Positions 1 through 64,000 of a stretch of DNA of 64,000 nucleotides are shown here, piece by piece (the first letter of the stretch is position 1; each line of letters opens with the position of its first letter). The stretch is from contig CALVEL010000003.1 in the NCBI GenBank assembly GCA_944326565.1, forward strand, positions 186,001 through 250,000, in the 5' to 3' direction. Below the pieces are notes generated by a model that worked only from the letters and a program-made list of their open reading frames with translations, was not told the origin of the DNA and ran no database searches. The DNA is from Candidatus Gastranaerophilales bacterium. Lineage in GTDB: Bacteria > Cyanobacteriota > Vampirovibrionia > Gastranaerophilales > Gastranaerophilaceae. The translations under genes were made by a program, and so were the position numbers.

Positions 1-70
1 TAGCATCTTGAGCTTTTGTGAGCATTCCGCCTACAATTTGTGAAATTTCTTCAACCGTAAAAGTTCTCAT
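1..70 (-). CDS. 5' end of an unidentified gene, truncated by the window edge
   Basis: Twenty-three codons are visible, beginning MRTFTVEEISQIVGGML, after a clear AAGGAG ribosome-binding site. The start lies 12 bases after the stop of the heptose-phosphate nucleotidyltransferase gene, so the two are probably one operon. The pattern FTVxEIxxIVGG resembles the small N-terminal domains of MurF- or LpxD-type envelope enzymes, but too little is present to choose between them or exclude others. Confidence 0.6.
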   Translation of the reverse strand, partial: MRTFTVEEISQIVGGMLTKAQDA

Positions 71-82
71 AAATTTATCTCC

Positions 83-553
83 TTAATTATTTTTCATTTT
101 TTCAATTGTATTTGTTGTGGATTTGCCTTGCACAAATTCTATAAATTCTACCCTTGTTCCATTTTTACGCATAATATCAGCTTCAGGCAATGTCTCAAGT
201 GTATAATCTGCTCCTTTTGTATAGACATCCGGTTTGATTTCATCCAAAAGATTACGTGGACTGTCTTCATCAAAAAGCACAACATAATCTACACATTTTA
301 GTGCACATAATATTTCAGCTCTATCACTTTCATTATTTATAGGGCGAGTCGGACCTTTTATTGAGCGTACTGATTTATCTGAATTTAATAACACTATCAT
401 ATAATCAGCAAAACTTTTCGTTTTTTCTAAATACCTTACATGTCCGACATGCAAAATATCAAAACATCCGTTTGTGGCAACAACCGTCTTACCGCTTTTA
501 TGAAGGTTTGAAACAAATTCTGCAACCTTTTCTCTTCTCAATAATTGTCCCAT
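83..553 (-). CDS. rfaE2: D-glycero-beta-D-manno-heptose 1-phosphate nucleotidyltransferase (RfaE2/HldE C-terminal type)
   Basis: This 156-residue protein is a stand-alone cytidylyltransferase-fold domain like the C-terminal half of HldE. It would activate heptose 1-phosphate to ADP-heptose for lipopolysaccharide inner core. The sequence shows NGCFDILHVGH (HxGH at about residues 35-38), a KGADY loop near 115 and a KSTT motif near 145, all typical of the family. The kinase half (RfaE1) is not fused and not nearby, as in organisms with split enzymes. The start is ATG with GGAG just upstream. It probably heads a transcript continuing into the truncated gene at the left edge. It supports a Gram-negative type envelope. 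Confidence 0.92.
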   Translation of the reverse strand: MGQLLRREKVAEFVSNLHKSGKTVVATNGCFDILHVGHVRYLEKTKSFADYMIVLLNSDKSVRSIKGPTRPINNESDRAEILCALKCVDYVVLFDEDSPRNLLDEIKPDVYTKGADYTLETLPEADIMRKNGTRVEFIEFVQGKSTTNTIEKMKNN

Positions 554-629
554 ATTACTCCTTATTTACTAATTTTACCAGAAACAAGGAATAAAAAACT
601 TATATTATTAACAAAAAGTAATAATCGGT

Positions 630-824
630 CTAAATTATTCTGTTCAAAACTTCACCGAGTCTGTCACCTAATTTGTAATATACAACATCTCCCATTTGTT
701 CGGTTATCTTTTTATAAGCTTTAACTCCGGCTTTGTCCATTAATATCTCTTTTGTTATATCATCAAATCTTGTGGGGATTCTATCATTTAATTTTTGAAT
801 TGATTTGAATAATACTTTATACAT
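630..824 (-). CDS. small hypothetical protein (64 aa)
   Basis: A short lysine-rich ORF without a recognisable domain. I chose the ATG at 824, about 10 bases after AAAGG; a GTG two codons upstream (830) is an alternative, giving 66 residues. It has no signal peptide or membrane segment and ends in LGEVLNRII, which could be an amphipathic helix. It lies alone between the heptose gene and a smaller ORF on the same strand. Function unknown. Confidence 0.55.
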   Translation of the reverse strand: MYKVLFKSIQKLNDRIPTRFDDITKEILMDKAGVKAYKKITEQMGDVVYYKLGDRLGEVLNRII

Positions 825-905
825 ATACACCCAACCTTTCTTTTAATTTTATAAAGTAAGATTGGGTTCTAAAATTGCAGTTTTTTATGTCTTATTTAAC
901 TTTTA

Positions 906-1028
906 TTAAGCAATCTGCAAAGTTTGTTCTAGCATTTCTATTGTAGATCTCGGAATTTTATAATTCTGTTCTTCTTTTAATTCTTCAATTTCTTTTTCTG
1001 TATCTTTATTAACTGTTTGGGGTTCCAT
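906..1028 (-). CDS. very small hypothetical protein (40 aa)
   Basis: An ORF of 40 codons (begins MEPQTVNKDTEKEIEEL) preceded by AAAGGAG about 11 bases before ATG. The product is highly charged, mostly Glu and Lys, and could form one helix. It fills the gap between its same-strand neighbours. I recognise no family; support comes from the RBS and open frame only. Confidence 0.4.
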   Translation of the reverse strand: MEPQTVNKDTEKEIEELKEEQNYKIPRSTIEMLEQTLQIA

Positions 1029-1074
1029 TTTTTACTTTTACTCCTTTGACTATGGTCATATAAACTTGTAAATA

Positions 1075-1308
1075 TTATTTTTTGCTATAATTTATAGCAA
1101 CTGTTATGGCATCTTTTGCTCTTTCATAGTTGAAAGAATCTTGAAGCATTGCTATAACTTTTTTATCATTATTTAAATTCAAAGGCATTTCAACAGGCAA
1201 TCCGCTCTTGCCTATAGGAGCATACTTTAAATTTTTAAGATCTTTAACGCTAATCGATACCCTAGACAAAGGTGCTAATTTAGGGATAAATGTATTAAAC
1301 TTTATCAT
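1075..1308 (-). CDS. small hypothetical protein (77 aa)
   Basis: The ATG at 1308 (MIKFNTFIPKLAPL) has GAGGAG at ideal distance; an upstream in-frame start at 1356 would overlap the end of asd and lacks an RBS. The protein is basic and ends AINYSKK. No domain, signal or membrane segment is apparent. It starts 14 bases after the asd stop and is probably co-transcribed with it. Function unknown. Confidence 0.6.
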   Translation of the reverse strand: MIKFNTFIPKLAPLSRVSISVKDLKNLKYAPIGKSGLPVEMPLNLNNDKKVIAMLQDSFNYERAKDAITVAINYSKK

Positions 1309-1322
1309 TAGAATCTCCTCTA

Positions 1323-2339
1323 TTAAAACAAGTCCATTTCTATAACTTTTTGACAAATTCTCACTGTATTCAATGCAGCTCCGATACGTAGATTATCGGC
1401 AACACACCACAATGAAATGCCATTATCAAAAGCTAAATTTTTACGAATTCTACCAACAAATACAGGATCAACACCTGAAGCATCTCTTGTTGTCGGATAT
1501 TCGAAATTATCAGGATTATCTATTACTTTTACTCCGAAAGTATTTTTCAAAATTTCACGCACTTCATCAGGTGCCACTTCTTTTTCAAATTCAATATCCA
1601 CTGCTTCACTATGTCCGTTAAATACAGGTACTCTTGCAGCTGTACAGGATATCGGAGTATCAGAATCCAAATGAAGAATTTTTTTAGTTTCATTTACAAC
1701 TTTCATTTCCTCTTTTGTATAAGCATTTTCACAGAATACATCTATTTGAGGAATTACATTGAATGAAATCGGTTTTTTAAAACAAACATTTTCAAATTTT
1801 TCACCTTTTAAATTCGCTTCTGTATCAGCTCTTAATTCTTTGATTGCTGCAAGACCAGCACCTGATACCGCCTGATATGTAGAGACAATAAGTCTTTTTA
1901 TTTTAAATTTTTCATTTAACGGTTTTAACACAAGCATTAACTGAGATGTTGAGCAATTTGGATTTGCAATAATTCCTTTGTGTTTTCTCAAATCGTCATC
2001 ATTTACATATGCAATTACAAGAGGAACATCTTTTTCCATTCTGAATGCTGAAGAATTATCAATCAGCACTCCGCCACGTTTTACAATTTCAGGAGCGAAT
2101 TTTTGAGAAGTTGATCCGCCTGCTGAGGCAAGTACTATATTTACTCCCTCAAAACTTTCAGGTTTTGCTTCTTCTACTATATATTTTTTCCCTTGAAATT
2201 CAATTTCTGATCCTGCACTTTTTGCACTTGATAAAAATTTTATTTCATTATAAGGAATTTTCAATTCATCAACTATTTTTGTAATTTCTCTTCCAACTAC
2301 ACCTGTTGCACCTAAAATCGCAATGTTTGGTTTTCTCAT
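1323..2339 (-). CDS. asd: aspartate-semialdehyde dehydrogenase
   Basis: Converts aspartyl phosphate to aspartate semialdehyde with NADPH, the branch point toward lysine/diaminopimelate, threonine and methionine. The 338-residue product has the N-terminal nucleotide loop GATGVVG (about residues 10-16) and the catalytic cysteine in NPNCST (Cys129). I chose ATG 2339 (MRKPNI) because GGGGGAG lies about 8 bases upstream; the longer start at 2357 would include that RBS. dapB, a later step of the lysine branch, lies at 5709-6458 on the same strand, but the prepilin and flotillin genes separate them, so they are not one operon. Confidence 0.95.
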   Translation of the reverse strand: MRKPNIAILGATGVVGREITKIVDELKIPYNEIKFLSSAKSAGSEIEFQGKKYIVEEAKPESFEGVNIVLASAGGSTSQKFAPEIVKRGGVLIDNSSAFRMEKDVPLVIAYVNDDDLRKHKGIIANPNCSTSQLMLVLKPLNEKFKIKRLIVSTYQAVSGAGLAAIKELRADTEANLKGEKFENVCFKKPISFNVIPQIDVFCENAYTKEEMKVVNETKKILHLDSDTPISCTAARVPVFNGHSEAVDIEFEKEVAPDEVREILKNTFGVKVIDNPDNFEYPTTRDASGVDPVFVGRIRKNLAFDNGISLWCVADNLRIGAALNTVRICQKVIEMDLF

Positions 2340-2359
2340 GTCTGATATCTCCCCCATTT

Positions 2360-2679
2360 ATAATATGTGCAATTATAATAACAAAGGCATAGAAAAAAAT
2401 CTCAATTTGTTAATTTTTATTTATTTTACAAACAGAGGTAAATCATTCTGATGTACCTCTGTTGTTAATTGCTCTTTTAGAAAACTATCTTCTTGAATAG
2501 ATATTCTCTATCATTTCTTGAGTTGACACTCCGCCTTTTTCAGGGTTCATACATCCGCCTTCATATGTTATTCTTAAAGACTTATTTGCTAAATTATTTA
2601 TAGATGTTTTGATAAATATTCAAAATTTTATCTTGTACTTCACGCCTACTAAAATTTTTTAGAAATGTTTGCTTATAAA
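2360..2679. other. intergenic stretch with a possible gene remnant
   Basis: About 320 bases between asd and the first prepilin gene. On the minus strand one frame is open for about 43 codons (about 2610 to 2485), including ATG at 2550 giving a 21-residue peptide (MNPEKGGVSTQEMIENIYSRR). No RBS precedes it and the frame begins after a stop without a start codon. It reads more like the eroded tail of a gene than an intact one. No RNA gene is recognised. Confidence 0.25.
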
Positions 2680-3433
2680 TTAATCTAATATATAAACAGG
2701 TGAACATCCCCATCCAAAACCATTTTCACAATCTTCTTTATAGTTTTTCTTTGTTATAGTTACATAATAATTAGATCCAGAACACCCATTTACATTTAAG
2801 TTAGCATCTCCGTTAAAAAAACCTGTATTGGTAGATTTTGCAGGCAAATATAAATAAAAAATATCTCTTCCTATTGTATTTGGATTTTTTGCTCCATTCA
2901 CATCCACAAAAATTGTCCTTATACAATTAAAATTAATCCAAGAACCATCCATCAGATAAAATGTCATACCTCTATATGCATTATTCATAAATTGAGGCTG
3001 CTTTTTTTTATTGTACCAAGTATTATCCGCATGCCAGCTTACTTTAGTATTCCGATAATTTTCGAAATTTTGGAAATCCATTTCTTCTAACATTTCATTA
3101 CATTTTAAACCTGATTGTTCCGCGTTAAGTTTTTGTGCAATTCGACACACATATAAAGGCATATCACGCCAATTCGCAAAATCCATTGGAGCACCATCTT
3201 CTGCATACAACATTTGAATAGCTTGTGAAATTATAGAATATTGTTTTTTAAACATTGATTTAAAATGTCTATCTTGCAAATTATTTATCAATGCAGGCAT
3301 AGTCATCGCAGCAACTATCCCGATTATGCCAATTGTTATCAGAACCTCTGCCAATGTAAATCCTATTCTTTTACCAACCAGGAGCTTATTTTCGGGTGCC
3401 CCCCCCCCCCAGAACTTCAATTATAGCCTGCAT
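2680..3433 (-). CDS. prepilin-like protein 1 with a G12 tract, out of frame from its ATG as read
   Basis: Type IV pilin/pseudopilin-like protein: basic leader, cleavage motif KRIG|FTLAEV, hydrophobic helix ITIGIIGIVAAMTMPAL, then a soluble cysteine-containing domain. The best start is ATG 3433, seven bases after AAGGAG. From it the ribosome reads eight codons, enters 12 G (3399-3410) and meets a stop soon after; with 11 G it would run through GGGAPENKLLVGKRIG into the pilin. As read, the pilin frame is reached only from TTG 3420, about 19 bases from the RBS and so poorly placed. The C-terminal domain contains DVNGAKNPNTIGRD, shared by other copies. Likely exported and cleaved by prepilin peptidase (family knowledge). 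Confidence 0.85.
3399..3410 (-). repeat. G12 homopolymer (contingency-type tract) in prepilin 1
   Basis: Twelve consecutive C on the plus strand, G12 in the mRNA, between the ATG and the prepilin cleavage site. ATG to pilin is in frame with 11 or 14 G and out of frame with 12. Flanked by a leader and downstream segment nearly identical to those at 7302, 45580 and 49934. Confidence 0.95.
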
Positions 3434-3467
3434 TTCCAGCTCCTTCTCTGTTTGTTATTACTTTACC

Positions 3468-3496
3468 ATTATATCAATTTTTATTTCCTTTGGCAA
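3468..3496 (-). promoter_or_regulatory. sigma70-type promoter of prepilin 1
   Basis: On the minus strand TTGCCA (3496-3491), a 17-base spacer and TATAAT (3473-3468). The distance to the RBS is like that of the other G-tract cassettes, so the promoter seems part of the shared unit. Confidence 0.65.
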
Positions 3497-3589
3497 GTTG
3501 ATTTTAAGTACGGAACATATTAATAACAAAATATTCTTATATATTTCTTAAAATTCAATTATTTTGACATTAAAAATTTAACAAAAAAA

Positions 3590-3612
3590 AGCGGTTGAAA
3601 AATTCAACCGCT
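3590..3612 (-). terminator. rho-independent terminator after the flotillin gene
   Basis: A perfect 10-bp stem (AGCGGTTGAA/TTCAACCGCT) with a 3-base loop is followed on the minus strand by a run of eight T. It lies 23 bases after the flotillin stop. Confidence 0.9.
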
Positions 3613-3634
3613 AATTGCTTTTACAGTAGAAATT

Positions 3635-5074
3635 TTACTTTTCTTCTTTTTCGGGTTTCTTTGAAACTGTTGCAACAGGAGCAGTTTCAATATCTTCTTG
3701 AGATGCAACCTTACCTAAAATTGACGGTAATTCCACACCTGCTTGACCAGCAAGATCATGCATTGCAGGAAGTGCTTTAATTAAATCTCTCATAAAGTTT
3801 GCAGTTGTGCTGCCTTCTTTAGAACCTGCTCCACCATCCCAAACTGTAATTTTATCAAATTTAATATTTTTAATTGCTTCAACCTGTTTTGCTACGATAT
3901 CCTCAATTTTTTCAATCATCAAGAAGCTTGTTGCAATTTCAGGTTTGTTATTTGAAATTTTAACCAATTCTTCATAACCTTTTGCTTTAGCTTCCAATAC
4001 TGCTCGAACACCTTCTGCTTCTGCGAAGTATTTTGCTTTAATTGCATCAGCTTCACCGTTTGCAATACGTCTTAGTCTTTCAGCTTCTGCATCTGCTTCT
4101 ACCTGAATTTTTAATTTTTCAACTTCTTGTCTTGCAAGCTCTTCTTTTTTAAGTTTAGCTTCTTCTCTTTCTTTTTGAGCAATCAATACATCACGCTCAG
4201 CGTTTGCTTTTGCAACTTCACCAAGTTTTAAAGCATCAGCCTGTTTTACTGCTAAAGTTGCGTTGTAATCAGCGATATTTGCTTTTGCAATGTTTTCACC
4301 TTCTACCGCTTCAGCTTCCAAACTTGCTGTTTTAATACGTTGTTCTTTATCTGCGTTGGTTTTACCGATTTCAGTCTGAGCTGTTTGTTCAGCTACTTGA
4401 ACTTCTTTTTCTCTGTTTGCTTCAGCTTCACCGACAGCACCAAGTTTTTCCTGTTGTGCAACTTCTACTTTTGCTTTATTAATTGCTTCTGCTGCAGCTT
4501 TTTTACCGATCGCGTCAATATATCCGCTTTCATCAGTAATATCTTTGATGTTTACGTTGATAATTTCAAGACCGATTTTGTTAAGCTCAGTATTTACGTT
4601 TGCGTTAATTTGTTCTAAGAATTTTTCTCTGTCTTGGTTAATTTCTTCAATTGTCAAAGTAGCAATTGCAAGACGTAATTGACCTAAAATTATATCGCTT
4701 GCCTGAACAATTATATCTGGTTTACTTAATCCTAAAAGACGTTCAGCTGCGTTAATCATTATTGAATCTTTTGTAGAAATACCGAATGTGAAAGTCGAAG
4801 GTACTGCTACACGGATATTACCTTTTGACAATGCCCCTTTTAAGTCGATATCTGTTGTCATCGGCTCTAATGAAAGCACTCCGTAATCTTGGATTAACGG
4901 GATGATAAAAGTTCCGCCACCATGCACACATTTTGCAGTAGAAGTCCCCCCTGTCTTACCATAAACTACAATAACTTTGTTTGACGGACATCTTTTATAC
5001 TGATTTGCAACAAATATTAATGCTGCAATAATTATCAGTACAGGTACCGTAATAAAACCCATAAAACCAAACAT
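3635..5074 (-). CDS. flotillin-like SPFH-domain membrane scaffold protein
   Basis: A 479-residue flotillin (YuaG/FloT-like). An N-terminal membrane helix (about residues 5-24) is followed by an SPFH/band-7 domain (about 30-200) and a long Ala/Glu/Lys-rich coiled coil with repeated AEAE and EREEAK segments (about 200-370), then a C-terminal tail. Such proteins oligomerise at the inner membrane and organise microdomains. Its start lies 12 bases after the NfeD-like gene, with AAGGAG upstream, matching the known yuaF-yuaG pairing. A strong terminator follows. Family assignment is secure; the cargo or partner proteins here are unknown. Confidence 0.93.
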   Translation of the reverse strand: MFGFMGFITVPVLIIIAALIFVANQYKRCPSNKVIVVYGKTGGTSTAKCVHGGGTFIIPLIQDYGVLSLEPMTTDIDLKGALSKGNIRVAVPSTFTFGISTKDSIMINAAERLLGLSKPDIIVQASDIILGQLRLAIATLTIEEINQDREKFLEQINANVNTELNKIGLEIINVNIKDITDESGYIDAIGKKAAAEAINKAKVEVAQQEKLGAVGEAEANREKEVQVAEQTAQTEIGKTNADKEQRIKTASLEAEAVEGENIAKANIADYNATLAVKQADALKLGEVAKANAERDVLIAQKEREEAKLKKEELARQEVEKLKIQVEADAEAERLRRIANGEADAIKAKYFAEAEGVRAVLEAKAKGYEELVKISNNKPEIATSFLMIEKIEDIVAKQVEAIKNIKFDKITVWDGGAGSKEGSTTANFMRDLIKALPAMHDLAGQAGVELPSILGKVASQEDIETAPVATVSKKPEKEEK

Positions 5075-5086
5075 GTTTTTCTCCTT

Positions 5087-5635
5087 CTATATTTTTACTA
5101 TGTAAATTATATTATCTTCTACTTTTTCAATTTTAATCGACATAAAAGCATTAATTTCTTCATCAGTCATATTAACTGCATCAATTACAGATAATTGATC
5201 ATTTATAGTAATTTCAATCTGTCCTTTGCTGTGCGGCTTAAATGAAGTGTAAGCTCTACCTGTTGTACCTACAAAATCTTGCATGTCGATTTTTACGTTT
5301 TTATCAAGTTTTTTAATCAAAAACATCAGATAAGCTGATAAAAACATAAATAACAACCCGAATAAAAATGCTGCTACAAGTGAAATTATCATATTAAACT
5401 GAAACTGTGTAAGCATTGCAAGACCTACCCAGCCAAACCCCATTAAAAATGCGAGTATTGATTGTATTGACAAAAAATTAAACGAAACATCAGTGTCACA
5501 TATTGATGTAAAATCAGCATGTACTTCAACATCACCACCTGTAAAAATAAACAAACATAGTTTAACTATATAAAAAAGCGTTGAAAATGCCGCAATATAT
5601 AAAAATATATTCTCCAACTTCAGATATTCTTCCAT
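5087..5635 (-). CDS. NfeD/YuaF-like membrane protein with OB-fold domain
   Basis: The 182-residue protein has three predicted membrane helices (about residues 10-30, 55-75, 85-108) and a C-terminal beta-rich domain beginning VGTTGRAYTSF that fits the OB fold of short NfeD proteins. Members of this family are encoded directly upstream of flotillins and work with them at the membrane, exactly the arrangement here. The start is ATG 5635 with AAAGGAG six bases upstream; that RBS lies inside a strong hairpin (5642-5675), suggesting translational control. Confidence 0.8.
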   Translation of the reverse strand: MEEYLKLENIFLYIAAFSTLFYIVKLCLFIFTGGDVEVHADFTSICDTDVSFNFLSIQSILAFLMGFGWVGLAMLTQFQFNMIISLVAAFLFGLLFMFLSAYLMFLIKKLDKNVKIDMQDFVGTTGRAYTSFKPHSKGQIEITINDQLSVIDAVNMTDEEINAFMSIKIEKVEDNIIYIVKI

Positions 5636-5641
5636 ATAAAA

Positions 5642-5675
5642 CTCCTTTCAAAGTGATATTCTACTTTAAAAGGAG
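5642..5675 (-). promoter_or_regulatory. hairpin enclosing the RBS of the NfeD-like gene
   Basis: On the minus strand the arms CTCCTTTTAAAGT and ACTTTGAAAGGAG pair over 13 bp (one G-U) with an 8-base loop. The 3' arm contains the AAAGGAG of the gene starting at 5635. On the plus strand the same hairpin precedes TTTTTT and could act as a terminator, but no plus-strand gene is upstream. Confidence 0.6.
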
Positions 5676-5708
5676 CTTTTTTAAGTCATTCATATAAACT
5701 ATTTTTAA

Positions 5709-6458
5709 TTACATGATATTATCCAAACCGTAGACAAAATCGTTGTTTTTGAAAGTATGTCTCACAGCCAAAAGTACACCCTGCATATAACATTTTCTAT
5801 CCATTGAATCATGTCTTACCTTTAAAATTTGACCAGATGAGCCGAAAATTACCTCTTGAGATGCTATGTATCCGGGCATTCTGACAGAATGAATTTGAAT
5901 ATTTGCATAAGAATTTGCTCCTCTTGCACCTTCAATAGTTTCTGTCTCATCACAATTATTAAATGCAAAATCAGCTTTCACTTCAGCCATCATCTGAGCA
6001 GTTTTTACAGCAGTACCTGATGGTGCATCTTTTTTCTGGTTATGATGAAGCTCTATAATCTCAGCATTATCAAAATATTTTGCAGCCTGACGGGCAAACA
6101 TCATCATCAAAACAGCTCCGGTCGAAAAATTCGGAGCAATCAGACAGCCTGTATTTTTTTCTCGTGATAATTGTCTCAATTCTTCAATCTGCAAATCTGT
6201 CAAACCTGTTGTTCCGATTACAATTTTAATCCCGTTGTTTAGACAGTATTTAGCGTTTTCAAAAATTGATTTTGGTTGTGTAAAATCAATCAACAAATCA
6301 ATATCTTCAACCCTTGCAGCCTCTTCAATCGTATGATACATATCCTCTGCTGCTATATCAATCTTTGCAACAAGCTCCATATCTTCTGCGTTTTCAACCG
6401 CATTTACTACCTCTTGTCCCATTTTGCCTAAAGCACCACATACAGCAACTTTTATCAT
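5709..6458 (-). CDS. dapB: 4-hydroxy-tetrahydrodipicolinate reductase
   Basis: Reduces the DapA product in diaminopimelate/lysine synthesis. The 249-residue protein shows the Rossmann loop GALGKMGQEV at the N-terminus and the family signature ELHHNQKKDAPSGTA around residues 145-160, with the catalytic His and Lys. ATG 6458 is chosen since AAAGGAGAG is seven bases upstream; the longer frame to 6503 has no RBS. It is followed by the NfeD-flotillin pair after 73 bases, so read-through past the hairpin at 5642 could link them. Confidence 0.95.
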   Translation of the reverse strand: MIKVAVCGALGKMGQEVVNAVENAEDMELVAKIDIAAEDMYHTIEEAARVEDIDLLIDFTQPKSIFENAKYCLNNGIKIVIGTTGLTDLQIEELRQLSREKNTGCLIAPNFSTGAVLMMMFARQAAKYFDNAEIIELHHNQKKDAPSGTAVKTAQMMAEVKADFAFNNCDETETIEGARGANSYANIQIHSVRMPGYIASQEVIFGSSGQILKVRHDSMDRKCYMQGVLLAVRHTFKNNDFVYGLDNIM

Positions 6459-6594
6459 ATATTTCTCTCCTTTTAATATGTATTTTTTCAAAGGATAAAA
6501 CAAAAATCACTTTTTGTAAAATATATTATTTTATTAAAAATACTACTCTTTACTTCATTCAATATTTGCTCATGTATCAGTGAACATAGCCTGT

Positions 6595-7336
6595 TTAATG
6601 TAATTTTGTAAAGTAATCTTTTTCATTGATTGCTTTTATTGTACACCCAGCTCCATTTACATTACTTGTAGAGGTAGGAGAGCAATATACATCATTTGCA
6701 TTATAATATGTAGTACCTTCTGCCCCCATTGGGAGTAAATTCCCTTTGTTATCTAGTTGGAACATGAAAAGATCATGCCCTAATCGGTTCGGATTTTTGA
6801 GATATCCGTTTACATCTACTGAAATATATATTTGACTACCAACCTCATTTTGCAATAAAATTAGACTTCCATCATTCAATATAAATTGACCGTCATCAAA
6901 TAAACCAAGATTGATATTACTTGTACCGGTAAAATTTTTATATACTTGAGAATTCCTATCTGGATCATTATAATTGGGTATACAAGAAGTTGAAGCTGCC
7001 GTAAATCCCCAGCCACAATCATGTAAAACGTTCATATATTTCATTAAAATCGGCTTCAACTCATGTTGTCCAACTATATCAGAAGTCAATCTTTCACCAT
7101 TTTGCGCATAATACATATTCAGTGCCTGACTTATCACTGAATAATTCTTCTTAAACGCTGTCTCTAACTCTTTATTCTTCTTGTTATTGATTAATGATGG
7201 CAGAGTCATTGCTGCAACTATTCCGATTATCCCTAAGGTTATCAGAACTTCTGCCATTGTAAATCCTATTTTTTTACCTACTAGGAGCTTATTTTCGGGT
7301 GCCCCCCCCCCCCAGAATTTCAAGCATAGTCTGCAT
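6595..7336 (-). CDS. prepilin-like protein 2 with a G12 tract, out of frame from its ATG as read
   Basis: Same design as the copy at 2680: AAGGAG, ATG 7336, eight codons (MQTMLEIL), G12 (7302-7313), then leader APENKLLVGKKIG and the prepilin motif G|FTMAEVLITLGIIGIVAAM. As read, the ATG frame stops shortly after the G run; 11 G would open it. The TTG at 7323 is in frame with 12 G but too far from the RBS. The soluble part contains paired cysteines and DVNGYLKNPNRLGHD. Predicted exported pseudopilin or minor pilin of a type II secretion/type IV pilus-like machine; the assembly genes are not in the window. Confidence 0.85.
7302..7313 (-). repeat. G12 homopolymer in prepilin 2
   Basis: Twelve C on the plus strand, flanked by the shared cassette. 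Eleven G would join ATG 7336 to the pilin frame. The flanking AGGAGCT (RBS side, 7341-7347) and AGCTCCT (7283-7289) are inverted repeats. Confidence 0.95.
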
Positions 7337-7372
7337 TTCCAGCTCCTTCTATTTTCTCATTTCCACTTTTTA

Positions 7373-7401
7373 AGTTTATCATATCTTTAAAATTTTTACA
7401 A
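7373..7401 (-). promoter_or_regulatory. probable promoter of prepilin 2
   Basis: Minus-strand TTGTAA, 17-base spacer, TAAACT (7378-7373). The match is weaker than for the copies at 3468 and 45647, but the spacing to the RBS is similar. Confidence 0.45.
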
Positions 7402-7455
7402 ATTATTTTTTATGATAATATGTTTTAGTAATTATTTTTATAAGGAGAGATTAAA

Positions 7456-7686
7456 ATGGCTGATGCAAAAATTTTGGCAACAATTGAAAGAAGTGACACT
7501 GAACAATTACAAATATCAGTTAGTGAATATAAAGGAAGAAGCTATTTGAATATGAGAATATTCTACACAACTGATGAAGGTGCAACATGGCTTCCGACTA
7601 AAAAAGGAGTTACTTTCAGTCCTGATCAGCTTGATTTATTAGAAGAAGCTATTCAGGAAGCTAAAAAAGAATTTATGGAAGAATAA
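7456..7686 (+). CDS. PC4/p15-family transcriptional coactivator-like ssDNA-binding protein
   Basis: This 76-residue protein fits the bacterial PC4 (YdbC-like) fold. The segment SVSEYKGRSYLNMRIFY is a characteristic beta-hairpin, followed by WLPTKKGVTF and an acidic C-terminal helix LEEAIQEAKKEF. Such proteins dimerise and bind single-stranded DNA. It has AAGGAGAG before ATG, and its stop TAA shares a base with the ATG of priA, so the two are translationally coupled. The pairing with the replication-restart helicase is consistent with a role at single-stranded DNA (inference). Confidence 0.8.
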   Translation: MADAKILATIERSDTEQLQISVSEYKGRSYLNMRIFYTTDEGATWLPTKKGVTFSPDQLDLLEEAIQEAKKEFMEE

Positions 7687-9911
7687 TGAAATACGCCCTT
7701 GCTCTTGTAAACATTACAGGTCTTGGAGTTAAGACTTTCAGCTACTTAATTCCTGATGAAATGAAAGATAAAATCCAAATAGGTCAGGCAATTCTTGTGC
7801 CGTTTGGAAGACAAGGGCTTATTAACGCTTTTTGTGTGGGGTTTTCAGATTATTTACCTGAAGGTATAAAAGCCAAAAAGGTGAGTAAAATTTTGGATGA
7901 AACCCCGCTTTTTTCTATTGATTATTTAAAACTGTTAGAGTGGGTTGCAAATTATTACTGCTGTGATTTAGTGACGGTATTAAACGCAGCAATTCCGATG
8001 AAACTTATTGAAAAAGCTTCCAAAACCGAGTTTTCTGTTGAGTTTGTAACTTTTGAGGGTGCAACAAAGCGTCAAGTCGAAGTCTTAAATATTTTAAAAA
8101 ATTCCGGCAAAATGCCTTTGATTATGTTTGAAAAAGTAGCCAAAACAACAAGAGCTACAGTAAAAAAACTTGAGGCTTTAGGGTGTTTAAAACTTGCTGA
8201 AGAAAATATTTACAGAAACCCGCTTGATATTTTGAGAATTTCAGAAAAGGAACCGTTGTTTGAATTATCAGGCGATCAGAAAAAAGTCTATGAAGGGATT
8301 AAGGAAAAAATTGGTGAGTTTAATCTGCCAAAAGATGAGATGCTTTCTCAGACGATTTTGTTACACGGGGTTACGGCATCAGGGAAAACCGAAGTATATT
8401 TTAAACTTATCAAAGACTGTATTGATGCAGGGAAAAATGTTCTTTTTCTTGCACCCGAAATTGCGCTTGCATCGCAATTAACCAAAAGGTTAGCCAAAAA
8501 ATTCGGGACGGAGGATGTTGCAATCTGGCACAGCAGTATTTCTGACGGTGAGAGGTATGATGTTTGGCAAAAGTTATACAAAAACGAAATTAAAATTCTT
8601 GCAGGAGCAAGATCAGCAGTATTTGCACCGCTAAAGGATATCGGGCTTATAATAATTGATGAGGAACATGAAGGAGCTTATAAACAAACCTCACCTGCGC
8701 CAAGGTATGATGCAAGGGTTGTGGCGCAAAAATTGGCTGAATTTCACAAATGTCCGCTTCTTTTAGGCTCTGCTACTCCTGATATTTCATCATATTATCG
8801 GGCGACAAATTCAGAAAGTCTTTTTGAACTAAAAAAACGTTTTAATGATGCAAAAGTTCCACCTGTGACCGTAATCAATATGCAAGAATATGGTCGAGCA
8901 GCTTATAAAAACGTAATTTCTATTCCGTTGCAAAACGCAATTAAAGAAACATTAGAAAACAAACAGCAGGTAATCCTTTTGATAAATCGCAGAGGATTTT
9001 CAACTTTCACCCAATGCAAAGCCTGCGGACATGTAATCGAATGTCCGAATTGTGCAATTCCTATGATTTGGCACAGCAAGGATCAAATGCTAAAATGCCA
9101 TTATTGCAACCATAGCGAATATTTTCCTGATTTTTGCCCCGAGTGCGGTTCGGATGCACTTAAAAACAGCGGGACAGGAACGCAGAAAATTGAGCAGTAT
9201 ATTCAAGATCTTTTCCCTGACAAAAATATTGAAAGAATTGACAGTGATATTTTGGTCAGAAAAGGTGAGCATATAAGACTTTTAGAAAAATTCCAAAGAG
9301 GCGATATTGATATTTTGGTCGGTACTCAAATGATAGCAAAAGGGCTCGATAACCCGAACGTTACGTTAGTCGGTGTAATTTCAGCGGATGCAAGTTTTAA
9401 CCTGCCAGATTTTAGAGCAAGCGAAAGAGGATTTCAGCTTCTTACTCAAGTTGCAGGACGTGCAGGTAGAGGAGAATTTTCGGGAAAAGTTTTCTTCCAA
9501 ACTTACAACCCTGATTATTATGCGCTTGCAAGTGCAAAGGCTCAAAATTACGATGAATTTTATGCAACGGAAATTATTGCAAGAGAAGAATTTGACTACC
9601 CGCCTTTCAGCCAGATTGTAAGACTTATTCTAAGCGGGCAAAACAACTTCAGAGCCGAAAAATCAGCTCAGGAAATTGCTTTAAGGATGTGTACAATGGT
9701 TGAAAAATACGGAATTTCGGAAAGGCTTGAAGTTCTAGGCCCGACACCTTGTGTAATTGAAAGAATTAATGGAATGTACAGGTTCCAGATTATTATAAAA
9801 AATAAGATGGGCGAGAAGGGGCATCAATTTGTGTCAAGTTTTTTGAACAGAATAACAATGCCAAAAGATGTGAAACTTACGGTGGATGTTGATCCTCTGG
9901 ATATTTTGTAG
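7686..9911 (+). CDS. priA: primosomal protein N', replication restart helicase PriA
   Basis: A 741-residue superfamily 2 helicase that recognises stalled forks and reloads the replisome. Features in order: N-terminal DNA-binding region (about 1-190), Walker A GVTASGKT near 230, DEEH near 325, GSAT near 360, then the family-specific zinc-binding insertion with paired CxxC motifs (CKACG, CPNC, CHYC, CPEC, about 440-480), and helicase motifs V/VI including QVAGRAGR near 590. Length is normal. It follows the PC4-like gene with overlapping stop/start and is convergent with dxr. Confidence 0.96.
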   Translation: MKYALALVNITGLGVKTFSYLIPDEMKDKIQIGQAILVPFGRQGLINAFCVGFSDYLPEGIKAKKVSKILDETPLFSIDYLKLLEWVANYYCCDLVTVLNAAIPMKLIEKASKTEFSVEFVTFEGATKRQVEVLNILKNSGKMPLIMFEKVAKTTRATVKKLEALGCLKLAEENIYRNPLDILRISEKEPLFELSGDQKKVYEGIKEKIGEFNLPKDEMLSQTILLHGVTASGKTEVYFKLIKDCIDAGKNVLFLAPEIALASQLTKRLAKKFGTEDVAIWHSSISDGERYDVWQKLYKNEIKILAGARSAVFAPLKDIGLIIIDEEHEGAYKQTSPAPRYDARVVAQKLAEFHKCPLLLGSATPDISSYYRATNSESLFELKKRFNDAKVPPVTVINMQEYGRAAYKNVISIPLQNAIKETLENKQQVILLINRRGFSTFTQCKACGHVIECPNCAIPMIWHSKDQMLKCHYCNHSEYFPDFCPECGSDALKNSGTGTQKIEQYIQDLFPDKNIERIDSDILVRKGEHIRLLEKFQRGDIDILVGTQMIAKGLDNPNVTLVGVISADASFNLPDFRASERGFQLLTQVAGRAGRGEFSGKVFFQTYNPDYYALASAKAQNYDEFYATEIIAREEFDYPPFSQIVRLILSGQNNFRAEKSAQEIALRMCTMVEKYGISERLEVLGPTPCVIERINGMYRFQIIIKNKMGEKGHQFVSSFLNRITMPKDVKLTVDVDPLDIL

Positions 9912-9951
9912 TTAAGAAAAATTCGGTACATCATTTGTTGCACACTGTTTG

Positions 9952-11085
9952 TTATTTTTGAGTAATTTTTTTGATTAATTCTTTTGTCTGAAGTCTTGTT
10001 TTTTCATCGACTTCAAAAATTTCTTCAATGGTCGGGTTTTGAATTACTTTATGATTATCAAAAATTTCTTTTGTAATTTCGTAAATTTGATATAAGTTTA
10101 TTTTCCCGTCAAGAAATTCAAATACTGCTTCTTCATTTGCAGCATTAAGACAAGCTGTTGCACTGCCACCCATTCTGCCTGCTTTATAGGCAAGTTTCAC
10201 TGTCGGAAATTTTTCAAAATCAGGTTTTTCAAAGTCAAGCCTTGCAATTTCTGAAAAACTAAAGCTTTTTGATTTAATTCCCTCAAATCTTTCAGGATAA
10301 GAAATTGCATATTGAATCGGAATATGCATACTAGGGAGTCCAAGCTGTGCAATTACACTTCCGTCTTTGTATTCGATTGCAGAATGCACAATGCTCTGCG
10401 GGTGAATCACAACTTCTATATCATCATAATCCATTCCGAAAAGATGGTGTGCCTCAATAATTTCCAAGCCTTTGTTCATTAAAGTTGCACTGTCAACTGT
10501 AATTTTGCGTCCCATATTCCATCTTGGGTGTGCTAAAGCTTCTTTGACTGTTGCTGTTTTTATTTCTTCAATGCTTTTGTGCAAAAATGGACCACCGCTT
10601 GCTGTAATTATTAATTTCTCTACTTGCGAAATATCTTTGATACACTGATGAATTGCACAATGTTCGCTGTCAACAGGAATTATTTTAACCCCGTTTTCTT
10701 TTGCTTTTTTCATCACAATATCACCCGCCATTACAAGAGTTTCTTTATTAGCAAGCGCGATATCAATTCCGTTTTCTATCGCTTTTAGTGTCGGTTTTAA
10801 TCCGATTTTTCCGGAACATGCAACTAGAATAATATCGTTCTCCTGATTTTCGGCAATTTCATCAAGATTTTTTAAACTTTTTGTCCCGTCAATTTTTATA
10901 TCTTTTTGAGCATAGATGAATTTCGGCTTAAATTTTTCTGCCTGCTCTTTTAAAAGCTCGGCGTTGTTTCCGCCTGCAAGTGCTATGATTTCAAATTTGT
11001 CCTGAAGTTTTTCAATTACTTCTAACGCTTGGGTACCAATTGAACCTGTGGAACCGATTATGCTTATTTTTCTCTTCTTGTCCAT
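9952..11085 (-). CDS. dxr: 1-deoxy-D-xylulose 5-phosphate reductoisomerase
   Basis: Catalyses the second step of the MEP isoprenoid pathway, DXP to MEP with NADPH. The 377-residue product has the NADPH loop GSTGSIG (11-17), DSEHCAIHQC and ASGGPF around 145-165, and HPRWNMGRKITVDSATLMNKG near 190, all signature segments. ispE from the same pathway lies at 41081. The gene is divergent from the third prepilin gene, whose promoter lies in the roughly 70-base gap. Confidence 0.96.
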   Translation of the reverse strand: MDKKRKISIIGSTGSIGTQALEVIEKLQDKFEIIALAGGNNAELLKEQAEKFKPKFIYAQKDIKIDGTKSLKNLDEIAENQENDIILVACSGKIGLKPTLKAIENGIDIALANKETLVMAGDIVMKKAKENGVKIIPVDSEHCAIHQCIKDISQVEKLIITASGGPFLHKSIEEIKTATVKEALAHPRWNMGRKITVDSATLMNKGLEIIEAHHLFGMDYDDIEVVIHPQSIVHSAIEYKDGSVIAQLGLPSMHIPIQYAISYPERFEGIKSKSFSFSEIARLDFEKPDFEKFPTVKLAYKAGRMGGSATACLNAANEEAVFEFLDGKINLYQIYEITKEIFDNHKVIQNPTIEEIFEVDEKTRLQTKELIKKITQK

Positions 11086-11108
11086 AGATTTATTATATTA
11101 TAAAAATA

Positions 11109-11136
11109 TTGATTAATTTTTAAAACATGATATAAT
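11109..11136 (+). promoter_or_regulatory. promoter of prepilin 3
   Basis: TTGATT (11109-11114), 16-base spacer, TATAAT (11131-11136), about 20 bases before GGAGAAAGT-ATG. Confidence 0.6.
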
Positions 11137-11158
11137 ATAAATTGAAATAGGAGAAAGT

Positions 11159-11984
11159 ATGCAAAACACAAGCTATGAGGGAATTGTAGCAGGGGGGGGG
11201 GGGGCTATACAAGGATAGACCGGGCTTTACACTTGCCGAAACCCTGATTACCATTGGTATTATTGGCATTGTTGCCGCTATGACATTACCTGCTATTATT
11301 GGACGATATCAGGAAAAAATTACCGTTAATCAATTAAAACAAACTTATTCATTATTATCACAGGCTTTTGCCTTAGCAATCGAAGAAAACGGTACTGTTG
11401 ATACTTGGTGTGATATACCTTCAACATCTGATTATACAACCTGTCAACATAATATTAATAACATAATAAGTAAGTACGTTAAAAAAATCAAAGAATGTGA
11501 TGGCGTAAATACTTTTTATAAAAAGGCTTGTTTTGCAAAAGAATATGCAAACAGATTTAATGATACAAAGTGGTCAGTTCCACATAACAGACCTTCCTTT
11601 GTTATGATAAATGGTACCTCTGCATCATTTGACTCCCAAAATGGAGATAGATATCATAATCTATGGTGCAACCAAAAAGTATCTTCTTCTCCTACAGGTG
11701 CATATAATAATTCTTGCGGTACTATTTATGTTGATATTAATTCAATTAGAAATCCAAACGTTGATGGGAAAGACTTATTTTCTTTTACAATATATCAAGA
11801 TGGGATAGTACCTACTGGCAGAGCAGTTGACACCGTATGGGTGAAATCATTTGAGAGTCAATGTCTCGGTAAAAGATATCACGGACCTGGAGGATGCACT
11901 GCATGGGTAATATTTAACGAGAATATGGATTATCTGCATTGTGATGATTTAAGCTGGAATGGAAAAATAAAATGCAGTAAATAA
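11159..11984 (+). CDS. prepilin-like protein 3 with a G13 tract, out of frame from its ATG as read
   Basis: ATG 11159 follows AGGAGAAAGT. It reads MQNTSYEGIVAGGGG through 13 G (11192-11204) and then AIQG and TAG at 11216. Deleting one G joins it to GLYKDRPG|FTLAETLITIGIIGIVAAMTLPAII and the complete soluble domain. As read, the only intact start in the pilin frame is the internal ATG 11280, which would remove the processing signal and most of the membrane helix. The leader is unrelated to the cassette shared by the other four G-tract copies. The C-terminal part keeps DINSIRNPNVDGKD and several cysteines. A terminator follows. Confidence 0.8.
11192..11204 (+). repeat. G13 homopolymer in prepilin 3
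   Basis: Thirteen G. The frame from ATG 11159 continues into the pilin with 12 G (or 15), not 13. Sequence context differs from the other four tracts. Confidence 0.95.
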
Positions 11985-12013
11985 AAAAGAGCCTTTTAAA
12001 AAGGCTCTTTTTC
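11985..12013. terminator. bidirectional rho-independent terminator
   Basis: AAAGAGCCTTTT and AAGGCTCTTT arms with A/T runs on both sides, lying between the convergent prepilin 3 gene and the hydrogenase operon end. Confidence 0.85.
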
Positions 12014-12024
12014 AACTTTTATTT

Positions 12025-13491
12025 TTATACTTTTTCGGAATTTTTTAACGATTCGCTTGAGTTGACATAATTTGTCAATTGTTTTAGTGCAGGCTTATAG
12101 GCATTTACTGTGGCGTTTCCACCTAAACATCCGCCGGTACATGCCATTACTTCAATCAAGTTTCCTAGTTCGCACATTCCGTTTTTAGCATATTTTTTCA
12201 AATCTCTTATTGATTGTTTATTTAAACCATCAATTACTACAGGATGAGCAGGTATTTCCTCAGGAAGAAGAGTTTGTACTGCCTTTGCCACTCCGCCTGT
12301 AACTGCATAATTTCTTGCCTCTGCTGAGGCTTCTGTTTTAAATTTACTTTCTGCGCATTCTGCTACTTGAATACCCATTGCTATAAACCAAGCTCCAACT
12401 TCTTCATAATTCAATACATAGTCAACATTCGGATTTTGCAAAGCTTCACGGCGTTTCGCAACACAAGGGCTGAAAAATACTGTTACCGCATCAGGGTGTT
12501 CTTTTTTTACAATTTCTGCTGTGTAATACATCGGTGTTTTTGTATCTGATCTGAAAGGTTTCATTTCAGGAATGTGCTTATCCACAAGTTCATTGTATCC
12601 GGCACAGCAAGATGTTGTCATAAACTCTGCACCATGTTCCAATCTTTCGACAAATTCTGCGGCTTCTGTCTTTGTTGTAACGTCTGCACCTTGAGCTACT
12701 TCATATACATCTGCAAATCCTAATTCTTGGATTGCTTCTTTTAATTGCTGAGGAGTACATGGCAATTGTCCCATTATTGCTGGCGCTACCATTGCTATTA
12801 CTTTTTTGCCAGATTTAATATTTTTCAAAACATCTATTATCTGACTTTTTTCATGTACTGCACCAAAAGGACATGCTGATACACATTTTCCGCAAGAAAT
12901 ACATTTTTCAAAGTCGATTTTAGCGTGTCCGTCTTCACCCTTTGCGATTGCTCCTACAGGACATGCATTCTCACAAGGTACGATTATTTTTTGAATTGCT
13001 TGATATGGACATACTTGAGCACACATTCCGCAATTTTTACATTTTGCAGGGTCGATTACTGATTTTCCATTTTGTACGCTTATTGCTCCAAATTTACAGG
13101 TATTTACGCAAGGACGAGCTACGCATCCCTGACATAAGTCTGTTACATAAATTCTTGCAGGAACACAGCCTTTACAAGCTGTAGTTAATACTGTCAAAGG
13201 TTTGTCTTCTGGTTCTTTCCTTTCTAAAGCTTTTTTAGCTAAAGTAGAAAGGAGTTCACTATCATCGGTCTCTTCAATTGAAAGACCCAGTCCTGCAACA
13301 GTTCTGTCCCTCAAAATTGCACGTTCTTTATAAATACAACATCTATATGGTACTTCATGACCTTTCGGGCGCATATCATAGGGTATTAATCTTGTGTTCT
13401 CTTCAAAATTATCACTTAAAAAAGATTTAATTAATCTTACTAAAATTTCTCTTTTTAAATGAGATGTCTGTTTAGGGGTGTTTATTGCCAT
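12025..13491 (-). CDS. [FeFe]-hydrogenase, catalytic-type large subunit (group B-like)
   Basis: A 488-residue iron-sulfur protein. Ferredoxin-type cysteine clusters (CKGC, CKNCGMCAQVCP, CENACP, CISCGKCVSACP, about residues 107-235) precede the H-cluster domain with the three signatures TSCCAGY, FSPCVAKRRE and EVMACTGGCLGG. The cysteines needed to bind the H-cluster are present. The motif set fits group B better than classical group A (TSCCPAW, MPCxxK); this is my judgement from motifs. It should make or consume hydrogen with ferredoxin. It is the last gene of an operon with a sensory hydrogenase, a phosphatase and two 2Fe-2S proteins; a hairpin at 13613 precedes it. Confidence 0.9.
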   Translation of the reverse strand: MAINTPKQTSHLKREILVRLIKSFLSDNFEENTRLIPYDMRPKGHEVPYRCCIYKERAILRDRTVAGLGLSIEETDDSELLSTLAKKALERKEPEDKPLTVLTTACKGCVPARIYVTDLCQGCVARPCVNTCKFGAISVQNGKSVIDPAKCKNCGMCAQVCPYQAIQKIIVPCENACPVGAIAKGEDGHAKIDFEKCISCGKCVSACPFGAVHEKSQIIDVLKNIKSGKKVIAMVAPAIMGQLPCTPQQLKEAIQELGFADVYEVAQGADVTTKTEAAEFVERLEHGAEFMTTSCCAGYNELVDKHIPEMKPFRSDTKTPMYYTAEIVKKEHPDAVTVFFSPCVAKRREALQNPNVDYVLNYEEVGAWFIAMGIQVAECAESKFKTEASAEARNYAVTGGVAKAVQTLLPEEIPAHPVVIDGLNKQSIRDLKKYAKNGMCELGNLIEVMACTGGCLGGNATVNAYKPALKQLTNYVNSSESLKNSEKV

Positions 13492-13612
13492 TTCTTATAC
13501 CTCTTTACTATTCTACAATTATTTTATATTATCGCATGAACATATTTTTTTTCAAAATACACATAGATAAAATGTAAGATAAATTAAAGTCAGAAAACGA
13601 AATTTATTAATT

Positions 13613-13638
13613 AGGCGGAATTGATATCAATTCCGCCT
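13613..13638 (-). terminator. perfect 26-base palindrome within the hydrogenase operon
   Basis: AGGCGGAATTGATATCAATTCCGCCT is a perfect palindrome (arms AGGCGGAATTGAT and ATCAATTCCGCCT) just after the 2Fe-2S gene at 13647. The following minus-strand sequence is A/T-rich but lacks a clean T run. It may be an attenuating terminator, mRNA processing/stability hairpin or operator reducing expression of the catalytic hydrogenase. Confidence 0.6.
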
Positions 13639-13646
13639 TGATTAAT

Positions 13647-13919
13647 TTACTTTTCTTTATTAGCAAGCTTTTCATCAATAGCTTTTAAAACTTTTTCAAC
13701 AGTTGCTTCCTTAACAACTTCATCATCAACTTTTACATAAGGTGCTTTTGAAAATTCCCAATCTATTGAACAAAGTCCAAGACAGGGCACACCAATTACA
13801 TCAACCTTGTCGCCATATTTTGCAGGTACTGTCTCAATTAATTCCTGCAAGTTGGCTGAACCCATTACAAAACATGTTGTTCCTAAACAAACTTTAACAC
13901 TAATTTTTTTGTCGTCCAT
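13647..13919 (-). CDS. thioredoxin-fold [2Fe-2S] ferredoxin
   Basis: A 90-residue protein of the NuoE/HoxE C-terminal type. Its cluster ligands are in CLGTTC near the N-terminus and CLGLC near residue 50. Such subunits shuttle electrons to hydrogenases. RBS AAGGAAGG precedes ATG. It lies between the phosphatase and the catalytic hydrogenase. A second copy of this type begins the operon (16899). It could feed the catalytic hydrogenase directly (inference). Confidence 0.85.
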   Translation of the reverse strand: MDDKKISVKVCLGTTCFVMGSANLQELIETVPAKYGDKVDVIGVPCLGLCSIDWEFSKAPYVKVDDEVVKEATVEKVLKAIDEKLANKEK

Positions 13920-13949
13920 TTTTACCTTCCTTAACTTGTGCGGGTATCC

Positions 13950-15113
13950 TCACATATACTGTATACTAACTTTTTTGAAATACTTATCCTGCAATACATT
14001 TGCCATTTTTTTAATTATATTTTTACGGATTTCGATTTCGATAGGTAACGCCGGATCATAATGTGCTTGGTTTAATTTCGCTCCTACCATAAAATTTATA
14101 CAGTCGCTATCCAGTAAAAATTTTACCAACTTTCCTGCTGCATTGTCAATATCTGTTGTATTTGATTCCAAATACTCTAAAGTCTTTGTCAGAGTCAAAA
14201 TTCCTTCTGTGACAAGGTCTACTCCATCCATATAAGAACATGCCGGGAGTTTTCCAATACTTATTGTTGTATCCATTGTAATTGGTCTATTTAATTCTCT
14301 TGAAATTAAATTTGCAGTAGTTCCTCCGCAAATCGCTTTTTTACCTTTAAAGTTATCAAACATTCTTGCATATTCAGCATCTTTTTGTTGATGATAAGGA
14401 GGTCCTGTAAATACCAGAGATTCACGTGGCTCTCTAAAATAAAGGACACAAGCTGAAATATCATCTTTCGGGTGTCTGTCTGTTTCAATGTTTCTTGCTT
14501 GATTTACGATGTATTGAGACAATTCAGAGCTTGAAATATCGGGCTGCTCTTGGAGTTTATCTTTTACAAGCACTATTAATCCGTCTCGTCTGAGTCCCAA
14601 TTTAAGTCTGCCACCACCCAATCCTGCTTGGGTTACACCATCAGAACAAAATATCAGACGGTCTCCAAGTTTAAGTTTCAATCTATATACTTTCATTTTT
14701 CTATTTTTAAAAGTTTTCGATTGAATGATCTCATATTCAGGCACCATTATTTCATTATCTCTAATCCAAATAAATTCCGGATTACCTTCTTCTACAATTT
14801 TTGCATTGCCATAATCATCACAATCTATTGCAGAAAAAGTTGAATAGCTAATTCTACGAACCTTACATACAGGCAGTGAGTTCATAATAATTTCAGCTAC
14901 TTTTCTTATAGGTATTTGACCATTTTCAATAAATTGCAAAAGCATAGTAGCAGTCATACAAGATAAAATATTTGCTTTTATACCGCTTCCAAGCCCATCT
15001 GATAATACTGCAATCAGACGAGCTTCATCAGGGTATCTTTTAGAGACAAAGTAATCCCCGTAAGCATTTTGATTATATTTTTTCATTTGATTGCAATCTA
15101 TATCAATAAACAT
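13950..15113 (-). CDS. SpoIIE-type PP2C serine phosphatase associated with the sensory hydrogenase
   Basis: The N-terminal 230 residues form a PPM/SpoIIE phosphatase domain with metal-binding motifs AVLSDGLGSGIKA, FCSDGVTQAG and HPKDDISACV. The remaining ~150 residues contain KAICGGTTANLISREL and a hydrophobic helical part without a family I can name. It starts five bases after the sensory hydrogenase stop, implying translational coupling. Phosphatases and kinases are known neighbours of group C (HydS) sensory [FeFe]-hydrogenases, so it probably relays the hydrogen or redox signal by protein dephosphorylation. The target is not identifiable here. Confidence 0.85.
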   Translation of the reverse strand: MFIDIDCNQMKKYNQNAYGDYFVSKRYPDEARLIAVLSDGLGSGIKANILSCMTATMLLQFIENGQIPIRKVAEIIMNSLPVCKVRRISYSTFSAIDCDDYGNAKIVEEGNPEFIWIRDNEIMVPEYEIIQSKTFKNRKMKVYRLKLKLGDRLIFCSDGVTQAGLGGGRLKLGLRRDGLIVLVKDKLQEQPDISSSELSQYIVNQARNIETDRHPKDDISACVLYFREPRESLVFTGPPYHQQKDAEYARMFDNFKGKKAICGGTTANLISRELNRPITMDTTISIGKLPACSYMDGVDLVTEGILTLTKTLEYLESNTTDIDNAAGKLVKFLLDSDCINFMVGAKLNQAHYDPALPIEIEIRKNIIKKMANVLQDKYFKKVSIQYM

Positions 15114-15118
15114 ATTTT

Positions 15119-16846
15119 TTACCCGTTATTTTCGGTATCTTCATCTTCTTTGTCATCAAAGTCATTTGCAATTGAGCTTAACAAAGTTTCCGTCTCTACC
15201 ATATGCTCACCTAAAAGACAGGCTATCTCTTGTACAATAGAAATATTTTTAGAAATTACCTCATGCGCTTTTTGAGAAATTTTTTCCCTGTTGGTTTCTG
15301 ATTGTGTCACATCTGTAATTACAGCACCAACAATTTCATTTTCTTCAATTGTAAAAGCACTTATATCATACAATCTGTTTTTTACAGGATAACGTTCTTT
15401 GTGAAGATCTTTTCCTGATTTTAAGATAGTTTTAAAGATATCAGCAAAGTCAACTATTCTTTCGATTGCAGCACCTGCAAGCCCATCAGGACGTGCTTTG
15501 AATACTTCATACATGTCACCTGTAAACATACGCATAAAGGCATCATTTGCTTCTAAAATATTCATATTACTGTCTACCATAACTGTTGCTGATGGCATAC
15601 ATCTTAGCATTGCAGCAGCTTTTCGCATTGCTATTTTTCTCATATAGGATACGCACATAGAAGTTTCTGCATCACCGTCTAAAAGCGCTTTAGCCAAATC
15701 TCTACAAGTTGCGTATCCACAGCCTCCGCAATTCAATTCATCATCTACAGAATGTTTGCCTATTTTTTTAAGTGTTTTTAGAATATCCTCTATTGAATGT
15801 TCACTTGTTACTACTTTTTTAGGTGAAACATCCATTTCTACAACTGTTTCTGGTACTTTTGGAATAATTTCACGTTCTTTCACATTTGACAAAACATCAG
15901 ATACGATACTTATACCGGGTTTGTCTGTAGAAATACAAGGCCCTGCAACACATCCACCTTCACATGAAAGTGCTTCTACAAATATTACTTTATCAAGTTT
16001 TTCAGGTTTTAATTTATTCAAAGCTCTTTCAAATAGTAAAAGCCCTGCCACATCCATTAATTGAACTTCTTTTTTTATACCGATTTTTCTAATTGTTTCA
16101 TTCATACCGCCATCTATAGGATATAAAGAACCCTCATATGCAGCTTTAGGAACAAATTTGTTTTCGGGGTTTTCAGAAATTGATGATATATCTAATGCTT
16201 CATCATGCAGCCATAGCTTTAATTCTTCAAAAGTAATTGCAACATCAAAAAGCTTGAATTCATCAGATTCATTTTTTTTACCAATACAAGGTCCTATAAA
16301 AACTATTGAAATATTTTCTCCAAATTTATCTTTCAACATCTTTGCATGTGTCATAGCAGGTGAGCCGATAGGCGTAATACAATTCGCAAATTCGGGGTGA
16401 TATTTCCTTATAAAATTAACAATTACCGGACACGCACTTGAAATAAAAAGCCCTTTTTCAGCATTATTAAGCATTTCTGCCGTTTTTATAGAAACTTCCT
16501 GAGCTCCCAATGCAGTTTCTGAGACACCTTTAAATCCCAATTGTTTAAGCATTGAAACCATTTTTTCTTCACTTATTTCAAAAACCCCTTTCCAACTTGG
16601 GGCAAGTGATACATAGACATCTTTTTGTGCTCTTATCAAATTCTTTGCTTTATCAACATCAGCTCTCACTCTTTTTGCATTTGACGGACAAGCCTTTACA
16701 CAATTACCGCAAGCTATACATCTGTCACCTATTACAGATGCATGCCCGTTTTCTATTTTTATTGCTTTTACCGGACATTCTCTTATGCATTTATAACAGT
16801 CATGACATTCATTTGAAAGTGTGTATACCGGATTATTACTATTCAT
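15119..16846 (-). CDS. sensory [FeFe]-hydrogenase with PAS domain (HydS-like, group C/D)
   Basis: A 575-residue multidomain protein: two [4Fe-4S] ferredoxin motifs (CHDCYKCIRECP about 13-24; CIACGNCVKACP about 43-54), an H-cluster domain with altered signatures (SSACP, GPCIGKK, ALSCEGGCVAGPC), a further Fe-S motif NCGGCGYATC near 370, and a PAS domain (about 410-520) followed by an acidic C-terminal helix. The loss of the second L1 cysteine (SACP rather than TSCC) and the PAS domain mark it as a sensor rather than a main catalyst. It is sandwiched between a 2Fe-2S protein and a SpoIIE phosphatase, forming a plausible hydrogen-sensing relay. Confidence 0.88.
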   Translation of the reverse strand: MNSNNPVYTLSNECHDCYKCIRECPVKAIKIENGHASVIGDRCIACGNCVKACPSNAKRVRADVDKAKNLIRAQKDVYVSLAPSWKGVFEISEEKMVSMLKQLGFKGVSETALGAQEVSIKTAEMLNNAEKGLFISSACPVIVNFIRKYHPEFANCITPIGSPAMTHAKMLKDKFGENISIVFIGPCIGKKNESDEFKLFDVAITFEELKLWLHDEALDISSISENPENKFVPKAAYEGSLYPIDGGMNETIRKIGIKKEVQLMDVAGLLLFERALNKLKPEKLDKVIFVEALSCEGGCVAGPCISTDKPGISIVSDVLSNVKEREIIPKVPETVVEMDVSPKKVVTSEHSIEDILKTLKKIGKHSVDDELNCGGCGYATCRDLAKALLDGDAETSMCVSYMRKIAMRKAAAMLRCMPSATVMVDSNMNILEANDAFMRMFTGDMYEVFKARPDGLAGAAIERIVDFADIFKTILKSGKDLHKERYPVKNRLYDISAFTIEENEIVGAVITDVTQSETNREKISQKAHEVISKNISIVQEIACLLGEHMVETETLLSSIANDFDDKEDEDTENNG

Positions 16847-16898
16847 TTCTTAACCCCTATAAATTTTGTAAGGACAATCTTTTTGATACAGAAAAAAA

Positions 16899-17147
16899 TT
16901 ATTTCTTTTTTGTTAATTCATCAAGAATTTCTTTTAGTTTATTTTCATCTACTTCATTATATTCTATATCGTTTATAATGATATTCGGACCTGTCACGCA
17001 TTTGCCTTCACAACGAGAACCTGATAGATCGATTTCTGCTTCAAGTCCGTTTTCTTTTATATAATTTTCAATTAGTTCAAGATTCGTAGCATTTCCGCGT
17101 GCAAAACAAGAACTACCCATACATACTTTTATATTTAGCTTTGACAT
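16899..17147 (-). CDS. thioredoxin-fold [2Fe-2S] ferredoxin, first gene of the hydrogenase operon
   Basis: An 82-residue protein with CMGSSC near the N-terminus and CEGKC near residue 50, the four-cysteine pattern of NuoE-like [2Fe-2S] domains. It resembles the product at 13647 but is clearly diverged. AGAGGATG precedes ATG. It leads the operon and may exchange electrons with the sensory hydrogenase that follows (inference). Confidence 0.85.
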   Translation of the reverse strand: MSKLNIKVCMGSSCFARGNATNLELIENYIKENGLEAEIDLSGSRCEGKCVTGPNIIINDIEYNEVDENKLKEILDELTKKK

Positions 17148-17185
17148 ACATCCTCTTTAATGTTCATCTTGCTTTTACTTATTTA

Positions 17186-17214
17186 ATTTTACTCTAATAA
17201 GGCTTTTAAAGCAA
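17186..17214 (-). promoter_or_regulatory. promoter of the hydrogenase operon
   Basis: Minus-strand TTGCTT (17214-17209), 17-base spacer, TAAAAT (17191-17186), about 40 bases before the first start codon. Confidence 0.55.
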
Positions 17215-17252
17215 GTCTAATACATATAATTATTTAAAAATCTCTAAAAAAT

Positions 17253-17278
17253 GAGCCCTCTTCAATTTTTGAGGGCTC
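17253..17278 (-). terminator. rho-independent terminator
   Basis: GAGCCCTC and GAGGGCTC form a perfect 8-bp stem with a 10-base loop, followed on the minus strand by ATTTTTTAG. It would end the transcript of the annexin-like gene and its small downstream ORFs. Confidence 0.85.
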
Positions 17279-17309
17279 TTCCTTTACACTAACCTGCTCT
17301 TCACTTCTT

Positions 17310-17432
17310 CTAGCTATAATAAATAAAGCTGATTTGAGGAACTACTATAATCTTTTCTGAATTAAAAAATCTCAAATAAAATTCCGATGTTGAATCGTTT
17401 TCTATTTTAAAATTTTTTTTAAATTTTTTCAC
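17310..17432 (-). CDS. candidate 40-aa small protein, coupled to an upstream leader ORF
   Basis: GTG start with AGGAAGAGG six bases upstream, 40 codons (begins MKKFKKNFKIENDSTSE). The N-terminus is strongly basic and the C-terminus is hydrophobic and aromatic (VVPQISFIYYS). Its GTG overlaps the stop of a 17-codon ORF by four bases. It is followed by the terminator at 17253. Family unknown; evidence is RBS quality and arrangement only. Confidence 0.35.
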   Translation of the reverse strand: MKKFKKNFKIENDSTSEFYLRFFNSEKIIVVPQISFIYYS

Positions 17433-17482
17433 GTTAAACCTCTTCCTATAGTATATATAGAAAATTCTTTTAAATTATTCAT
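17429..17482 (-). CDS. candidate 17-aa leader peptide
   Basis: ATG with AGAGGA upstream encodes MNNLKEFSIYTIGRGLT and then stops in a GTGA overlap with the next small ORF. It lies about 65 bases after the annexin-like gene. It could be a genuine microprotein or a leader for coupling; it may equally be chance. Confidence 0.25.
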   Translation of the reverse strand: MNNLKEFSIYTIGRGLT

Positions 17483-17546
17483 TATTTCCTCTTATAATGT
17501 GTAATAACCTTTTTATTTTTTGTTTTTAGAATACAAAACAAATTTA

Positions 17547-18707
17547 TTAAGCTTTATATTCTTTACCGCCTAAATTTTTATGGATTGTATTAATCAATTC
17601 ATATATTTTGTCATCATCGCGCCACCAAGCATCTAACTCTTTATTGAGCTGGTCGTATTCTGAACTTATATCAACACCTGCATCTTTAGCTTTTGCAGCC
17701 AATGCATCCATTAATATTCTTGTATACTTTTCACGGTCATCTCCCCAGAAAATATCACCATAGATACTCTCTAGTAATGATTCCCCTCCAAATCTTTTAG
17801 CTTGAGTTTTATTCCAAGCATCTAAGACTTCCATTACATTATCTTTTGTAATACTTTTCATTGCATTATCTAATTTTTCTTCATCAGTTCCCCAATTATA
17901 ATCAATAGAATCATACAACTCTTGAGCTAATTTAGCACCAACAGTTTGAGCATTTTGTGATGTCAAATACTGTGCTTGATTGTATTTAGCTGAATATTGT
18001 ACACCTGCATTTGCTGCCGGATCTCCTTCTTTTGCCTCAGGATCCTCTTTTTTCGCAGCAGGATCCTCTTTTTTCGCAGCAGGGTCACCTTCTTTTGCAG
18101 CAGGGTCACCCTCTTTTGCTGTAGCTTCTAGTTCAGCTTTTATTGCTTTTACAATTTCAACATACTCTTTTTCAAGAGCTTTTACATCTTTTGAAATTTT
18201 ACCTAATTTTTCTCTTAATGCAGTTTTATCAGAATCTTCTTTTTGCATTTCAGTTTTGTATTCTTTTAATTCTTCCTGCAAAGCTTTTGCTTTATCTTGA
18301 ACTGCTTTTAATTTTGCTTTTTGTTCATCATTTAATTTTTCATCTTTTATCAAACCATCACATTGACCACTTATTGCACTCAAAGTCTGGGTATTTTGGT
18401 TAAAATCCATACCATCCATAGCCTGAGCCATCAAATTTTCACCGTATTTTGCAGCAGACTCAAGTCCTGCTTGAGTTAAAAACGGATTTGTATTGTAACC
18501 TTGAATAGGAATTGAGAATAAAGGGTTCCATTGACTTACATGATTAGGACTCATAACCCCATGAGCTAATTCTGCCATATATCTTGGCATTGAACTTGGT
18601 AATATATTCATTTGCATTTCATATCCATAATCTGACATCCAAGCATAGGGTCCAAATGATGACCATAAATATGGATTTGTTAAATTTGTAATCCCCAAAT
18701 TCATCAT
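17547..18707 (-). CDS. hypothetical protein with coiled coil, tandem GDPAAKE-type repeats and an annexin-like C-terminal segment
   Basis: ATG 18707 (MMNLGITNLTN) has AAGGAG upstream; a longer frame to 18794 lacks an RBS. The 386-residue product has an aromatic N-terminal third, a charged coiled coil (about 130-220), five tandem 7-residue repeats rich in Gly-Asp-Pro-Ala-Lys, and a helical C-terminus containing WGTDEEKLDNAMKSITKDNV. That motif resembles the GTDE loop of annexin repeats, which in eukaryotic annexins binds calcium and membranes; I infer a distant relation only. There is no signal peptide. Two tiny ORFs follow before the terminator. Confidence 0.7.
   Translation of the reverse strand: MMNLGITNLTNPYLWSSFGPYAWMSDYGYEMQMNILPSSMPRYMAELAHGVMSPNHVSQWNPLFSIPIQGYNTNPFLTQAGLESAAKYGENLMAQAMDGMDFNQNTQTLSAISGQCDGLIKDEKLNDEQKAKLKAVQDKAKALQEELKEYKTEMQKEDSDKTALREKLGKISKDVKALEKEYVEIVKAIKAELEATAKEGDPAAKEGDPAAKKEDPAAKKEDPEAKEGDPAANAGVQYSAKYNQAQYLTSQNAQTVGAKLAQELYDSIDYNWGTDEEKLDNAMKSITKDNVMEVLDAWNKTQAKRFGGESLLESIYGDIFWGDDREKYTRILMDALAAKAKDAGVDISSEYDQLNKELDAWWRDDDKIYELINTIHKNLGGKEYKA
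18019..18123 (-). repeat. five tandem 21-bp units inside the annexin-like gene
   Basis: Units begin at 18019, 18040, 18061, 18082 and 18103. Units 2 and 3 are identical, and units 4 and 5 nearly so. Each encodes a variant of (K/A)-(E/K)-(G/E)-D-P-(A/E)-A. In-frame copy-number change would alter linker length without a frameshift. Confidence 0.9.
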
Positions 18708-18797
18708 AGAATTTATCTCCTTAATTATTCCCGTATCTATATAAAGATTTTTTCTAAGAGAATATTGCGTTTTTAGAAAGATTTTGTTTAACAATAC

Positions 18798-19448
18798 TTA
18801 ACAATTACAGAAAACATCAACCAGATTTTGCATTTCAATACTTGGATTAATTTCTTTTATTGATATTATTTCATCCGTATTTACTTTTTCTTTAAATATT
18901 TTTTCTAAAAGATCTTTATCATAGTCGTACAAAATTGAACCATGCTGAAGAATATAACCATTTTTTCTGCACTGAGCAGAACCGATTAATTTTTTACCCT
19001 GATAGCATAAATCGGCACCGGTCGAAATTAACATACAAAAATCAAATTTTGTCCTGATAGCTTTTTGAGTTCCGAATTCTGTATGGATACCTATTTTTTC
19101 AAGTTTTTCTATTAAAAACTGCGAAATTTCTTTATAAGATTCAACTACGTTTTCACCGTTTTTAAGAAATGCAACAGGACAGACATAGCTATAGGTAAGT
19201 TCTTTATCATGCAAAAGTGCACGACCGCCTGTAAGACGTCTTACTATATCAATATTATTTCGTGTCAAAAATTCTTTATCAAGAAAATCATCTTTTTGAT
19301 TTCTTCCAAGAGATACGCAAGCTGGCGACCAGCCATAAAGTCTGAATATAGGCTCTTGCAATTTACTTTCAACAGCAAAATCTAGCAATTCACTGTCAAT
19401 TTTCATATTTTCATTGCCTGTTTTAACTTCAAACGGTATAAATTTCAT
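18798..19448 (-). CDS. lipoate-protein ligase A / octanoyltransferase family protein
   Basis: A 216-residue member of the BPL/LplA fold. It carries RRLTGGRALLHDKELTYS near 70-87, the conserved lipoate-binding glycine/arginine segment, and the catalytic lysine region KKLIGSAQCRKNGYILQHGSIL near 150-172. It would attach lipoyl or octanoyl groups to E2 or glycine-cleavage H proteins; whether it is LplA- or LipM-like cannot be decided by eye. It overlaps the preceding secreted-protein gene by one base (TAATG), so it is the third gene of that operon. Confidence 0.8.
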   Translation of the reverse strand: MKFIPFEVKTGNENMKIDSELLDFAVESKLQEPIFRLYGWSPACVSLGRNQKDDFLDKEFLTRNNIDIVRRLTGGRALLHDKELTYSYVCPVAFLKNGENVVESYKEISQFLIEKLEKIGIHTEFGTQKAIRTKFDFCMLISTGADLCYQGKKLIGSAQCRKNGYILQHGSILYDYDKDLLEKIFKEKVNTDEIISIKEINPSIEMQNLVDVFCNC

Positions 19449-20332
19449 TACTGTTCTTCTTCTTTATCTCTTTGAGCCAGAACTTTTTCGAATTCAACAA
19501 ATGTTTCATTACCGACAAATTGCTCTAATGCTGCTCGTTTCGCCATAAAATCGGCTCTTGCTTTAGTTTGAGCATCAATTGCAGAACGATAATATGCATC
19601 TGTGACCATTATTACTTCTCTTGAAGAATCTTGAGCTTCATCATAGTTCTTTTTACGTTGGACAACTACTTTATCCAAAAGTCCAAGCATCTTACGTGAT
19701 GTCATGTAATTATAATAAAGATTTACGGTATTTTGTTGTAATTCTTCGATTTTTCTTACCAAAATAATCATATCGGCATCTGTGACACGAGTATATTTAT
19801 AATTAAGTGCTTTTGTATCCTGCGACATTATACCTAGAACATTCCCGCCAAGCATTGAACCTGTCGCTATCAAAGGATTTCCAATCCCTGCTCCTACAAG
19901 TGTTGACATACTGGCTATTGTTGTAAGCACATTCTTTATAGATTTTTCATCAGGTTTATCCTCATCAGGATTTGACAATTTATAAAGAGCAAATGCTATT
20001 GTGTCACTTTTTGAAGCCGCCCCGCGCCATAATAACGATAAATCTCCCATCATCGTTTTTTCTTCATAGCCAAGCTCTTTTGCTACTTCACTTGAGATTT
20101 TTTTTATGCTCAAATCAGCATAAGTCAAGTCTGTATCACTAAAATCCGTCTCTTCTTTTTGCACATATTCTTTTTCAATAGGTGCAATTTCTTGAATATA
20201 TTTTTTCTCAGGAATCTCTGACAATCCTGTCCTGTAAGCAGGAGGTTTAGGCTCTGTTAATTCTTCATATGTTATTGCAAAAACAGGAGTTGAAAAGATT
20301 AAAAGAAATAATAAAATCAATAATTTCTTCAT
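19448..20332 (-). CDS. secreted/periplasmic protein, paralogue of its upstream neighbour
   Basis: A 294-residue protein with a signal peptide (MKKLLILLFLLIFSTPVFA). Its central hydrophobic stretch (TLVGAGIGNPLIATGSMLGG, about 145-165) follows LWRGAASKSDTIAFALYKL, and a later helical part contains LYYNYMTSRKMLGLL. The same three landmarks occur in order in the protein encoded immediately upstream (20329), so the pair arose by duplication. The long helices with a YYNY motif are vaguely reminiscent of outer-membrane efflux-type helices, but I do not assign a family. Start overlaps the upstream stop by four bases. Confidence 0.75.
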   Translation of the reverse strand: MKKLLILLFLLIFSTPVFAITYEELTEPKPPAYRTGLSEIPEKKYIQEIAPIEKEYVQKEETDFSDTDLTYADLSIKKISSEVAKELGYEEKTMMGDLSLLWRGAASKSDTIAFALYKLSNPDEDKPDEKSIKNVLTTIASMSTLVGAGIGNPLIATGSMLGGNVLGIMSQDTKALNYKYTRVTDADMIILVRKIEELQQNTVNLYYNYMTSRKMLGLLDKVVVQRKKNYDEAQDSSREVIMVTDAYYRSAIDAQTKARADFMAKRAALEQFVGNETFVEFEKVLAQRDKEEEQ

Positions 20333-21144
20333 TTTTTATCCTCTCCTTTTACCAAAGCTGAATCAAAATTATACTGATACAAATTCAATTTATCAACAAC
20401 TTTTTTCCCAGCAAGCCTTTGCAGTTCCAAGTGATATTTTTTTGCATTCTGCATATAATAAAATTCTTCAAGAGCCATATTATCATATAGGGAGGAGGAT
20501 ATTGTAATTTCGAGTAAATCCTCTGTCTCAAGAGCTTTAGAATAGTTTTTATTGTATAAGAGCAACTTTGCTCTAGTCTCTTTAAGTTGTGTCAAAGAGC
20601 TTTTGTAATTATAATAAGCATCAATTATTTTGTCCTGAAGGTTTTCAATCAGACCGGCGAGCTCAATCAGCTCAGTATCGGTAAGCGGAATTTCTTGCGG
20701 AATATTCTTTCTGTTGATAAGATTTTGCGCCAGCCTACCTGCGGCAAAAGCTGAAGATTGCACCAAATAATCAGATCCTGCCATCATAGGTGCAAATGAG
20801 GCTCCTGCAATTACTGCATTCAATGTTTTTGCCATAAGTGATGAGTGTATTCTTCTTTGACTTTCAGGCGTTGCAAGTTTTTTCAATGCAAACCCTATTA
20901 CTTGATTATTATCAACTGTTCCTTTCCAAAGATTTTCAATATCCTCTAAATCCTTTTCTTTTTGACGTTTTATAAGCTCCTGCATTACCTGTTCATCACT
21001 TATCACAAGTGAATCTTTCATTTTAACTTCTGTTTTCGGAATTTCAATCTGTTGTTTTTCAACTCTGCCCAAAGTAACTTCGTTACTCTGTGCAAGTACA
21101 GGCATACCCCCTAATATTACCAACAAAAATAAAAGCTTTTTCAT
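20329..21144 (-). CDS. secreted/periplasmic protein, paralogue of its downstream neighbour
   Basis: A 271-residue protein with a signal peptide (MKKLLFLLVILGGMPVLAQ). It shares with the next gene the segment LWKGTVDNNQVIGFALKKL, a hydrophobic stretch around residues 110-135 and AYYNYKSSLTQLKETRAKLLL. It is first in a three-gene operon with the paralogue and the lipoate ligase, and is divergent from a TPR protein gene. No family recognised; envelope localisation is inferred from the signal peptide. Confidence 0.75.
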   Translation of the reverse strand: MKKLLFLLVILGGMPVLAQSNEVTLGRVEKQQIEIPKTEVKMKDSLVISDEQVMQELIKRQKEKDLEDIENLWKGTVDNNQVIGFALKKLATPESQRRIHSSLMAKTLNAVIAGASFAPMMAGSDYLVQSSAFAAGRLAQNLINRKNIPQEIPLTDTELIELAGLIENLQDKIIDAYYNYKSSLTQLKETRAKLLLYNKNYSKALETEDLLEITISSSLYDNMALEEFYYMQNAKKYHLELQRLAGKKVVDKLNLYQYNFDSALVKGEDKK

Positions 21145-21263
21145 ACCAATATTTATAGCACAAGAAAATAAATAAATCCAATGATTGATATATCTCTACT
21201 CCATATGATGGTTAAACACATGGATGCTAAAAAGTATAATTTACATAGAAAAAGAGGCTAAGA

Positions 21264-22016
21264 TTGGAAAAAGATAATTTTAACAAAACAAAATATATGA
21301 CAGTGAAAACAGCTAAAAAAGAAGATGATTTTTTCAAACGCGCAGATGAGCTTTTGAAAAAGAAATCATATAAAGAGGCTGCAACAAATTATCTTAATGC
21401 AATATTGATAGAAAGAGAAGATGCCAAATCCTATTTTGGACTTGCCATGTGCTATAAAAACACAAAAAATTATGCAAAGGCAATTAAATATCTTGATAAA
21501 GCAACTCAAATTGATGAAAATTATTTTGAAGCTTATTATGAATTGGGAGTATGTCACCTTTTAGAAGGCATTCCTTGCGGAGCAATTAAAAACTTTGTTC
21601 GTGCAATACAAGTAAATCCTGATAATCCTGATGCTATTCTACAGCTCGGAATTTCACATGAAACCTGTGAAGAATATGATATGGCATTAATGATTTATCA
21701 AAAATTAATCGAAAATTCACCAGAATACACAAAAGCTTATGAGCATAAATCTACCCTTTTGATGAAATTGGACAGATATAAAGAAGCCTGTCTTGTTTTA
21801 TATGAACTTGCTAAAAAGAACCCCAAAGATACAAATGCTTTTGCCGGAATAGGAGTTTGTTTTGACAAAATGGGCAAACGTACTGATGCTCAAAGATATT
21901 ACAGAAAGTTTTTACAAAATAATCCGTTTTCAAATCAAGCTCAGTTTATAAAAACTCGTCTTGAAAAGCTAAAATCTATGACTTCTTCTAAAGATAAAAA
22001 ATTCAGTATTGTATAA
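21264..22016 (+). CDS. TPR-repeat protein
   Basis: A 250-residue protein made mostly of about six tetratricopeptide repeats (from about residue 25), for example AKSYFGLAMCYKNTKNYAKA. TPR arrays are protein-binding scaffolds. The annotated start is TTG 21264 after AGAGG; ATG 21297 is an alternative that would remove 11 residues. No signal peptide or membrane segment is visible. It is convergent with prepilin 4, two bases apart. The partner is unknown. Confidence 0.85.
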   Translation: MEKDNFNKTKYMTVKTAKKEDDFFKRADELLKKKSYKEAATNYLNAILIEREDAKSYFGLAMCYKNTKNYAKAIKYLDKATQIDENYFEAYYELGVCHLLEGIPCGAIKNFVRAIQVNPDNPDAILQLGISHETCEEYDMALMIYQKLIENSPEYTKAYEHKSTLLMKLDRYKEACLVLYELAKKNPKDTNAFAGIGVCFDKMGKRTDAQRYYRKFLQNNPFSNQAQFIKTRLEKLKSMTSSKDKKFSIV

Positions 22017-22018
22017 CC

Positions 22019-22771
22019 CTAAGGATTTGGCAGATTTTTCCAATATGTCTTGCTCTCGTCTCCTGGAAATCTATCCATTAATGCAAATCTTGAACAAGCC
22101 GCACCATTATCAGCAGGTGGACAAGTACCACTTACATTACCGTCAAAGGCACAGCAACCGGCATTTTGTGAACCTACATTAGCGAATGTCGTATTCATAC
22201 TTGATGGCAATAGTTGGTCATTTTTAGATATTTGGAAATAAAATACATCATATCCAAATTTATTTGGACCTTTTAGACCATTCGTATCAACTACAAAATC
22301 CAAAGCCCTGTCCCACCAGCAGCCGCTTGAAAAGACTATCATTCCATTTGTTGTTACAAAGGCTCCATTATCATGACTATCTTGATTGAAATTTAATTTA
22401 CCATTCTCTGAACGATAAAAAGCTAATTGTTTATACCCCAAAAAATTCAAGTTAGAGGTATATTCACCATATAGTTTTAACACTTGAAATTGTTTCGAAA
22501 AATCGGTAATAAATCTGTAATCAGAATCATACTGATCAGCACCGCAATAATTTTGCCATAGTTGAGGATTTTCATTACTCATTAAAAGAACTGCCTGATA
22601 CAACATTGCATAAGCTTTTTTAAATTGTGTCTCCAGTTGTTTATTCCTGGCATTATTAATGACTGTAGGCATTGTCATTGCTACAACTATTCCAATTATC
22701 CCGATTGCTATCAGTACTTCTGCCATTGTGAAAGCTAATTTATTCTTAATTCCTACAGCCCAATTTACCAT
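22019..22771 (-). CDS. prepilin-like protein 4, without a G tract
   Basis: A 250-residue pseudopilin-like protein with leader MVNWAVGIKNKLA and motif A|FTMAEVLIAIGIIGIVVAMTMPTV. Residue -1 is Ala rather than Gly. The soluble domain has several cysteines (CCAFDGNVSGTC) and DTNGLKGPNKFGYD, the same calcium-loop-like signature seen in its paralogues. The start is intact (ATG with GAGGA upstream), so it should be constitutively in frame. It faces an XRE regulator across a palindrome (22813-22850), unlike the G-tract copies. Confidence 0.85.
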   Translation of the reverse strand: MVNWAVGIKNKLAFTMAEVLIAIGIIGIVVAMTMPTVINNARNKQLETQFKKAYAMLYQAVLLMSNENPQLWQNYCGADQYDSDYRFITDFSKQFQVLKLYGEYTSNLNFLGYKQLAFYRSENGKLNFNQDSHDNGAFVTTNGMIVFSSGCWWDRALDFVVDTNGLKGPNKFGYDVFYFQISKNDQLLPSSMNTTFANVGSQNAGCCAFDGNVSGTCPPADNGAACSRFALMDRFPGDESKTYWKNLPNP

Positions 22772-22812
22772 GTATGTTTATCCTCTTACAAATCAATCTT
22801 TAAACTAATTTT

Positions 22813-22850
22813 AATAGTTTATAAACCATTTTATATTAATATAAACTATT
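22813..22850. promoter_or_regulatory. inverted repeat between prepilin 4 and an XRE regulator
   Basis: AATAGTTTATA (22813-22823) and TATAAACTATT (22840-22850) are perfect 11-bp inverted repeats 16 bases apart. Their position between divergent genes suggests an operator for the adjacent XRE protein. Confidence 0.55.
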
Positions 22851-22884
22851 GTTATAAAAATTGCAACCCCATAAAATTAAAACC

Positions 22885-23112
22885 ATGGATGACAGGGATT
22901 TTTTAAAAAAAATTGGGATTAAATTGAAAGTTTTGCGATCTTTAAAAGGGTTTTCACAAGATGATATTGCGAACAAACTAGATATTGATAAAAGTTACTA
23001 CAGCAAAGTAGAGCGAGGATTAACTAATCCTACACTTTTGTATCTGAAAAATTTATCTGAAGTCTTGGAAATAAAACTCGAAGAGCTTGTAAATCCTGAA
23101 ATTAAAATTTAA
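22885..23112 (+). CDS. XRE-family helix-turn-helix regulator
   Basis: A 75-residue single-domain Cro/CI-type protein. The HTH lies in FSQDDIANKLDIDKSYYSKVERG, followed by the typical LLYLKNLSEVLEIKLEELV. I chose ATG 22885; a TTG at 22861 would add eight residues. It is divergent from prepilin 4 and convergent with purB. By analogy with small XRE repressors it likely binds the palindrome upstream of itself and the prepilin (inference). Confidence 0.85.
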   Translation: MDDRDFLKKIGIKLKVLRSLKGFSQDDIANKLDIDKSYYSKVERGLTNPTLLYLKNLSEVLEIKLEELVNPEIKI

Positions 23113-23115
23113 CCT

Positions 23116-24408
23116 TTATAAAATTCTTTTGTAGATTTCGTTTATATTTTTCAGAAATTCTTCTTTATTAAAAATTTCATCAATCTCTTGTGCCGAAAGC
23201 AGTTTTGTAACTTGTTCATCAGCTAAAAGATTTGCTTTGAAATTACCATCATTTTCAAAGGCATCAAGCGCATTTTTTTGGACTATTTTATAAGCATCTT
23301 CTCTTGTTAAGCCTTTTTCTACAAGCTCAAGTAGCACTTTTTGTGAAAAAACTATCCCACCGAATTTATCAGTATTTTTGAGCATATTTTTTTCATGCAC
23401 AACAAGATTTTGTACGATACCGTTAAATCTGTTCAACATAAAATCGACCAAAATCAAACTATCTGGGAAAATAATCCTTTCAGCAGAACTATGTGAAATA
23501 TCTCTTTCATGCCAGAGCGGAATATTTTCTAAAGCTGCGAGAGAATTACATCTTACTACACGAGCAAGCCCGCATAAGTTTTCGGATAGAACAGGATTTT
23601 TCTTATGCGGCATAGCAGAAGAACCTTTTTGACCTTTCGCGAAACCTTCTTCAACTTCCAAAACTTCCGTTCTTTGAAGATGACGAATTTCTGTTGCAAA
23701 TTGCTCTAATACAGTTGCAATTAATGCCAAAGACTGCATGAAATATGCATGATAATCTCTTGCTATAACTTGTGTGGATACTCTTGCAGGTTTAAGTCCA
23801 AGATTTTTGCAGGTGATTTTCTCAATCTCAGGTGAAATATTGCTATAAGTCCCGACAGGTCCTGATATTTGTCCTACACGAATCTCTTCCAATGCATGTT
23901 TAAAATTATCTCTTTGGCGTTCCAAAATATCTATCCAGTTACATAGTTTGACACCAAAAGTCATTACTTCTGCATGAATCCCATGAGAGCGACCTATACA
24001 AATTGTATTTTTATGTTCTTTCGCCAATACTTTTAAGGATTTGATTGTCTCATCCAAATCTTTTTCAATAATTTTTCCGCTCTCTTGAATTTGTAAAGCA
24101 AAAGCCGTATCTATAACATCAGAACTTGTCATTCCGATATGCATATGACGGGCAAGCTCCTCACCCAAACTCTCATTCACACAAGTCAGGAATGCTATCA
24201 CATCGTGCCGCACTTCTTTTTCAATCTCATCAATGCGCTCTATTGTGAATTTAGCACGTTTTTTGATTTCTTCTATATCTTTTTTAGGGATTTTACCAAG
24301 TTTAGAGTAAGCTTCGCATACTGCTATTTCTACTCTTAAATAGTAGTCAAATTTGGAGTTTAAATCCCATATTTTTTTCATTTCTTCGCGTGAATATCTG
24401 TCAATCAT
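23116..24408 (-). CDS. purB: adenylosuccinate lyase
   Basis: Catalyses two fumarate-releasing steps, in IMP synthesis and in AMP formation. The 430-residue protein has the fumarase/aspartase superfamily signature SSAMPHKKNP (about residue 260), GRSHGIHAE near 140 and TSSDVIDTA near 85. I chose ATG 24408 (MIDRYSREEM), the usual family N-terminus. It is convergent with the XRE gene, three bases apart. Confidence 0.96.
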   Translation of the reverse strand: MIDRYSREEMKKIWDLNSKFDYYLRVEIAVCEAYSKLGKIPKKDIEEIKKRAKFTIERIDEIEKEVRHDVIAFLTCVNESLGEELARHMHIGMTSSDVIDTAFALQIQESGKIIEKDLDETIKSLKVLAKEHKNTICIGRSHGIHAEVMTFGVKLCNWIDILERQRDNFKHALEEIRVGQISGPVGTYSNISPEIEKITCKNLGLKPARVSTQVIARDYHAYFMQSLALIATVLEQFATEIRHLQRTEVLEVEEGFAKGQKGSSAMPHKKNPVLSENLCGLARVVRCNSLAALENIPLWHERDISHSSAERIIFPDSLILVDFMLNRFNGIVQNLVVHEKNMLKNTDKFGGIVFSQKVLLELVEKGLTREDAYKIVQKNALDAFENDGNFKANLLADEQVTKLLSAQEIDEIFNKEEFLKNINEIYKRIL

Positions 24409-24520
24409 AAGTCTATTGTAGCACAAACTTTTAAATGCGTTACATTTCTTTACAAAAAGGGCAATTATTTATAAGGAAATTACTTTATATATATAAAGTA
24501 TTAAAGAGAAAGGGTTTATT

Positions 24521-24988
24521 ATGCCAACACCAAATATTGATAGGAATACTTATTTGACAGATTCACGATTTGCTGAATTTCGTGATAAAGGCATATCTTA
24601 TGAATCTTTTTCACTAAATCAAAGCTATTACTTAAATCAATTAAGTCAGTCAAGTATTATGGACTTATACAATAAAGGCAAAGCTATGTATGAAAAATAC
24701 ACAAACCTTTATAATCAATCAAATAATTTATTTATTCAACTAAAAAATCAACAAGCAAAAAATAAAGTAAAATATGATGAATTACTTACAACATTTGCCA
24801 ATAACAACAAAACAGGAGAGGCTACCTCTACAGATAAAAGCCAAGCGGCAAGGGAATCAGGTTACACGACAGAATTAATAAGAAGTACAAATGATGCAGA
24901 AATTATGGCAAGTGTCTACCTAGACGGAAGGAGAAGTGCCGTAAGTATGCAGCAAAGAGGAATTGCTCAGTCAGTCTTTGATTCTTAA
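24521..24988 (+). CDS. hypothetical protein, Gln/Asn/Ser-rich (155 aa)
   Basis: ATG follows AAGAGAAAGGG. The product is polar and mostly helical, with a possible short coiled coil (YNKGKAMYEKYTNLYNQ...) and no cysteine, signal peptide or membrane helix. No family is recognised. It stands alone upstream of rpsO and is followed by a small stem (GAGG/CCTC, about 25003-25015) and T run that may terminate it. Confidence 0.6.
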   Translation: MPTPNIDRNTYLTDSRFAEFRDKGISYESFSLNQSYYLNQLSQSSIMDLYNKGKAMYEKYTNLYNQSNNLFIQLKNQQAKNKVKYDELLTTFANNNKTGEATSTDKSQAARESGYTTELIRSTNDAEIMASVYLDGRRSAVSMQQRGIAQSVFDS

Positions 24989-25008
24989 TCATGTGTAACA
25001 TGAGGGTT

Positions 25009-25078
25009 TTGACCTCTTGCATTTTTTTCTTGATATAATAAAATCCTTTTTGTAGAGTGCTTACGCCAATAATCACTC
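25009..25078 (+). promoter_or_regulatory. promoter and leader hairpin of rpsO
   Basis: TTGACC (25009-25014) and TATAAT (25034-25039) with a 19-base spacer. The leader carries GAGTG...CACTC (25055-25078). S15 autoregulates its mRNA in several bacteria, so this stem may be part of a binding site, but the homology is not shown. Confidence 0.45.
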
Positions 25079-25101
25079 AACAAGAAAAGGAAAAGTAAAT
25101 T

Positions 25102-25371
25102 ATGTCAATTAACTTAAAAAACAAGCAAGAAATCATTAAAGAATACGGCGCAAACGAAAAAGATACAGGTTCTGCAGCTGTTCAAATTGCTTTAATGAGC
25201 CAGAAAATTTCTGAACTTACTGAACACTTAAAAACAAATAAAAAAGATTTCGCTACAAAAAGAGGTCTTTTAATGTTGGTAGGTAGAAGAAAAAGATTAC
25301 TTTCTTACTTGAAAGAACAAAACCTTGATGAATACAGAACTTTGGTTAAGAAGTTAGGTATCAGAGGTTAG
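25102..25371 (+). CDS. rpsO: 30S ribosomal protein S15
   Basis: An 89-residue protein of normal length. It shows the family pattern [16 protein letters not shown] and the [10 protein letters not shown] segment that contacts 16S rRNA helices, ending [21 protein letters not shown] precedes ATG. It binds the central domain of 16S rRNA during early 30S assembly. Usually pnp follows rpsO; here hydF follows instead. Confidence 0.98.
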
Positions 25372-25412
25372 TAGAATTTCAGGGATGACCTGAATGATTG
25401 AGATTAATTTCC

Positions 25413-25435
25413 AAAGGCGCCCGCAAGGCGCCTTT
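25413..25435 (+). terminator. GC-rich hairpin between rpsO and hydF
   Basis: AAAGGCGCC and GGCGCCTTT form a 9-bp stem with a 5-base loop. Only GCTAT follows, so it is a weak terminator or attenuator, leaving some read-through into hydF. A second small stem, TTCAGG/CCTGAA, lies at about 25378-25393. Confidence 0.65.
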
Positions 25436-25457
25436 GCTATATCAGGAGAAATTTATA

Positions 25458-26660
25458 ATGAAAACTTTAAAATCAATGCGTATGCATATTGGAATTTTTG
25501 GTAAAACTAATGTAGGAAAATCTTCACTTTTAAACAGGATTACCTCACAAAACATCTCGATAGTCTCTGAGATTGCAGGAACAACTACTGATATTGTCGA
25601 AAAATCAATGGAGCTTTTACCTATTGGACCTGTAACATTTTTAGATACAGCAGGGATTAATGATGAAACTTTACTAGGTGAAAAAAGACTTGAAAAAACT
25701 CTTTCTATAATCAACAGAACCGATATTGGCGTAATAGTTTGCGATTTTAACGGGATTGATGAATATGAAAAAAGCCTGATTGAAAAGTTTGAATCACTTG
25801 GAATACCTTATTTTTTCGTTATTAACAAAAATGATGAAAAGCCTATCAATGAAGATAAATACAAACAGATTATGGAAATTGTAAAGGATGAAAAAAAGAT
25901 TTTAAAGACATCAGTAATATTTGATGATGAAATTGTTTATAAATTTAAAAATACACTTGTGAATCTTTTACCTGAAGATTTTGTAAATTCACCCCAAATT
26001 GCAGGGGATTTAATCCCTAAAGAATCTACCGTAATTCTTGTAATTCCTATTGATAAAGAAGCGCCTAAGGGCAGAATTATACTCCCGCAGGTACAAACCA
26101 TAAGAGATCTTCTTGACAGTAATTGTATGAGTTATGTTGTAAAAGAAACAGAATTAAAAAAAGCAATAGAGAACTTAAAAACACCGCCTTCACTTGTAAT
26201 TACAGACAGCCAAGCTTTCAAACAAGTAGCTGAACTTGTCCCTGAAGATATTCCTCTCACCTCTTTTTCGATACTTTTTGCAAGACTTAAAGGAGATTTA
26301 AAAGCTTTTGTAAAAGGAGCTGAAGCAATAGAGGATTTAAAAGACGGCGATAAAGTTTTGATTTTGGAAAGTTGTACTCACCATGCTATTGAAGATGATA
26401 TCGGCAGAGTCAAAATTCCGAATCTTTTGAAAAAGAAAACCGGCAAAAATTTAATTATAGAAAACTATGCAGGACACGATTTTCCTGATATTTCAGAATA
26501 TTCACTGATAGTACACTGCGGAGCTTGTATGACTAACAGACGTGAAGTGCTTTCAAGAATTTTAATAGCAAATGAAAAAAATATTCCTATTACAAATTAT
26601 GGGATTACAATTTCATATTGTCTTGGTATTTTACCAAGAGCCTTGAAAATATTTAGTTAA
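25458..26660 (+). CDS. hydF: [FeFe]-hydrogenase H-cluster maturation GTPase HydF
   Basis: HydF is the scaffold and GTPase that assembles and delivers the diiron subcluster to hydrogenase. The 400-residue protein has a G domain (Walker A GKTNVGKS at 15-22, DTAG near 70, NKND near 130), a dimerisation domain, and the C-terminal cluster-binding part with ESCTHHAIEDD and HCGACMTNRRE. ATG 25458 has AGGAG upstream; the frame extends further without an RBS. It is about 8.5 kb from the hydrogenase operon. HydE and HydG are not in the window. Confidence 0.95.
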   Translation: MKTLKSMRMHIGIFGKTNVGKSSLLNRITSQNISIVSEIAGTTTDIVEKSMELLPIGPVTFLDTAGINDETLLGEKRLEKTLSIINRTDIGVIVCDFNGIDEYEKSLIEKFESLGIPYFFVINKNDEKPINEDKYKQIMEIVKDEKKILKTSVIFDDEIVYKFKNTLVNLLPEDFVNSPQIAGDLIPKESTVILVIPIDKEAPKGRIILPQVQTIRDLLDSNCMSYVVKETELKKAIENLKTPPSLVITDSQAFKQVAELVPEDIPLTSFSILFARLKGDLKAFVKGAEAIEDLKDGDKVLILESCTHHAIEDDIGRVKIPNLLKKKTGKNLIIENYAGHDFPDISEYSLIVHCGACMTNRREVLSRILIANEKNIPITNYGITISYCLGILPRALKIFS

Positions 26661-26875
26661 AATTTGCAATTAAAAATTTCATTAATTTCTATATTTAATG
26701 CTTCAGAAATATTTTTTAAATTTTTAATCTTAATATTATTAATACCTCGTTCAAGTGTACTTATAGAGTTTAGACTCAGACCTGAGTTAAATGCCAATTC
26801 TTCTTGTGACATTTCTTTTTTAAGCCTTAGATATCTAACACTTTGACCTATTTTAAATAAAAATTCATCTCTCAT
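26657..26875 (-). CDS. XRE-family helix-turn-helix regulator
   Basis: A 72-residue Cro/CI-type protein with HTH MSQEELAFNSGLSLNSISTLERG and a C-terminal LKNISEALNIEINEIF. Its end overlaps the hydF end by four bases in convergent orientation. It is divergent from prepilin 5, with a perfect palindrome and a TTGACA promoter in between. It likely represses the prepilin and perhaps itself (inference). Confidence 0.87.
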   Translation of the reverse strand: MRDEFLFKIGQSVRYLRLKKEMSQEELAFNSGLSLNSISTLERGINNIKIKNLKNISEALNIEINEIFNCKF

Positions 26876-26892
26876 AACAGAAGTTTAATATA

Positions 26893-26944
26893 TTGACAAA
26901 ATCACTTCTAACAATTAAACTAGTATTATTACTAGTTTAATTGT
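26893..26944 (+). promoter_or_regulatory. promoter with overlapping 15-bp palindromic operator, prepilin 5
   Basis: TTGACA (26893-26898), 17-base spacer, TAAACT (26916-26921). ACAATTAAACTAGTA (26911-26925) and TACTAGTTTAATTGT (26930-26944) are perfect inverted repeats with a TTAT spacer and cover the -10, as expected for repression. The layout matches that at 59592-59642. Confidence 0.75.
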
Positions 26945-26974
26945 AATAAAGATGGTAAATTTGGAGAGTTTTTT

Positions 26975-27637
26975 ATGAAAAACATTAGAATAACTGCATT
27001 TACACTAGCAGAAGTATTAATAACTATTGGAATAATCGGTATTGTTGCAGCAATGACTTTTCCTATATTAATAAAAAATCATCAAAAAGTAGAAACTCTT
27101 ACAAGATTAAAAAAAGCATATACAATTTTAAATCAAGCAATAAAATTATCAGAAAACGATAATGGAGACTACAACACTTGGAGTACAAATATTACAGCAA
27201 TAGAATATTATCAATTATATTGGTTCCCTTATATAAAAGCAGTAACTGTTTGTAATAACGCAACTGACTGCGGATATAAAAAAGAACTTCCTTGGACTCT
27301 TGAAACTGTTGAGTATTCCGTTTTTTCTGATCCTAACTGGAGAATTCCTTTTTTAACATCAGATGGGTTTTTATATTCTATATCTGTTAATGGGAGCTTT
27401 GAAGATAGCAAAAACCTTATAATCATAGATATAAACGGAAGTAAAAATCCAAATGAAATAGGACGAGATTTATTTTTTTTCACAAGAACTGATAAAGGAC
27501 TAATACAAGGTTACGGGTATGATAAATCTAATATAGAAATCAACAATGATTGCAGTGAAAACGGCAAAAAATGGTACTGTGGAGCAAAAATAATCTCTGA
27601 TGGGTGGACCATTAAAAAAGACTATCCTTGGAAGTAA
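26975..27637 (+). CDS. prepilin-like protein 5, without a G tract
   Basis: A 220-residue pseudopilin-like protein. Leader MKNIRITA, motif A|FTLAEVLITIGIIGIVAAMTF, then a soluble domain with cysteine pairs and DINGSKNPNEIGRD. GGAGAG precedes ATG, and the reading frame is uninterrupted. Its control seems transcriptional (XRE plus palindrome) instead of by a homopolymer. The short leader and -1 Ala are shared with prepilins 4, 6 and 7. Confidence 0.88.
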   Translation: MKNIRITAFTLAEVLITIGIIGIVAAMTFPILIKNHQKVETLTRLKKAYTILNQAIKLSENDNGDYNTWSTNITAIEYYQLYWFPYIKAVTVCNNATDCGYKKELPWTLETVEYSVFSDPNWRIPFLTSDGFLYSISVNGSFEDSKNLIIIDINGSKNPNEIGRDLFFFTRTDKGLIQGYGYDKSNIEINNDCSENGKKWYCGAKIISDGWTIKKDYPWK

Positions 27638-27695
27638 TTTTTAATTAATTCAAAAATATGATATAAAAATAAAATATTTTGGGTAGAATAGGATT

Positions 27696-28019
27696 ATGTA
27701 TGACTATCATCCCGAAAATGAAGATAAAGATTTACGCACAGTCGGACTTGAGCTGATGTTTATGACACCTGAAAAAGGCTCGAAAGAAGAGGGTGTGACT
27801 GCAGTTGAGCTGGCAAAAATGGTAGAACTGCCACTTGAGGTTGTAAAAAAGAAATTACAAATCCTAAAAGATGCCGGCATTGTGCAGGTAAAAGGAATTA
27901 ATCCAAAATATTGGAAGTTTGACAATTACAGCTTTCAAAGAATGGATGAGAATGATGAAATTTACAAACTGATTTGCTGTTTTGATGATGTTGATTTTGA
28001 CAAGTATTTTCAATATTAA
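27696..28019 (+). CDS. small winged-helix-type protein
   Basis: The 107-residue product contains VTAVELAKMVELPLEVVKKKLQILKDAGIVQVKG, read as a winged helix (quoted parts: ELAKMVELP recognition region, ILKDAGIV wing entry), followed by YWKFDNYSF. It probably binds DNA. A tail of acidic residues follows (DDVDFDKYFQY). It is downstream of prepilin 5 by about 60 bases and may be co-transcribed. Family not named with confidence. Confidence 0.65.
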   Translation: MYDYHPENEDKDLRTVGLELMFMTPEKGSKEEGVTAVELAKMVELPLEVVKKKLQILKDAGIVQVKGINPKYWKFDNYSFQRMDENDEIYKLICCFDDVDFDKYFQY

Positions 28020-28117
28020 TTTTCATCAATGATTTTCGTAATACTAAAAATTTTATTATTTGCCTTATTTAGATAAGAAATTGTGTGATTTATATTTTTT
28101 ATAAAAAGCTTAACTTT

Positions 28118-28210
28118 TCATTTTTTACCATTATTATAACGATCATAAATTTCAAAACAATTAAAAATAGATATAACAGCTTTAAAATCAGGAGCTGATA
28201 CCTTACACAA
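28118..28210 (-). pseudogene. possible gene remnant, 30 codons
   Basis: Directly after mnmE on the same strand a TTG-started frame reads MCKVSAPDFKAVISIFNCFE and ends after 30 codons. No RBS is visible. The composition is protein-like, so it may be a decayed fragment or chance. The remaining roughly 200 bases between the flanking genes show nothing else. Confidence 0.15.
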
Positions 28211-28215
28211 CTTTT

Positions 28216-29550
28216 TTACTTACCAATACAAAAATGATCAAAAATATTATTCAGAATATCATCGGTAATCACTTCACCGGTTATCTCATCCAAGAATAAA
28301 AGTGCCGATTTCAAATCAATCGAAATCAAGTCTTGAAGCTCGTTGATTTTTGCGGCTTCAAGCGCCTTTGACAAACTTTCCCGACATTTTTTAAGACAAT
28401 CTACCTGTCTTTCATTTGTAATATATTCTGTATCCTCTAAAGAAAAATTGCACACTTTTTCTTTTATCATTTCACGAAGCTCTTTTACTCCTTCGCCTGT
28501 TTTGGTAGAAATATAAAATTTGCCTTCCTCACGTTTTTCTACCAAATCGTACTTGTTTGCAACTTCTATGTGTAATTTATCTTTAATCAATTCATAAATT
28601 TCTTTGTCATCATCAGTCAAGCCAACACTTGCATCATATAAAAAGATTACCAAGTCAGCCTCATCTGCAGACTGTTTTGAAAATTCAATTCCGATTTCTT
28701 CAACCTTTCCAACTTCTTCACAATCCCTGATTCCTGCTGTATCAATTAAAGTCACCGCTACATCCAAATCCAATGTCTCTTTAATTACATCCCTTGTTGT
28801 CCCTGCAATATCAGTAACTATCGCACGATTTGCATTCAACAATGAATTAAACAAAGAAGATTTACCTACATTAGGACGTCCAACTATCGCAACTTTAATT
28901 CCTTGTCGCAAAATATTTGATGATCTTGCACAAGATAAAATATTATCAATATCAGCTAAAGATTTTTCAAAGCTTGCGATTAGATAAGAATACTCAGGCT
29001 CTGCAACATCATCAGGAAAATCTATTCCTGCAACTATTCTTGAAAGTGTCTCAAAAATCTGTCCCTTAATTTCAGAAACTTTTTCGCTCAATACCCCAGA
29101 AAGATTCTTTGCAGATTGGATTGCAAAATTTCTTGTCTTGGCATGAATTAAATCAGCAACCGCCTCAGCCTGTGATAAATCCATTTTTTTGTTCAAAAAA
29201 GCTCTTTTGGTAAACTCTCCGCGCTCAGCCAGCCTAGCACCGTTTTTAATAGTAAGATCAAGAATATTTTTGACCACATTTACACCGCCATGACAATGGA
29301 TTTCTATTACATCTTCCCCTGTATAACTGTGAGGTTTTCTGAAAGGTAATACTATTACTTCATCTATTTTTTTATCACCATCTAAAATCCAGCCATGCGC
29401 AACTTTACCAGCTTCCAAATTGTGTTTTGAAAAAATTTTATCAATAATTTCAAAACAATTATCTCCTGAAATTCTTATTACACCAACCCCTCCTGTACCT
29501 AATGGGGTGGCAATAGCTGTTATAGTATCAAATTCCTGTAAAATATTCAT
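28216..29550 (-). CDS. mnmE: tRNA modification GTPase MnmE (TrmE)
   Basis: With MnmG it modifies wobble uridine (cmnm5U34) in tRNAs. The 444-residue protein has the N-terminal tetrahydrofolate-binding domain with AIATPLGTGGVGVIRISG, a helical domain, an inserted G domain (GRPNVGKSS near 220, DTAGIRD near 270) and the C-terminal CIGK whose cysteine is conserved. Length is normal. mnmG is not in the window. Confidence 0.96.
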   Translation of the reverse strand: MNILQEFDTITAIATPLGTGGVGVIRISGDNCFEIIDKIFSKHNLEAGKVAHGWILDGDKKIDEVIVLPFRKPHSYTGEDVIEIHCHGGVNVVKNILDLTIKNGARLAERGEFTKRAFLNKKMDLSQAEAVADLIHAKTRNFAIQSAKNLSGVLSEKVSEIKGQIFETLSRIVAGIDFPDDVAEPEYSYLIASFEKSLADIDNILSCARSSNILRQGIKVAIVGRPNVGKSSLFNSLLNANRAIVTDIAGTTRDVIKETLDLDVAVTLIDTAGIRDCEEVGKVEEIGIEFSKQSADEADLVIFLYDASVGLTDDDKEIYELIKDKLHIEVANKYDLVEKREEGKFYISTKTGEGVKELREMIKEKVCNFSLEDTEYITNERQVDCLKKCRESLSKALEAAKINELQDLISIDLKSALLFLDEITGEVITDDILNNIFDHFCIGK

Positions 29551-29573
29551 ACACTAATTATACATGAAAAAAA

Positions 29574-29599
29574 GAACGGACCTAAAATTAAGTCCGTTC
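29574..29599 (-). terminator. rho-independent terminator
   Basis: GAACGGAC and GTCCGTTC form an 8-bp stem; on the minus strand seven T follow. It terminates the gene at 29618 just before mnmE. Confidence 0.9.
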
Positions 29600-29617
29600 A
29601 TAAAAATAAATTTATTT

Positions 29618-30268
29618 TTATAATCTTTTCGTAAATATAGCTGAAGCAATAGAAGCAGCAAGTTTAGCATAATCTCCTAATGAATTTCCACTGTTGTATG
29701 ATGATTGATTATTGTTATATGCATTTCCTGAATTACTGTTACTGGCTGCCTGTTGTAAATAACTTAAAACATTTCCGACAGTTTGATTTTGAACATTGTT
29801 CAATAAATCAAGATAATTATATCTTCTATTCAATTCTTCATTTATAATTTCATCTTGTTTTGCAAGAATATCCTGTGTCAATGAATTCATAGCATCCGCT
29901 CTGCTTGACTCAATTTCTTTTAAATCATTCATAAATATTGAATTGTCAAAATTACCAAAACGAGAAGCAATATCATTTTTCATATCATTAAGCATCGGAG
30001 TATAAAGATCATTAATCGTCTGCAATCCTTTTTGCGTATAAGCATTAAGCTGATTTTGCATATCCTTTTGAGTATCTTCGGAAAACACGTTAATTTTTGG
30101 AAGATTTTCCAAAAAGGAATTTTGTGCATAATCATATATTTGTTTTTCGGCATCAGACATATTGTAGTTGGAATAAACGGTATCTCCATCTTTGTATTGT
30201 GAAGCTACAGTATTACCATTTATACTAACAACACCGTTTGTATATGAAGGCTTTGAAGATTTTCCCAT
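29618..30268 (-). CDS. hypothetical Asn/Gln/Ser-rich protein (216 aa)
   Basis: Begins MGKSSKPSYTNGVVSINGNTV, followed by a long helical middle with few hydrophobics, a low-complexity Asn/Ser stretch (about 175-195) and a short hydrophobic end (YAKLAASIASAIFTKRL). There is no cysteine or signal peptide. The layout of a polar helical body plus C-terminal hydrophobic helix would suit a secreted or surface-associated protein or a phage-structural relative, but no assignment is supported. GGGACG precedes ATG and a strong terminator follows, so it is monocistronic. Confidence 0.6.
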   Translation of the reverse strand: MGKSSKPSYTNGVVSINGNTVASQYKDGDTVYSNYNMSDAEKQIYDYAQNSFLENLPKINVFSEDTQKDMQNQLNAYTQKGLQTINDLYTPMLNDMKNDIASRFGNFDNSIFMNDLKEIESSRADAMNSLTQDILAKQDEIINEELNRRYNYLDLLNNVQNQTVGNVLSYLQQAASNSNSGNAYNNNQSSYNSGNSLGDYAKLAASIASAIFTKRL

Positions 30269-30415
30269 TTTTCGTCCCTTTCTATTATTTCAGGGACAAC
30301 ATTTGATATTCTTTAAGGCGATATTATATTATACCATACCTATTTGAATTCTGTCCACCTTGAAAGTCATACACTCACATTATTCCGTTAAAAATTTTTA
30401 TAATATAATTAGAAT

Positions 30416-32182
30416 ATGGAAAAGAAAATATTAGACAAAATTAACAAACTTGTAGTTGATAAAAAATTTTCAGAAGCAAAAGAAGAATTATTAAAATACA
30501 ATTTGGACGAAGAAAAAGAACTGGAAGCACTGAAACTTTTAGGACTTTGTAATGTAAATTTGGAATCTTACAAAGAAGGACAGAGTAATTTTGAGACAGT
30601 AGTCAAATATGACTCGCAAGATGCCTCAAGCTGGTTTTACCTTGCAAACTGCTATGACAATTTAGATGATAGGATTCATGCAAAAGCTGCATATGAAAAA
30701 GTTATTGAATTAAGAGAAAATTTTTTGGATGCATACAAAAATTTATGTATTTTACATGTAAGAAACGAAGAGCCTCAAGAAGCAATCAATCTTGCAAAAA
30801 AAGCATTGGAATTTGAAAAAGAAGATTATACACTATATTACATAGTCGGTACAGCATATATGTCAATGAAAAATTTCAAAGACAGCGTAAAATATCTTGA
30901 AAAAGCAATTGAATTGAATCCCGAACATTCACAACTATATAACAACTTAGGTACATCTTATATTACAATAGGCAAATTAGATAAAGCATACAAAAACTTC
31001 ATAAAAGCAAGTGAATACGACCCAAACAATTCAATTACATATTTCAACATAGCATCAATTTTGCAGTTAAAAAATAAACATAAAAAAGCTTGTGAATACT
31101 TTGAAAAAGCATATGCTATAGACCCTGAGGACAGTTATCTTGTTGCACTTGCCCTATCAGAAACCAAATGCGGTAAATATGACAATGCAATATCACACTA
31201 TAAAACGCTGATAAGTCATCATCCTGAAAAAGACATCTATCAGTATAACCTTGCTTGTTGTTACGAAATGAAAGAGGATTACAACTATGCAATAGGGATT
31301 TTATCACACCTTGTAATGCTAAATCCAAAATCCGTATCTATGGCGCAAAAACTGGCTAATTTATATATAAAAGTTAATAAACCCACACAAGCAAAAGAAA
31401 TTTATGAAAAAATTCTTTTACAAGGGAATGTAAATGAAGATTTATATTATGAATTTGCACATGTATGTCTTTTGACAAACGATACGGACAAAGCAGAAAA
31501 AATTCTCAAAAAAGTTATTGAATTAAATCCTGATCAAGCACAGGCACACAAAGATTTGGGCGTAATCTATCTAAGTAAAAGACTTTTTGATTACGCAAAA
31601 GACGAGTTTGAGACAGCATATAAAATTGCACCTAGCGACTTTCAAATTATATTTGAATATGCAAACTATCTTCATGCGACAACGGAATTTCAAAAAGCTG
31701 ATGAGATGTATCAAAAAGCACTAGAGCTCGAACCTGAAAACAGAGATGCTCTTGTCTTTTCAGCATTGAATAAACTACATACAAATGATTTGGAAAAAGC
31801 AAAAGAACAAATAGATTATGCAATTGCACATTCTGTCCACAATGCATTTCTATTATACATTGCAGGTAAAGTAAGATTTGCCTTGAAAGATTATGAAAGA
31901 GCAAAAGACTTTTTAATAAAGTCGTATGAATTAGAAAAAATAGAAGATGTAGAAAATCTTTTGGGCTTTTGTTACTTTGAGCTTGGTAACTTTGGTCAAG
32001 CAAATGTTATTTTTGAAAATCTTCTAAAAACAAACCCGGGAAATATAAATCTTTTACTAAACAGAGCAAAATGTTTTGAAAAAATGAATGACAACGACTC
32101 AGCATTAAAAGCATTGGAAAAAGCTGTTGAAATATTTCCTGATTGTGAAGAAGCACATGAAATGATAAGAAGATTGTCCTAA
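30416..32182 (+). CDS. large TPR-repeat protein
   Basis: This 588-residue protein consists almost entirely of tetratricopeptide repeats, about 16 by eye (for example AHKDLGVIYLSKRLFDYAKDEFE). No catalytic domain, signal peptide or membrane helix was seen. Such superhelices bind other proteins; the partner is unknown. It is monocistronic with hairpins downstream (32192, 32266). Confidence 0.88.
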   Translation: MEKKILDKINKLVVDKKFSEAKEELLKYNLDEEKELEALKLLGLCNVNLESYKEGQSNFETVVKYDSQDASSWFYLANCYDNLDDRIHAKAAYEKVIELRENFLDAYKNLCILHVRNEEPQEAINLAKKALEFEKEDYTLYYIVGTAYMSMKNFKDSVKYLEKAIELNPEHSQLYNNLGTSYITIGKLDKAYKNFIKASEYDPNNSITYFNIASILQLKNKHKKACEYFEKAYAIDPEDSYLVALALSETKCGKYDNAISHYKTLISHHPEKDIYQYNLACCYEMKEDYNYAIGILSHLVMLNPKSVSMAQKLANLYIKVNKPTQAKEIYEKILLQGNVNEDLYYEFAHVCLLTNDTDKAEKILKKVIELNPDQAQAHKDLGVIYLSKRLFDYAKDEFETAYKIAPSDFQIIFEYANYLHATTEFQKADEMYQKALELEPENRDALVFSALNKLHTNDLEKAKEQIDYAIAHSVHNAFLLYIAGKVRFALKDYERAKDFLIKSYELEKIEDVENLLGFCYFELGNFGQANVIFENLLKTNPGNINLLLNRAKCFEKMNDNDSALKALEKAVEIFPDCEEAHEMIRRLS

Positions 32183-32191
32183 AAAGCAAAA

Positions 32192-32290
32192 AGGCGATTG
32201 AAACAATCGCCTGATAACCAGATTTACACTATGTAAGTGTTCAGAAAGGAAGTCTTTTTTAAGTTAAGGCGGTAATATAACCGTCTTTTA
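32192..32290 (+). terminator. double hairpin region after the TPR gene
   Basis: AGGCGATTG/CAATCGCCT (32192-32212), then a small ACACT/AGTGT stem (about 32226-32240), then AAGGCGGT/ACCGTCTT (32266-32287) followed by TTACTTT. The last is a plausible terminator. The unusual length between the first and last stems may hold a short 3'-UTR RNA. Confidence 0.6.
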
Positions 32291-32305
32291 CTTTATTGAG
32301 CTAAA

Positions 32306-33178
32306 CTATTCCCCCAAATTAATTTGAGAGAACTGAACAATTTTATTTTTCCCGCGTTTTTTAGCATTGTACAGCGCATGCTCAGCATAACGGATTATAG
32401 TATTTACATCTTCTTCGGTATCTTCTAAACAAGGATAAGTAGAAATACCGCCTGAAATAGTAATAGGATGTCTTTCTTCTTCACCGGCAGGTATAAATTC
32501 CATTTTTTCTATATCACGTCTAAATCTTTCTGCGAATAGAAAAGCATTTTCTTCAGAAGTATTAGGCAGAATAAGTAAAAACTCTTCATCACCGTAACGT
32601 GTTAGAATATCTTCTTTTCTTATAAGCTGTTTTAATTTATCAGCAATAGAACGTAATAAAACATCTCCCCAGTCGTAGCCGTAAATATCATTTACAACTT
32701 TGAAAAAGTCTAAATCAAATAAAAGACAAGACAATTTTGTTCCATAACGTTTTGCGCGAGAAATTTCTTGTTCTAACCTTTCATGAAGATATTTTCTGTT
32801 ATGTAATCCTGTCAATTCATCAGTTGTAGATACCTGCAAAAGTTTTTCACGCAAATCACGAATTTTTAACATTGATTTTGCTCTGATTAAAAGCTCCTCA
32901 TTATCTACAGGAGTTTTAATCATATCATAAGTATAAGCCCTAACTGTCGCTCCTTTAAATACTTCCCCAACAAAAAGTACAGGAGCTTTAAATTTAACAA
33001 CCATCAAAACATCTTTAATATTAGGAACATCTTCTATAACGATTAAAGCTGGATTAAGAGTCTCATAATCTCTTAATTTTTCAGCATCTTCAATCCTTAC
33101 ATTGACATCCTCAATTTCTGATAATACATCAGCTAAAGAAGATGCTTTTTTACAAGTGTAAACAATTATATTTCTCAT
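32306..33178 (-). CDS. GGDEF-domain protein with altered signature, receiver-like N-terminus
   Basis: The N-terminal ~115 residues resemble a response-regulator fold (LIVIEDVPNIKDVL, KTPVDNEELLIRAKSML). The rest is a GGDEF domain with TDELTGLHNRKYL and FDLDFFKVVND. The active-site signature reads RYGDEEF instead of RYGGDEF, losing the second glycine; activity as a diguanylate cyclase is therefore doubtful. It may bind c-di-GMP/GTP or act as a regulator. Monocistronic; divergent from the RelA/SpoT-domain gene. Confidence 0.85.
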   Translation of the reverse strand: MRNIIVYTCKKASSLADVLSEIEDVNVRIEDAEKLRDYETLNPALIVIEDVPNIKDVLMVVKFKAPVLFVGEVFKGATVRAYTYDMIKTPVDNEELLIRAKSMLKIRDLREKLLQVSTTDELTGLHNRKYLHERLEQEISRAKRYGTKLSCLLFDLDFFKVVNDIYGYDWGDVLLRSIADKLKQLIRKEDILTRYGDEEFLLILPNTSEENAFLFAERFRRDIEKMEFIPAGEEERHPITISGGISTYPCLEDTEEDVNTIIRYAEHALYNAKKRGKNKIVQFSQINLGE

Positions 33179-33304
33179 CTCTCGTCCTTACTGTCAACTT
33201 ACTCTTAAAATGAATTCTATCACGCTGTATTTCCTAAATCCAATTTGTAACAATAGCTTAACAAAGCTAAAGTTTTAAAAAAAGATACCGACAAACAAAT
33301 AAGT

Positions 33305-36172
33305 ATGACTAAGGTTAGTGTAGAATTAAATAAATTTTTAGAAAAAAATCAGTCCTTAAAATCACTTCCGAAAAGTGAAATTTTGTCGATTATGACCGCA
33401 AAAGGACTTATTAGTCATGAAGAAGCTGCAGAGTTTATTAAAAATTCGACATTTGATAAAGGTTTTTCAAATAAAATTGACGTAATTCCATCTTGGACAA
33501 GTGAAAAAAGCCAGATAAATATTCAAAACAACGCTGTAGAATTTTTAAAAAATTCCACAATACAAGCTGAAGAAAAAATAGCCATCCAAGACAAAACCGA
33601 AGGGGTAGTATCACGTACAATCAATTTTGTAAAAGAAACATTTAATACTGAAAATAAAAAATCTACAGTTGATAATATAATAAAAAATAACAAAAAAGAT
33701 TTAAAAGAATTGCAAGCTCTAATAAATACTCCAGAAAAATTCAAAGCGAAATTTAAAGAACTAAGAGGGGTAAAATTTTCGCCTGAAAATATCGAAATTT
33801 GTAATAAAAAAGCAGAAGAAATGAATCAAATTGAAAGCATTAAAAATACGATTGATACCCTAAAAAGCAATTTGGACAAATCAACCGTAAATAATGCCTC
33901 AAATACAGGTTTTAGAGATGCTAATAACGCTATTTTAAAAACATTTAACGCACTTGGTATTAAAAGTAAAAAAGAAGTAAACAATATTTTAAAAAGCATA
34001 GAAAAATCGAATAGTGAAAACTCCGTAATAAAAAAATATGGAGGTAACTTCCGAATAGCAAAAAACAAAAAAGGTGAATACACAATATACAGAACCGATA
34101 AAAGCGGATATGCCTCTGAAGCGACAATGGAAGAATTACAAATCATTGCTGATGAGATGAAACTACGTCTCAATAAAACTTACAGCTTGGCACTCGGAAT
34201 AGAAATCCCTAAAAACGCGACAAACAAAGAGCTGGAAAAGTTGACTCAAGATAAGTACAATACAATAAAAACAGAATACGAAACCGCATATAAAAATGCC
34301 TATGGTGAAAAAAATGCAGAATTGCTTGCCGATAACTACATAAAATCGCAAAAAGAAAATACTGCATATATTGAGACCGGTATAAACATTCTTTCAATGG
34401 CGACAATGGTGATGGGAAGCGGTGTAGTTTTGAAAGGAGTAAGTCTTCTTTCTAAGACCGGCACAGGTCTGAAAGCAGCAAGTACAGCTACCAATATAGC
34501 CTCAAAAGCAACGCCGGCAATAATCGGAATACAAACAGCTCAACCTGTCAAACTAATTGACAATTTAACAGCTCAAGAACCTGATTGGAAATCTTACAGG
34601 ATGAGCATCACAGAAGGAGCAATGTGGATGGCACTTGGTTTTGCAACAGGTGCTGTCGGTGATAAAGCAAGAATGTTCTTAGGTCAAAAAGGTTTACAAT
34701 CCATAGCTAAAAATACAGGAAAATCTATTGATGAATTGATAGAACTCTACAAATCAGGTCATAAACTTCCTGCAAGCCTTCAAAAATCTATGAATTTAAT
34801 CGAAAATGCCTCAAAAGTAAGCGGTACAAGTGCAGAATTTACAGCAGATGTAATTGCCACCTATGCAATTCAAAAAAGCAGAAATGATGATATGACTTTC
34901 ATGGATTATTTAAGTTCTGCAAACGGCGCATTAATGGGTACAGTTATGCACAAAACTTTTGCAAAAATTTCTGATGCGGAAAAAATCAAGGTCATTCAAA
35001 AAAGTTTACTGGAAAATAATCCGCACATGAGCAAAACAGAACTTGAAAAAGCTTCTCAAACTCTTTTAGATGTACATAGAACAGCTGAAGAAAAACGTAA
35101 TAAAAAAATTGCAAAAGAAACTCCAATAGAAAAAGTAAAAGAAATAAACAAACCTGATACCCCTCTTACAAAAGAAGTCAAAACAAAAGACGGGAAAATT
35201 AAACTTGAACTAAACGAAACCGGAGAAAAAATGGCAAGGGCAAAAGCTGATGAAATTCATCAAAAGGCAGTAAAAACAGAAAAAGCTATTTTAAAAATGA
35301 TGGATGAAGCAGGACTTGGCACAGCAGGAGTAAACATGACACACCGTCCAAAAAGCACTCAAAGTTTATATGACAAAATTAAAAATGCCATATGCGACAC
35401 AAGACATCCTGCAAGTTTTCAAGATGCCCTAAAATCAATAAGAGACGCCGTAGGTACCCGCACTGAGCTTGGAGATTTTGACTATAAAAAACACCCGGAT
35501 ATTGTTGAAATGTATAAAAGAGATCCTCAAAAAGCACTCCAAATAGCTGCAGAAAGACAATCTGAAGAATACGTTGAAAGAGTTAAAAATATTATAACTG
35601 ACTCAGTTAAAAATCCTGATGCAAACCTAAAAGCACTAAGAATTTCAAATTATATGGGCAAAGACGGTATTCCTTATTTTTCAGAAAGACAAGTAGCTAT
35701 TTTACAAGACTACGCTGCGAAATATGGAATTGATTTGCACGTCAAAAATGAACTTACAAAAGTCAGACCGTCAGGCTATACAGCACTGCAAATGAACTTT
35801 GTGACAAAAGACGGATTTGTCTTCGAATGGCAGCTAAGAGGTTCAAAAATCAACAAATTCGCAGAATGTGAACATGTCCCCTATGACATAAGAGAGGATA
35901 AAGACGTAACAGGCGGAAACCCAATCTTAAAAGAGCTTTATGCACCGATAGAGCATACCGTTAAACACTTATCTCCTGAAGAATATGACATTTATAATGA
36001 ATATCTGACCGCACACTATGAGCACTTGAGAAAACAAGAGCTTGGATTTGAAAGTACCCCTCCAAAACTTGAGGATTTCAGTCTAAATGATCCAAAACTT
36101 AAAGCTGAAAATCTTGAGCTTTTACATGAGCTTGCCGATGGATTAAAAAAAGGTAAAAATCACTTGCATTAA
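33305..36172 (+). CDS. large protein with C-terminal RelA/SpoT-like nucleotidyltransferase domain, possible effector/toxin
   Basis: A 955-residue protein. A Lys/Glu-rich N-terminal part (1-350) leads to a glycine-rich hydrophobic stretch (about 358-420, ILSMATMVMGSGVVLKGVSLL), more helical sequence, then a C-terminal domain (about 675-900) with synthetase hallmarks in order: RPKSTQSLYDKI, SIRDAVGTRTEL, SGYTALQM (about 822) and FEWQLRG (about 839) followed by FAECEHV. These correspond to the RxKS, DxxGxR, GYxxxH-like and ExQxR elements of (p)ppGpp synthetases. There is no HD hydrolase or TGS/ACT domain. The architecture, long variable N-terminus with terminal enzymatic domain, resembles polymorphic toxins (inference). 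TAGCTT/AAGCTA inverted repeats lie about 35 bases upstream. Confidence 0.75.
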   Translation: MTKVSVELNKFLEKNQSLKSLPKSEILSIMTAKGLISHEEAAEFIKNSTFDKGFSNKIDVIPSWTSEKSQINIQNNAVEFLKNSTIQAEEKIAIQDKTEGVVSRTINFVKETFNTENKKSTVDNIIKNNKKDLKELQALINTPEKFKAKFKELRGVKFSPENIEICNKKAEEMNQIESIKNTIDTLKSNLDKSTVNNASNTGFRDANNAILKTFNALGIKSKKEVNNILKSIEKSNSENSVIKKYGGNFRIAKNKKGEYTIYRTDKSGYASEATMEELQIIADEMKLRLNKTYSLALGIEIPKNATNKELEKLTQDKYNTIKTEYETAYKNAYGEKNAELLADNYIKSQKENTAYIETGINILSMATMVMGSGVVLKGVSLLSKTGTGLKAASTATNIASKATPAIIGIQTAQPVKLIDNLTAQEPDWKSYRMSITEGAMWMALGFATGAVGDKARMFLGQKGLQSIAKNTGKSIDELIELYKSGHKLPASLQKSMNLIENASKVSGTSAEFTADVIATYAIQKSRNDDMTFMDYLSSANGALMGTVMHKTFAKISDAEKIKVIQKSLLENNPHMSKTELEKASQTLLDVHRTAEEKRNKKIAKETPIEKVKEINKPDTPLTKEVKTKDGKIKLELNETGEKMARAKADEIHQKAVKTEKAILKMMDEAGLGTAGVNMTHRPKSTQSLYDKIKNAICDTRHPASFQDALKSIRDAVGTRTELGDFDYKKHPDIVEMYKRDPQKALQIAAERQSEEYVERVKNIITDSVKNPDANLKALRISNYMGKDGIPYFSERQVAILQDYAAKYGIDLHVKNELTKVRPSGYTALQMNFVTKDGFVFEWQLRGSKINKFAECEHVPYDIREDKDVTGGNPILKELYAPIEHTVKHLSPEEYDIYNEYLTAHYEHLRKQELGFESTPPKLEDFSLNDPKLKAENLELLHELADGLKKGKNHLH

Positions 36173-36234
36173 ATTTATTTACAGATATAGAATATATTCC
36201 TAAATAATGTATAATAAAAAATGAGGATAAAACT

Positions 36235-36666
36235 ATGGAACCAATTAAATTAGGAAAAATCAAAAATATGGCAAAACCGACAGGAAGTAAAAAAATAGAC
36301 AGCTTTGAGGAAAGACTTTTTAATATAATTAAAGATTTAAAAGACCGTACAGAAAGAGAAGTCTGTGAGTATGGTAGTTTTAAAACAATAAGAGAATCAA
36401 TCCCGATTAAAAATCCTAAAGACGCTTTGCAAGATGTAATAATTGAAATAAAACCGCTTCCAAAAGTTCTAAAAGAAGAAGTTGAGAATTATGAAAAACT
36501 CAGATATTTGGAACTGATAGGTGAAGGTTCAATGGGACAAAAAGAAAGTGTTATACTAAAACGCGGTACAAAAGAAGAAATTTTGGCAAAAGTTAAAGAA
36601 GAAGATTTCTACAATCAAGTTCTTGACAAAACAAAAGAATTCAGAACAAGTTTTCTTGAAGACTAA
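36235..36666 (+). CDS. hypothetical protein, possible partner of the RelA/SpoT-domain protein
   Basis: A 143-residue charged soluble protein starting MEPIKLGKIKNMAKP, 60 bases downstream of the large gene on the same strand. It contains no signal, membrane helix or recognised domain. Toxin/immunity pairs are usually encoded in this order with a small soluble second gene, so an immunity or chaperone role is possible, but only position supports it. A short gap (20 bases) separates it from the DUF3137-like gene. Confidence 0.6.
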   Translation: MEPIKLGKIKNMAKPTGSKKIDSFEERLFNIIKDLKDRTEREVCEYGSFKTIRESIPIKNPKDALQDVIIEIKPLPKVLKEEVENYEKLRYLELIGEGSMGQKESVILKRGTKEEILAKVKEEDFYNQVLDKTKEFRTSFLED

Positions 36667-36686
36667 TTATTTAGGAAACCGCTACA

Positions 36687-37589
36687 ATGGTTGATAAAAT
36701 TTTTGAAGACTTTTACAATACTATTGAACCAACTCTTAAAAAATATGAGTTTCTGAGAGCCGGTCTTCTTACATTGGTAATATTTATAGAATTAAGCTTA
36801 TTCTTTGGAATATTATATTTATTTACAGAAAATATTTTAACCTTTCAACGAACCCAACATTGCAAGATACTTTTCATGATTGTACTTTTTGGATGCTTTA
36901 TACATTGGTACATAAAAAAAGAATTTGAAATAAAAATTAAAGAAAAAATTCTGCTAAACTTTATAGAATGTTTTAGTGATTTTGAATGGGATTATTGGAT
37001 TCTAGGCTACAGCCAGATTGATGAAAAAATACTTAAGTCAATCCTAATATTACCGCAATTCAATGAAAATTATTCAGACGACAATTTTGTCGGCACTTAT
37101 AAAGGAATTCCTATAAAAATCAGTGAACAAACACTCAAATCAGGTTTAGGAATATATAAAACAAATGTTTTTGACGGAATTGTGATTGAATACTTTTTTA
37201 AAAACCGTCAAAAATTTCCAACAGAAATAATAATTAAAGACAACGGACTTTTTGCACCAAAAGGATATGAAAAAGTCTTACTTGAAGATACAGAATTTAA
37301 CAAAATGTTCAATGTATATTCAAATAATCAAGTAGAATGTCGTTTTATTTTGACAACGGGATTTATGGAAAAAATAAAAGCATTAAAGATACTTTTCAAT
37401 GCAAAAAATATAGCACTTTCGTTTATAGGAAGAAGACTTTTCATCGCAATAGATATAGGTAAAGATTCTTTTAATATAGCCAAACTTTATAAACGCACAA
37501 ATAATAAAAAGCTTATAGAAAAAATGTATAATCAATTTAATTTTATTTTAAAAATCGCAGACCTTTTACAGTTTACAAATAAAATTTAA
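36687..37589 (+). CDS. DUF3137-like membrane protein
   Basis: Residues 20-75 hold two membrane helices (LLTLVIFIELSLFFGILYLF and CKILFMIVLFGCFIHWYI). The remainder is a soluble alpha/beta part with VGTYKGIPIKISE, FDGIVIEYFF and a GYEKVLLEDTEFNKMFNVY block that fits the DUF3137 family. The function of the family is unknown. It is third in a run of plus-strand genes after the RelA/SpoT-domain gene and may be in its operon. Confidence 0.7.
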   Translation: MVDKIFEDFYNTIEPTLKKYEFLRAGLLTLVIFIELSLFFGILYLFTENILTFQRTQHCKILFMIVLFGCFIHWYIKKEFEIKIKEKILLNFIECFSDFEWDYWILGYSQIDEKILKSILILPQFNENYSDDNFVGTYKGIPIKISEQTLKSGLGIYKTNVFDGIVIEYFFKNRQKFPTEIIIKDNGLFAPKGYEKVLLEDTEFNKMFNVYSNNQVECRFILTTGFMEKIKALKILFNAKNIALSFIGRRLFIAIDIGKDSFNIAKLYKRTNNKKLIEKMYNQFNFILKIADLLQFTNKI

Positions 37590-37627
37590 CGATTGCCCCT
37601 AACATTCTATCATGCTAAAATTTTTGT

Positions 37628-38164
37628 ATGGAAAAAGTTCAAATAAAAATTGAGCCGATGCAAAGAGATTACCTTGATGATGTAATCCAAATTGAAGAAC
37701 AGTCTTACGGTCCGCACCATTGGTCTAAGGAATCTTTTTTCAACGAAATTAATAATGAGCTTGCAAAGTATTACTGCTCATTCAACGAAAAAGGTGAAAT
37801 GACAGGATATGCAGGCTGCTGGCAAATTTTAGAGGAAGCTCATATCACAAACGTATCGGTATCACCTGATTTCAGACGAAAACATATCGGTGAAGCTCTT
37901 TTAAATGCAATTATAAAATCCTGCTATAAGGAAATGATTAAATACATTACTCTTGAAGTACGTGTATCAAATGAACCTGCAATAAAATTGTATGAAAAAT
38001 ACGGTTTCAAATCACTTGGTATAAGAAAAGGCTATTATCAAGACAATAATGAAGATGCCTTAATAATGTGGACAGAAAACATTTTTTACGATAAATTTAA
38101 AAGTATATACGAACAAAATCTTAAAAAATTAGAAGAAAAAGCAGGGATTACATATAAATTATGA
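37628..38164 (+). CDS. rimI: GNAT acetyltransferase, RimI-like
   Basis: The 178-residue protein contains the acetyl-CoA loop SPDFRRKHIGEALL and the RimI-type signature LEVRVSNEPAIKLYEKYGF, with YYQDNNEDALIMW at the C-terminal strand. RimI acetylates the N-terminus of ribosomal protein S18 in E. coli. The C-terminal ~25 residues extend past the typical RimI. Its stop overlaps the BioY start by four bases (ATGA). Confidence 0.88.
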   Translation: MEKVQIKIEPMQRDYLDDVIQIEEQSYGPHHWSKESFFNEINNELAKYYCSFNEKGEMTGYAGCWQILEEAHITNVSVSPDFRRKHIGEALLNAIIKSCYKEMIKYITLEVRVSNEPAIKLYEKYGFKSLGIRKGYYQDNNEDALIMWTENIFYDKFKSIYEQNLKKLEEKAGITYKL

Positions 38165-38823
38165 CAGAAGAAGCTGTACAACCTAAAGTAAAGACCGTCC
38201 ATACCTCAAGATCTGGTCTAAAATTCAGTATAAGCAGTATTATTCTAATAATTTTCTGTTCATTTCTTCTTGTCGTATCTACATTTATACAGCTTAATAT
38301 AACCCATTTGGGTCTACCTGCAAAATTGTTTTCTGGAAACAGTTTAAAAATTCAAGATTACATTCACAATTTCAACCTCATCCCGCAAGTCCCTGCTGTA
38401 ATGTTTATCACAGCTCTTTTAGGCAGAAAATTCGGTCTCACAAGTGTTTTAATATATATTCTTACAGGACTTTTCATCATGCCTGTCTTTGCACTTGGAG
38501 GAGGGCTGGGGTATTTCGGAGAATACGGATTCGGTTATATTTTAGCCTATATTCCCGCTGTATTTTTAACAGGCACTATGTTAAAAAACGGCTTTACCTA
38601 TAAGAACATCCTTAAAGCAATTTTAGTCGGGATTTTAACAATACATATTTTTGGAATTATCTATATGCTTATTATTGCAGGCATAAAACACGAAGGTTTT
38701 ATGTTCACAACAGGCTGGATTGTAGCTCAAAGCGGTATTAAAATCATTTATGATTTTATATTTAGTTTTCTTTTAGTATTGGTAGCTAAATATGCAAGAT
38801 TGATACTTTGGCTTTATATGTAA
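38161..38823 (+). CDS. bioY: BioY-family biotin transporter
   Basis: A 220-residue protein with about six membrane helices and the BioY landmark LGGGLGYFGEYGFGYILAYIPA near the middle. BioY is the substrate-binding (S) component of biotin ECF transporters and can function without its energising module. An N-terminal cytosolic extension of about 20 residues precedes the first helix. Translationally coupled to rimI; convergent with gshA, two bases apart. Confidence 0.85.
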   Translation: MTEEAVQPKVKTVHTSRSGLKFSISSIILIIFCSFLLVVSTFIQLNITHLGLPAKLFSGNSLKIQDYIHNFNLIPQVPAVMFITALLGRKFGLTSVLIYILTGLFIMPVFALGGGLGYFGEYGFGYILAYIPAVFLTGTMLKNGFTYKNILKAILVGILTIHIFGIIYMLIIAGIKHEGFMFTTGWIVAQSGIKIIYDFIFSFLLVLVAKYARLILWLYM

Positions 38824-38824
38824 A

Positions 38825-40150
38825 TTATCGGCTCAAATATTTTATGAGCCTATTTACATTTTTACTCCAAATACCATTCCAATTTCTTATAATAATATCT
38901 GCAGGTGATACTCCATCAAAAGTTAATTCTTTAATAGGCTCCAAGAATTTTTCTTCTTTTGTATCCATTTCTATAAGTGATTTTTCTGCAATATATAAAA
39001 TTTCTCTTGCAATATTTGATATTTTAATACCTTTTATTTTCGCTGAAAGAGCACTTTTAGGTACATTGTATCTAAGTTCCGCAAAATCTGTATAGGAAAA
39101 ATCCTGAAATAATTCTTCAATTTCTGACATTGCATTATCGCTATATAAAATTCCTTTATATATAGCAAGCACCGCATAAATCATATCTTTTGAAACACAG
39201 TCGTGGTTCCTTATTTCAATAAAATTCCTCATTCTAACTTCAGGAAAATAAAGATTTGCATGAAGTTTAAAATCATCAATCTCAGCCTCAAAATCACTAA
39301 ATCCTTCTTTCATGAAATCTTCAAAATTAATCTTTCCTCTTATTTCTACAGGCATTCCTTCACGATTAATAAAAATCATAGGACATTTCAAAACATTATC
39401 GATATATTTTTCAAAAGAAAAATCCTCATTCATCTTTCCGCAAAAACCGCATCTATCATTATCGGTATTCAACCAGCTAAGCGCTCTAAATGTTTTATAG
39501 CCAGTTTCTACTCCCCCTCTTATTGGAGAATTAGCAAACATAGCACTAATAAAGGGGGTTAATTTATTTGCTATATTGAATTTACGTATAGCATCAGCCT
39601 CATCTTTAAAATCAAATGTACCTTGAATACCAGCGGTTTCTCTCATCATGACATCTGATAAAATTCCCCAAAGATATTGCGCCATGATTTTATATCGTCT
39701 TTTTGGGATTAAAGAAATATTTTTATGCGTAGATAAAGGTGATACACCGTATTCTAAAAGTCTGATATTAAATTTGTCGAGAATAGGCATCATTTGCTTA
39801 TTTAGCAAATCTATCTTCTTTTTCAGATCAAAAATTGTCTTTTCGGGCTTTACGCTTAACTCAACCTGACTGCCGGGCTCAAGAGTAATTGTGTCATGTT
39901 CCTGTTTTAATCCTATTATGTTGTAATCATCAGTTATGTAATCCCAATTTTCAGATTTTGCAAAAGCTCTTAAAAAATTGCAAACACCAAAGTCTCCTTC
40001 ATAAGAAACAGCTCTATTCGTAACAACTGAAATTGGCAGTCTTTCATATTCGATTCCAACATTAAAATTAGAATCAACTTTACAACCTTTTTGAAACAGA
40101 TCTAAAATATCTTCTTTTACAAGCTTTTCTTTAGTTTGCAACTTACTCAC
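38825..40150 (-). CDS. gshA: glutamate-cysteine ligase (GCS2 / plant-cyanobacterial type)
   Basis: Makes gamma-glutamylcysteine, first step of glutathione synthesis. The ~441-residue protein has NVGIEYERLPI near the N-terminus (Glu residues binding ATP/metal), LEPGSQVELS, and ETAGIQGTFDF with later HANLYFPEVRMRNFIEIRNHD, typical of the GCS2 family used by cyanobacteria and plants. I chose GTG 40150 because GGAGG lies five bases upstream; the ATG at 40162 contains that RBS and has none of its own. gshB is not in the window. Confidence 0.9.
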   Translation of the reverse strand: MSKLQTKEKLVKEDILDLFQKGCKVDSNFNVGIEYERLPISVVTNRAVSYEGDFGVCNFLRAFAKSENWDYITDDYNIIGLKQEHDTITLEPGSQVELSVKPEKTIFDLKKKIDLLNKQMMPILDKFNIRLLEYGVSPLSTHKNISLIPKRRYKIMAQYLWGILSDVMMRETAGIQGTFDFKDEADAIRKFNIANKLTPFISAMFANSPIRGGVETGYKTFRALSWLNTDNDRCGFCGKMNEDFSFEKYIDNVLKCPMIFINREGMPVEIRGKINFEDFMKEGFSDFEAEIDDFKLHANLYFPEVRMRNFIEIRNHDCVSKDMIYAVLAIYKGILYSDNAMSEIEELFQDFSYTDFAELRYNVPKSALSAKIKGIKISNIAREILYIAEKSLIEMDTKEEKFLEPIKELTFDGVSPADIIIRNWNGIWSKNVNRLIKYLSR

Positions 40151-40248
40151 TTTTGCCTCCATAAAAAATATAATACTATAACAATTATTAAAATATCAAA
40201 TATTATATGAATAAACATTAGCCTGTCTGTGATATTATAATAGTTAAG

Positions 40249-41109
40249 ATGAACTACTTTGAACGTGCTAAATTTTTTAAAACTAAAAAAAGACTCGGAC
40301 AGAATTTTTTAATCAATCCTGATGTAATAGATGCAATTATTAAAGAGGCACAAATTACAAAAGATGATACAGTAATAGAAATAGGTCCGGGTGTAGGTTT
40401 TGTAACAGAACAATTAATCAAACACGCAAAAAAAGTTATTGCGATAGAATTGGATGAAGAAGCAATAAAAGAATTAAAAAAATTGAACGCAGAAAATCTT
40501 GAAATTATCCATCAAGATATTTTAAAAACAGATTTTACAAAACTTACAAACGAAAAAATAAAAATTGTTGCAAATATTCCATACTATATTACAAGTCCTA
40601 TTATCGCTCATTTGCTGGGTGAAGTGGACGATTTACAGAATAAAAACAGAAATCTTATAAAAGATATCATTTTAATGGTCCAAGAAGAAGTCGCAAGACG
40701 TATGGTAGCTAATGAAAATTCTCCGGCAAAACAATTTGGGCTTTTAACAATACTCTCTCAATTTTGGGCGGATGTGGAAATATTTAAATTGGTTGGCAGA
40801 AAATCATTTTATCCTGCACCAAAAGTCAACTCAGCACTTGTAAAATTAAATGTCAGAGAAAATCCAAAACTTGAGCTGACTGATTATACACATTTTAGAA
40901 AAACTGTAAAAGCAGCTTTTGCACAACGTAGAAAAAATATCAAGAACTGTCTGTTGCAGGGAGGATTTTCTAAAGAAAATATTCAAAAATCTTTATCTAC
41001 TTTAGGTATTGACGAAAATATACGAGGAGAAAAACTATCTATTGAGATGTTCGGGAAATTATCAGAGGAACTTTTGAAAAATGAAAATTCAGTGTCCTGC
41101 AAAAATTAA
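40249..41109 (+). CDS. rsmA: 16S rRNA (adenine1518/1519-N6)-dimethyltransferase
   Basis: Dimethylates two adjacent adenines in the 3' hairpin of 16S rRNA. Family motifs: LGQNFLINPDVI (N-terminus), the SAM-binding EIGPGVGFVTEQL, NIPYYITSP and the catalytic-region PAPKVNSALVKL. 286 residues, normal length. Its 3' end overlaps the ispE start by 29 bases, implying coupling; ksgA-ispE adjacency is common. Confidence 0.96.
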   Translation: MNYFERAKFFKTKKRLGQNFLINPDVIDAIIKEAQITKDDTVIEIGPGVGFVTEQLIKHAKKVIAIELDEEAIKELKKLNAENLEIIHQDILKTDFTKLTNEKIKIVANIPYYITSPIIAHLLGEVDDLQNKNRNLIKDIILMVQEEVARRMVANENSPAKQFGLLTILSQFWADVEIFKLVGRKSFYPAPKVNSALVKLNVRENPKLELTDYTHFRKTVKAAFAQRRKNIKNCLLQGGFSKENIQKSLSTLGIDENIRGEKLSIEMFGKLSEELLKNENSVSCKN

Positions 41110-41875
41110 TCTTGATTTAAAAATCACCTCAAAACGTCCTGACGGTTTCCATAACATTGAAAGTATTATGCAGACAATAAGTTTGTATGATTACCTGACT
41201 TTGGATGCAGAGCCAGCAGAAAATTTTGAAATCAAACTCTCAGGTACAAGTAATGAAATTCCTTACAATGGAAAAAACCTCGTCTATAAAGCTCTAGAGC
41301 TTTTCATCGAAAATACAATTCTTGCACCGCATAAAATAGAAGTATTTATTGAAAAAAACATTCCGATATCAGCAGGTCTTGCAGGTGGCAGCACAAATGC
41401 TGCAGGTATATTATTAGGACTTAATGAATATTTCAAAAATCCACTTAGCCGTTCAGAACTCCATAATCTTTGCGCAAGACTCGGATCTGACCTGAATTTT
41501 TGTCTTGAAGGCGGAAGACAAATGACAAAAGGCAGAGGAGAAATTCTTGAAAAACTAGAATATAAAAAATTTAATGTATCATTGATAAAACCGCTAAATC
41601 TTGGAATTAGTGCAAAAGAAGCTTATACAAAGTTTTCAGAAAAAAAATCCCTCAATATCCCAAAAAGAGAATTTTTTAAAAATGATCTTGAATGGGCAGT
41701 ATTTGACGATTATGCAGAATTGCAAAAAATTAAAACACTTTACCCGAATTCAATAATGTCAGGCTCGGGCTCTACTTATTTTATTATTAATGAAAATTTT
41801 ATGCCAATGGATGGATATTGGATTAAAAACGGACTTATAACAACAGATAAAGGTGTAGAAATTATTAAAAACTAA
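41081..41875 (+). CDS. ispE: 4-diphosphocytidyl-2-C-methyl-D-erythritol kinase
   Basis: GHMP-family kinase phosphorylating CDP-ME in the MEP pathway. MKIQCPAKINLDLKITSKRPDG and the ATP loop PISAGLAGGSTNAAGILLG are clear, with MSGSGSTYFII as motif 3 near the end. 264 residues, slightly shorter than average. Starts inside the rsmA end. Works in the same pathway as dxr at 9952. Confidence 0.95.
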   Translation: MKIQCPAKINLDLKITSKRPDGFHNIESIMQTISLYDYLTLDAEPAENFEIKLSGTSNEIPYNGKNLVYKALELFIENTILAPHKIEVFIEKNIPISAGLAGGSTNAAGILLGLNEYFKNPLSRSELHNLCARLGSDLNFCLEGGRQMTKGRGEILEKLEYKKFNVSLIKPLNLGISAKEAYTKFSEKKSLNIPKREFFKNDLEWAVFDDYAELQKIKTLYPNSIMSGSGSTYFIINENFMPMDGYWIKNGLITTDKGVEIIKN

Positions 41876-41906
41876 AGAGGCCGCCATTTTTGACGACCTC
41901 TTTTTT
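41874..41906 (+). terminator. rho-independent terminator after ispE
   Basis: AGAGG...CCTCT arms with two internal mismatches, followed by six T. Confidence 0.75.
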
Positions 41907-41928
41907 ATATAATACAGACAGATTTTAT

Positions 41929-43593
41929 TTATTGTATAAAGAAGTTATATTTATTAGGGTTTTCTTTTGCAATTCTTTCTGCTTCTTTCTTAGCAGTATC
42001 ATAATCAGGGAGTTTATCTTTCAATATGTTATTGTTGCAATCATGAACATTATATGATGCACCAGGGTAGTTTACAGGTTTAAAGAAATTCATCTTACTA
42101 CCTTTTGCAACAGTACCTAATTCGACTTTTCCATTTTGATATTTGTATGGAACACCATTTACGGTCAATTCATCTAACAATTGAATTTTACCTTGTCTCA
42201 AACCTTTGCCTTTACCAAAAATATCATTACGTACTGCCATGATATCATTGTGAGTCATCGGTTTACCGTCTGCACGTTTGTATTTACCCATTACTATATT
42301 ATAAGGGTTATCGCCTAAAGTTATCGGATTTCCATCTTTATCTTTACCTTTGATACCGGCTCTTACAATGTAATCGTGGACTTTTACTCCGTCAATTTTA
42401 CCGATACTCAAATCACAAAGTTCTGGTTTTACTGGTTGTACTGGTGTTGTTGGTCTATTCTGATCGATTGGTTTTGTTTCTTTATCCGGTTTATCTTCTG
42501 GTACTTTATCATCAGGTTGTTTTCTTCCCGGAAGTTTATCATAATCTTTAGGATCAAAGTCAGGATGTGCATTACAGAATTTTGCAATTTCATAAGCTGC
42601 TGCAAGTTCTCTGTCATTTACTTTCTTACCTGTCAACTCACCGTAAGCCAATTTTAGGATGAATGCTTTATCTTCATCAGAAATATTCGGCATTTTAAGA
42701 ATAGCTTTCATCATTTTTTGATTCTTTTCACCTTTGATACGGGATTCGATATTCTTTTCACCTTTGGCTACAATTTCTTCAGCCGTATTACCTTTGAAAA
42801 TATCCTTGCCACCGTTATCTTTAACAACAGCTGCAAGAGCAATCGCAGGGATAACTCCGGCTAGAAGTCCTCTCAAAGCTCCGACTTCCGTTGCATTTGA
42901 AGTTGTCTTAATTGTATCTAACAATTCACTTGAACCGTCATTATGTACGCCCCATACATTACTTGTAAATGATGCTCCAAGCAATGCACCTGTACCAGCT
43001 GAAGCCCCAAGAACTCCTAATGCTGCTAAAGTTTTATACAACCAAGTCAAATCTTTTTCTGTATCATAGCCTGCATATTTCATTGCTTTTCTGATTGTTT
43101 TTTTATTGACTCCATAATCAGCTGAAGCTGTAGCAATTTCATCTAAGTTTGCTTTGTTGTCAAATCCTGTAAATCCGCCAAATCTTCTTTTGTATTGGTC
43201 GCTTGAAAATTCACCGTCTACATAAAAATCTTCAGGATTTTCAGCTATAATTTGTCTTACTTTTTCATTGTCAATATAGACATGCTCATAATCAGGCATA
43301 GCAGATTTTAGGGCATTCATTTTATTTTCATCAATGTATACCATTCTATCATCTACTCTTGCTGCTGCACGCTCATTTTGCATTGTCTTTTTACCAAAAG
43401 ATCTTGCTTGTCTGTTGGTTAATTCAGGAATATCTCGTTTGTATTCCTCTGCCTTTTCCTGCTTGAAAACACTGCGTGCATCTCTGCTTGTTTTCAAAGC
43501 CCTTGCTTTCAATCTGTCAAGTCTTGAACGTCTGTATTGTCCGTCCTCATACTTTACAGTTTGCGCAGAAACTTCTTTTACTGCATCTGTCAT
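41929..43593 (-). CDS. large hypothetical protein with glycine-rich hydrophobic middle and proline-rich linker
   Basis: 554 residues. The N-terminal ~190 are charged; two Gly/Ala-rich hydrophobic segments (LAALGVLGASAGTGALLGA about 189-210 and LLAGVIPAIALAAVV about 240-258) could be membrane-inserting; a helical section follows; a Pro/Lys/Asp linker (about 355-390) leads to a C-terminal ~165-residue domain (begins LSIGKIDGVKVHDYIVRAG). There is no signal peptide and no recognised domain. The overall plan is shared loosely with the RelA/SpoT-domain protein at 33305. Predicted secreted or membrane-active effector only as inference. Confidence 0.7.
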   Translation of the reverse strand: MTDAVKEVSAQTVKYEDGQYRRSRLDRLKARALKTSRDARSVFKQEKAEEYKRDIPELTNRQARSFGKKTMQNERAAARVDDRMVYIDENKMNALKSAMPDYEHVYIDNEKVRQIIAENPEDFYVDGEFSSDQYKRRFGGFTGFDNKANLDEIATASADYGVNKKTIRKAMKYAGYDTEKDLTWLYKTLAALGVLGASAGTGALLGASFTSNVWGVHNDGSSELLDTIKTTSNATEVGALRGLLAGVIPAIALAAVVKDNGGKDIFKGNTAEEIVAKGEKNIESRIKGEKNQKMMKAILKMPNISDEDKAFILKLAYGELTGKKVNDRELAAAYEIAKFCNAHPDFDPKDYDKLPGRKQPDDKVPEDKPDKETKPIDQNRPTTPVQPVKPELCDLSIGKIDGVKVHDYIVRAGIKGKDKDGNPITLGDNPYNIVMGKYKRADGKPMTHNDIMAVRNDIFGKGKGLRQGKIQLLDELTVNGVPYKYQNGKVELGTVAKGSKMNFFKPVNYPGASYNVHDCNNNILKDKLPDYDTAKKEAERIAKENPNKYNFFIQ

Positions 43594-43854
43594 AATTTTC
43601 CCCTTTCAAATTTGACCTTTCATTTGCATAAAATAGTGTGTGCTATTTTATCCCCTATACACCTATAAACAATTTTTGCCCCCGAAAATTGCATGGTTAC
43701 ATGCTTTTAAGCTTTTTTAAAAAAGTAGAAATTCACTATTTGTAAGTATTTGAGCTTATTAAACTTAGCTTAACATTTTGTAATATTCACTTTTTTAAAA
43801 TTTGTTTACTTGGGGAGTTATTAGTTTTTTATTTTGTATTGTATAATTTAGAGT

Positions 43855-44811
43855 ATGAAAATATTAGAGGTTAATGATTTAAATTTAGGATTTAGAACTG
43901 AGCAAGGGTTTAGACAAGCTCTTTTTGATGTGAGCTTTAGTCTAACTAAAGGTAAAACTCTTGCATTGGTAGGGGAAAGCGGATGCGGAAAAACAATCAG
44001 CGCAATGAGTATATTAAGACTTTTGCCAAAAACCGCACAAATAAAATCAGGGGAAATCATCTATAACAGTGAAAATCTTATTAATTTATCAGAGAAAGAA
44101 ATGCAAAAAATAAGAGGAGCAAAAATTGCATTAATTCCACAAGATCCAATGACATCCTTAAATCCGCTTTATACAATCGGAAATCAACTTTTAGAGGTAA
44201 TTAAAATTCATCAAAATCTACAAGGAACTGAAGCAGAGAAAAAGGCAGTGGAAGCTTTAGAAATGGTACAAATCCCATGTGCAAAAGAGCGTTTAAAAGC
44301 ATACCCGCATGAATTTTCAGGCGGAATGAAACAACGTGCAATAATTGCAATGGCGCTTGCCTGTCAGGCTGAAGTTTTAATAGCAGATGAGCTGACAACC
44401 GCACTTGATGTAACAATTCAAGCTCAAATCATGAATTTGTTATCAGATATTAAATCTCAACTCGGAACATCAATTTTGCTTATTACACATGATTTAGCAT
44501 TAGTTGGTGAAAATGCTGATGAAATAGCTGTAATGTACGCAGGTAGAATTGTTGAAAAAGCACCATCAAAAGATTTTTTTGAAAATCCTAACCATCCATA
44601 CTCTAAAGCCCTATTAAATTCAATGCCTGCTAAAAGAGGAGAAACCCTTGATACTATACAAGGTCAGCCTCCTACAATTCACCAAGACATATCAGGATGC
44701 AGATTTCATCCTCGTTGCAAATATTGTTTTACTCCTTGTACAAAATCTGTTCCTGAGAGTTTTATAATAAGCGAAAACCATACAAGTGCGTGTTTTTTAA
44801 ATAACAAATAA
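43855..44811 (+). CDS. oligopeptide/dipeptide ABC transporter ATP-binding protein (OppD/DppD-like), orphan
   Basis: A 318-residue ABC ATPase: Walker A GESGCGKT (about 41-48), PQDPMTSLNP Q-loop region, signature FSGGMKQR, Walker B VLIADELT, H-loop ITHD, and the peptide-transporter C-terminal extension with GCRFHPRCKYC. Normally encoded with OppF and permeases; none are adjacent here. A TATAAT element lies 12 bases before the start. Convergent with prepilin 6 with only one base between the stop codons. Confidence 0.9.
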   Translation: MKILEVNDLNLGFRTEQGFRQALFDVSFSLTKGKTLALVGESGCGKTISAMSILRLLPKTAQIKSGEIIYNSENLINLSEKEMQKIRGAKIALIPQDPMTSLNPLYTIGNQLLEVIKIHQNLQGTEAEKKAVEALEMVQIPCAKERLKAYPHEFSGGMKQRAIIAMALACQAEVLIADELTTALDVTIQAQIMNLLSDIKSQLGTSILLITHDLALVGENADEIAVMYAGRIVEKAPSKDFFENPNHPYSKALLNSMPAKRGETLDTIQGQPPTIHQDISGCRFHPRCKYCFTPCTKSVPESFIISENHTSACFLNNK

Positions 44812-44812
44812 C

Positions 44813-45614
44813 TTACTTCAAAAGCCAGGATTGATAATAACAAGGCGGACGTTTGCAAAAAGAAGTTTGTGTCAATATATCTTCATTTATGTAAGGAATA
44901 ACTTTTTTATACTTAGCAGAATAAACTGTCCGTTCATTATTTATATCAGCAAATGTAAATATCCACCTATCTCTACCAAATTGATTCGGATTTGAAAAAC
45001 CATTTGTATCTACTAAAAATATGTTTTCTCTAGCACCATATATACACCAGTTTTGTCCACCACCATCTATAAAACACGAAGCTTCACCTTGCATAGGAGC
45101 ACCATTTTCCATATCAATACCATCTGCGGAATTGCCTGATTGACATGAACCACCACACAAGGTATCGCCTTTTTTCCAGCAGCGGTCTATCTGCACATAT
45201 CCACAATCAAGCATTACTTTGAATTTTGATTTTAATATATTAAATTCCTCTGTTGTAGCTGCAGCAGAATATTGTGTTGTTCTTGTAAACTCTTGATTTA
45301 GTAATGCTTCTTGAAATGCTTGGGATATTTCTGAATACACCTTTTTATACGCTGTCTTAAATTGTCTTTCCTGATAATTCTTGATTAGACCGGGTATAGT
45401 CATTGCTGCTACTATCCCGATTATGCCTAAAGTTATCAGAACCTCTGCCATTGTAAAGGCACTTTCAGAAAAGACTTTTGATAAAGCCTTTGGGTGAATT
45501 GATACTTTCTCTTTTTTTAAATCTGTTGGCTTTTGTGTAAATCCTATTTTTTTACCAACCAGGAGCTTATTTTCGGGTGCCCCCCCCCCCCAGAATTTCA
45601 ATCATAGTCTGCAT
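44813..45614 (-). CDS. prepilin-like protein 6 with a G12 tract, out of frame from its ATG as read
   Basis: AAGGAG, ATG 45614, eight codons, G12 (45580-45591), leader APENKLLVGKKIGFT, then an extra ~28-residue linker (QKPTDLKKEKVSIHPKALSK) before a second prepilin motif SESA|FTMAEVLITLGIIGIVAAM. With 11 G the ATG frame would run through; with 12 it stops. The extra linker means the cassette sits in front of a pilin that has its own A|FT processing site. The soluble domain (CWKKGD, SADGIDMENG, DTNGFSNPNQFGRD) is very similar to the product at 49176, so the two are recent duplicates. Confidence 0.85.
45580..45591 (-). repeat. G12 homopolymer in prepilin 6
   Basis: Twelve C on the plus strand. 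In frame from ATG 45614 with 11 G. The RBS AGGAGCT (45619-45625) can pair with AGCTCCT (45561-45567 on the minus strand). Confidence 0.95.
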
Positions 45615-45646
45615 TTCCAGCTCCTTATCTCTTCTGTTACTCTTTT

Positions 45647-45675
45647 ATTATATCAATTTTTATTACTTTTGACAA
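45647..45675 (-). promoter_or_regulatory. sigma70-type promoter of prepilin 6
   Basis: Minus-strand TTGTCA (45675-45670), 17-base spacer, TATAAT (45652-45647), about 20 bases from the RBS; near-identical in position to the promoter at 3468. Confidence 0.7.
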
Positions 45676-45720
45676 GATAAAATTCTTTTTATTTCACATA
45701 ATATTTTTAGAGATTATATA

Positions 45721-45789
45721 ATGAAAATCTTATTAGCTTTTTTATTAATATTACTTAAAAAAATCTTGAAGTTTTATGAACATGGATAA
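45721..45789 (+). CDS. candidate 22-aa hydrophobic micropeptide
   Basis: ATG after AGAG encodes MKILLAFLLILLKKILKFYE plus two residues. It is a Leu-rich, Lys-tipped helix resembling small membrane peptides or type I toxin-like peptides. It lies in the gap between prepilin 6 and prs. The evidence is weak. Confidence 0.25.
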   Translation: MKILLAFLLILLKKILKFYEHG

Positions 45790-45870
45790 TATAATAATTA
45801 ACAGGCACATAGGCAAAATTCCATTGATTTTGCGAATAAAACACCCAATAAGGTGACAGAAAGGATTAAA

Positions 45871-46884
45871 ATGGTATTAGAAATTGCTTCTGAGCAGTTA
45901 GAACGTGCAATAAATCCAACTCATGATATCAAACTTTTTGCAGGACGTTCAAATACAAAATTAGCTCAGGAAATTGCAGATTATTTAGGCACTTCAATCG
46001 GTCCTATGGTAGTTAAGAATTTTGCGGACGGAGAAATTTATGTACAAGTAAAAGAAAGTGTCCGCGGAGATGATGTTTTCATTATTCAGCCTCTTTGCAA
46101 TCCGGTTAATGAAAATTTGATGGAATTATTAATTATAATTGATGCATTCAAACGCGCAAGCGCTAAGACAATAACAGCTGTAATTCCTTATTACGGCTAT
46201 GCAAGACAAGACAGAAAAACTTCCGGTCGCGAAGCAATTACGGCAAAACTTGTGGCTGATTTACTGACAACAGCCGGAGCTAACAGGGTACTTGCAATGG
46301 ATTTACATACAGGACAAATCCAAGGATTTTTCAATATTCTTGTAGATCATATTTTTGCAACTCCAATACTTGTGAATTACATTAAGAGTTTAAATATAAA
46401 TCCTGATGATATGGTAGCTGTAAGTCCTGACACAGGCGGCGTACAACGAACAAGACATTTTGCAAAAGCAATCGGATGCTCTCTTGCAATTATTGACAAA
46501 CGCCGTGACAAACATAATGAAGCTATAGCATCTCATGTAATTGGTGATGTGAAAGATAAAGTATGCGTTATGTTTGATGACATAATTGATACAGCAGGAA
46601 CAATTTGCGAAGCATCAAAACTTCTTGCAAGAGAAGGGGCAAAAGATGTATATGTTTGTGCAGCTCATCCTGTATTTTCAGGTCCTGCAATTGAAAGACT
46701 TGCTAATGCACCTATTAAAGAATGTGTTGTCACAAACACAATTCCACTTGATATGTCAAAAATGCCTCCGAATATTAAACAACTTTCAGTAGCTCCTCTT
46801 TTAGGACAAGCTATTTCAAGAATACATGATGATGAAAGTGTAAGCTCTTTATTCGGATTTGAAAAAGATATTCAAGTAACATAG
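45871..46884 (+). CDS. prs: ribose-phosphate pyrophosphokinase
   Basis: Makes PRPP from ribose 5-phosphate and ATP for nucleotide synthesis. The 337-residue enzyme has FAGRSNTKLAQEIA and FADGEIYVQ near the N-terminus, YYGYARQDRKT (ATP loop), AMDLHTGQIQGFF and the PRPP-binding VMFDDIIDTAGT. I chose ATG 45871 with AAAGGA upstream; an upstream GTG (45853) is possible. A clean terminator follows. Confidence 0.96.
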   Translation: MVLEIASEQLERAINPTHDIKLFAGRSNTKLAQEIADYLGTSIGPMVVKNFADGEIYVQVKESVRGDDVFIIQPLCNPVNENLMELLIIIDAFKRASAKTITAVIPYYGYARQDRKTSGREAITAKLVADLLTTAGANRVLAMDLHTGQIQGFFNILVDHIFATPILVNYIKSLNINPDDMVAVSPDTGGVQRTRHFAKAIGCSLAIIDKRRDKHNEAIASHVIGDVKDKVCVMFDDIIDTAGTICEASKLLAREGAKDVYVCAAHPVFSGPAIERLANAPIKECVVTNTIPLDMSKMPPNIKQLSVAPLLGQAISRIHDDESVSSLFGFEKDIQVT

Positions 46885-46915
46885 ATTAAATAACAAATGG
46901 AATATGAAAAAGATT

Positions 46916-46946
46916 AATCCCGCCTTGTAACTAGGGCGGGATTTTT
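46916..46946 (+). terminator. rho-independent terminator after prs
   Basis: AATCCCGCC and GGCGGGATT form a 9-bp stem followed by TTTTA. Confidence 0.9.
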
Positions 46947-46949
46947 ACA

Positions 46950-47060
46950 TAAAAAAAAGCCGTCTTTTTTAATAAGAACGGCTACCAGACTTGGGGAGGA
47001 GGTATGAAAAACTTTCGTTTTTCATATCTGTACTTTTCTATACGGAAGACAAAAATCAAA
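46950..47060. other. hairpin-rich intergenic segment with a stray consensus RBS
   Basis: AGCCGT/ACGGCT (about 46960-46983) with eight T on the minus side, then ACCAGACTT, then GGGGAGGAGG only one base before an ATG that opens 31 codons, then ATGAAAAAC/GTTTTTCAT hairpin. The RBS-start spacing is too short for efficient initiation. It may be a 3'-derived small RNA or regulatory element; no gene is supported. Confidence 0.35.
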
Positions 47061-47135
47061 ACTTTTAAAAAAAACTCAAATATCCTCTATTTGATGTAGA
47101 CTTTATTTTTATGAAAAATTTGCTATAATTAGCAT

Positions 47136-47882
47136 ATGAGCGATATAGAAAAAAGTTATGAGGATTTTATTTCGACAGTAAGTCATGAATTACGAACACC
47201 ACTGACTTCAATAAGGGGGTTTTCTCAAACAATGCTTTCTTCTTGGGAGCAATTGGATGATGAAAGCAAAAAAAAATTTTTAAAAATCATCGAGGAACAA
47301 TCAAACAGACTTATTAACCTTGTAGAAAATATGTTATCAGTCACAAGACTTTCAAGCGGAAAAGATAGTCTTATATTCAAAGAAGTTCAGATTAAACCTG
47401 TTATTGAAATGGCAATATCAGTAATAAAAAATCAATATTGTGATAAAAAATTTGAACTTTCTATTGAGCCCAAAACTCCAACTATTCTTGCAGACAAGGA
47501 TAAATTCCAACAAATAATGACAAATTTAATAGAAAATGCTGCAAAGTACGGTGAAGAAAATTCAACAATAAAAATAGAGACAGGTTTTTGTGAAAATTGT
47601 GAGTTTGTTTCAATTCGAGTATCAAACATCGGAATCGAAATCAAAAAAGAAGACTATGAAAGAATTTTTACCAAATTTTCAAGAATAGATAATCCTCTTA
47701 CCAGAAAAGTTCAAGGCAGTGGTCTGGGACTTTATATTACAAAAAATCTTGTTGAAAAAATGAATGGTAAAATTTCAGTTAAATCAGACTTTTTGTCGAA
47801 TGGTAAATATATCACAACATTTGAAGTTCTCATGCCCGCAAATGACGTTGAAAAACAAGCGAGGGTAAAATGCAGTCTGTAA
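47136..47882 (+). CDS. soluble histidine kinase (no sensor domain)
   Basis: A 248-residue protein consisting of a DHp domain with H-box SHELRTPLTS (phosphorylated His about 16) and a catalytic ATPase domain with NLIENAAKYGE, a D-box variant VSNIGIEI and GSGLGLYITK. There is no membrane segment or input domain, so it must receive signals from a partner. It overlaps the following regulator by 13 bases, indicating a matched two-component pair. Confidence 0.92.
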   Translation: MSDIEKSYEDFISTVSHELRTPLTSIRGFSQTMLSSWEQLDDESKKKFLKIIEEQSNRLINLVENMLSVTRLSSGKDSLIFKEVQIKPVIEMAISVIKNQYCDKKFELSIEPKTPTILADKDKFQQIMTNLIENAAKYGEENSTIKIETGFCENCEFVSIRVSNIGIEIKKEDYERIFTKFSRIDNPLTRKVQGSGLGLYITKNLVEKMNGKISVKSDFLSNGKYITTFEVLMPANDVEKQARVKCSL

Positions 47883-49174
47883 CATTGATTATTGATAAAC
47901 GCCGAGAGCTTTCCGTAAAATACAAAAAGCTCTTAGAAAATAAATTATCAAAAGTTATTTTGAGTAAAAACTTTATTTCAGCAATGAAAATTATTCAGGA
48001 TAAAGAACCTGACTTGATAATTATTTCAGACAGCATAGACAATGATCTTGGAGATTACTGCAAAAAAATCAGAGCTTTGACATACAACATGCGACCGGTA
48101 ATAGTAGCATTATCAAAATCTTCCGAAATCCAAGACCGACTGAATGCACTTGCAAACGGGGCTGATGACTTTTTGAGTGAGCCGGTAAACAATGAAGAAT
48201 TTGTAATGAGAATGAAAGCTCATTTAAGAAGAGAATTTGAATCAAATCTTGACAGCAAAAAACTTCTTCCGAACAAAAGCTATTCATTACGCGCATTAAA
48301 AAGAATTTTAACTTCAAAAGATTTATGGGCTTGTCTTTACATAAGCATTGAAAATTTCAAAAATTACCGTGAAACATATACAGAACTTGCATCTGACAAA
48401 CTTATACAAACTTTTTGTGCAATTATACAATCTTCTTTAAATGAAGATGATTATTTAGGCGGAATCTCCGAAAATGAATTTTTAATAATCACTAGCCCGC
48501 TAAAGGCTGAAAAAATTGCAAACTTTTTAACATTTGCTTTTGATTCTGTAGCAAAGAAATTTTACTCTCAACAGGATTTAAAACGAGGATATGTGATAAT
48601 CGAAGGAGACGAATTTGCGGGCAGAAGAGCTGAATTTATCCATACTACAATAGGGGTTGTCACAAATGAATTCCAAAAATACACTGACACAAATCAGCTT
48701 TTGACAGCATTGATAAATATTCATAACCTTGCAAATCTTCCTGACAGATCAAATTATCTAATCGAAAGAGCTAAAATTTCAGCAGAAGATGCTGTTGAAT
48801 TTAACAGATATAACAACAAAATATACGTCATAGAACCAGATGAAGCAATGAATGTACTTTTAAAAACAATTTTAGAACTTCAAGGATATGACATCTCTAT
48901 CTATAATGATGATGATTTTATAAACGAAACAACAAAACCTGCTATTATTATTCTTGATGCAGGTAATGCTGAAAACCTTAAAGGGCTAAAAATTTGTAAA
49001 ATTTTGAGAGAACATCCTGATTTTGCAAATACAAAAATAATTGTTACTTCTATTTTTCATGATAAAGAATTGATATTAAATTGCGGTGCGGATTTATACT
49101 TGCCAAAACCTTATGAATTATCAAGCCTTATCAAATGGGTAAAAATATTTATTGATGAAGTTAATTTCAGATAA
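47870..49174 (+). CDS. response regulator with REC, degenerate GGDEF and second REC domain
   Basis: The 434-residue protein has a first receiver domain (about 1-120; ANGADDFLSEPVN near the end), a middle domain with GGDEF-like spacing but the signature LGGISENEFLII, so probably inactive as a cyclase, and a C-terminal receiver (about 315-434) with the acceptor region IIILDAGNAEN and GADLYLPKPYE. The first receiver lacks a clear acceptor Asp at the usual place (IIISDSID). It likely works as output of the kinase encoded just upstream, by protein interaction. Convergent with prepilin 7, one base apart. Confidence 0.85.
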   Translation: MQSVTLIIDKRRELSVKYKKLLENKLSKVILSKNFISAMKIIQDKEPDLIIISDSIDNDLGDYCKKIRALTYNMRPVIVALSKSSEIQDRLNALANGADDFLSEPVNNEEFVMRMKAHLRREFESNLDSKKLLPNKSYSLRALKRILTSKDLWACLYISIENFKNYRETYTELASDKLIQTFCAIIQSSLNEDDYLGGISENEFLIITSPLKAEKIANFLTFAFDSVAKKFYSQQDLKRGYVIIEGDEFAGRRAEFIHTTIGVVTNEFQKYTDTNQLLTALINIHNLANLPDRSNYLIERAKISAEDAVEFNRYNNKIYVIEPDEAMNVLLKTILELQGYDISIYNDDDFINETTKPAIIILDAGNAENLKGLKICKILREHPDFANTKIIVTSIFHDKELILNCGADLYLPKPYELSSLIKWVKIFIDEVNFR

Positions 49175-49175
49175 A

Positions 49176-49968
49176 TTACTTCAAAAGCCAGGATTGATAA
49201 TAACAAGGCGGACGTTTGCAGTACCATTCCTGGGTTAGTACATCCTCATTTATATAAGGAATAACTTTTTTATAATCTTTAGCATAATCTGCTCTAGTAT
49301 TATTTATATCAGCAAATGTAAACATCCATCTGTCACGACCAAATCTGTTCGGATTTGAAAATCCGTTTGTGTCTACAAAAAATATGTTTTCATTATTACC
49401 AAATGTGCACCAGTTTTGTCCGCCACCATCTATAAAACAGGAAGCTGAACCTTCTTTAGGAACACCGTTTTCCATGTCAATACCATCTGCTGAATTTCCT
49501 GTATTGCAAGCACCTCCACATATTGTATCACCTTTTTTCCAGCAACGGTCTATATCTTGAGAGCCACAATCTAGCATTAATTTGAATTTTGATTTTAATA
49601 TGTTGAATTCTTCTTCTGTAGCGGGTATATCTCTCTTTTCTTTACGGGTAAACTCCTGATTTAGCAATGCTTCTTGGAATGCTTGAGATATTTCTGAATA
49701 TACTTTTTTATATGCCGTTTTAAACTGTCTTTCCTGATAATTCTTTATTAGACCGGGTATAGTCATCGCGGCGACTATCCCGATTATGCCTAAAGTTATC
49801 AAAACTTCTGCTAATGTAAATGCTTTTTTCATACTGACCTCTTTATTGCCTAATATAATATTCATTTTACCATTTTTATGGTCAGTATGCAATCGGTTTA
49901 TTTTTTTACCAACTAGGAGCTTATTTTCGGGTGCCCCCCCCCCCCATAATTTCAATCATAGTCTGCAT
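49176..49968 (-). CDS. prepilin-like protein 7 with a G12 cassette placed before an independently startable gene
   Basis: AAGGAG, ATG 49968, eight codons, G12 (49934-49945), leader APENKLLVGKKI, then ~28 linker residues and a second start MKKA|FTLAEVLITLGIIGIVAAM at 49830 with its own AGAGG. So this gene can be translated from 49830 regardless of the G run, and the cassette would add a leader when 11 G are present. The soluble domain closely matches prepilin 6 (CWKKGD, SADGIDMENG, DTNGFSNPNRFGRD). The downstream end is also alike: its stop is one base from the neighbouring plus-strand stop, as at 44813. Confidence 0.85.
49934..49945 (-). repeat. G12 homopolymer in prepilin 7
   Basis: Twelve C on the plus strand. 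Eleven G would join ATG 49968 to the pilin frame. Flanked by the AGGAGCT (49973-49979) and AGCTCCT (49915-49921) inverted repeat. Confidence 0.95.
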
Positions 49969-50003
49969 TTCCAGCTCCTTCTATTTTTATTTGCTACCAA
50001 TTA

Positions 50004-50032
50004 ATATTATCATATTCTGAATAAATTATCAA
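50004..50032 (-). promoter_or_regulatory. promoter upstream of the G12 cassette of prepilin 7
   Basis: Minus-strand TTGATA (50032-50027), 17-base spacer, TAATAT (50009-50004). Confidence 0.5.
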
Positions 50033-50052
50033 TATATGATATAATAAGGGTA

Positions 50053-51717
50053 ATGAATGAGAATTTAAAACAAAGCTTGAAGTTATTGCCGTCACTTCCG
50101 GGATGTTATCTTTATTACAACAAAGATAACGAAATTATTTATGTAGGCAAAGCTAAAATTCTAAAACGCCGAGTCATGAGTTATTTTAATAAAAAACACC
50201 ACGATAGTGTGAAAGTACAAGTTTTGGTGTCACAAATTGAGCGATTAGAATATATCATTACAAACACTGAAGTTGAAGCTTTAATTTTAGAAAGCCATTT
50301 AATAAAAAAACATAAACCTAAATATAACATTCTTTTAAAAGACGATAAAAAATATCCTTATTTTCTTATTACTGATGAAGACTTCCCACGTATTCAGGTT
50401 ATCCGCAAAAAAAATATAAATCCAGAAAAAGGTCGTTATTATGGACCTTATACGGATGTTCGTGCAATGTATTCAACACTTGATTTTTTAAAGAAAATTT
50501 TCCCTTTAAAACAGTGCAAAACTCCTAAATTTAAAGACAGACCTTGTCTTTATTATCAAATAGGACGGTGTATGGCACCATGTCAAAATAAAGTCACAAG
50601 CGAAGAATATAAAGAAATTGTACATAAAGCAGAACTTTTCCTTTCCGGTAAGCAATCTGAACTTATGGAACAGCTCAAAGAACAAATGGAAAAATATGCT
50701 TTTTCAGAGCAGTTTGAAAAAGCAGCAAGATTACGTGACAGTTATCTCGATTTGAAAAAAACCCTCGAAAAACAAAAAGTTGTATATGAAAATACAAAAC
50801 TTAATGAAGATATAATATCTTTATTATCAGAAGACGGTATTTTTGCAATAGTAATCCTTATGGTAAGAGAGGGAAGACTTATTGATAAAAAAGATTTTGT
50901 ATATGAAGTCGAAGATGAAGATAGAACTGAATTTTTTGCCACATTTTTCAAAGAATATTATAATTCACTAACTCTTGGCTATCCTGACAAAATTGTATCA
51001 AACGAATTGGAAGCTGTTGGAGAAAAAGCTCTTTATGAAGAATGGCTTGAAATTTTAGCTAAAAAGAAAGTAAAAATAAGTTACGGGAAATCCAATCAAG
51101 GAAAAGAACTTCAAATGCTTGCAGATAAAAATGCACGAGTAGTATTAGATAATGCAAAACTCAAAAAAATGTCAAAAATTCGTGATGATTTTAATGAAAT
51201 AGGCTCTTATTTAGCAGAAAAACTTCAATTAAAAAACTTTCCACACAGAATTGAATGCTATGATATTTCGCATATTCAAGGGACAAACACTGTGGCATCA
51301 ATGATTACATTCATTAACGGTCAAAGTAAAAAATCTGAATATAAACGTTTCAAAATCAAAATGACAGAAGGAAAACCTGATGATTTTCTTTCAATGAAAG
51401 AAGTATTAACCAGAAGATTGTCTCATCTTGGTGAAAAAAATTGGGACAAGCCTGATCTTATGATAATTGACGGCGGTAAAGGTCAATTATCAAGTGTTAT
51501 GGAAATAATTGAAGAACTTGGAATTACAAATATTGATGTTGTAAGTTTAGCAAAAAAACATGAAGAAGTTTTTCTACCTAAACAGTCAAAGCCTGTGATA
51601 TTACCTCAAAATTCCAGCGCCTTATTTTTATTTCAAAGAATAAGAGATGAAGCTCACAGATTTGCCATCACATATCATAGGAAACTAAGATCTAAATCTA
51701 TGACAAAAAAAGCTTAA
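50053..51717 (+). CDS. uvrC: UvrABC excinuclease subunit C lacking the C-terminal helix-hairpin-helix region
   Basis: Makes both incisions in nucleotide excision repair. The 554-residue protein has the GIY-YIG domain (LPGCYLYYNKDNEIIYVGKAK), a cysteine cluster (CKTPKF...CLYYQIGRCMAPC), the UVR motif (SEQFEKAARLRDSYLDL) and the RNase H-like nuclease (IECYDISHIQG with catalytic Asp; LMIIDGGKGQL). It ends at YHRKLRSKSMTKKA, where standard UvrC proteins continue for another ~50-60 residues with (HhH)2. No frameshift remnant is seen before the next gene, whose stop abuts it. Confidence 0.93.
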   Translation: MNENLKQSLKLLPSLPGCYLYYNKDNEIIYVGKAKILKRRVMSYFNKKHHDSVKVQVLVSQIERLEYIITNTEVEALILESHLIKKHKPKYNILLKDDKKYPYFLITDEDFPRIQVIRKKNINPEKGRYYGPYTDVRAMYSTLDFLKKIFPLKQCKTPKFKDRPCLYYQIGRCMAPCQNKVTSEEYKEIVHKAELFLSGKQSELMEQLKEQMEKYAFSEQFEKAARLRDSYLDLKKTLEKQKVVYENTKLNEDIISLLSEDGIFAIVILMVREGRLIDKKDFVYEVEDEDRTEFFATFFKEYYNSLTLGYPDKIVSNELEAVGEKALYEEWLEILAKKKVKISYGKSNQGKELQMLADKNARVVLDNAKLKKMSKIRDDFNEIGSYLAEKLQLKNFPHRIECYDISHIQGTNTVASMITFINGQSKKSEYKRFKIKMTEGKPDDFLSMKEVLTRRLSHLGEKNWDKPDLMIIDGGKGQLSSVMEIIEELGITNIDVVSLAKKHEEVFLPKQSKPVILPQNSSALFLFQRIRDEAHRFAITYHRKLRSKSMTKKA

Positions 51718-52053
51718 TTACTTATCATCATGTTCTAATTCTTGCAATTTTATAATTTTCCATTGCTCTTCCAATGACTGTAAAACAACATCATTGCCAA
51801 TCCACTGCATAACATATCTTTCATCCATTCCCAACCCGCCATCAATTTTATTTACATAAGGAAAAGAAAATGCAGCTTCTGAAATTCCTACCCGAATAAT
51901 TACATGTTGATTTCCATAACGTCTTGAATTCATACTGACAGTAAGATTATTGTATCTTTGCAAACTCATATGTTTTAATCCTCGATAGTTTGCATGCTTA
52001 TCTACAATAAAATCTTTTAAATCCAAAGCTAATTCATTAAACGTTTTACCCAT
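51718..52053 (-). CDS. hypothetical protein, tandem paralogue (second copy)
   Basis: A 111-residue protein starting MGKTFNELALDLKDFIVDKH. It aligns along its whole length with the next gene at 52104 (FNELxxxLKxxIxDxHxNYxGLK; VIIRxGISEA; GTLGMDERYVxxW). The ATG 52053 with GGA upstream matches the paralogue's start; the frame extends to 52125 without an RBS. It ends at the uvrC stop. No known family; the MDERYV and GISEA motifs may define it. Confidence 0.65.
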   Translation of the reverse strand: MGKTFNELALDLKDFIVDKHANYRGLKHMSLQRYNNLTVSMNSRRYGNQHVIIRVGISEAAFSFPYVNKIDGGLGMDERYVMQWIGNDVVLQSLEEQWKIIKLQELEHDDK

Positions 52054-52103
52054 AAAACTTATTCCAATCTCATATACATTAATATTAGTATTATAACATA
52101 ATT

Positions 52104-52424
52104 TTAAGCTGAATACAACTGACAATTTTTCCAGTGAGTACTCAATTCTTGGGTTATATTAGGATTTTGAAGCCATCTTTGAACATATCTTTCATCCATA
52201 CCCAGCGTTCCTGTAAAAATACACCCCTCAGGCATTATTATTACTGCTTCTGATATGCCAATACGTATAACTATATGATACGTCTGGTATATTTCAGGTT
52301 CCATAGATACCTTTAAGTTGTTGTACCTCTCGACTGCTACATTCTTTAAACCTTTGTAGTTTGAATGGCAATCAATAATGTAATTTTTTAAATTTTGGCT
52401 CAACTCGTTAAAAGATTTTGTCAT
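52104..52424 (-). CDS. hypothetical protein, tandem paralogue (first copy)
   Basis: A 106-residue soluble protein, MTKSFNELSQNLKNYIIDCH, paralogous to the copy immediately downstream. Shared motifs are NYKGLK, RYNNLKVSM, HIVIRIGISEA and GMDERYVQRW. Divergence is substantial, so the duplication is not recent. Function unknown. Confidence 0.65.
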   Translation of the reverse strand: MTKSFNELSQNLKNYIIDCHSNYKGLKNVAVERYNNLKVSMEPEIYQTYHIVIRIGISEAVIIMPEGCIFTGTLGMDERYVQRWLQNPNITQELSTHWKNCQLYSA

Positions 52425-52494
52425 TGATATACTTCAATTTTTCTATTACATTTTATATTATTCCCAAATATAAAAAATATATACATTAATATTA

Positions 52495-53856
52495 TTAATT
52501 GTTAAGAGAATGTATTGGAGCAGGAATTCTACCTCCTCGTCTTACAAAGTTTGTTGAAGATAAATCATTAACCTTCATGATGGGTGCCTCACCTAACAGC
52601 CCACCCCAACAGACTTTTTCTCCGTATGTTTTTCCTATAGCAGGGATAATTCTTACCGCGGTCGTCTTTTTATTAATCATGCCAATAGCCATTTCATCTG
52701 CAATTATACCAGCAATTGTATCAACCGAAGTATCTCCTGGAATTGCAATCATATCAAGGCCGACTGAACAAACTGATGTCATCGCCTCTAATTTATCAAA
52801 AGTCAGACAACCTTTTCCAGCTGCCTCTATCATGCCAGCATCTTCTGACACCGGAATAAATGCTCCTGACAGCCCTCCTACATGAGAACTTGCCATTATA
52901 CCGCCTTTTTTAACTGCATCATTCAGCATTGCAAGAGCAGCAGTTGTGCCATGAGCCCCTGCATGCTCTAATCCCATTGCTTGAAAAATACCCGCTACAC
53001 TGTCACCAATAGCAGGAGTCGGGGCTAATGATAAATCAATTACACCAAATGGGATTTCTAAACGTTTTGCAAGTTTTCTACCTACAAGTTCCCCTGTTGT
53101 TGTAATTTTATAAGCTATTTGCTTAATTTTATTCGCAAGCACGCTCATATCAGAATTTTCTGGTAAATCTTCAATAGCGGCTCTGACAACTCCCGGACCT
53201 GAGACCCCTATATTCAATGCACATTCAGGCTCTCCAATCCCACAAAAAGCACCTGCCATAAACGGATTATCACTGGGCGAATTACAAAAACAAACTAATT
53301 TCGCAGCCCCAATACAATCTTTATCTTTTGTCATTTCAGCAGATTTTTTAATTATTTCCGCCATTTTCAAAACAGCATCCATATTTATACCGGCCTTTGA
53401 TGATGCCAAGTTGATTGATGAGCATAAGAAATCTGTTTGCGCTAATGCCTCAGGAATACTTTCTATTAATAATCTATCCCCTTTTGTAAAACCTTTTTCT
53501 ACTAGAGCTGAATATCCTCCAATAAAATTCACTCCGACTTCTTTACCTGCCATATCAAGAGTTTTTGCTATTTTTACATAATCAGGATTTTTACAAGCTT
53601 CCCCAATTAAAGATATAGGAGTTACTGAAATACGTTTGTTTATAATTGGGATAGAATATTCATTTTCAAAATCATTTGCATATTCTACAAGATTTTTAGC
53701 GTAGTTTTTTATTTTGTTGTAAATATTTTCGCAAACTTTATCTACATCAGAATCTATACAATCTCTCAAACTTAAAGCAAGCGTCACCGTTCTTATATCG
53801 AGGTTGTGAAGCTTAATCATATTTATTGTTTCTAAAATATTACTTTCGTTAATCAC
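52495..53856 (-). CDS. UPF0210 (PFL/DUF711) family protein
   Basis: A 453-residue protein fitting the UPF0210 family: [46 protein letters not shown] and [20 protein letters not shown], ending [17 protein letters not shown]. The family's biochemical role is uncertain; members are often next to a small ACT-domain protein, which is absent here. The start overlaps the preceding OmpA-domain gene by eight bases, so it is in one operon with the stator-like pair. Confidence 0.9.
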
Positions 53857-54547
53857 CGCCGAAATTTAACCCCAAAGCTGAAGCAAAATTATTTGCTTTA
53901 ACCCTTATTTTCATTTCTACTCTTCTGCTTTTTGCAAAATCTTCTTTACCATCTACTAATACTGGATCTGAAAAACTACGGCCTTCTACTACCAGCATTT
54001 TTCTTAAAGCTTCACTATGTTTTTTGTCATAGTTAGTTTTAAATGCATATTGAGCAACAGAATTTGCTCGCAAAAGACTTAATTCCATATTTTTGGCAAA
54101 TTGTTGATCTTTTGTTTTTAAGCCCGCATAAGATTGGGAATCTGTATGACCTTCTATTACGATATTAGCTATACCGTTTTTTAAAACATCTTTTGAATAA
54201 ATTGTATCTATATATATTGGAATAAATTTATCTAAGTATTTTTTTCCTTTAGCAGAAAGTGTATAGCTGTTTAAATCAAATAACTCTAAATTTGAAATTT
54301 TCACATTCCCCGTAAGTTTATCAACTTCGGCATCAATTTCTGCTTCTTTAAGTTTTTCAACTATTTCTTGAGCTGCTTGAATTTGAGTTTGTTGAATCTT
54401 AACCGTATCCTGAGTAAATCCAGTCATAGCAAATACAAACAATGTCATAAAGATAATTGCCAGACCTAACATAAGGTCAGCCATCGTTGTCCAGAATATA
54501 TTATCAGCTGCTTCTTGTTGTATTGTTTTTTTACCAGAAATCGCCAT
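53849..54547 (-). CDS. MotB/ZorB-like membrane protein with OmpA-type peptidoglycan-binding domain
   Basis: The 232-residue protein has one N-terminal membrane helix beginning [22 protein letters not shown]. The Asp in MADLM is placed like the proton-binding Asp of MotB/ZorB. A short helical linker is followed by an OmpA domain (about 90-225) with [12 protein letters not shown] and ANSVAQYAF...RRVEMKI. It pairs with the MotA-like gene 11 bases upstream. Flagellar genes are absent. The lack of ZorC/D/E-like genes leaves a canonical Zorya system unsupported. Confidence 0.8.
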
Positions 54548-54558
54548 TTAAATTACCC

Positions 54559-55464
54559 TTAAAATACGTCATCCACAACATCTCCGCCACTTTTTTTGGT
54601 AACTTCTTTCATTTGTTTATTGACTAAATTTATACCAAAAATCAAATTTTCTAAATACGGAACCAAATTGGCAGCAATACCGGAGTTTAGTGCAATTTTA
54701 AAACTCTCAGGCATTTGTGCAATTAGATGTTGTAAATTATTATTTTGAACTTTTGTTTCTCTCAACAATTCAAATAAGAATTTTTCAGAAGAAATATTAT
54801 CAAATAACTTTGAAAATAAATCCTGACATCTTGCCATCCATTTTTTACATATATTGTTATATGTTACCTTTTCAAAAATTAAAAATAGCAAAGATGAACC
54901 TACGGCAAATACTGATACAAGAGCTGCGACTTGCATTGATGCCATCAAATTAGCGACTGATGAAATTGTTTTCTCTTGGGTTGAAAAGTCAATCTTTCCA
55001 AACGCAATTGCTATGTTCAAGAATGTAAACAAAGGACCGCAACCTGTTAATATTGTAGGTACAGTTTGAATAAACCTAAAATTAAATTTTGATGTAATTA
55101 ATGAATCTTCATTAAAGAAATACAAAGGATCAACTGTTGTTTGAATATTTTGGACAGTTGTAGACACTTCTTTGTATGTTAAATTGTTGTTTTGTCCTCT
55201 TAATGCGACTGATTCTGAAAATACCAAAGTATTCTTAAATTCAAGCCAAGCCGCTGAAACATAAGGATTTATAGTCATCCATTCATCAATTTCTTTAAAT
55301 CTGAAATTTAAATCTGTTTTTTTAAAATTAGTTAAAAATTTATAAAAAATCTTTAAATTTTTGCGAACATACATATATCTGTTCAAACAAAAGATTATTG
55401 ATACGACAAATGTAGATAATACTATTAAAATAGGTATATCTGTAAATATAAATGCTAAATTCAT
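54559..55464 (-). CDS. MotA/ExbB/ZorA-like proton-channel protein
   Basis: A 301-residue membrane protein. One N-terminal helix (about 8-28), a cytosolic segment, then two helices (about 132-155 with TILTGCGPLFTFLNIAIAF and 180-205 with MQVAALVSVFAVGSSLLFLIF) form the MotA_ExbB core, and a cytosolic helical tail follows. With the downstream OmpA-domain protein it forms a stator-like pair. The tail is much shorter than the long tail of Zorya ZorA. Its role could be cell-envelope work or defence; the sequence alone does not decide. Confidence 0.75.
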   Translation of the reverse strand: MNLAFIFTDIPILIVLSTFVVSIIFCLNRYMYVRKNLKIFYKFLTNFKKTDLNFRFKEIDEWMTINPYVSAAWLEFKNTLVFSESVALRGQNNNLTYKEVSTTVQNIQTTVDPLYFFNEDSLITSKFNFRFIQTVPTILTGCGPLFTFLNIAIAFGKIDFSTQEKTISSVANLMASMQVAALVSVFAVGSSLLFLIFEKVTYNNICKKWMARCQDLFSKLFDNISSEKFLFELLRETKVQNNNLQHLIAQMPESFKIALNSGIAANLVPYLENLIFGINLVNKQMKEVTKKSGGDVVDDVF

Positions 55465-55640
55465 TTAAAAAATCTCCATTCTTGCAGAATTATAACATAT
55501 CATAATCACTCTGGCAAAATGTTAAACTTTGTAATATAAAGTGCATATTTAAGAAATTAGCAAAATTTACTATACATTGTTAGACCTACAGGGGATTATT
55601 TAAGCTAAAAAAACATTTACAATTCAAATATAAGAAAACC

Positions 55641-55658
55641 CCGCCTTAGACAAGGAGG
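55641..55658 (+). promoter_or_regulatory. short hairpin covering the RBS of the next gene
   Basis: CCGCCTT and AAGGAGG pair (one mismatch) across a 4-base loop, and the 3' arm is the consensus RBS eight bases before ATG 55666. Confidence 0.4.
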
Positions 55659-55665
55659 ATATTTT

Positions 55666-55974
55666 ATGCTGATGGGAAATAACTGTCACGATTGCAGTAG
55701 ATACAATCGGATTGAAATGAAAAATGTAAATAAAGATATTGTTGCTTGGCTTGAAGATATAGTCGAAGAAAACAACAGCCGTATAGAAAGAAAAGAATGG
55801 AAAAGCAAATATAACAGCTATGTAGTTTATGATTATGAGCCATTCTGTACTGATGGTTTTGAAATTAATCTTGTTATCACATCATATGACGCCGCTTATT
55901 TAAATTTCATAAAATATCTCTATGACGAAAAAATAAATACCATAGAATACTTAAACAGTTGCATAGGGGCGTAA
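55666..55974 (+). CDS. hypothetical protein (102 aa)
   Basis: Begins MLMGNNCHDCSRYNRIEMKN with a CHDC pair, then a mixed charged domain (WLEDIVEENNSRIERKEW) and ends LNSCIGA. AAGGAGG precedes ATG. No recognised family. The CxxC motif may bind metal or form a disulfide, but only two cysteines are close. A strong terminator follows, so it is a monocistronic gene. Confidence 0.65.
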   Translation: MLMGNNCHDCSRYNRIEMKNVNKDIVAWLEDIVEENNSRIERKEWKSKYNSYVVYDYEPFCTDGFEINLVITSYDAAYLNFIKYLYDEKINTIEYLNSCIGA

Positions 55975-55992
55975 TTTTACTAATAATCGCAC

Positions 55993-56029
55993 AAAAAGGA
56001 CGGAATAATATAACTATTCCGTCCTTTTT
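55993..56029. terminator. bidirectional rho-independent terminator
   Basis: AAAAAGGACGGAATA and TATTCCGTCCTTTTT are perfect 15-base arms with a 7-base loop between convergent genes. Confidence 0.93.
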
Positions 56030-56049
56030 CTTAATCTATATCAAAAAAA

Positions 56050-56343
56050 TTATTCAATTGCAGCTTGTGCATGCATAGCTGTAAAACAATCTTTGCAATA
56101 GACCTCTTTTCCTTCAATTGGTTTAAATGGAACTTGTGTTTGAGCTCCGCATTTAGAACATACAGCATCATACATTTTTCTTGGTCCACGTCTTCTGTTG
56201 TTCTGTCTGCGAGTTTTGCGACAAGCCGGACATCTTTTAGGTTTGTTTACAAGTCCTTTTTCTGCATAAAATTCTTGTTCGCCTGCTGTGAAGACAAATT
56301 CTGCTCCGCAGTCTTCACATACTAATGTTTCATCTTGGTACAT
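56050..56343 (-). CDS. zinc-ribbon protein
   Basis: A 97-residue protein with two zinc-ribbon modules: CEDCG...CPACRK with basic RRQNNRRRG linker, and CSKCGAQTQVPF...VYCKDCF. The second module fits the small CxxC-x-CxxC proteins of unknown function seen in cyanobacteria and other phyla. ATG 56343 is chosen because AGGAG lies about eight bases upstream. It may bind nucleic acid via the arginine-rich centre (inference). Confidence 0.8.
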   Translation of the reverse strand: MYQDETLVCEDCGAEFVFTAGEQEFYAEKGLVNKPKRCPACRKTRRQNNRRRGPRKMYDAVCSKCGAQTQVPFKPIEGKEVYCKDCFTAMHAQAAIE

Positions 56344-56450
56344 TTTTGTTCTCCTGATTTTGTACATTTAAAGAAAAATCTATTGCTAAATTCTCCTTAT
56401 TTTACATATTATAACGTATATTTCAAATTTATGCAATACGGGCGAATTGA

Positions 56451-57770
56451 TTATAAAAGTATTTGTGTCCCTAAAATAACTCTATGACTGTCTTCTGCAT
56501 TTTCATTATCACAAAAAACATAATTTAAAATTAATCTTAAAGCTTGACCTTTAATAAAATAATTAAGCCCTGCAGTATATTCTCTTCTTAAATCACCACT
56601 TATATCACGATTTGGATCAAATTGGTCATATCTTGCAAGTACATGTAATCTTTTAGTCAATCGATATGAAACAGTTGTATAAAAGCCAGTCGCTTTATTT
56701 GAACTGAAATTTCGGCCGTTATAACCATCAGCAATTGAATATTCTGCATTTGCTGCAAATTTTTTATAAGAATACCCGATATAAGCACCACCTACAGTAT
56801 AACTTTCATCTCTATGTCCTGCATTAAGCCCTGTACCAAGAACTAAATGCCCATATCTGCCATCAGTTAATCCTAAAGGCTTAAAATTCAGCCAACCCGT
56901 GAATTCAGGTCCTGCAAAAAATTCATGAAAATATCTGTCAGAACTGTTCAATGCTAAACTATAATCTGCTAAAGAATAATTTCCAACAACACGCACACCT
57001 AATGCACGAGTATTACCGAAATTTCTTGCAATTTGAGAACGTGCTGCAAAAGGCAATGTATAAGAACTCGCACCACCATCTACACCGACTTGATTTCTTG
57101 AATTTCCAACTATTATTTTATGATGAGGAATAGCAGTATTCATTATATATGCATCTGTAATAAATCCTTGAAAGAAATTCTGCCCCTCTACCGGCTTAAA
57201 ATTAAATTGTAATTTAAAGTCAGTATTTTTATCTTTCAAATCACCGACAACACCGGCTTCAAAAATATTCAAATCATATGTGGTATCATAATCACTCCCT
57301 GCAAAAAGCCCATTAAAATTTCCTTGAAAAGCCCCGTAAAATTGAACTTTATCAACAGGACCTTTTTTGTATTTGAAAGTTAATTCATCTTGTAAAAGAT
57401 ATGACGGAATTGAAGTCCTTTCCAATTTTTTCTTGTAAATTCTTCCAAAAAGAGATTCTTCTTCTATTTTAAAAGGATGTTCTGAGTCTTTATCTTTATC
57501 AATCAAATTGTCGAAAATAGAAAATTCTACATCAACGTTATCATTGACAGTGTCTTTTTCGACATCTTTAGCATCATAATTTTTTATTTTTTCCATTAAC
57601 CCTTGTCTGGAACTTTTTTCGGGATTTTCAGGGAATCCTTCATTTTTAGTTACATCAAGGATAATGACATCCTGTTTTGGAGCTTTTTTTAAAGTTTTTC
57701 CATATGCGGAAAGATTATTTAAGGAAGTCAAACATAATAATATCAGTGCTATTCGCAAAATCCTGTTCAC
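56451..57770 (-). CDS. porin-like outer-membrane beta-barrel protein
   Basis: The 439-residue protein has a signal peptide (about 1-24), a polar N-terminal region (25-130) and alternating beta-strand pattern to the end (LTFKYKKG, VQFYGAFQGN, GFYTTVSYRL, YTAGLNYFI). It fits phosphate-selective (OprO/OprP) or similar porins. The C-terminus ends ILGTQILL rather than with an aromatic residue. No SLH domain is seen. Divergent from the decarboxylase gene with about 60 bases between. Confidence 0.75.
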   Translation of the reverse strand: MNRILRIALILLCLTSLNNLSAYGKTLKKAPKQDVIILDVTKNEGFPENPEKSSRQGLMEKIKNYDAKDVEKDTVNDNVDVEFSIFDNLIDKDKDSEHPFKIEEESLFGRIYKKKLERTSIPSYLLQDELTFKYKKGPVDKVQFYGAFQGNFNGLFAGSDYDTTYDLNIFEAGVVGDLKDKNTDFKLQFNFKPVEGQNFFQGFITDAYIMNTAIPHHKIIVGNSRNQVGVDGGASSYTLPFAARSQIARNFGNTRALGVRVVGNYSLADYSLALNSSDRYFHEFFAGPEFTGWLNFKPLGLTDGRYGHLVLGTGLNAGHRDESYTVGGAYIGYSYKKFAANAEYSIADGYNGRNFSSNKATGFYTTVSYRLTKRLHVLARYDQFDPNRDISGDLRREYTAGLNYFIKGQALRLILNYVFCDNENAEDSHRVILGTQILL

Positions 57771-57832
57771 AAATATTAATTATAACATAAAACATATTGA
57801 AATTCATGATTTTTTTATTGTATATTATAAGT

Positions 57833-59275
57833 ATGACAGATGTAACACAAAAAATAAAATCCGCTAAAGCTAAAAATACGGTAAAAATCAAAGCCCCGAT
57901 TGTAGAAGCTCTTCAAAAAGCATACGAAAACCCTACATATCAATTTCACATCCCCGGTCATACCAAGGGAAATGGAACTTTGCCTGATTTTCGCAAACTA
58001 ATCGGCAAAAAGGCTCTTATGGTAGATACTACTGATGAATTTGATAATCTCGGAACCCTTCACCCTGCGACAGGTCCGATTAAAGAAGCTCAAGAGCTTG
58101 CTGCAAAAGCTTTCGGTGCTAAAAAGACTTTCTTCCTGCTCAACGGCTCCACTGCCGGCAATCTTGCTATTGCAATGGGATTAACTAAGAAAGGTCAAAG
58201 AATTTTAACTAACAGAAACTGTCACAGATCAGTTTTGACGGGTATGATTATTTCAGGAGCTGAACCGTTATGGTTGATTCCAGAAAGATTTGAAGAATGG
58301 GGAATCTGGGGAAATGTAAACCCTGAAAGCGTAGAAGAACAACTAAAAATGCATGATGACATTGCTATGGTATGGATTACAAATCCAACTTATGAAGGTG
58401 TTGTATCTGACATTAAATCAATTTCTACAATCTGTAAAAAATACAATGTTCCATTAATTGTGGATGAAGCCCATGCCTGCCTATGGAATTTTAACAAGCA
58501 TTTGCCGACACCTGCTTTGCAATTGGGGGCAGATGCTGTAGTACATTCACTCCACAAAACCGGCGGATCAATGAGCCAAAGCTCAATGTTACATATTGCT
58601 GAAAATTCTATTTTAGATGTTGACGCAATTGAAAAAGCTCTAAAACTTTTACATACAACCAGTCCTTCTTTAATGCTTCTTGGAAGTCTTGATGCAGCCC
58701 GTGCAAATTTAGAAAGTCAAAGGGGCAAAAATCAGCTTGCTCGTGCCGTTGAAAATGCAAAATATCTTCGCCGCGAAATTGATACAATGGAACATATTCA
58801 CCATTTGAAACCTGATTTCGGGTATAAGACTGATATTACAAAAGTATTTATTAAAGCTGACGGATTATCAGGAAAACGTCTTGAGTCAATTTTGGAAATT
58901 GACTTTAACATAGAAGTCGAAAGTGCATCAGATGCAGGGCTTTTAATTCTTTCAAATATCGGCAATTCACGCAACGACATCAAATATCTTGCAGAATGTC
59001 TGCATAAAATTGATAAAACGAATTATTCAGATATTTGTTATTTGGAAAACAAAAAGCATATGCCTATGCTGACACCGATCATCAAAATGAATTTACGCGA
59101 TAGTTTTTATGCAGAAAAAGAAACTATTCCAAAATCTCAAGCTATCGGAAGAATTGCAGCTGAGGTAATTGCAGAATGTCCTCCTGGAATTGCGATTTTG
59201 CTACCAGGAGAATTGATTACTGAAGCTCACTTGCCATATTTGCAGGATTACGAATTTATTGAAGTTATTAAGTAA
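57833..59275 (+). CDS. PLP-dependent Orn/Lys/Arg decarboxylase family protein
   Basis: 480 residues. The N-terminal FHIPGHTKGNGTLP, STAGNLAIAMGL, DEAHACLWNF and the PLP-lysine motif SLHKTGGSMSQ mark it as a group III Orn/Lys/Arg decarboxylase of the short (SpeA-like) form. Substrate cannot be told by eye; arginine or lysine are both possible. I chose ATG 57833 (MTDVTQK), consistent with family starts. It would produce a polyamine or diamine. No adjacent transporter or agmatinase. Confidence 0.9.
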   Translation: MTDVTQKIKSAKAKNTVKIKAPIVEALQKAYENPTYQFHIPGHTKGNGTLPDFRKLIGKKALMVDTTDEFDNLGTLHPATGPIKEAQELAAKAFGAKKTFFLLNGSTAGNLAIAMGLTKKGQRILTNRNCHRSVLTGMIISGAEPLWLIPERFEEWGIWGNVNPESVEEQLKMHDDIAMVWITNPTYEGVVSDIKSISTICKKYNVPLIVDEAHACLWNFNKHLPTPALQLGADAVVHSLHKTGGSMSQSSMLHIAENSILDVDAIEKALKLLHTTSPSLMLLGSLDAARANLESQRGKNQLARAVENAKYLRREIDTMEHIHHLKPDFGYKTDITKVFIKADGLSGKRLESILEIDFNIEVESASDAGLLILSNIGNSRNDIKYLAECLHKIDKTNYSDICYLENKKHMPMLTPIIKMNLRDSFYAEKETIPKSQAIGRIAAEVIAECPPGIAILLPGELITEAHLPYLQDYEFIEVIK

Positions 59276-59346
59276 GCGATTTAAGCTTTTTCAATATTAC
59301 ATAACTTTTGTAAAATCAGAAAATTTTGGTATGAGAAAAATTTTTG

Positions 59347-59574
59347 TTAAATATCATTTTTTGTGTTGTATAATTGTTCAAATTTTATATTCAGAGCTTG
59401 CAAAATAGGAACCAGTGTGGATATCCTCATATCAATAAGCCCTTTTTCAATTTTAGAAATATGCTGTCTTTGCAGACCTGTTTTTTCGGCAAGCTCTTCT
59501 TGCGACCAATTAAGACGACTTCTTTCAGCCCTCAAATTATTTCCGATTTGCACCTTTATATTTTCGTTTTGCAT
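59347..59574 (-). CDS. XRE-family helix-turn-helix regulator
   Basis: A 75-residue Cro/CI-type protein with HTH WSQEELAEKTGLQRQHISKIEKG and the usual tail ILQALNIKFEQLYN. Divergent from the small gene at 59649 across a TTGACA promoter and perfect palindrome. This mirrors the regulator at 26657. Confidence 0.87.
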   Translation of the reverse strand: MQNENIKVQIGNNLRAERSRLNWSQEELAEKTGLQRQHISKIEKGLIDMRISTLVPILQALNIKFEQLYNTKNDI

Positions 59575-59591
59575 ATTAAAATATTAATCTA

Positions 59592-59642
59592 TTGACAATT
59601 TTATTTCTAGGTATAATAATATGCATATAGCATATTATTATA
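59592..59642 (+). promoter_or_regulatory. promoter with overlapping 13-bp palindrome
   Basis: TTGACA at 59592-59597, and TATAATAATATGC (59612-59624) with GCATATTATTATA (59630-59642) as perfect inverted repeats covering the -10. Same design as at 26893-26944. Confidence 0.7.
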
Positions 59643-59648
59643 TAGATT

Positions 59649-59882
59649 ATGAACAACACAGATATCAAAAAACTCATAAATATTAGCAGCGAATTTTCTA
59701 AAATCGAAGCTTTGGCAGATGTACTAAGTAACTTTTTAGAAACAAATGAAGTGTATAACGAGCCTTGTGCAAAGGCAGGTGTTCTTTCAAAAATTATTTA
59801 TGACAATCTACTAAAAACAAACGATACGTTATCTGATTTTATTCAGGACTTACATATCAAAAAATACGCACCAAAACCTTAA
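59649..59882 (+). CDS. small hypothetical protein (77 aa) paired with an XRE regulator
   Basis: A mostly helical protein, MNNTDIKKLINISSEFSK, with no signal or domain recognised. Its start lies only seven bases after the palindrome, with no evident RBS, so translation from a short leader is likely. Divergent from the XRE gene and overlapping the following convergent gene by four bases. A regulator/target pair, or an antitoxin-like pair, is possible without proof. Confidence 0.6.
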   Translation: MNNTDIKKLINISSEFSKIEALADVLSNFLETNEVYNEPCAKAGVLSKIIYDNLLKTNDTLSDFIQDLHIKKYAPKP

Positions 59883-61741
59883 ATACTTGTAGATAATGAC
59901 GGTGCAATCGTGATAAATTGTCTTACTAAATCGCTATCCCATTGAGAGCCTGCACCCATTTTCAAAATTTCGCAAGCCTTTTCAACACCTAAACCTTTAC
60001 GGTAAGGTCTGTCTGAAATCAACGCGTGGAATGCATCTGCGACAGCTACAATCCTTGCAGACAGCGGAATTTCTTCACCTTTTAATTTTTCGGGATATCC
60101 CGAGCCGTCATAATGCTCGTGATGATATTTTACCATTGGAATCAAGTCTCGCAAAGCCTCATTCGGCGCAAGTACCTTCTCAGCACCTATTACAGGGTGT
60201 TGTTTCATAACTTCCCACTCATCATCTGAAAGATGAGAGGGCTTTTTGAGTACATTTTCAGGAATACCGATTTTGCCAACATCATGAAGCAGGGCACCTA
60301 GTTTTATCCTTTGGACTTCATCTTCTGGAAGATTTATCGCACGTGCAAGGGCTTCTGAATATCTTGATACAGAGGTTGAATGACCTTTTGTATAAGGATC
60401 TTTGGCATCAATTGCCCCTGCAAGTGATGTCACCATTTCCATCAGGTGGTTTTGAGAGCTGATTTGTTCATTGTTGAACTTGTGTACCAATTCTTCTTCA
60501 AAGTTGATACCCATTTGAGCATGGCGTTTTGCAAGAACTTCAGCAAACGAGCTGAGACTGTCATCACTCCAGAAGTTGTAATCACTACTGCTTATAATCG
60601 CTGACATTCCTTCTTTATAGCCTTTTGCTTGAGAAATATACATTGCCTGTTCTGCTAAGACAAGTAACTTCTCTTGATTTTCGGTACAATCAGGATATGT
60701 TGAAATTCCGACAGAAACTTTTACAGGTCCTACATCATCCACAAAACAACAAGATAATGTATATGTTATATATTCTGCTAAATATTTGGCATCTGCAGTA
60801 TCAGTATCAGGAAGAATTATTGCGATTTCATCTCCGCCGTAGCGTCCTGCTTTATCGTTATTTCTTATACTTTGTTTAATTTTGTCTGCTAAAAGTCTTA
60901 TTACTTCATCACCTTTAGCATGTCCCAGTTCTCTGTTAATTTTTGAAATATTATTTACATCCATCATTATTATTGAAAGATGAGTTTTGTTATCTTTTGC
61001 TCTTTGCAATTCTGATGTAAGGATTTCCTGGAAACCTCTGTGGTTATACAAAGATGTTAGAGTATCCGTATTATCGTATTTATTTGCTTTTTCTTGTAAA
61101 GTTATGTTGTGAATATACATTGCTGCATAATTCGCAATGAATGACAATACCGAAGTCTCTGCTTCTGTTACATCCATACCTATTACCATCACCCCTATAC
61201 ATTGATTTACCGATATTAGAGGCAGTATAAATGATGATGACTCTTGAAGGTATGGAATATTTAAAAATTTATTATCTTCACGTGAAATTATTGAAGATGT
61301 TCTGAAGCTTTCAACAACAGGATTAAATTCATCAGACATAAAAATTTTTGATGAATATGTACTGCCAAATTTGTTTTGAAGCTTTAAATTGATACAATTG
61401 GATTTTTCGTGATATAACCCAAATGCTGTATATAGACAATTTAGTTTCTCTGTGAATACATCATGGAAAGCTAAAAACATATCAGAAGATGTTTTTTTAT
61501 CTTTTAAAGAAGTATTGAGCATTGACACAAATTCTACAAAATCCAACGATTTTTTAGAAAACGTATTGCTTACATAACCACTGTACAACCTATTGTTTGT
61601 TTTTTGGGCATTGAAATTATTTATGCGTGCAACAATACCTTTATCAGCAATAGGATTTGACACCCTACCATTCAAGGGATTAGTTGTACTAGGCTTTTCT
61701 GCCTTTAGTTTTTCTTTATTAACCTGCTTACTTTTTTCCAT
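59879..61741 (-). CDS. GAF-like, GGDEF and HD-GYP signalling protein
   Basis: A 620-residue cyclic-di-GMP protein: a GAF-like sensor (about 60-215), a GGDEF domain (about 220-390) with RYGGDEIAIIL near normal, and an HD-GYP phosphodiesterase domain (about 425-610) with HDVGKIGIP, HHEHYDGSGYP and DAFHALISDRPYR. Both enzyme signatures are largely intact, so it could make and hydrolyse c-di-GMP. The isoleucine in GGDEI is a known variation. No membrane helix. Confidence 0.92.
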   Translation of the reverse strand: MEKSKQVNKEKLKAEKPSTTNPLNGRVSNPIADKGIVARINNFNAQKTNNRLYSGYVSNTFSKKSLDFVEFVSMLNTSLKDKKTSSDMFLAFHDVFTEKLNCLYTAFGLYHEKSNCINLKLQNKFGSTYSSKIFMSDEFNPVVESFRTSSIISREDNKFLNIPYLQESSSFILPLISVNQCIGVMVIGMDVTEAETSVLSFIANYAAMYIHNITLQEKANKYDNTDTLTSLYNHRGFQEILTSELQRAKDNKTHLSIIMMDVNNISKINRELGHAKGDEVIRLLADKIKQSIRNNDKAGRYGGDEIAIILPDTDTADAKYLAEYITYTLSCCFVDDVGPVKVSVGISTYPDCTENQEKLLVLAEQAMYISQAKGYKEGMSAIISSSDYNFWSDDSLSSFAEVLAKRHAQMGINFEEELVHKFNNEQISSQNHLMEMVTSLAGAIDAKDPYTKGHSTSVSRYSEALARAINLPEDEVQRIKLGALLHDVGKIGIPENVLKKPSHLSDDEWEVMKQHPVIGAEKVLAPNEALRDLIPMVKYHHEHYDGSGYPEKLKGEEIPLSARIVAVADAFHALISDRPYRKGLGVEKACEILKMGAGSQWDSDLVRQFITIAPSLSTSI

Positions 61742-62067
61742 GACCTTCTACAATTTGTTGTTAATTTTAAAACCGCTGATTATAATTTATTGCTTTATTA
61801 TTTTTATATATTAACATTCCTTAAAATATTGTACTAAAATTTAACTCAAATACAATACCCCATTTAGATGGCTGATCCAAATGATTATAACAACCTATAG
61901 CATAATTATTTAAATAAAAAGCTTAATGAAAATCCTTTCTTAAAAAACTTCTAACAACCTTTTATAAAAATTTCTACTACATTAGTAGTATAACAAATAT
62001 ATTAAGCTTTGTCAATTGTATTCTCTTTTTTGAATTGAAATTTAATGAAATTCATGCTATTATAATG
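61742..62067. other. AT-rich intergenic stretch, no gene seen
   Basis: About 325 bases before the candidate RNA. I see no ORF with an RBS. TTGAAA (62035-62040) and TATTAT (62059-62064) with an 18-base spacer could drive the plus-strand RNA that follows. Confidence 0.4.
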
Positions 62068-62250
62068 GTACTTCTGTAGGAAGTTTATCTTTTTGGAGTG
62101 CAGAAGCTAAGGGTTTCTTATTTATATTCGAAAAAGACATAACAAGGTTAAAATTGTACAATGACTTTTTTCATAACCTCGTATGCCTGATTTGCAGTGA
62201 TTATAAGTTATTGCAAAATCAAAACACTCCATCAAAAAAGATTTTTTGAT
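62068..62250 (+). ncRNA. candidate structured small RNA (6S-like layout)
   Basis: A ~180-base segment with no ORF but strong pairing. GGAGTG (62095-62100) pairs with CACTCC (62225-62230), closing a long structure. Inside lie AGGTTA/TAACCT (about 62144-62180) and a long stem, GATTTGCAGTGA with TTATTGCAAAATC (about 62189-62220). The segment starts after a promoter-like TATAAT and ends with ATCAAAAAA/TTTTTTGAT. Length, closing stem, large bubble and 3'-side hairpin suit 6S RNA; the assignment is inference and other RNAs are possible. Confidence 0.4.
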
Positions 62251-62313
62251 TTACATAAATGAATTTAATATTTTAATAATATACATTTACTTGATGTTAA
62301 TATATAACTATCT

Positions 62314-62335
62314 GCGGTTTTTATAACCGCTTTTT
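62314..62335 (+). terminator. rho-independent terminator, plus strand
   Basis: GCGGTT/AACCGC with a 5-base loop followed by TTTTTATTT. It may be the real end of the candidate RNA transcript. Confidence 0.8.
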
Positions 62336-62348
62336 ATTTGCTTAAAAA

Positions 62349-62368
62349 AGCGGAATATAAATTCCGCT
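62349..62368 (-). terminator. rho-independent terminator after the ArnT-like gene
   Basis: AGCGGAAT/ATTCCGCT, 4-base loop, followed on the minus strand by TTTTTT. Confidence 0.88.
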
Positions 62369-62374
62369 CTTTCA

Positions 62375-64000
62375 TTAGTCTTTTGGTTTTATAAGTATAT
62401 ATTTTCTACCTTTTTCTACAATATCAAATTTTTGATCTTTCCCGATTTTATCAAACTCATCTTTTCTCACGATAATACGCATTTTTTTATCTTCCAATAA
62501 ATCGTCTATAATATCATAATCATCACCCACATAAAAATCGACTTCATCTCCATAATAATAATAAATAGAGTATCTTTTACTGAATCCGATTGTAGTAAGT
62601 TTATTTCCCTCAGCTTTTGCCTGCAAAGCCATTTTCATAAGATCATTTTGCCCGAATCTGTAATCCATTTCAAAAAACAGTTTGTATCCCCATCCTGATA
62701 AAATTGCCATGAAAACTATGTATGAAAGGAACAAGGCAATTCTATTTTTTTTGTATAAAATTACAAAAGTTGCTATTCCCATAACAAGAACTAAAATTAT
62801 ACAAAACCACTTTACAACAAGAAAATCTTCATGAATTTGAGCTGGAAGTACAAATTTTTCAAACATAGTAGCAATCCCAGCTATCAAACATGCTCCGCCA
62901 AAAATCCCTGCTGAAATATTTATTGATTTTTCGTATCTGCCTTTTTCTATGTAATTTTTCCACACAAATCCTAAAATTATTGCGGAAAAAGGATATATCG
63001 GTAAAATGTATGTAATTAATTTGGTACTTGAAACAGAGAAAAACAGCATTATAAATAAAAAGGCTATCCAGCTAAAAAGGTGTAATTTTTGAGCATTTGA
63101 TAACTTTTCAAAATCAAAATCCTTAAAAGGATTAATTATTTTAATTTTATCTATAAAAGTTTGCTTCGCTTTTTGTTCATTTATAAATGCGATTATCTTA
63201 TCTCTAATTTTACAAAAAGTTGCTGCAATCGCAGAGAATGTCCAAGGTAAAATTCCCCAAAGGAATGTCAAAAACATAAATATAAAGGGCTGATCTCGTC
63301 CGACATATTCTGAATTCATAAAACGCTGAAGATGATGTACAACTATATATTCATCAAAAAATCTCGGATCATGCATATTCAACATAATTGCATGCCATGG
63401 TACTGTTATTGAAAAAAACAAAAGAAAACCAACCAAAAAATAGACCGGTTTGAAAATTTCTTTAAATCTTTTACTCATAATTGAGACAAAAAACATAGTT
63501 CCAAAAGGCAGAACAAATCCCGGAATTCCCTTTGCCATAACAGCTAGACCGGAAAATATATAAAATAGCCACCAAAAATATTTTTTATTTTCTTCCTTAC
63601 AAAAATAAGTCCAAAATCCAAATATAATTGAAAAAGCTGTACAAGTAGCCAGCACTATATCCAAAATTGCAAACTTAGCAAGTATTACAAATTCCATACT
63701 TGTTGCAAGAATTAATGCAGAAATCGTACCAAAATTTCTTGATACAAGTTTTTTACCTGTAAAATATAATAGAAAACAGGTCAACATCCCGTATAACGCG
63801 ACAGGGAAACGTGCACTAAACTCATTAATCACTCCCCAGAACCAAAATGAAATACACTCACCCCAAAAATAAAGCGGTGGTTTTTCAAAAAAGTAATCCC
63901 CGTTTAAATAAAGTGATAGAAAATCCTTGCTATGAAACATTTCTCTTGCAATTGCAACATATCTTGTCTCATCAACATCCATAAGAGGATAATTGCCTAT
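62375..64000 (-). CDS. ArnT-like GT-C glycosyltransferase, truncated at the N-terminus by the window edge
   Basis: At least 541 residues; the frame continues past the window edge (visible upstream codons read IGNYPL before MDVDETRY). Many hydrophobic helices follow a periplasmic loop with MDVDETRYVAIAREM and EKPPLYFWGE, hallmarks of the PMT/ArnT family in which the DE residues are catalytic. It would transfer a sugar from a lipid carrier to lipid A or another envelope acceptor; the substrate is not clear. The C-terminal ~100 residues are soluble (YYGDEVDFYVGDDYD). Downstream terminator at 62349. Confidence 0.85.
   Translation of the reverse strand: MGNYPLMDVDETRYVAIAREMFHSKDFLSLYLNGDYFFEKPPLYFWGECISFWFWGVINEFSARFPVALYGMLTCFLLYFTGKKLVSRNFGTISALILATSMEFVILAKFAILDIVLATCTAFSIIFGFWTYFCKEENKKYFWWLFYIFSGLAVMAKGIPGFVLPFGTMFFVSIMSKRFKEIFKPVYFLVGFLLFFSITVPWHAIMLNMHDPRFFDEYIVVHHLQRFMNSEYVGRDQPFIFMFLTFLWGILPWTFSAIAATFCKIRDKIIAFINEQKAKQTFIDKIKIINPFKDFDFEKLSNAQKLHLFSWIAFLFIMLFFSVSSTKLITYILPIYPFSAIILGFVWKNYIEKGRYEKSINISAGIFGGACLIAGIATMFEKFVLPAQIHEDFLVVKWFCIILVLVMGIATFVILYKKNRIALFLSYIVFMAILSGWGYKLFFEMDYRFGQNDLMKMALQAKAEGNKLTTIGFSKRYSIYYYYGDEVDFYVGDDYDIIDDLLEDKKMRIIVRKDEFDKIGKDQKFDIVEKGRKYILIKPKD

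Follow-up and report, generated by a model that had tools for sequence, protein, structure and literature searches.

A G13 tract between leader and prepilin in a Gastranaerophilales genome: a probable phase-variable switch

Why should a run of thirteen guanines stand between a short leader, with its own Shine-Dalgarno sequence and ATG, and a prepilin ORF that this ATG does not reach in frame? The locus lies in a window of 64,000 nucleotides (the whole stretch of DNA analysed) from a Candidatus Gastranaerophilales bacterium, and its tract is not there by chance, since shuffles of the window yield no run of nine or more G and the window itself has no G/C runs of 7 to 11 nucleotides. Its G/C runs of lengths 1, 2, 3, 4, 5 and 6 number 14199, 2520, 357, 84, 9 and 1, respectively, followed by four runs of length 12 and one of length 13. 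The four G12 tracts also belong to prepilins (Table 1), so that the tract is present in 5 of the 7 prepilins of the window; the two prepilins without it lie at 22735 (minus strand) and 26996 (plus strand).

Anatomy of the locus and identity of the pilin

The G13 between leader and pilin described in the initial annotation was found by direct reading of the sequence, with CTATACAAGGATAGACCGGGCTTTACACTTGCC immediately 3' of position 11204, and it does contain one G too many for the ATG frame, with 121 nucleotides from ATG 11159 to position 11280, a codon of the pilin frame. Past the tract, the prepilin frame reads LYKDRPG/FTLAETLITIGIIGIVAAMTLP, where the slash marks the class III cleavage site after the glycine codon at 11223-11225. 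The nearest upstream stop in this frame is the TAG at 11187-11189, and no ATG, GTG or TTG was found in it between that stop and the cleavage site. The frame of the ATG, in the assembled state, meets a TAG at the fourth codon past the tract. As the prepilin frame lacks a start before the cleavage site and the ATG frame is stopped, the assembled allele is OFF. Judging by the reading frames, a change of one unit switches the ORF: G12 fuses leader and pilin, and G13 terminates at the TAG.

Table 1. Positions in the window of the features of the target locus and of the other G tracts (a slash marks the class III cleavage site)
Feature	Position	Strand	Basis
Extended -10 promoter element TGATATAAT	11128..11136	+	Sequence; prediction only
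Shine-Dalgarno AGGAG, 5 nt before ATG 11159	11149..11153	+	Sequence
Leader codons MQNTSYEGIVA, from ATG 11159	11159..11191	+	Sequence; homologues among the leaders of the genus
G13 tract (leader-pilin join needs G12 or G15)	11192..11204	+	Sequence
Short ORF of the assembled (OFF) state, MQNTSYEGIVAGGGGAIQG, stop TAG 11216-11218	11159..11218	+	Sequence
Prepilin ORF LYKDRPG/FTLAETLI..., open to TAA 11982-11984	11205..11984	+	Pfam, NCBIfam, model, dN/dS
Probable intrinsic terminator AGAGCCTTTTAAAAAGGCTCTTTTT	11988..12013	+	Sequence only
G12 of prepilin 2680-3420(-), type-1 leader, one G too many (L021)	3399..3410	-	
G12 of prepilin 6595-7323(-), type-1 leader, one G too many (L022)	7302..7313	-	
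G12 of further prepilin (AFTMAEVLI at 45460), type-1 leader, one G too many (L024)	45580..45591	-	
G12 of further prepilin (AFTLAEVLI at 49823), type-1 leader, one G too many (L025)	49934..49945	-	

The ORF downstream of the tract scores 23.5 bits against the Pfam family N_methyl (PF07963; cut-off 21.2) and 21.2 against NCBIfam TIGR02532 (cut-off 16.3), and it carries the features of a class III signal: a G/F cleavage site, Glu at mature position 5 and a hydrophobic N-terminal segment. Its predicted structure consists of one long N-terminal helix (residues 4-56) followed by a beta-rich head (mean pLDDT 75.8), and the top Foldseek match is the gonococcal pilin 1ay2, a weak one (E = 0.25). The pilin is under purifying selection, with a dN/dS of 0.12-0.17 over three orthologues (0.12-0.15 for the target compared with the others), and the protein is therefore used. 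The named relatives are MAGs of Candidatus Gastranaerophilales. The genome contains a single prepilin peptidase (PF06750, E 7.5e-34) and four matches to PF00437 above cut-off, corresponding to ATPases of the T2SSE family.

G tracts of at least nine nucleotides occur at 33 sites in this 1.87 Mb genome, 32 of them between a short leader (RBS plus ATG or GTG) and a prepilin-like ORF. The target protein has 77 relatives in the genome at E<=0.001, so the tract accompanies fewer than half of the pilins. Among the G10 tracts of this genome a single one (L032, at G000:C9:36119) does not precede a prepilin, and it has no clear ORF context.

Kinship of the leaders and conservation of the tract

The initial annotation took the leader and promoter of this locus to be unrelated to those of the other prepilins, and regarded the recurrence of the tract as independent convergence of two leaders. 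The leader (30 nt) aligns without gaps over 28 nt, 22 of them identical, to a leader (L148) from another member of the genus; this is the top score (16) among 93 leaders of the genus when its own type is excluded, and none of 1000 dinucleotide shuffles equalled it (maximum 14). Intermediate leaders (those of L147, L135, L010 and G008, for example ATGAAAATGCAGACTATGAGAGGAATTGCGCCA in L147 and ATGCAAGCTATGAGAGGATTTAC in G008) connect it to the type-1 leader, ATGCAGACTATGATTGAAATTAT, through a core CTATGA..GAATT. The same genome holds a sister copy of the target leader (L015) followed by G14, and the extended -10 element TGATATAAT is common to the target promoter and eight type-1 tract loci of the genome. 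Taken together, the kinship of the leaders, the sister copy and the shared -10 element led us to drop the claim of convergence: it is more probable that target and type-1 leaders diverged from a common origin than that they arose independently, and an independent origin of the target leader was rejected on its score and on the intermediates. Nor does a single excess G hold as a general rule, since the sister copy is in the other OFF frame, two G too many or one too few.

Selection for the tract, the conclusion that had been drawn from the two leaders, can nevertheless be kept without that argument, because it is supported by the orthologues, by other genera, by the recurrence of the tract across the genome and by the low dN/dS of the pilin. 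The comparison of tract and flanks proposed in the initial annotation was made among close orthologues and among genera, and its expectation held at the level of genera, where the evidence is better. The orthologue in G001 has G12 at the same position, adjoining the gene that lies at 9952-11085(-) in the window, whose product we take from its sequence to resemble DXP reductoisomerase. Leader and body of this orthologue correspond to the target at about 90%, and the roughly 36 nt directly past the tract are unlike it and resemble the type-1 cassettes of G001 itself (95-100% over 18-20 nt). The orthologue in G003 has G13; the sequence upstream of it is a poor contig end, apparently corrupted towards A, which makes the absence of the ATG there unusable as evidence.

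Other genera have wholly different leaders with G10-G20 at the same place. Those of genus g22 (G034) are of the kind ATGAAAAATTTATTTAGA...CAC-G10, G019 has ATGGAAAGATTTGAC...TTTC-G10, G022 has ATGAAAAA...GACA-G13, and G032 combines a 50-nt leader with G11-G20. In G025 the place is taken by C9 instead of G in prepilin leaders (L262, L270, L276, L282 and L288). A different gene family shows tracts in G026, where several G9-G10 runs lie in a non-prepilin cassette (MADVEIKNGQA-GGG-KPLIPKVLAIF...; L165-L183).

Frame states and the proposed switch

About 23 of the tracts in the assembled genome have one G too many, about six are ON and three are in the other OFF frame. Across genus g1, 77 loci have one too many, 23 are ON and 10 are in the other frame; these 110 classified loci come from those listed by the searches, 33 of 143 having been omitted for want of a clear start or pilin. 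One G too many is also the usual state in G022 (15 of 18 loci) and G032 (8 of 11); in G034 (31 of 39) and G019 (11 of 12) it is one too few, so that the dominant OFF frame can be opposite between genera. When lengths were shuffled among 100 non-redundant loci, the commonest state was expected 42 times and the three states were predicted at 42, 32 and 26; the observed numbers were 68, 22 and 10, and none of 5000 shuffles gave a count as high, although the G count can change by base substitution at either end of a tract while the frame stays as it is, and inheritance of states among related cassettes also weakens the test. This shows that tract length follows the reading frame, meaning that the frame either matters or is inherited, and it does not imply fast switching.

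The frame that each genus mostly occupies is also the one that is closed. In g1, a stop lies within four codons in the majority-OFF frame of 83% of 86 distinct downstream sequences; the other OFF frame has one in 13% and shuffled sequences in 30%, and the corresponding values for G034 are 89%, 8% and 29%. Within one genus this bias may reflect shared descent, yet the frames concerned are opposite in g1 and G034. Where extra sequence, up to about 170 codons of it, separates tract and pilin, no stop interrupts the pilin frame, from which we conclude that the fusion frame is in use. At L134, L141, L200 and L285, extensions of 140-170 codons precede the pilin in frame, with the pilin frame open, and consist of DNA resembling dispersed repeats.

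The reading favoured here, with a probability of roughly 78%, is that the target is a phase-variable (contingency) prepilin, switched ON and OFF by slipped-strand mispairing. Translation would initiate at ATG 11159 and continue through the tract, and a G gained or lost during DNA replication would set the frame downstream. With G12 or G15 (ON), the product would be a prepilin whose N-terminal leader is extended, to be cut by the prepilin peptidase after the glycine at 11223; with G13 (OFF), the ribosome would end at the TAG at 11216. With about 30 such switches in this genome, the cells of one population would display different sets of pilins. We infer that slippage takes place in living populations and that cells produce and export the fusion, and the resulting surface variation may be of benefit in host adhesion or in escape from the immune system or from phages. 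The proposed switch is supported by the precedent of Bifidobacterium breve, in which the layout and the sign of the slippage (-1+3n) are the same. Against switching, the frame states are far from the random thirds expected of fast neutral switching. The genome encodes MutS, and switching rates may therefore be modest; loss of mismatch repair was rejected as a cause of the tracts, because 56 of 59 relatives, among them both tract-rich and tract-free ones, have MutS_I.

The strong bias of frame states, particular to each genus and looking as if the out-of-frame state were maintained, would also be compatible with RNA polymerase slipping, or ribosomes shifting frame, on the G run, by which the DNA would stay at G13 and a small, fixed fraction of the product would be in the pilin frame. 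We consider this unlikely, though transcriptional slippage is conceivable at this locus. The shift required for fusion is +1 in g1 and g10 and -1 in g22 and g7, so that no single ribosomal mechanism fits, and one shared ribosomal frameshift was discarded as the main reading. Moreover, ON alleles are found in most of the genomes sampled in depth, and identical leaders are followed by DNA tracts of unequal length: copies with the same leader in one genome have G12, G11 and G10 in G001, G12 and G13 in G003, G10 and G12 in G034, and G11-G20 on one leader type in G032, these copies being paralogues and not strains.

The exchanged segment past the tract in G001, flanked by an orthologous leader and body, brings to mind a tract that serves mainly as a recombination seam, offering poly-G homology for the exchange of leader halves and pilin N-termini between paralogues. 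This would leave unexplained both the dependence of length on frame and the off-frame stops, and such exchange could simply ride on a tract retained for switching, so that we regard it as very improbable as the main role. Equally little weight is given to an assembly or sequencing artefact (with the true tract in frame) or a pseudogene. Assembled homopolymer lengths may indeed be wrong, homopolymers being error-prone, a caution that was also made for the tracts of B. breve (PMC9187656), and contigs end near such tracts in several relatives. The tracts recur, however, at orthologous places in independent assemblies, their length follows the frame, and the pilin is under purifying selection; a length wrong by one would make the locus ON and leave the proposed switch standing.

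A more elaborate version of phase variation, in which the tract belongs to a composite translational attenuator (default length one base off, a stop placed in that frame and an anti-Shine-Dalgarno segment), is put forward tentatively and seems doubtful. In g1 (for example L001-L031) and G034 (L204-L223), post-tract segments AGCTCCT, CTCTCCT and TCTCCTT are complementary to the Shine-Dalgarno sequence of their own leader (AGGAGCT, AGGAGAG and AAGGAGA, respectively) and abut the off-frame stop. The complementarity is locus-specific in g1, with 6.17 for matched partners, 5.83 for permuted and 4.45 for shuffled ones; in G034 and G023 it is above shuffles and not above permuted partners. No such segment is present at the target locus. 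A related arrangement was observed in G023 (genus g11), in which eighteen prepilins (L309-L328) lie behind an unfused leader with G11 or G12. There, a conserved GACCTCCG, about 40 nt past the tract, can pair with CGGAGGA, the Shine-Dalgarno of the pilin, which follows after another 100 nt or so, and a CCGTG..CACGG hairpin separates them; a single frame is open across CCTCCG, and at the tract length usual in the assembly a stop is met at the third codon. By its predicted pairing, this arrangement, outside the target locus, looks like a phase-variable translational attenuator.

Comparison with known phase-variable systems

If the proposed switch operates, uncultured Gastranaerophilales of the gut, relatives of the cyanobacteria, would maintain large pilin repertoires in which many genes stand behind a slippage switch of their own; genomes of the family contain up to about 115 tracts of at least nine G. 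According to a 2025 review, phase variation at multiple loci has been described chiefly in pathogens, for which database bias may be responsible (PMC11868660). Among the papers searched, none on phase variation in Gastranaerophilales was found.

The closest likeness is with bbr_0113 and bbr_1889 of B. breve UCC2003, a gut commensal in which a leader ORF, a G tract of similar length and an off-frame pilin ORF, annotated in the OFF state, are arranged in the same way; slippage of -1+3n at the intragenic tract joins the short leader ORF to the pilin ORF, and the slipped variants are enriched in mice (PMC9187656). Those genes belong to operons of sortase-dependent LPXTG pili, one or two per genome, whereas the genes described here, from another phylum, code for prepilins with a class III signal and number in the tens per genome, every one behind a separate switch. 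The pilC1 and pilC2 genes of Neisseria also have a poly-G tract (G 9-20; PMC5953494) inside the frame of a type IV pilus gene and are turned ON and OFF at translation. PilC, unlike the present proteins, is not a pilin; it associates with the pilus, modulating retraction and adhesion, and is present in two copies at most. In organisation, the opa family of Neisseria is also comparable, being composed of multi-copy surface proteins, each switched separately, at translation, close to the 5' end. It differs in having a pentanucleotide repeat, instead of a mononucleotide tract, and in coding for outer-membrane proteins, in about a dozen copies, instead of prepilins. For opa, a CTTCT tract is listed (PMC5953494). 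The kind of switch proposed is thus already known, from the G-tract pili of B. breve, from pilC and, by its organisation, from the Opa family; new are the lineage, the number of separately switched prepilins, a leader cassette in which parts are swapped at the tract, and the bias towards one OFF frame.
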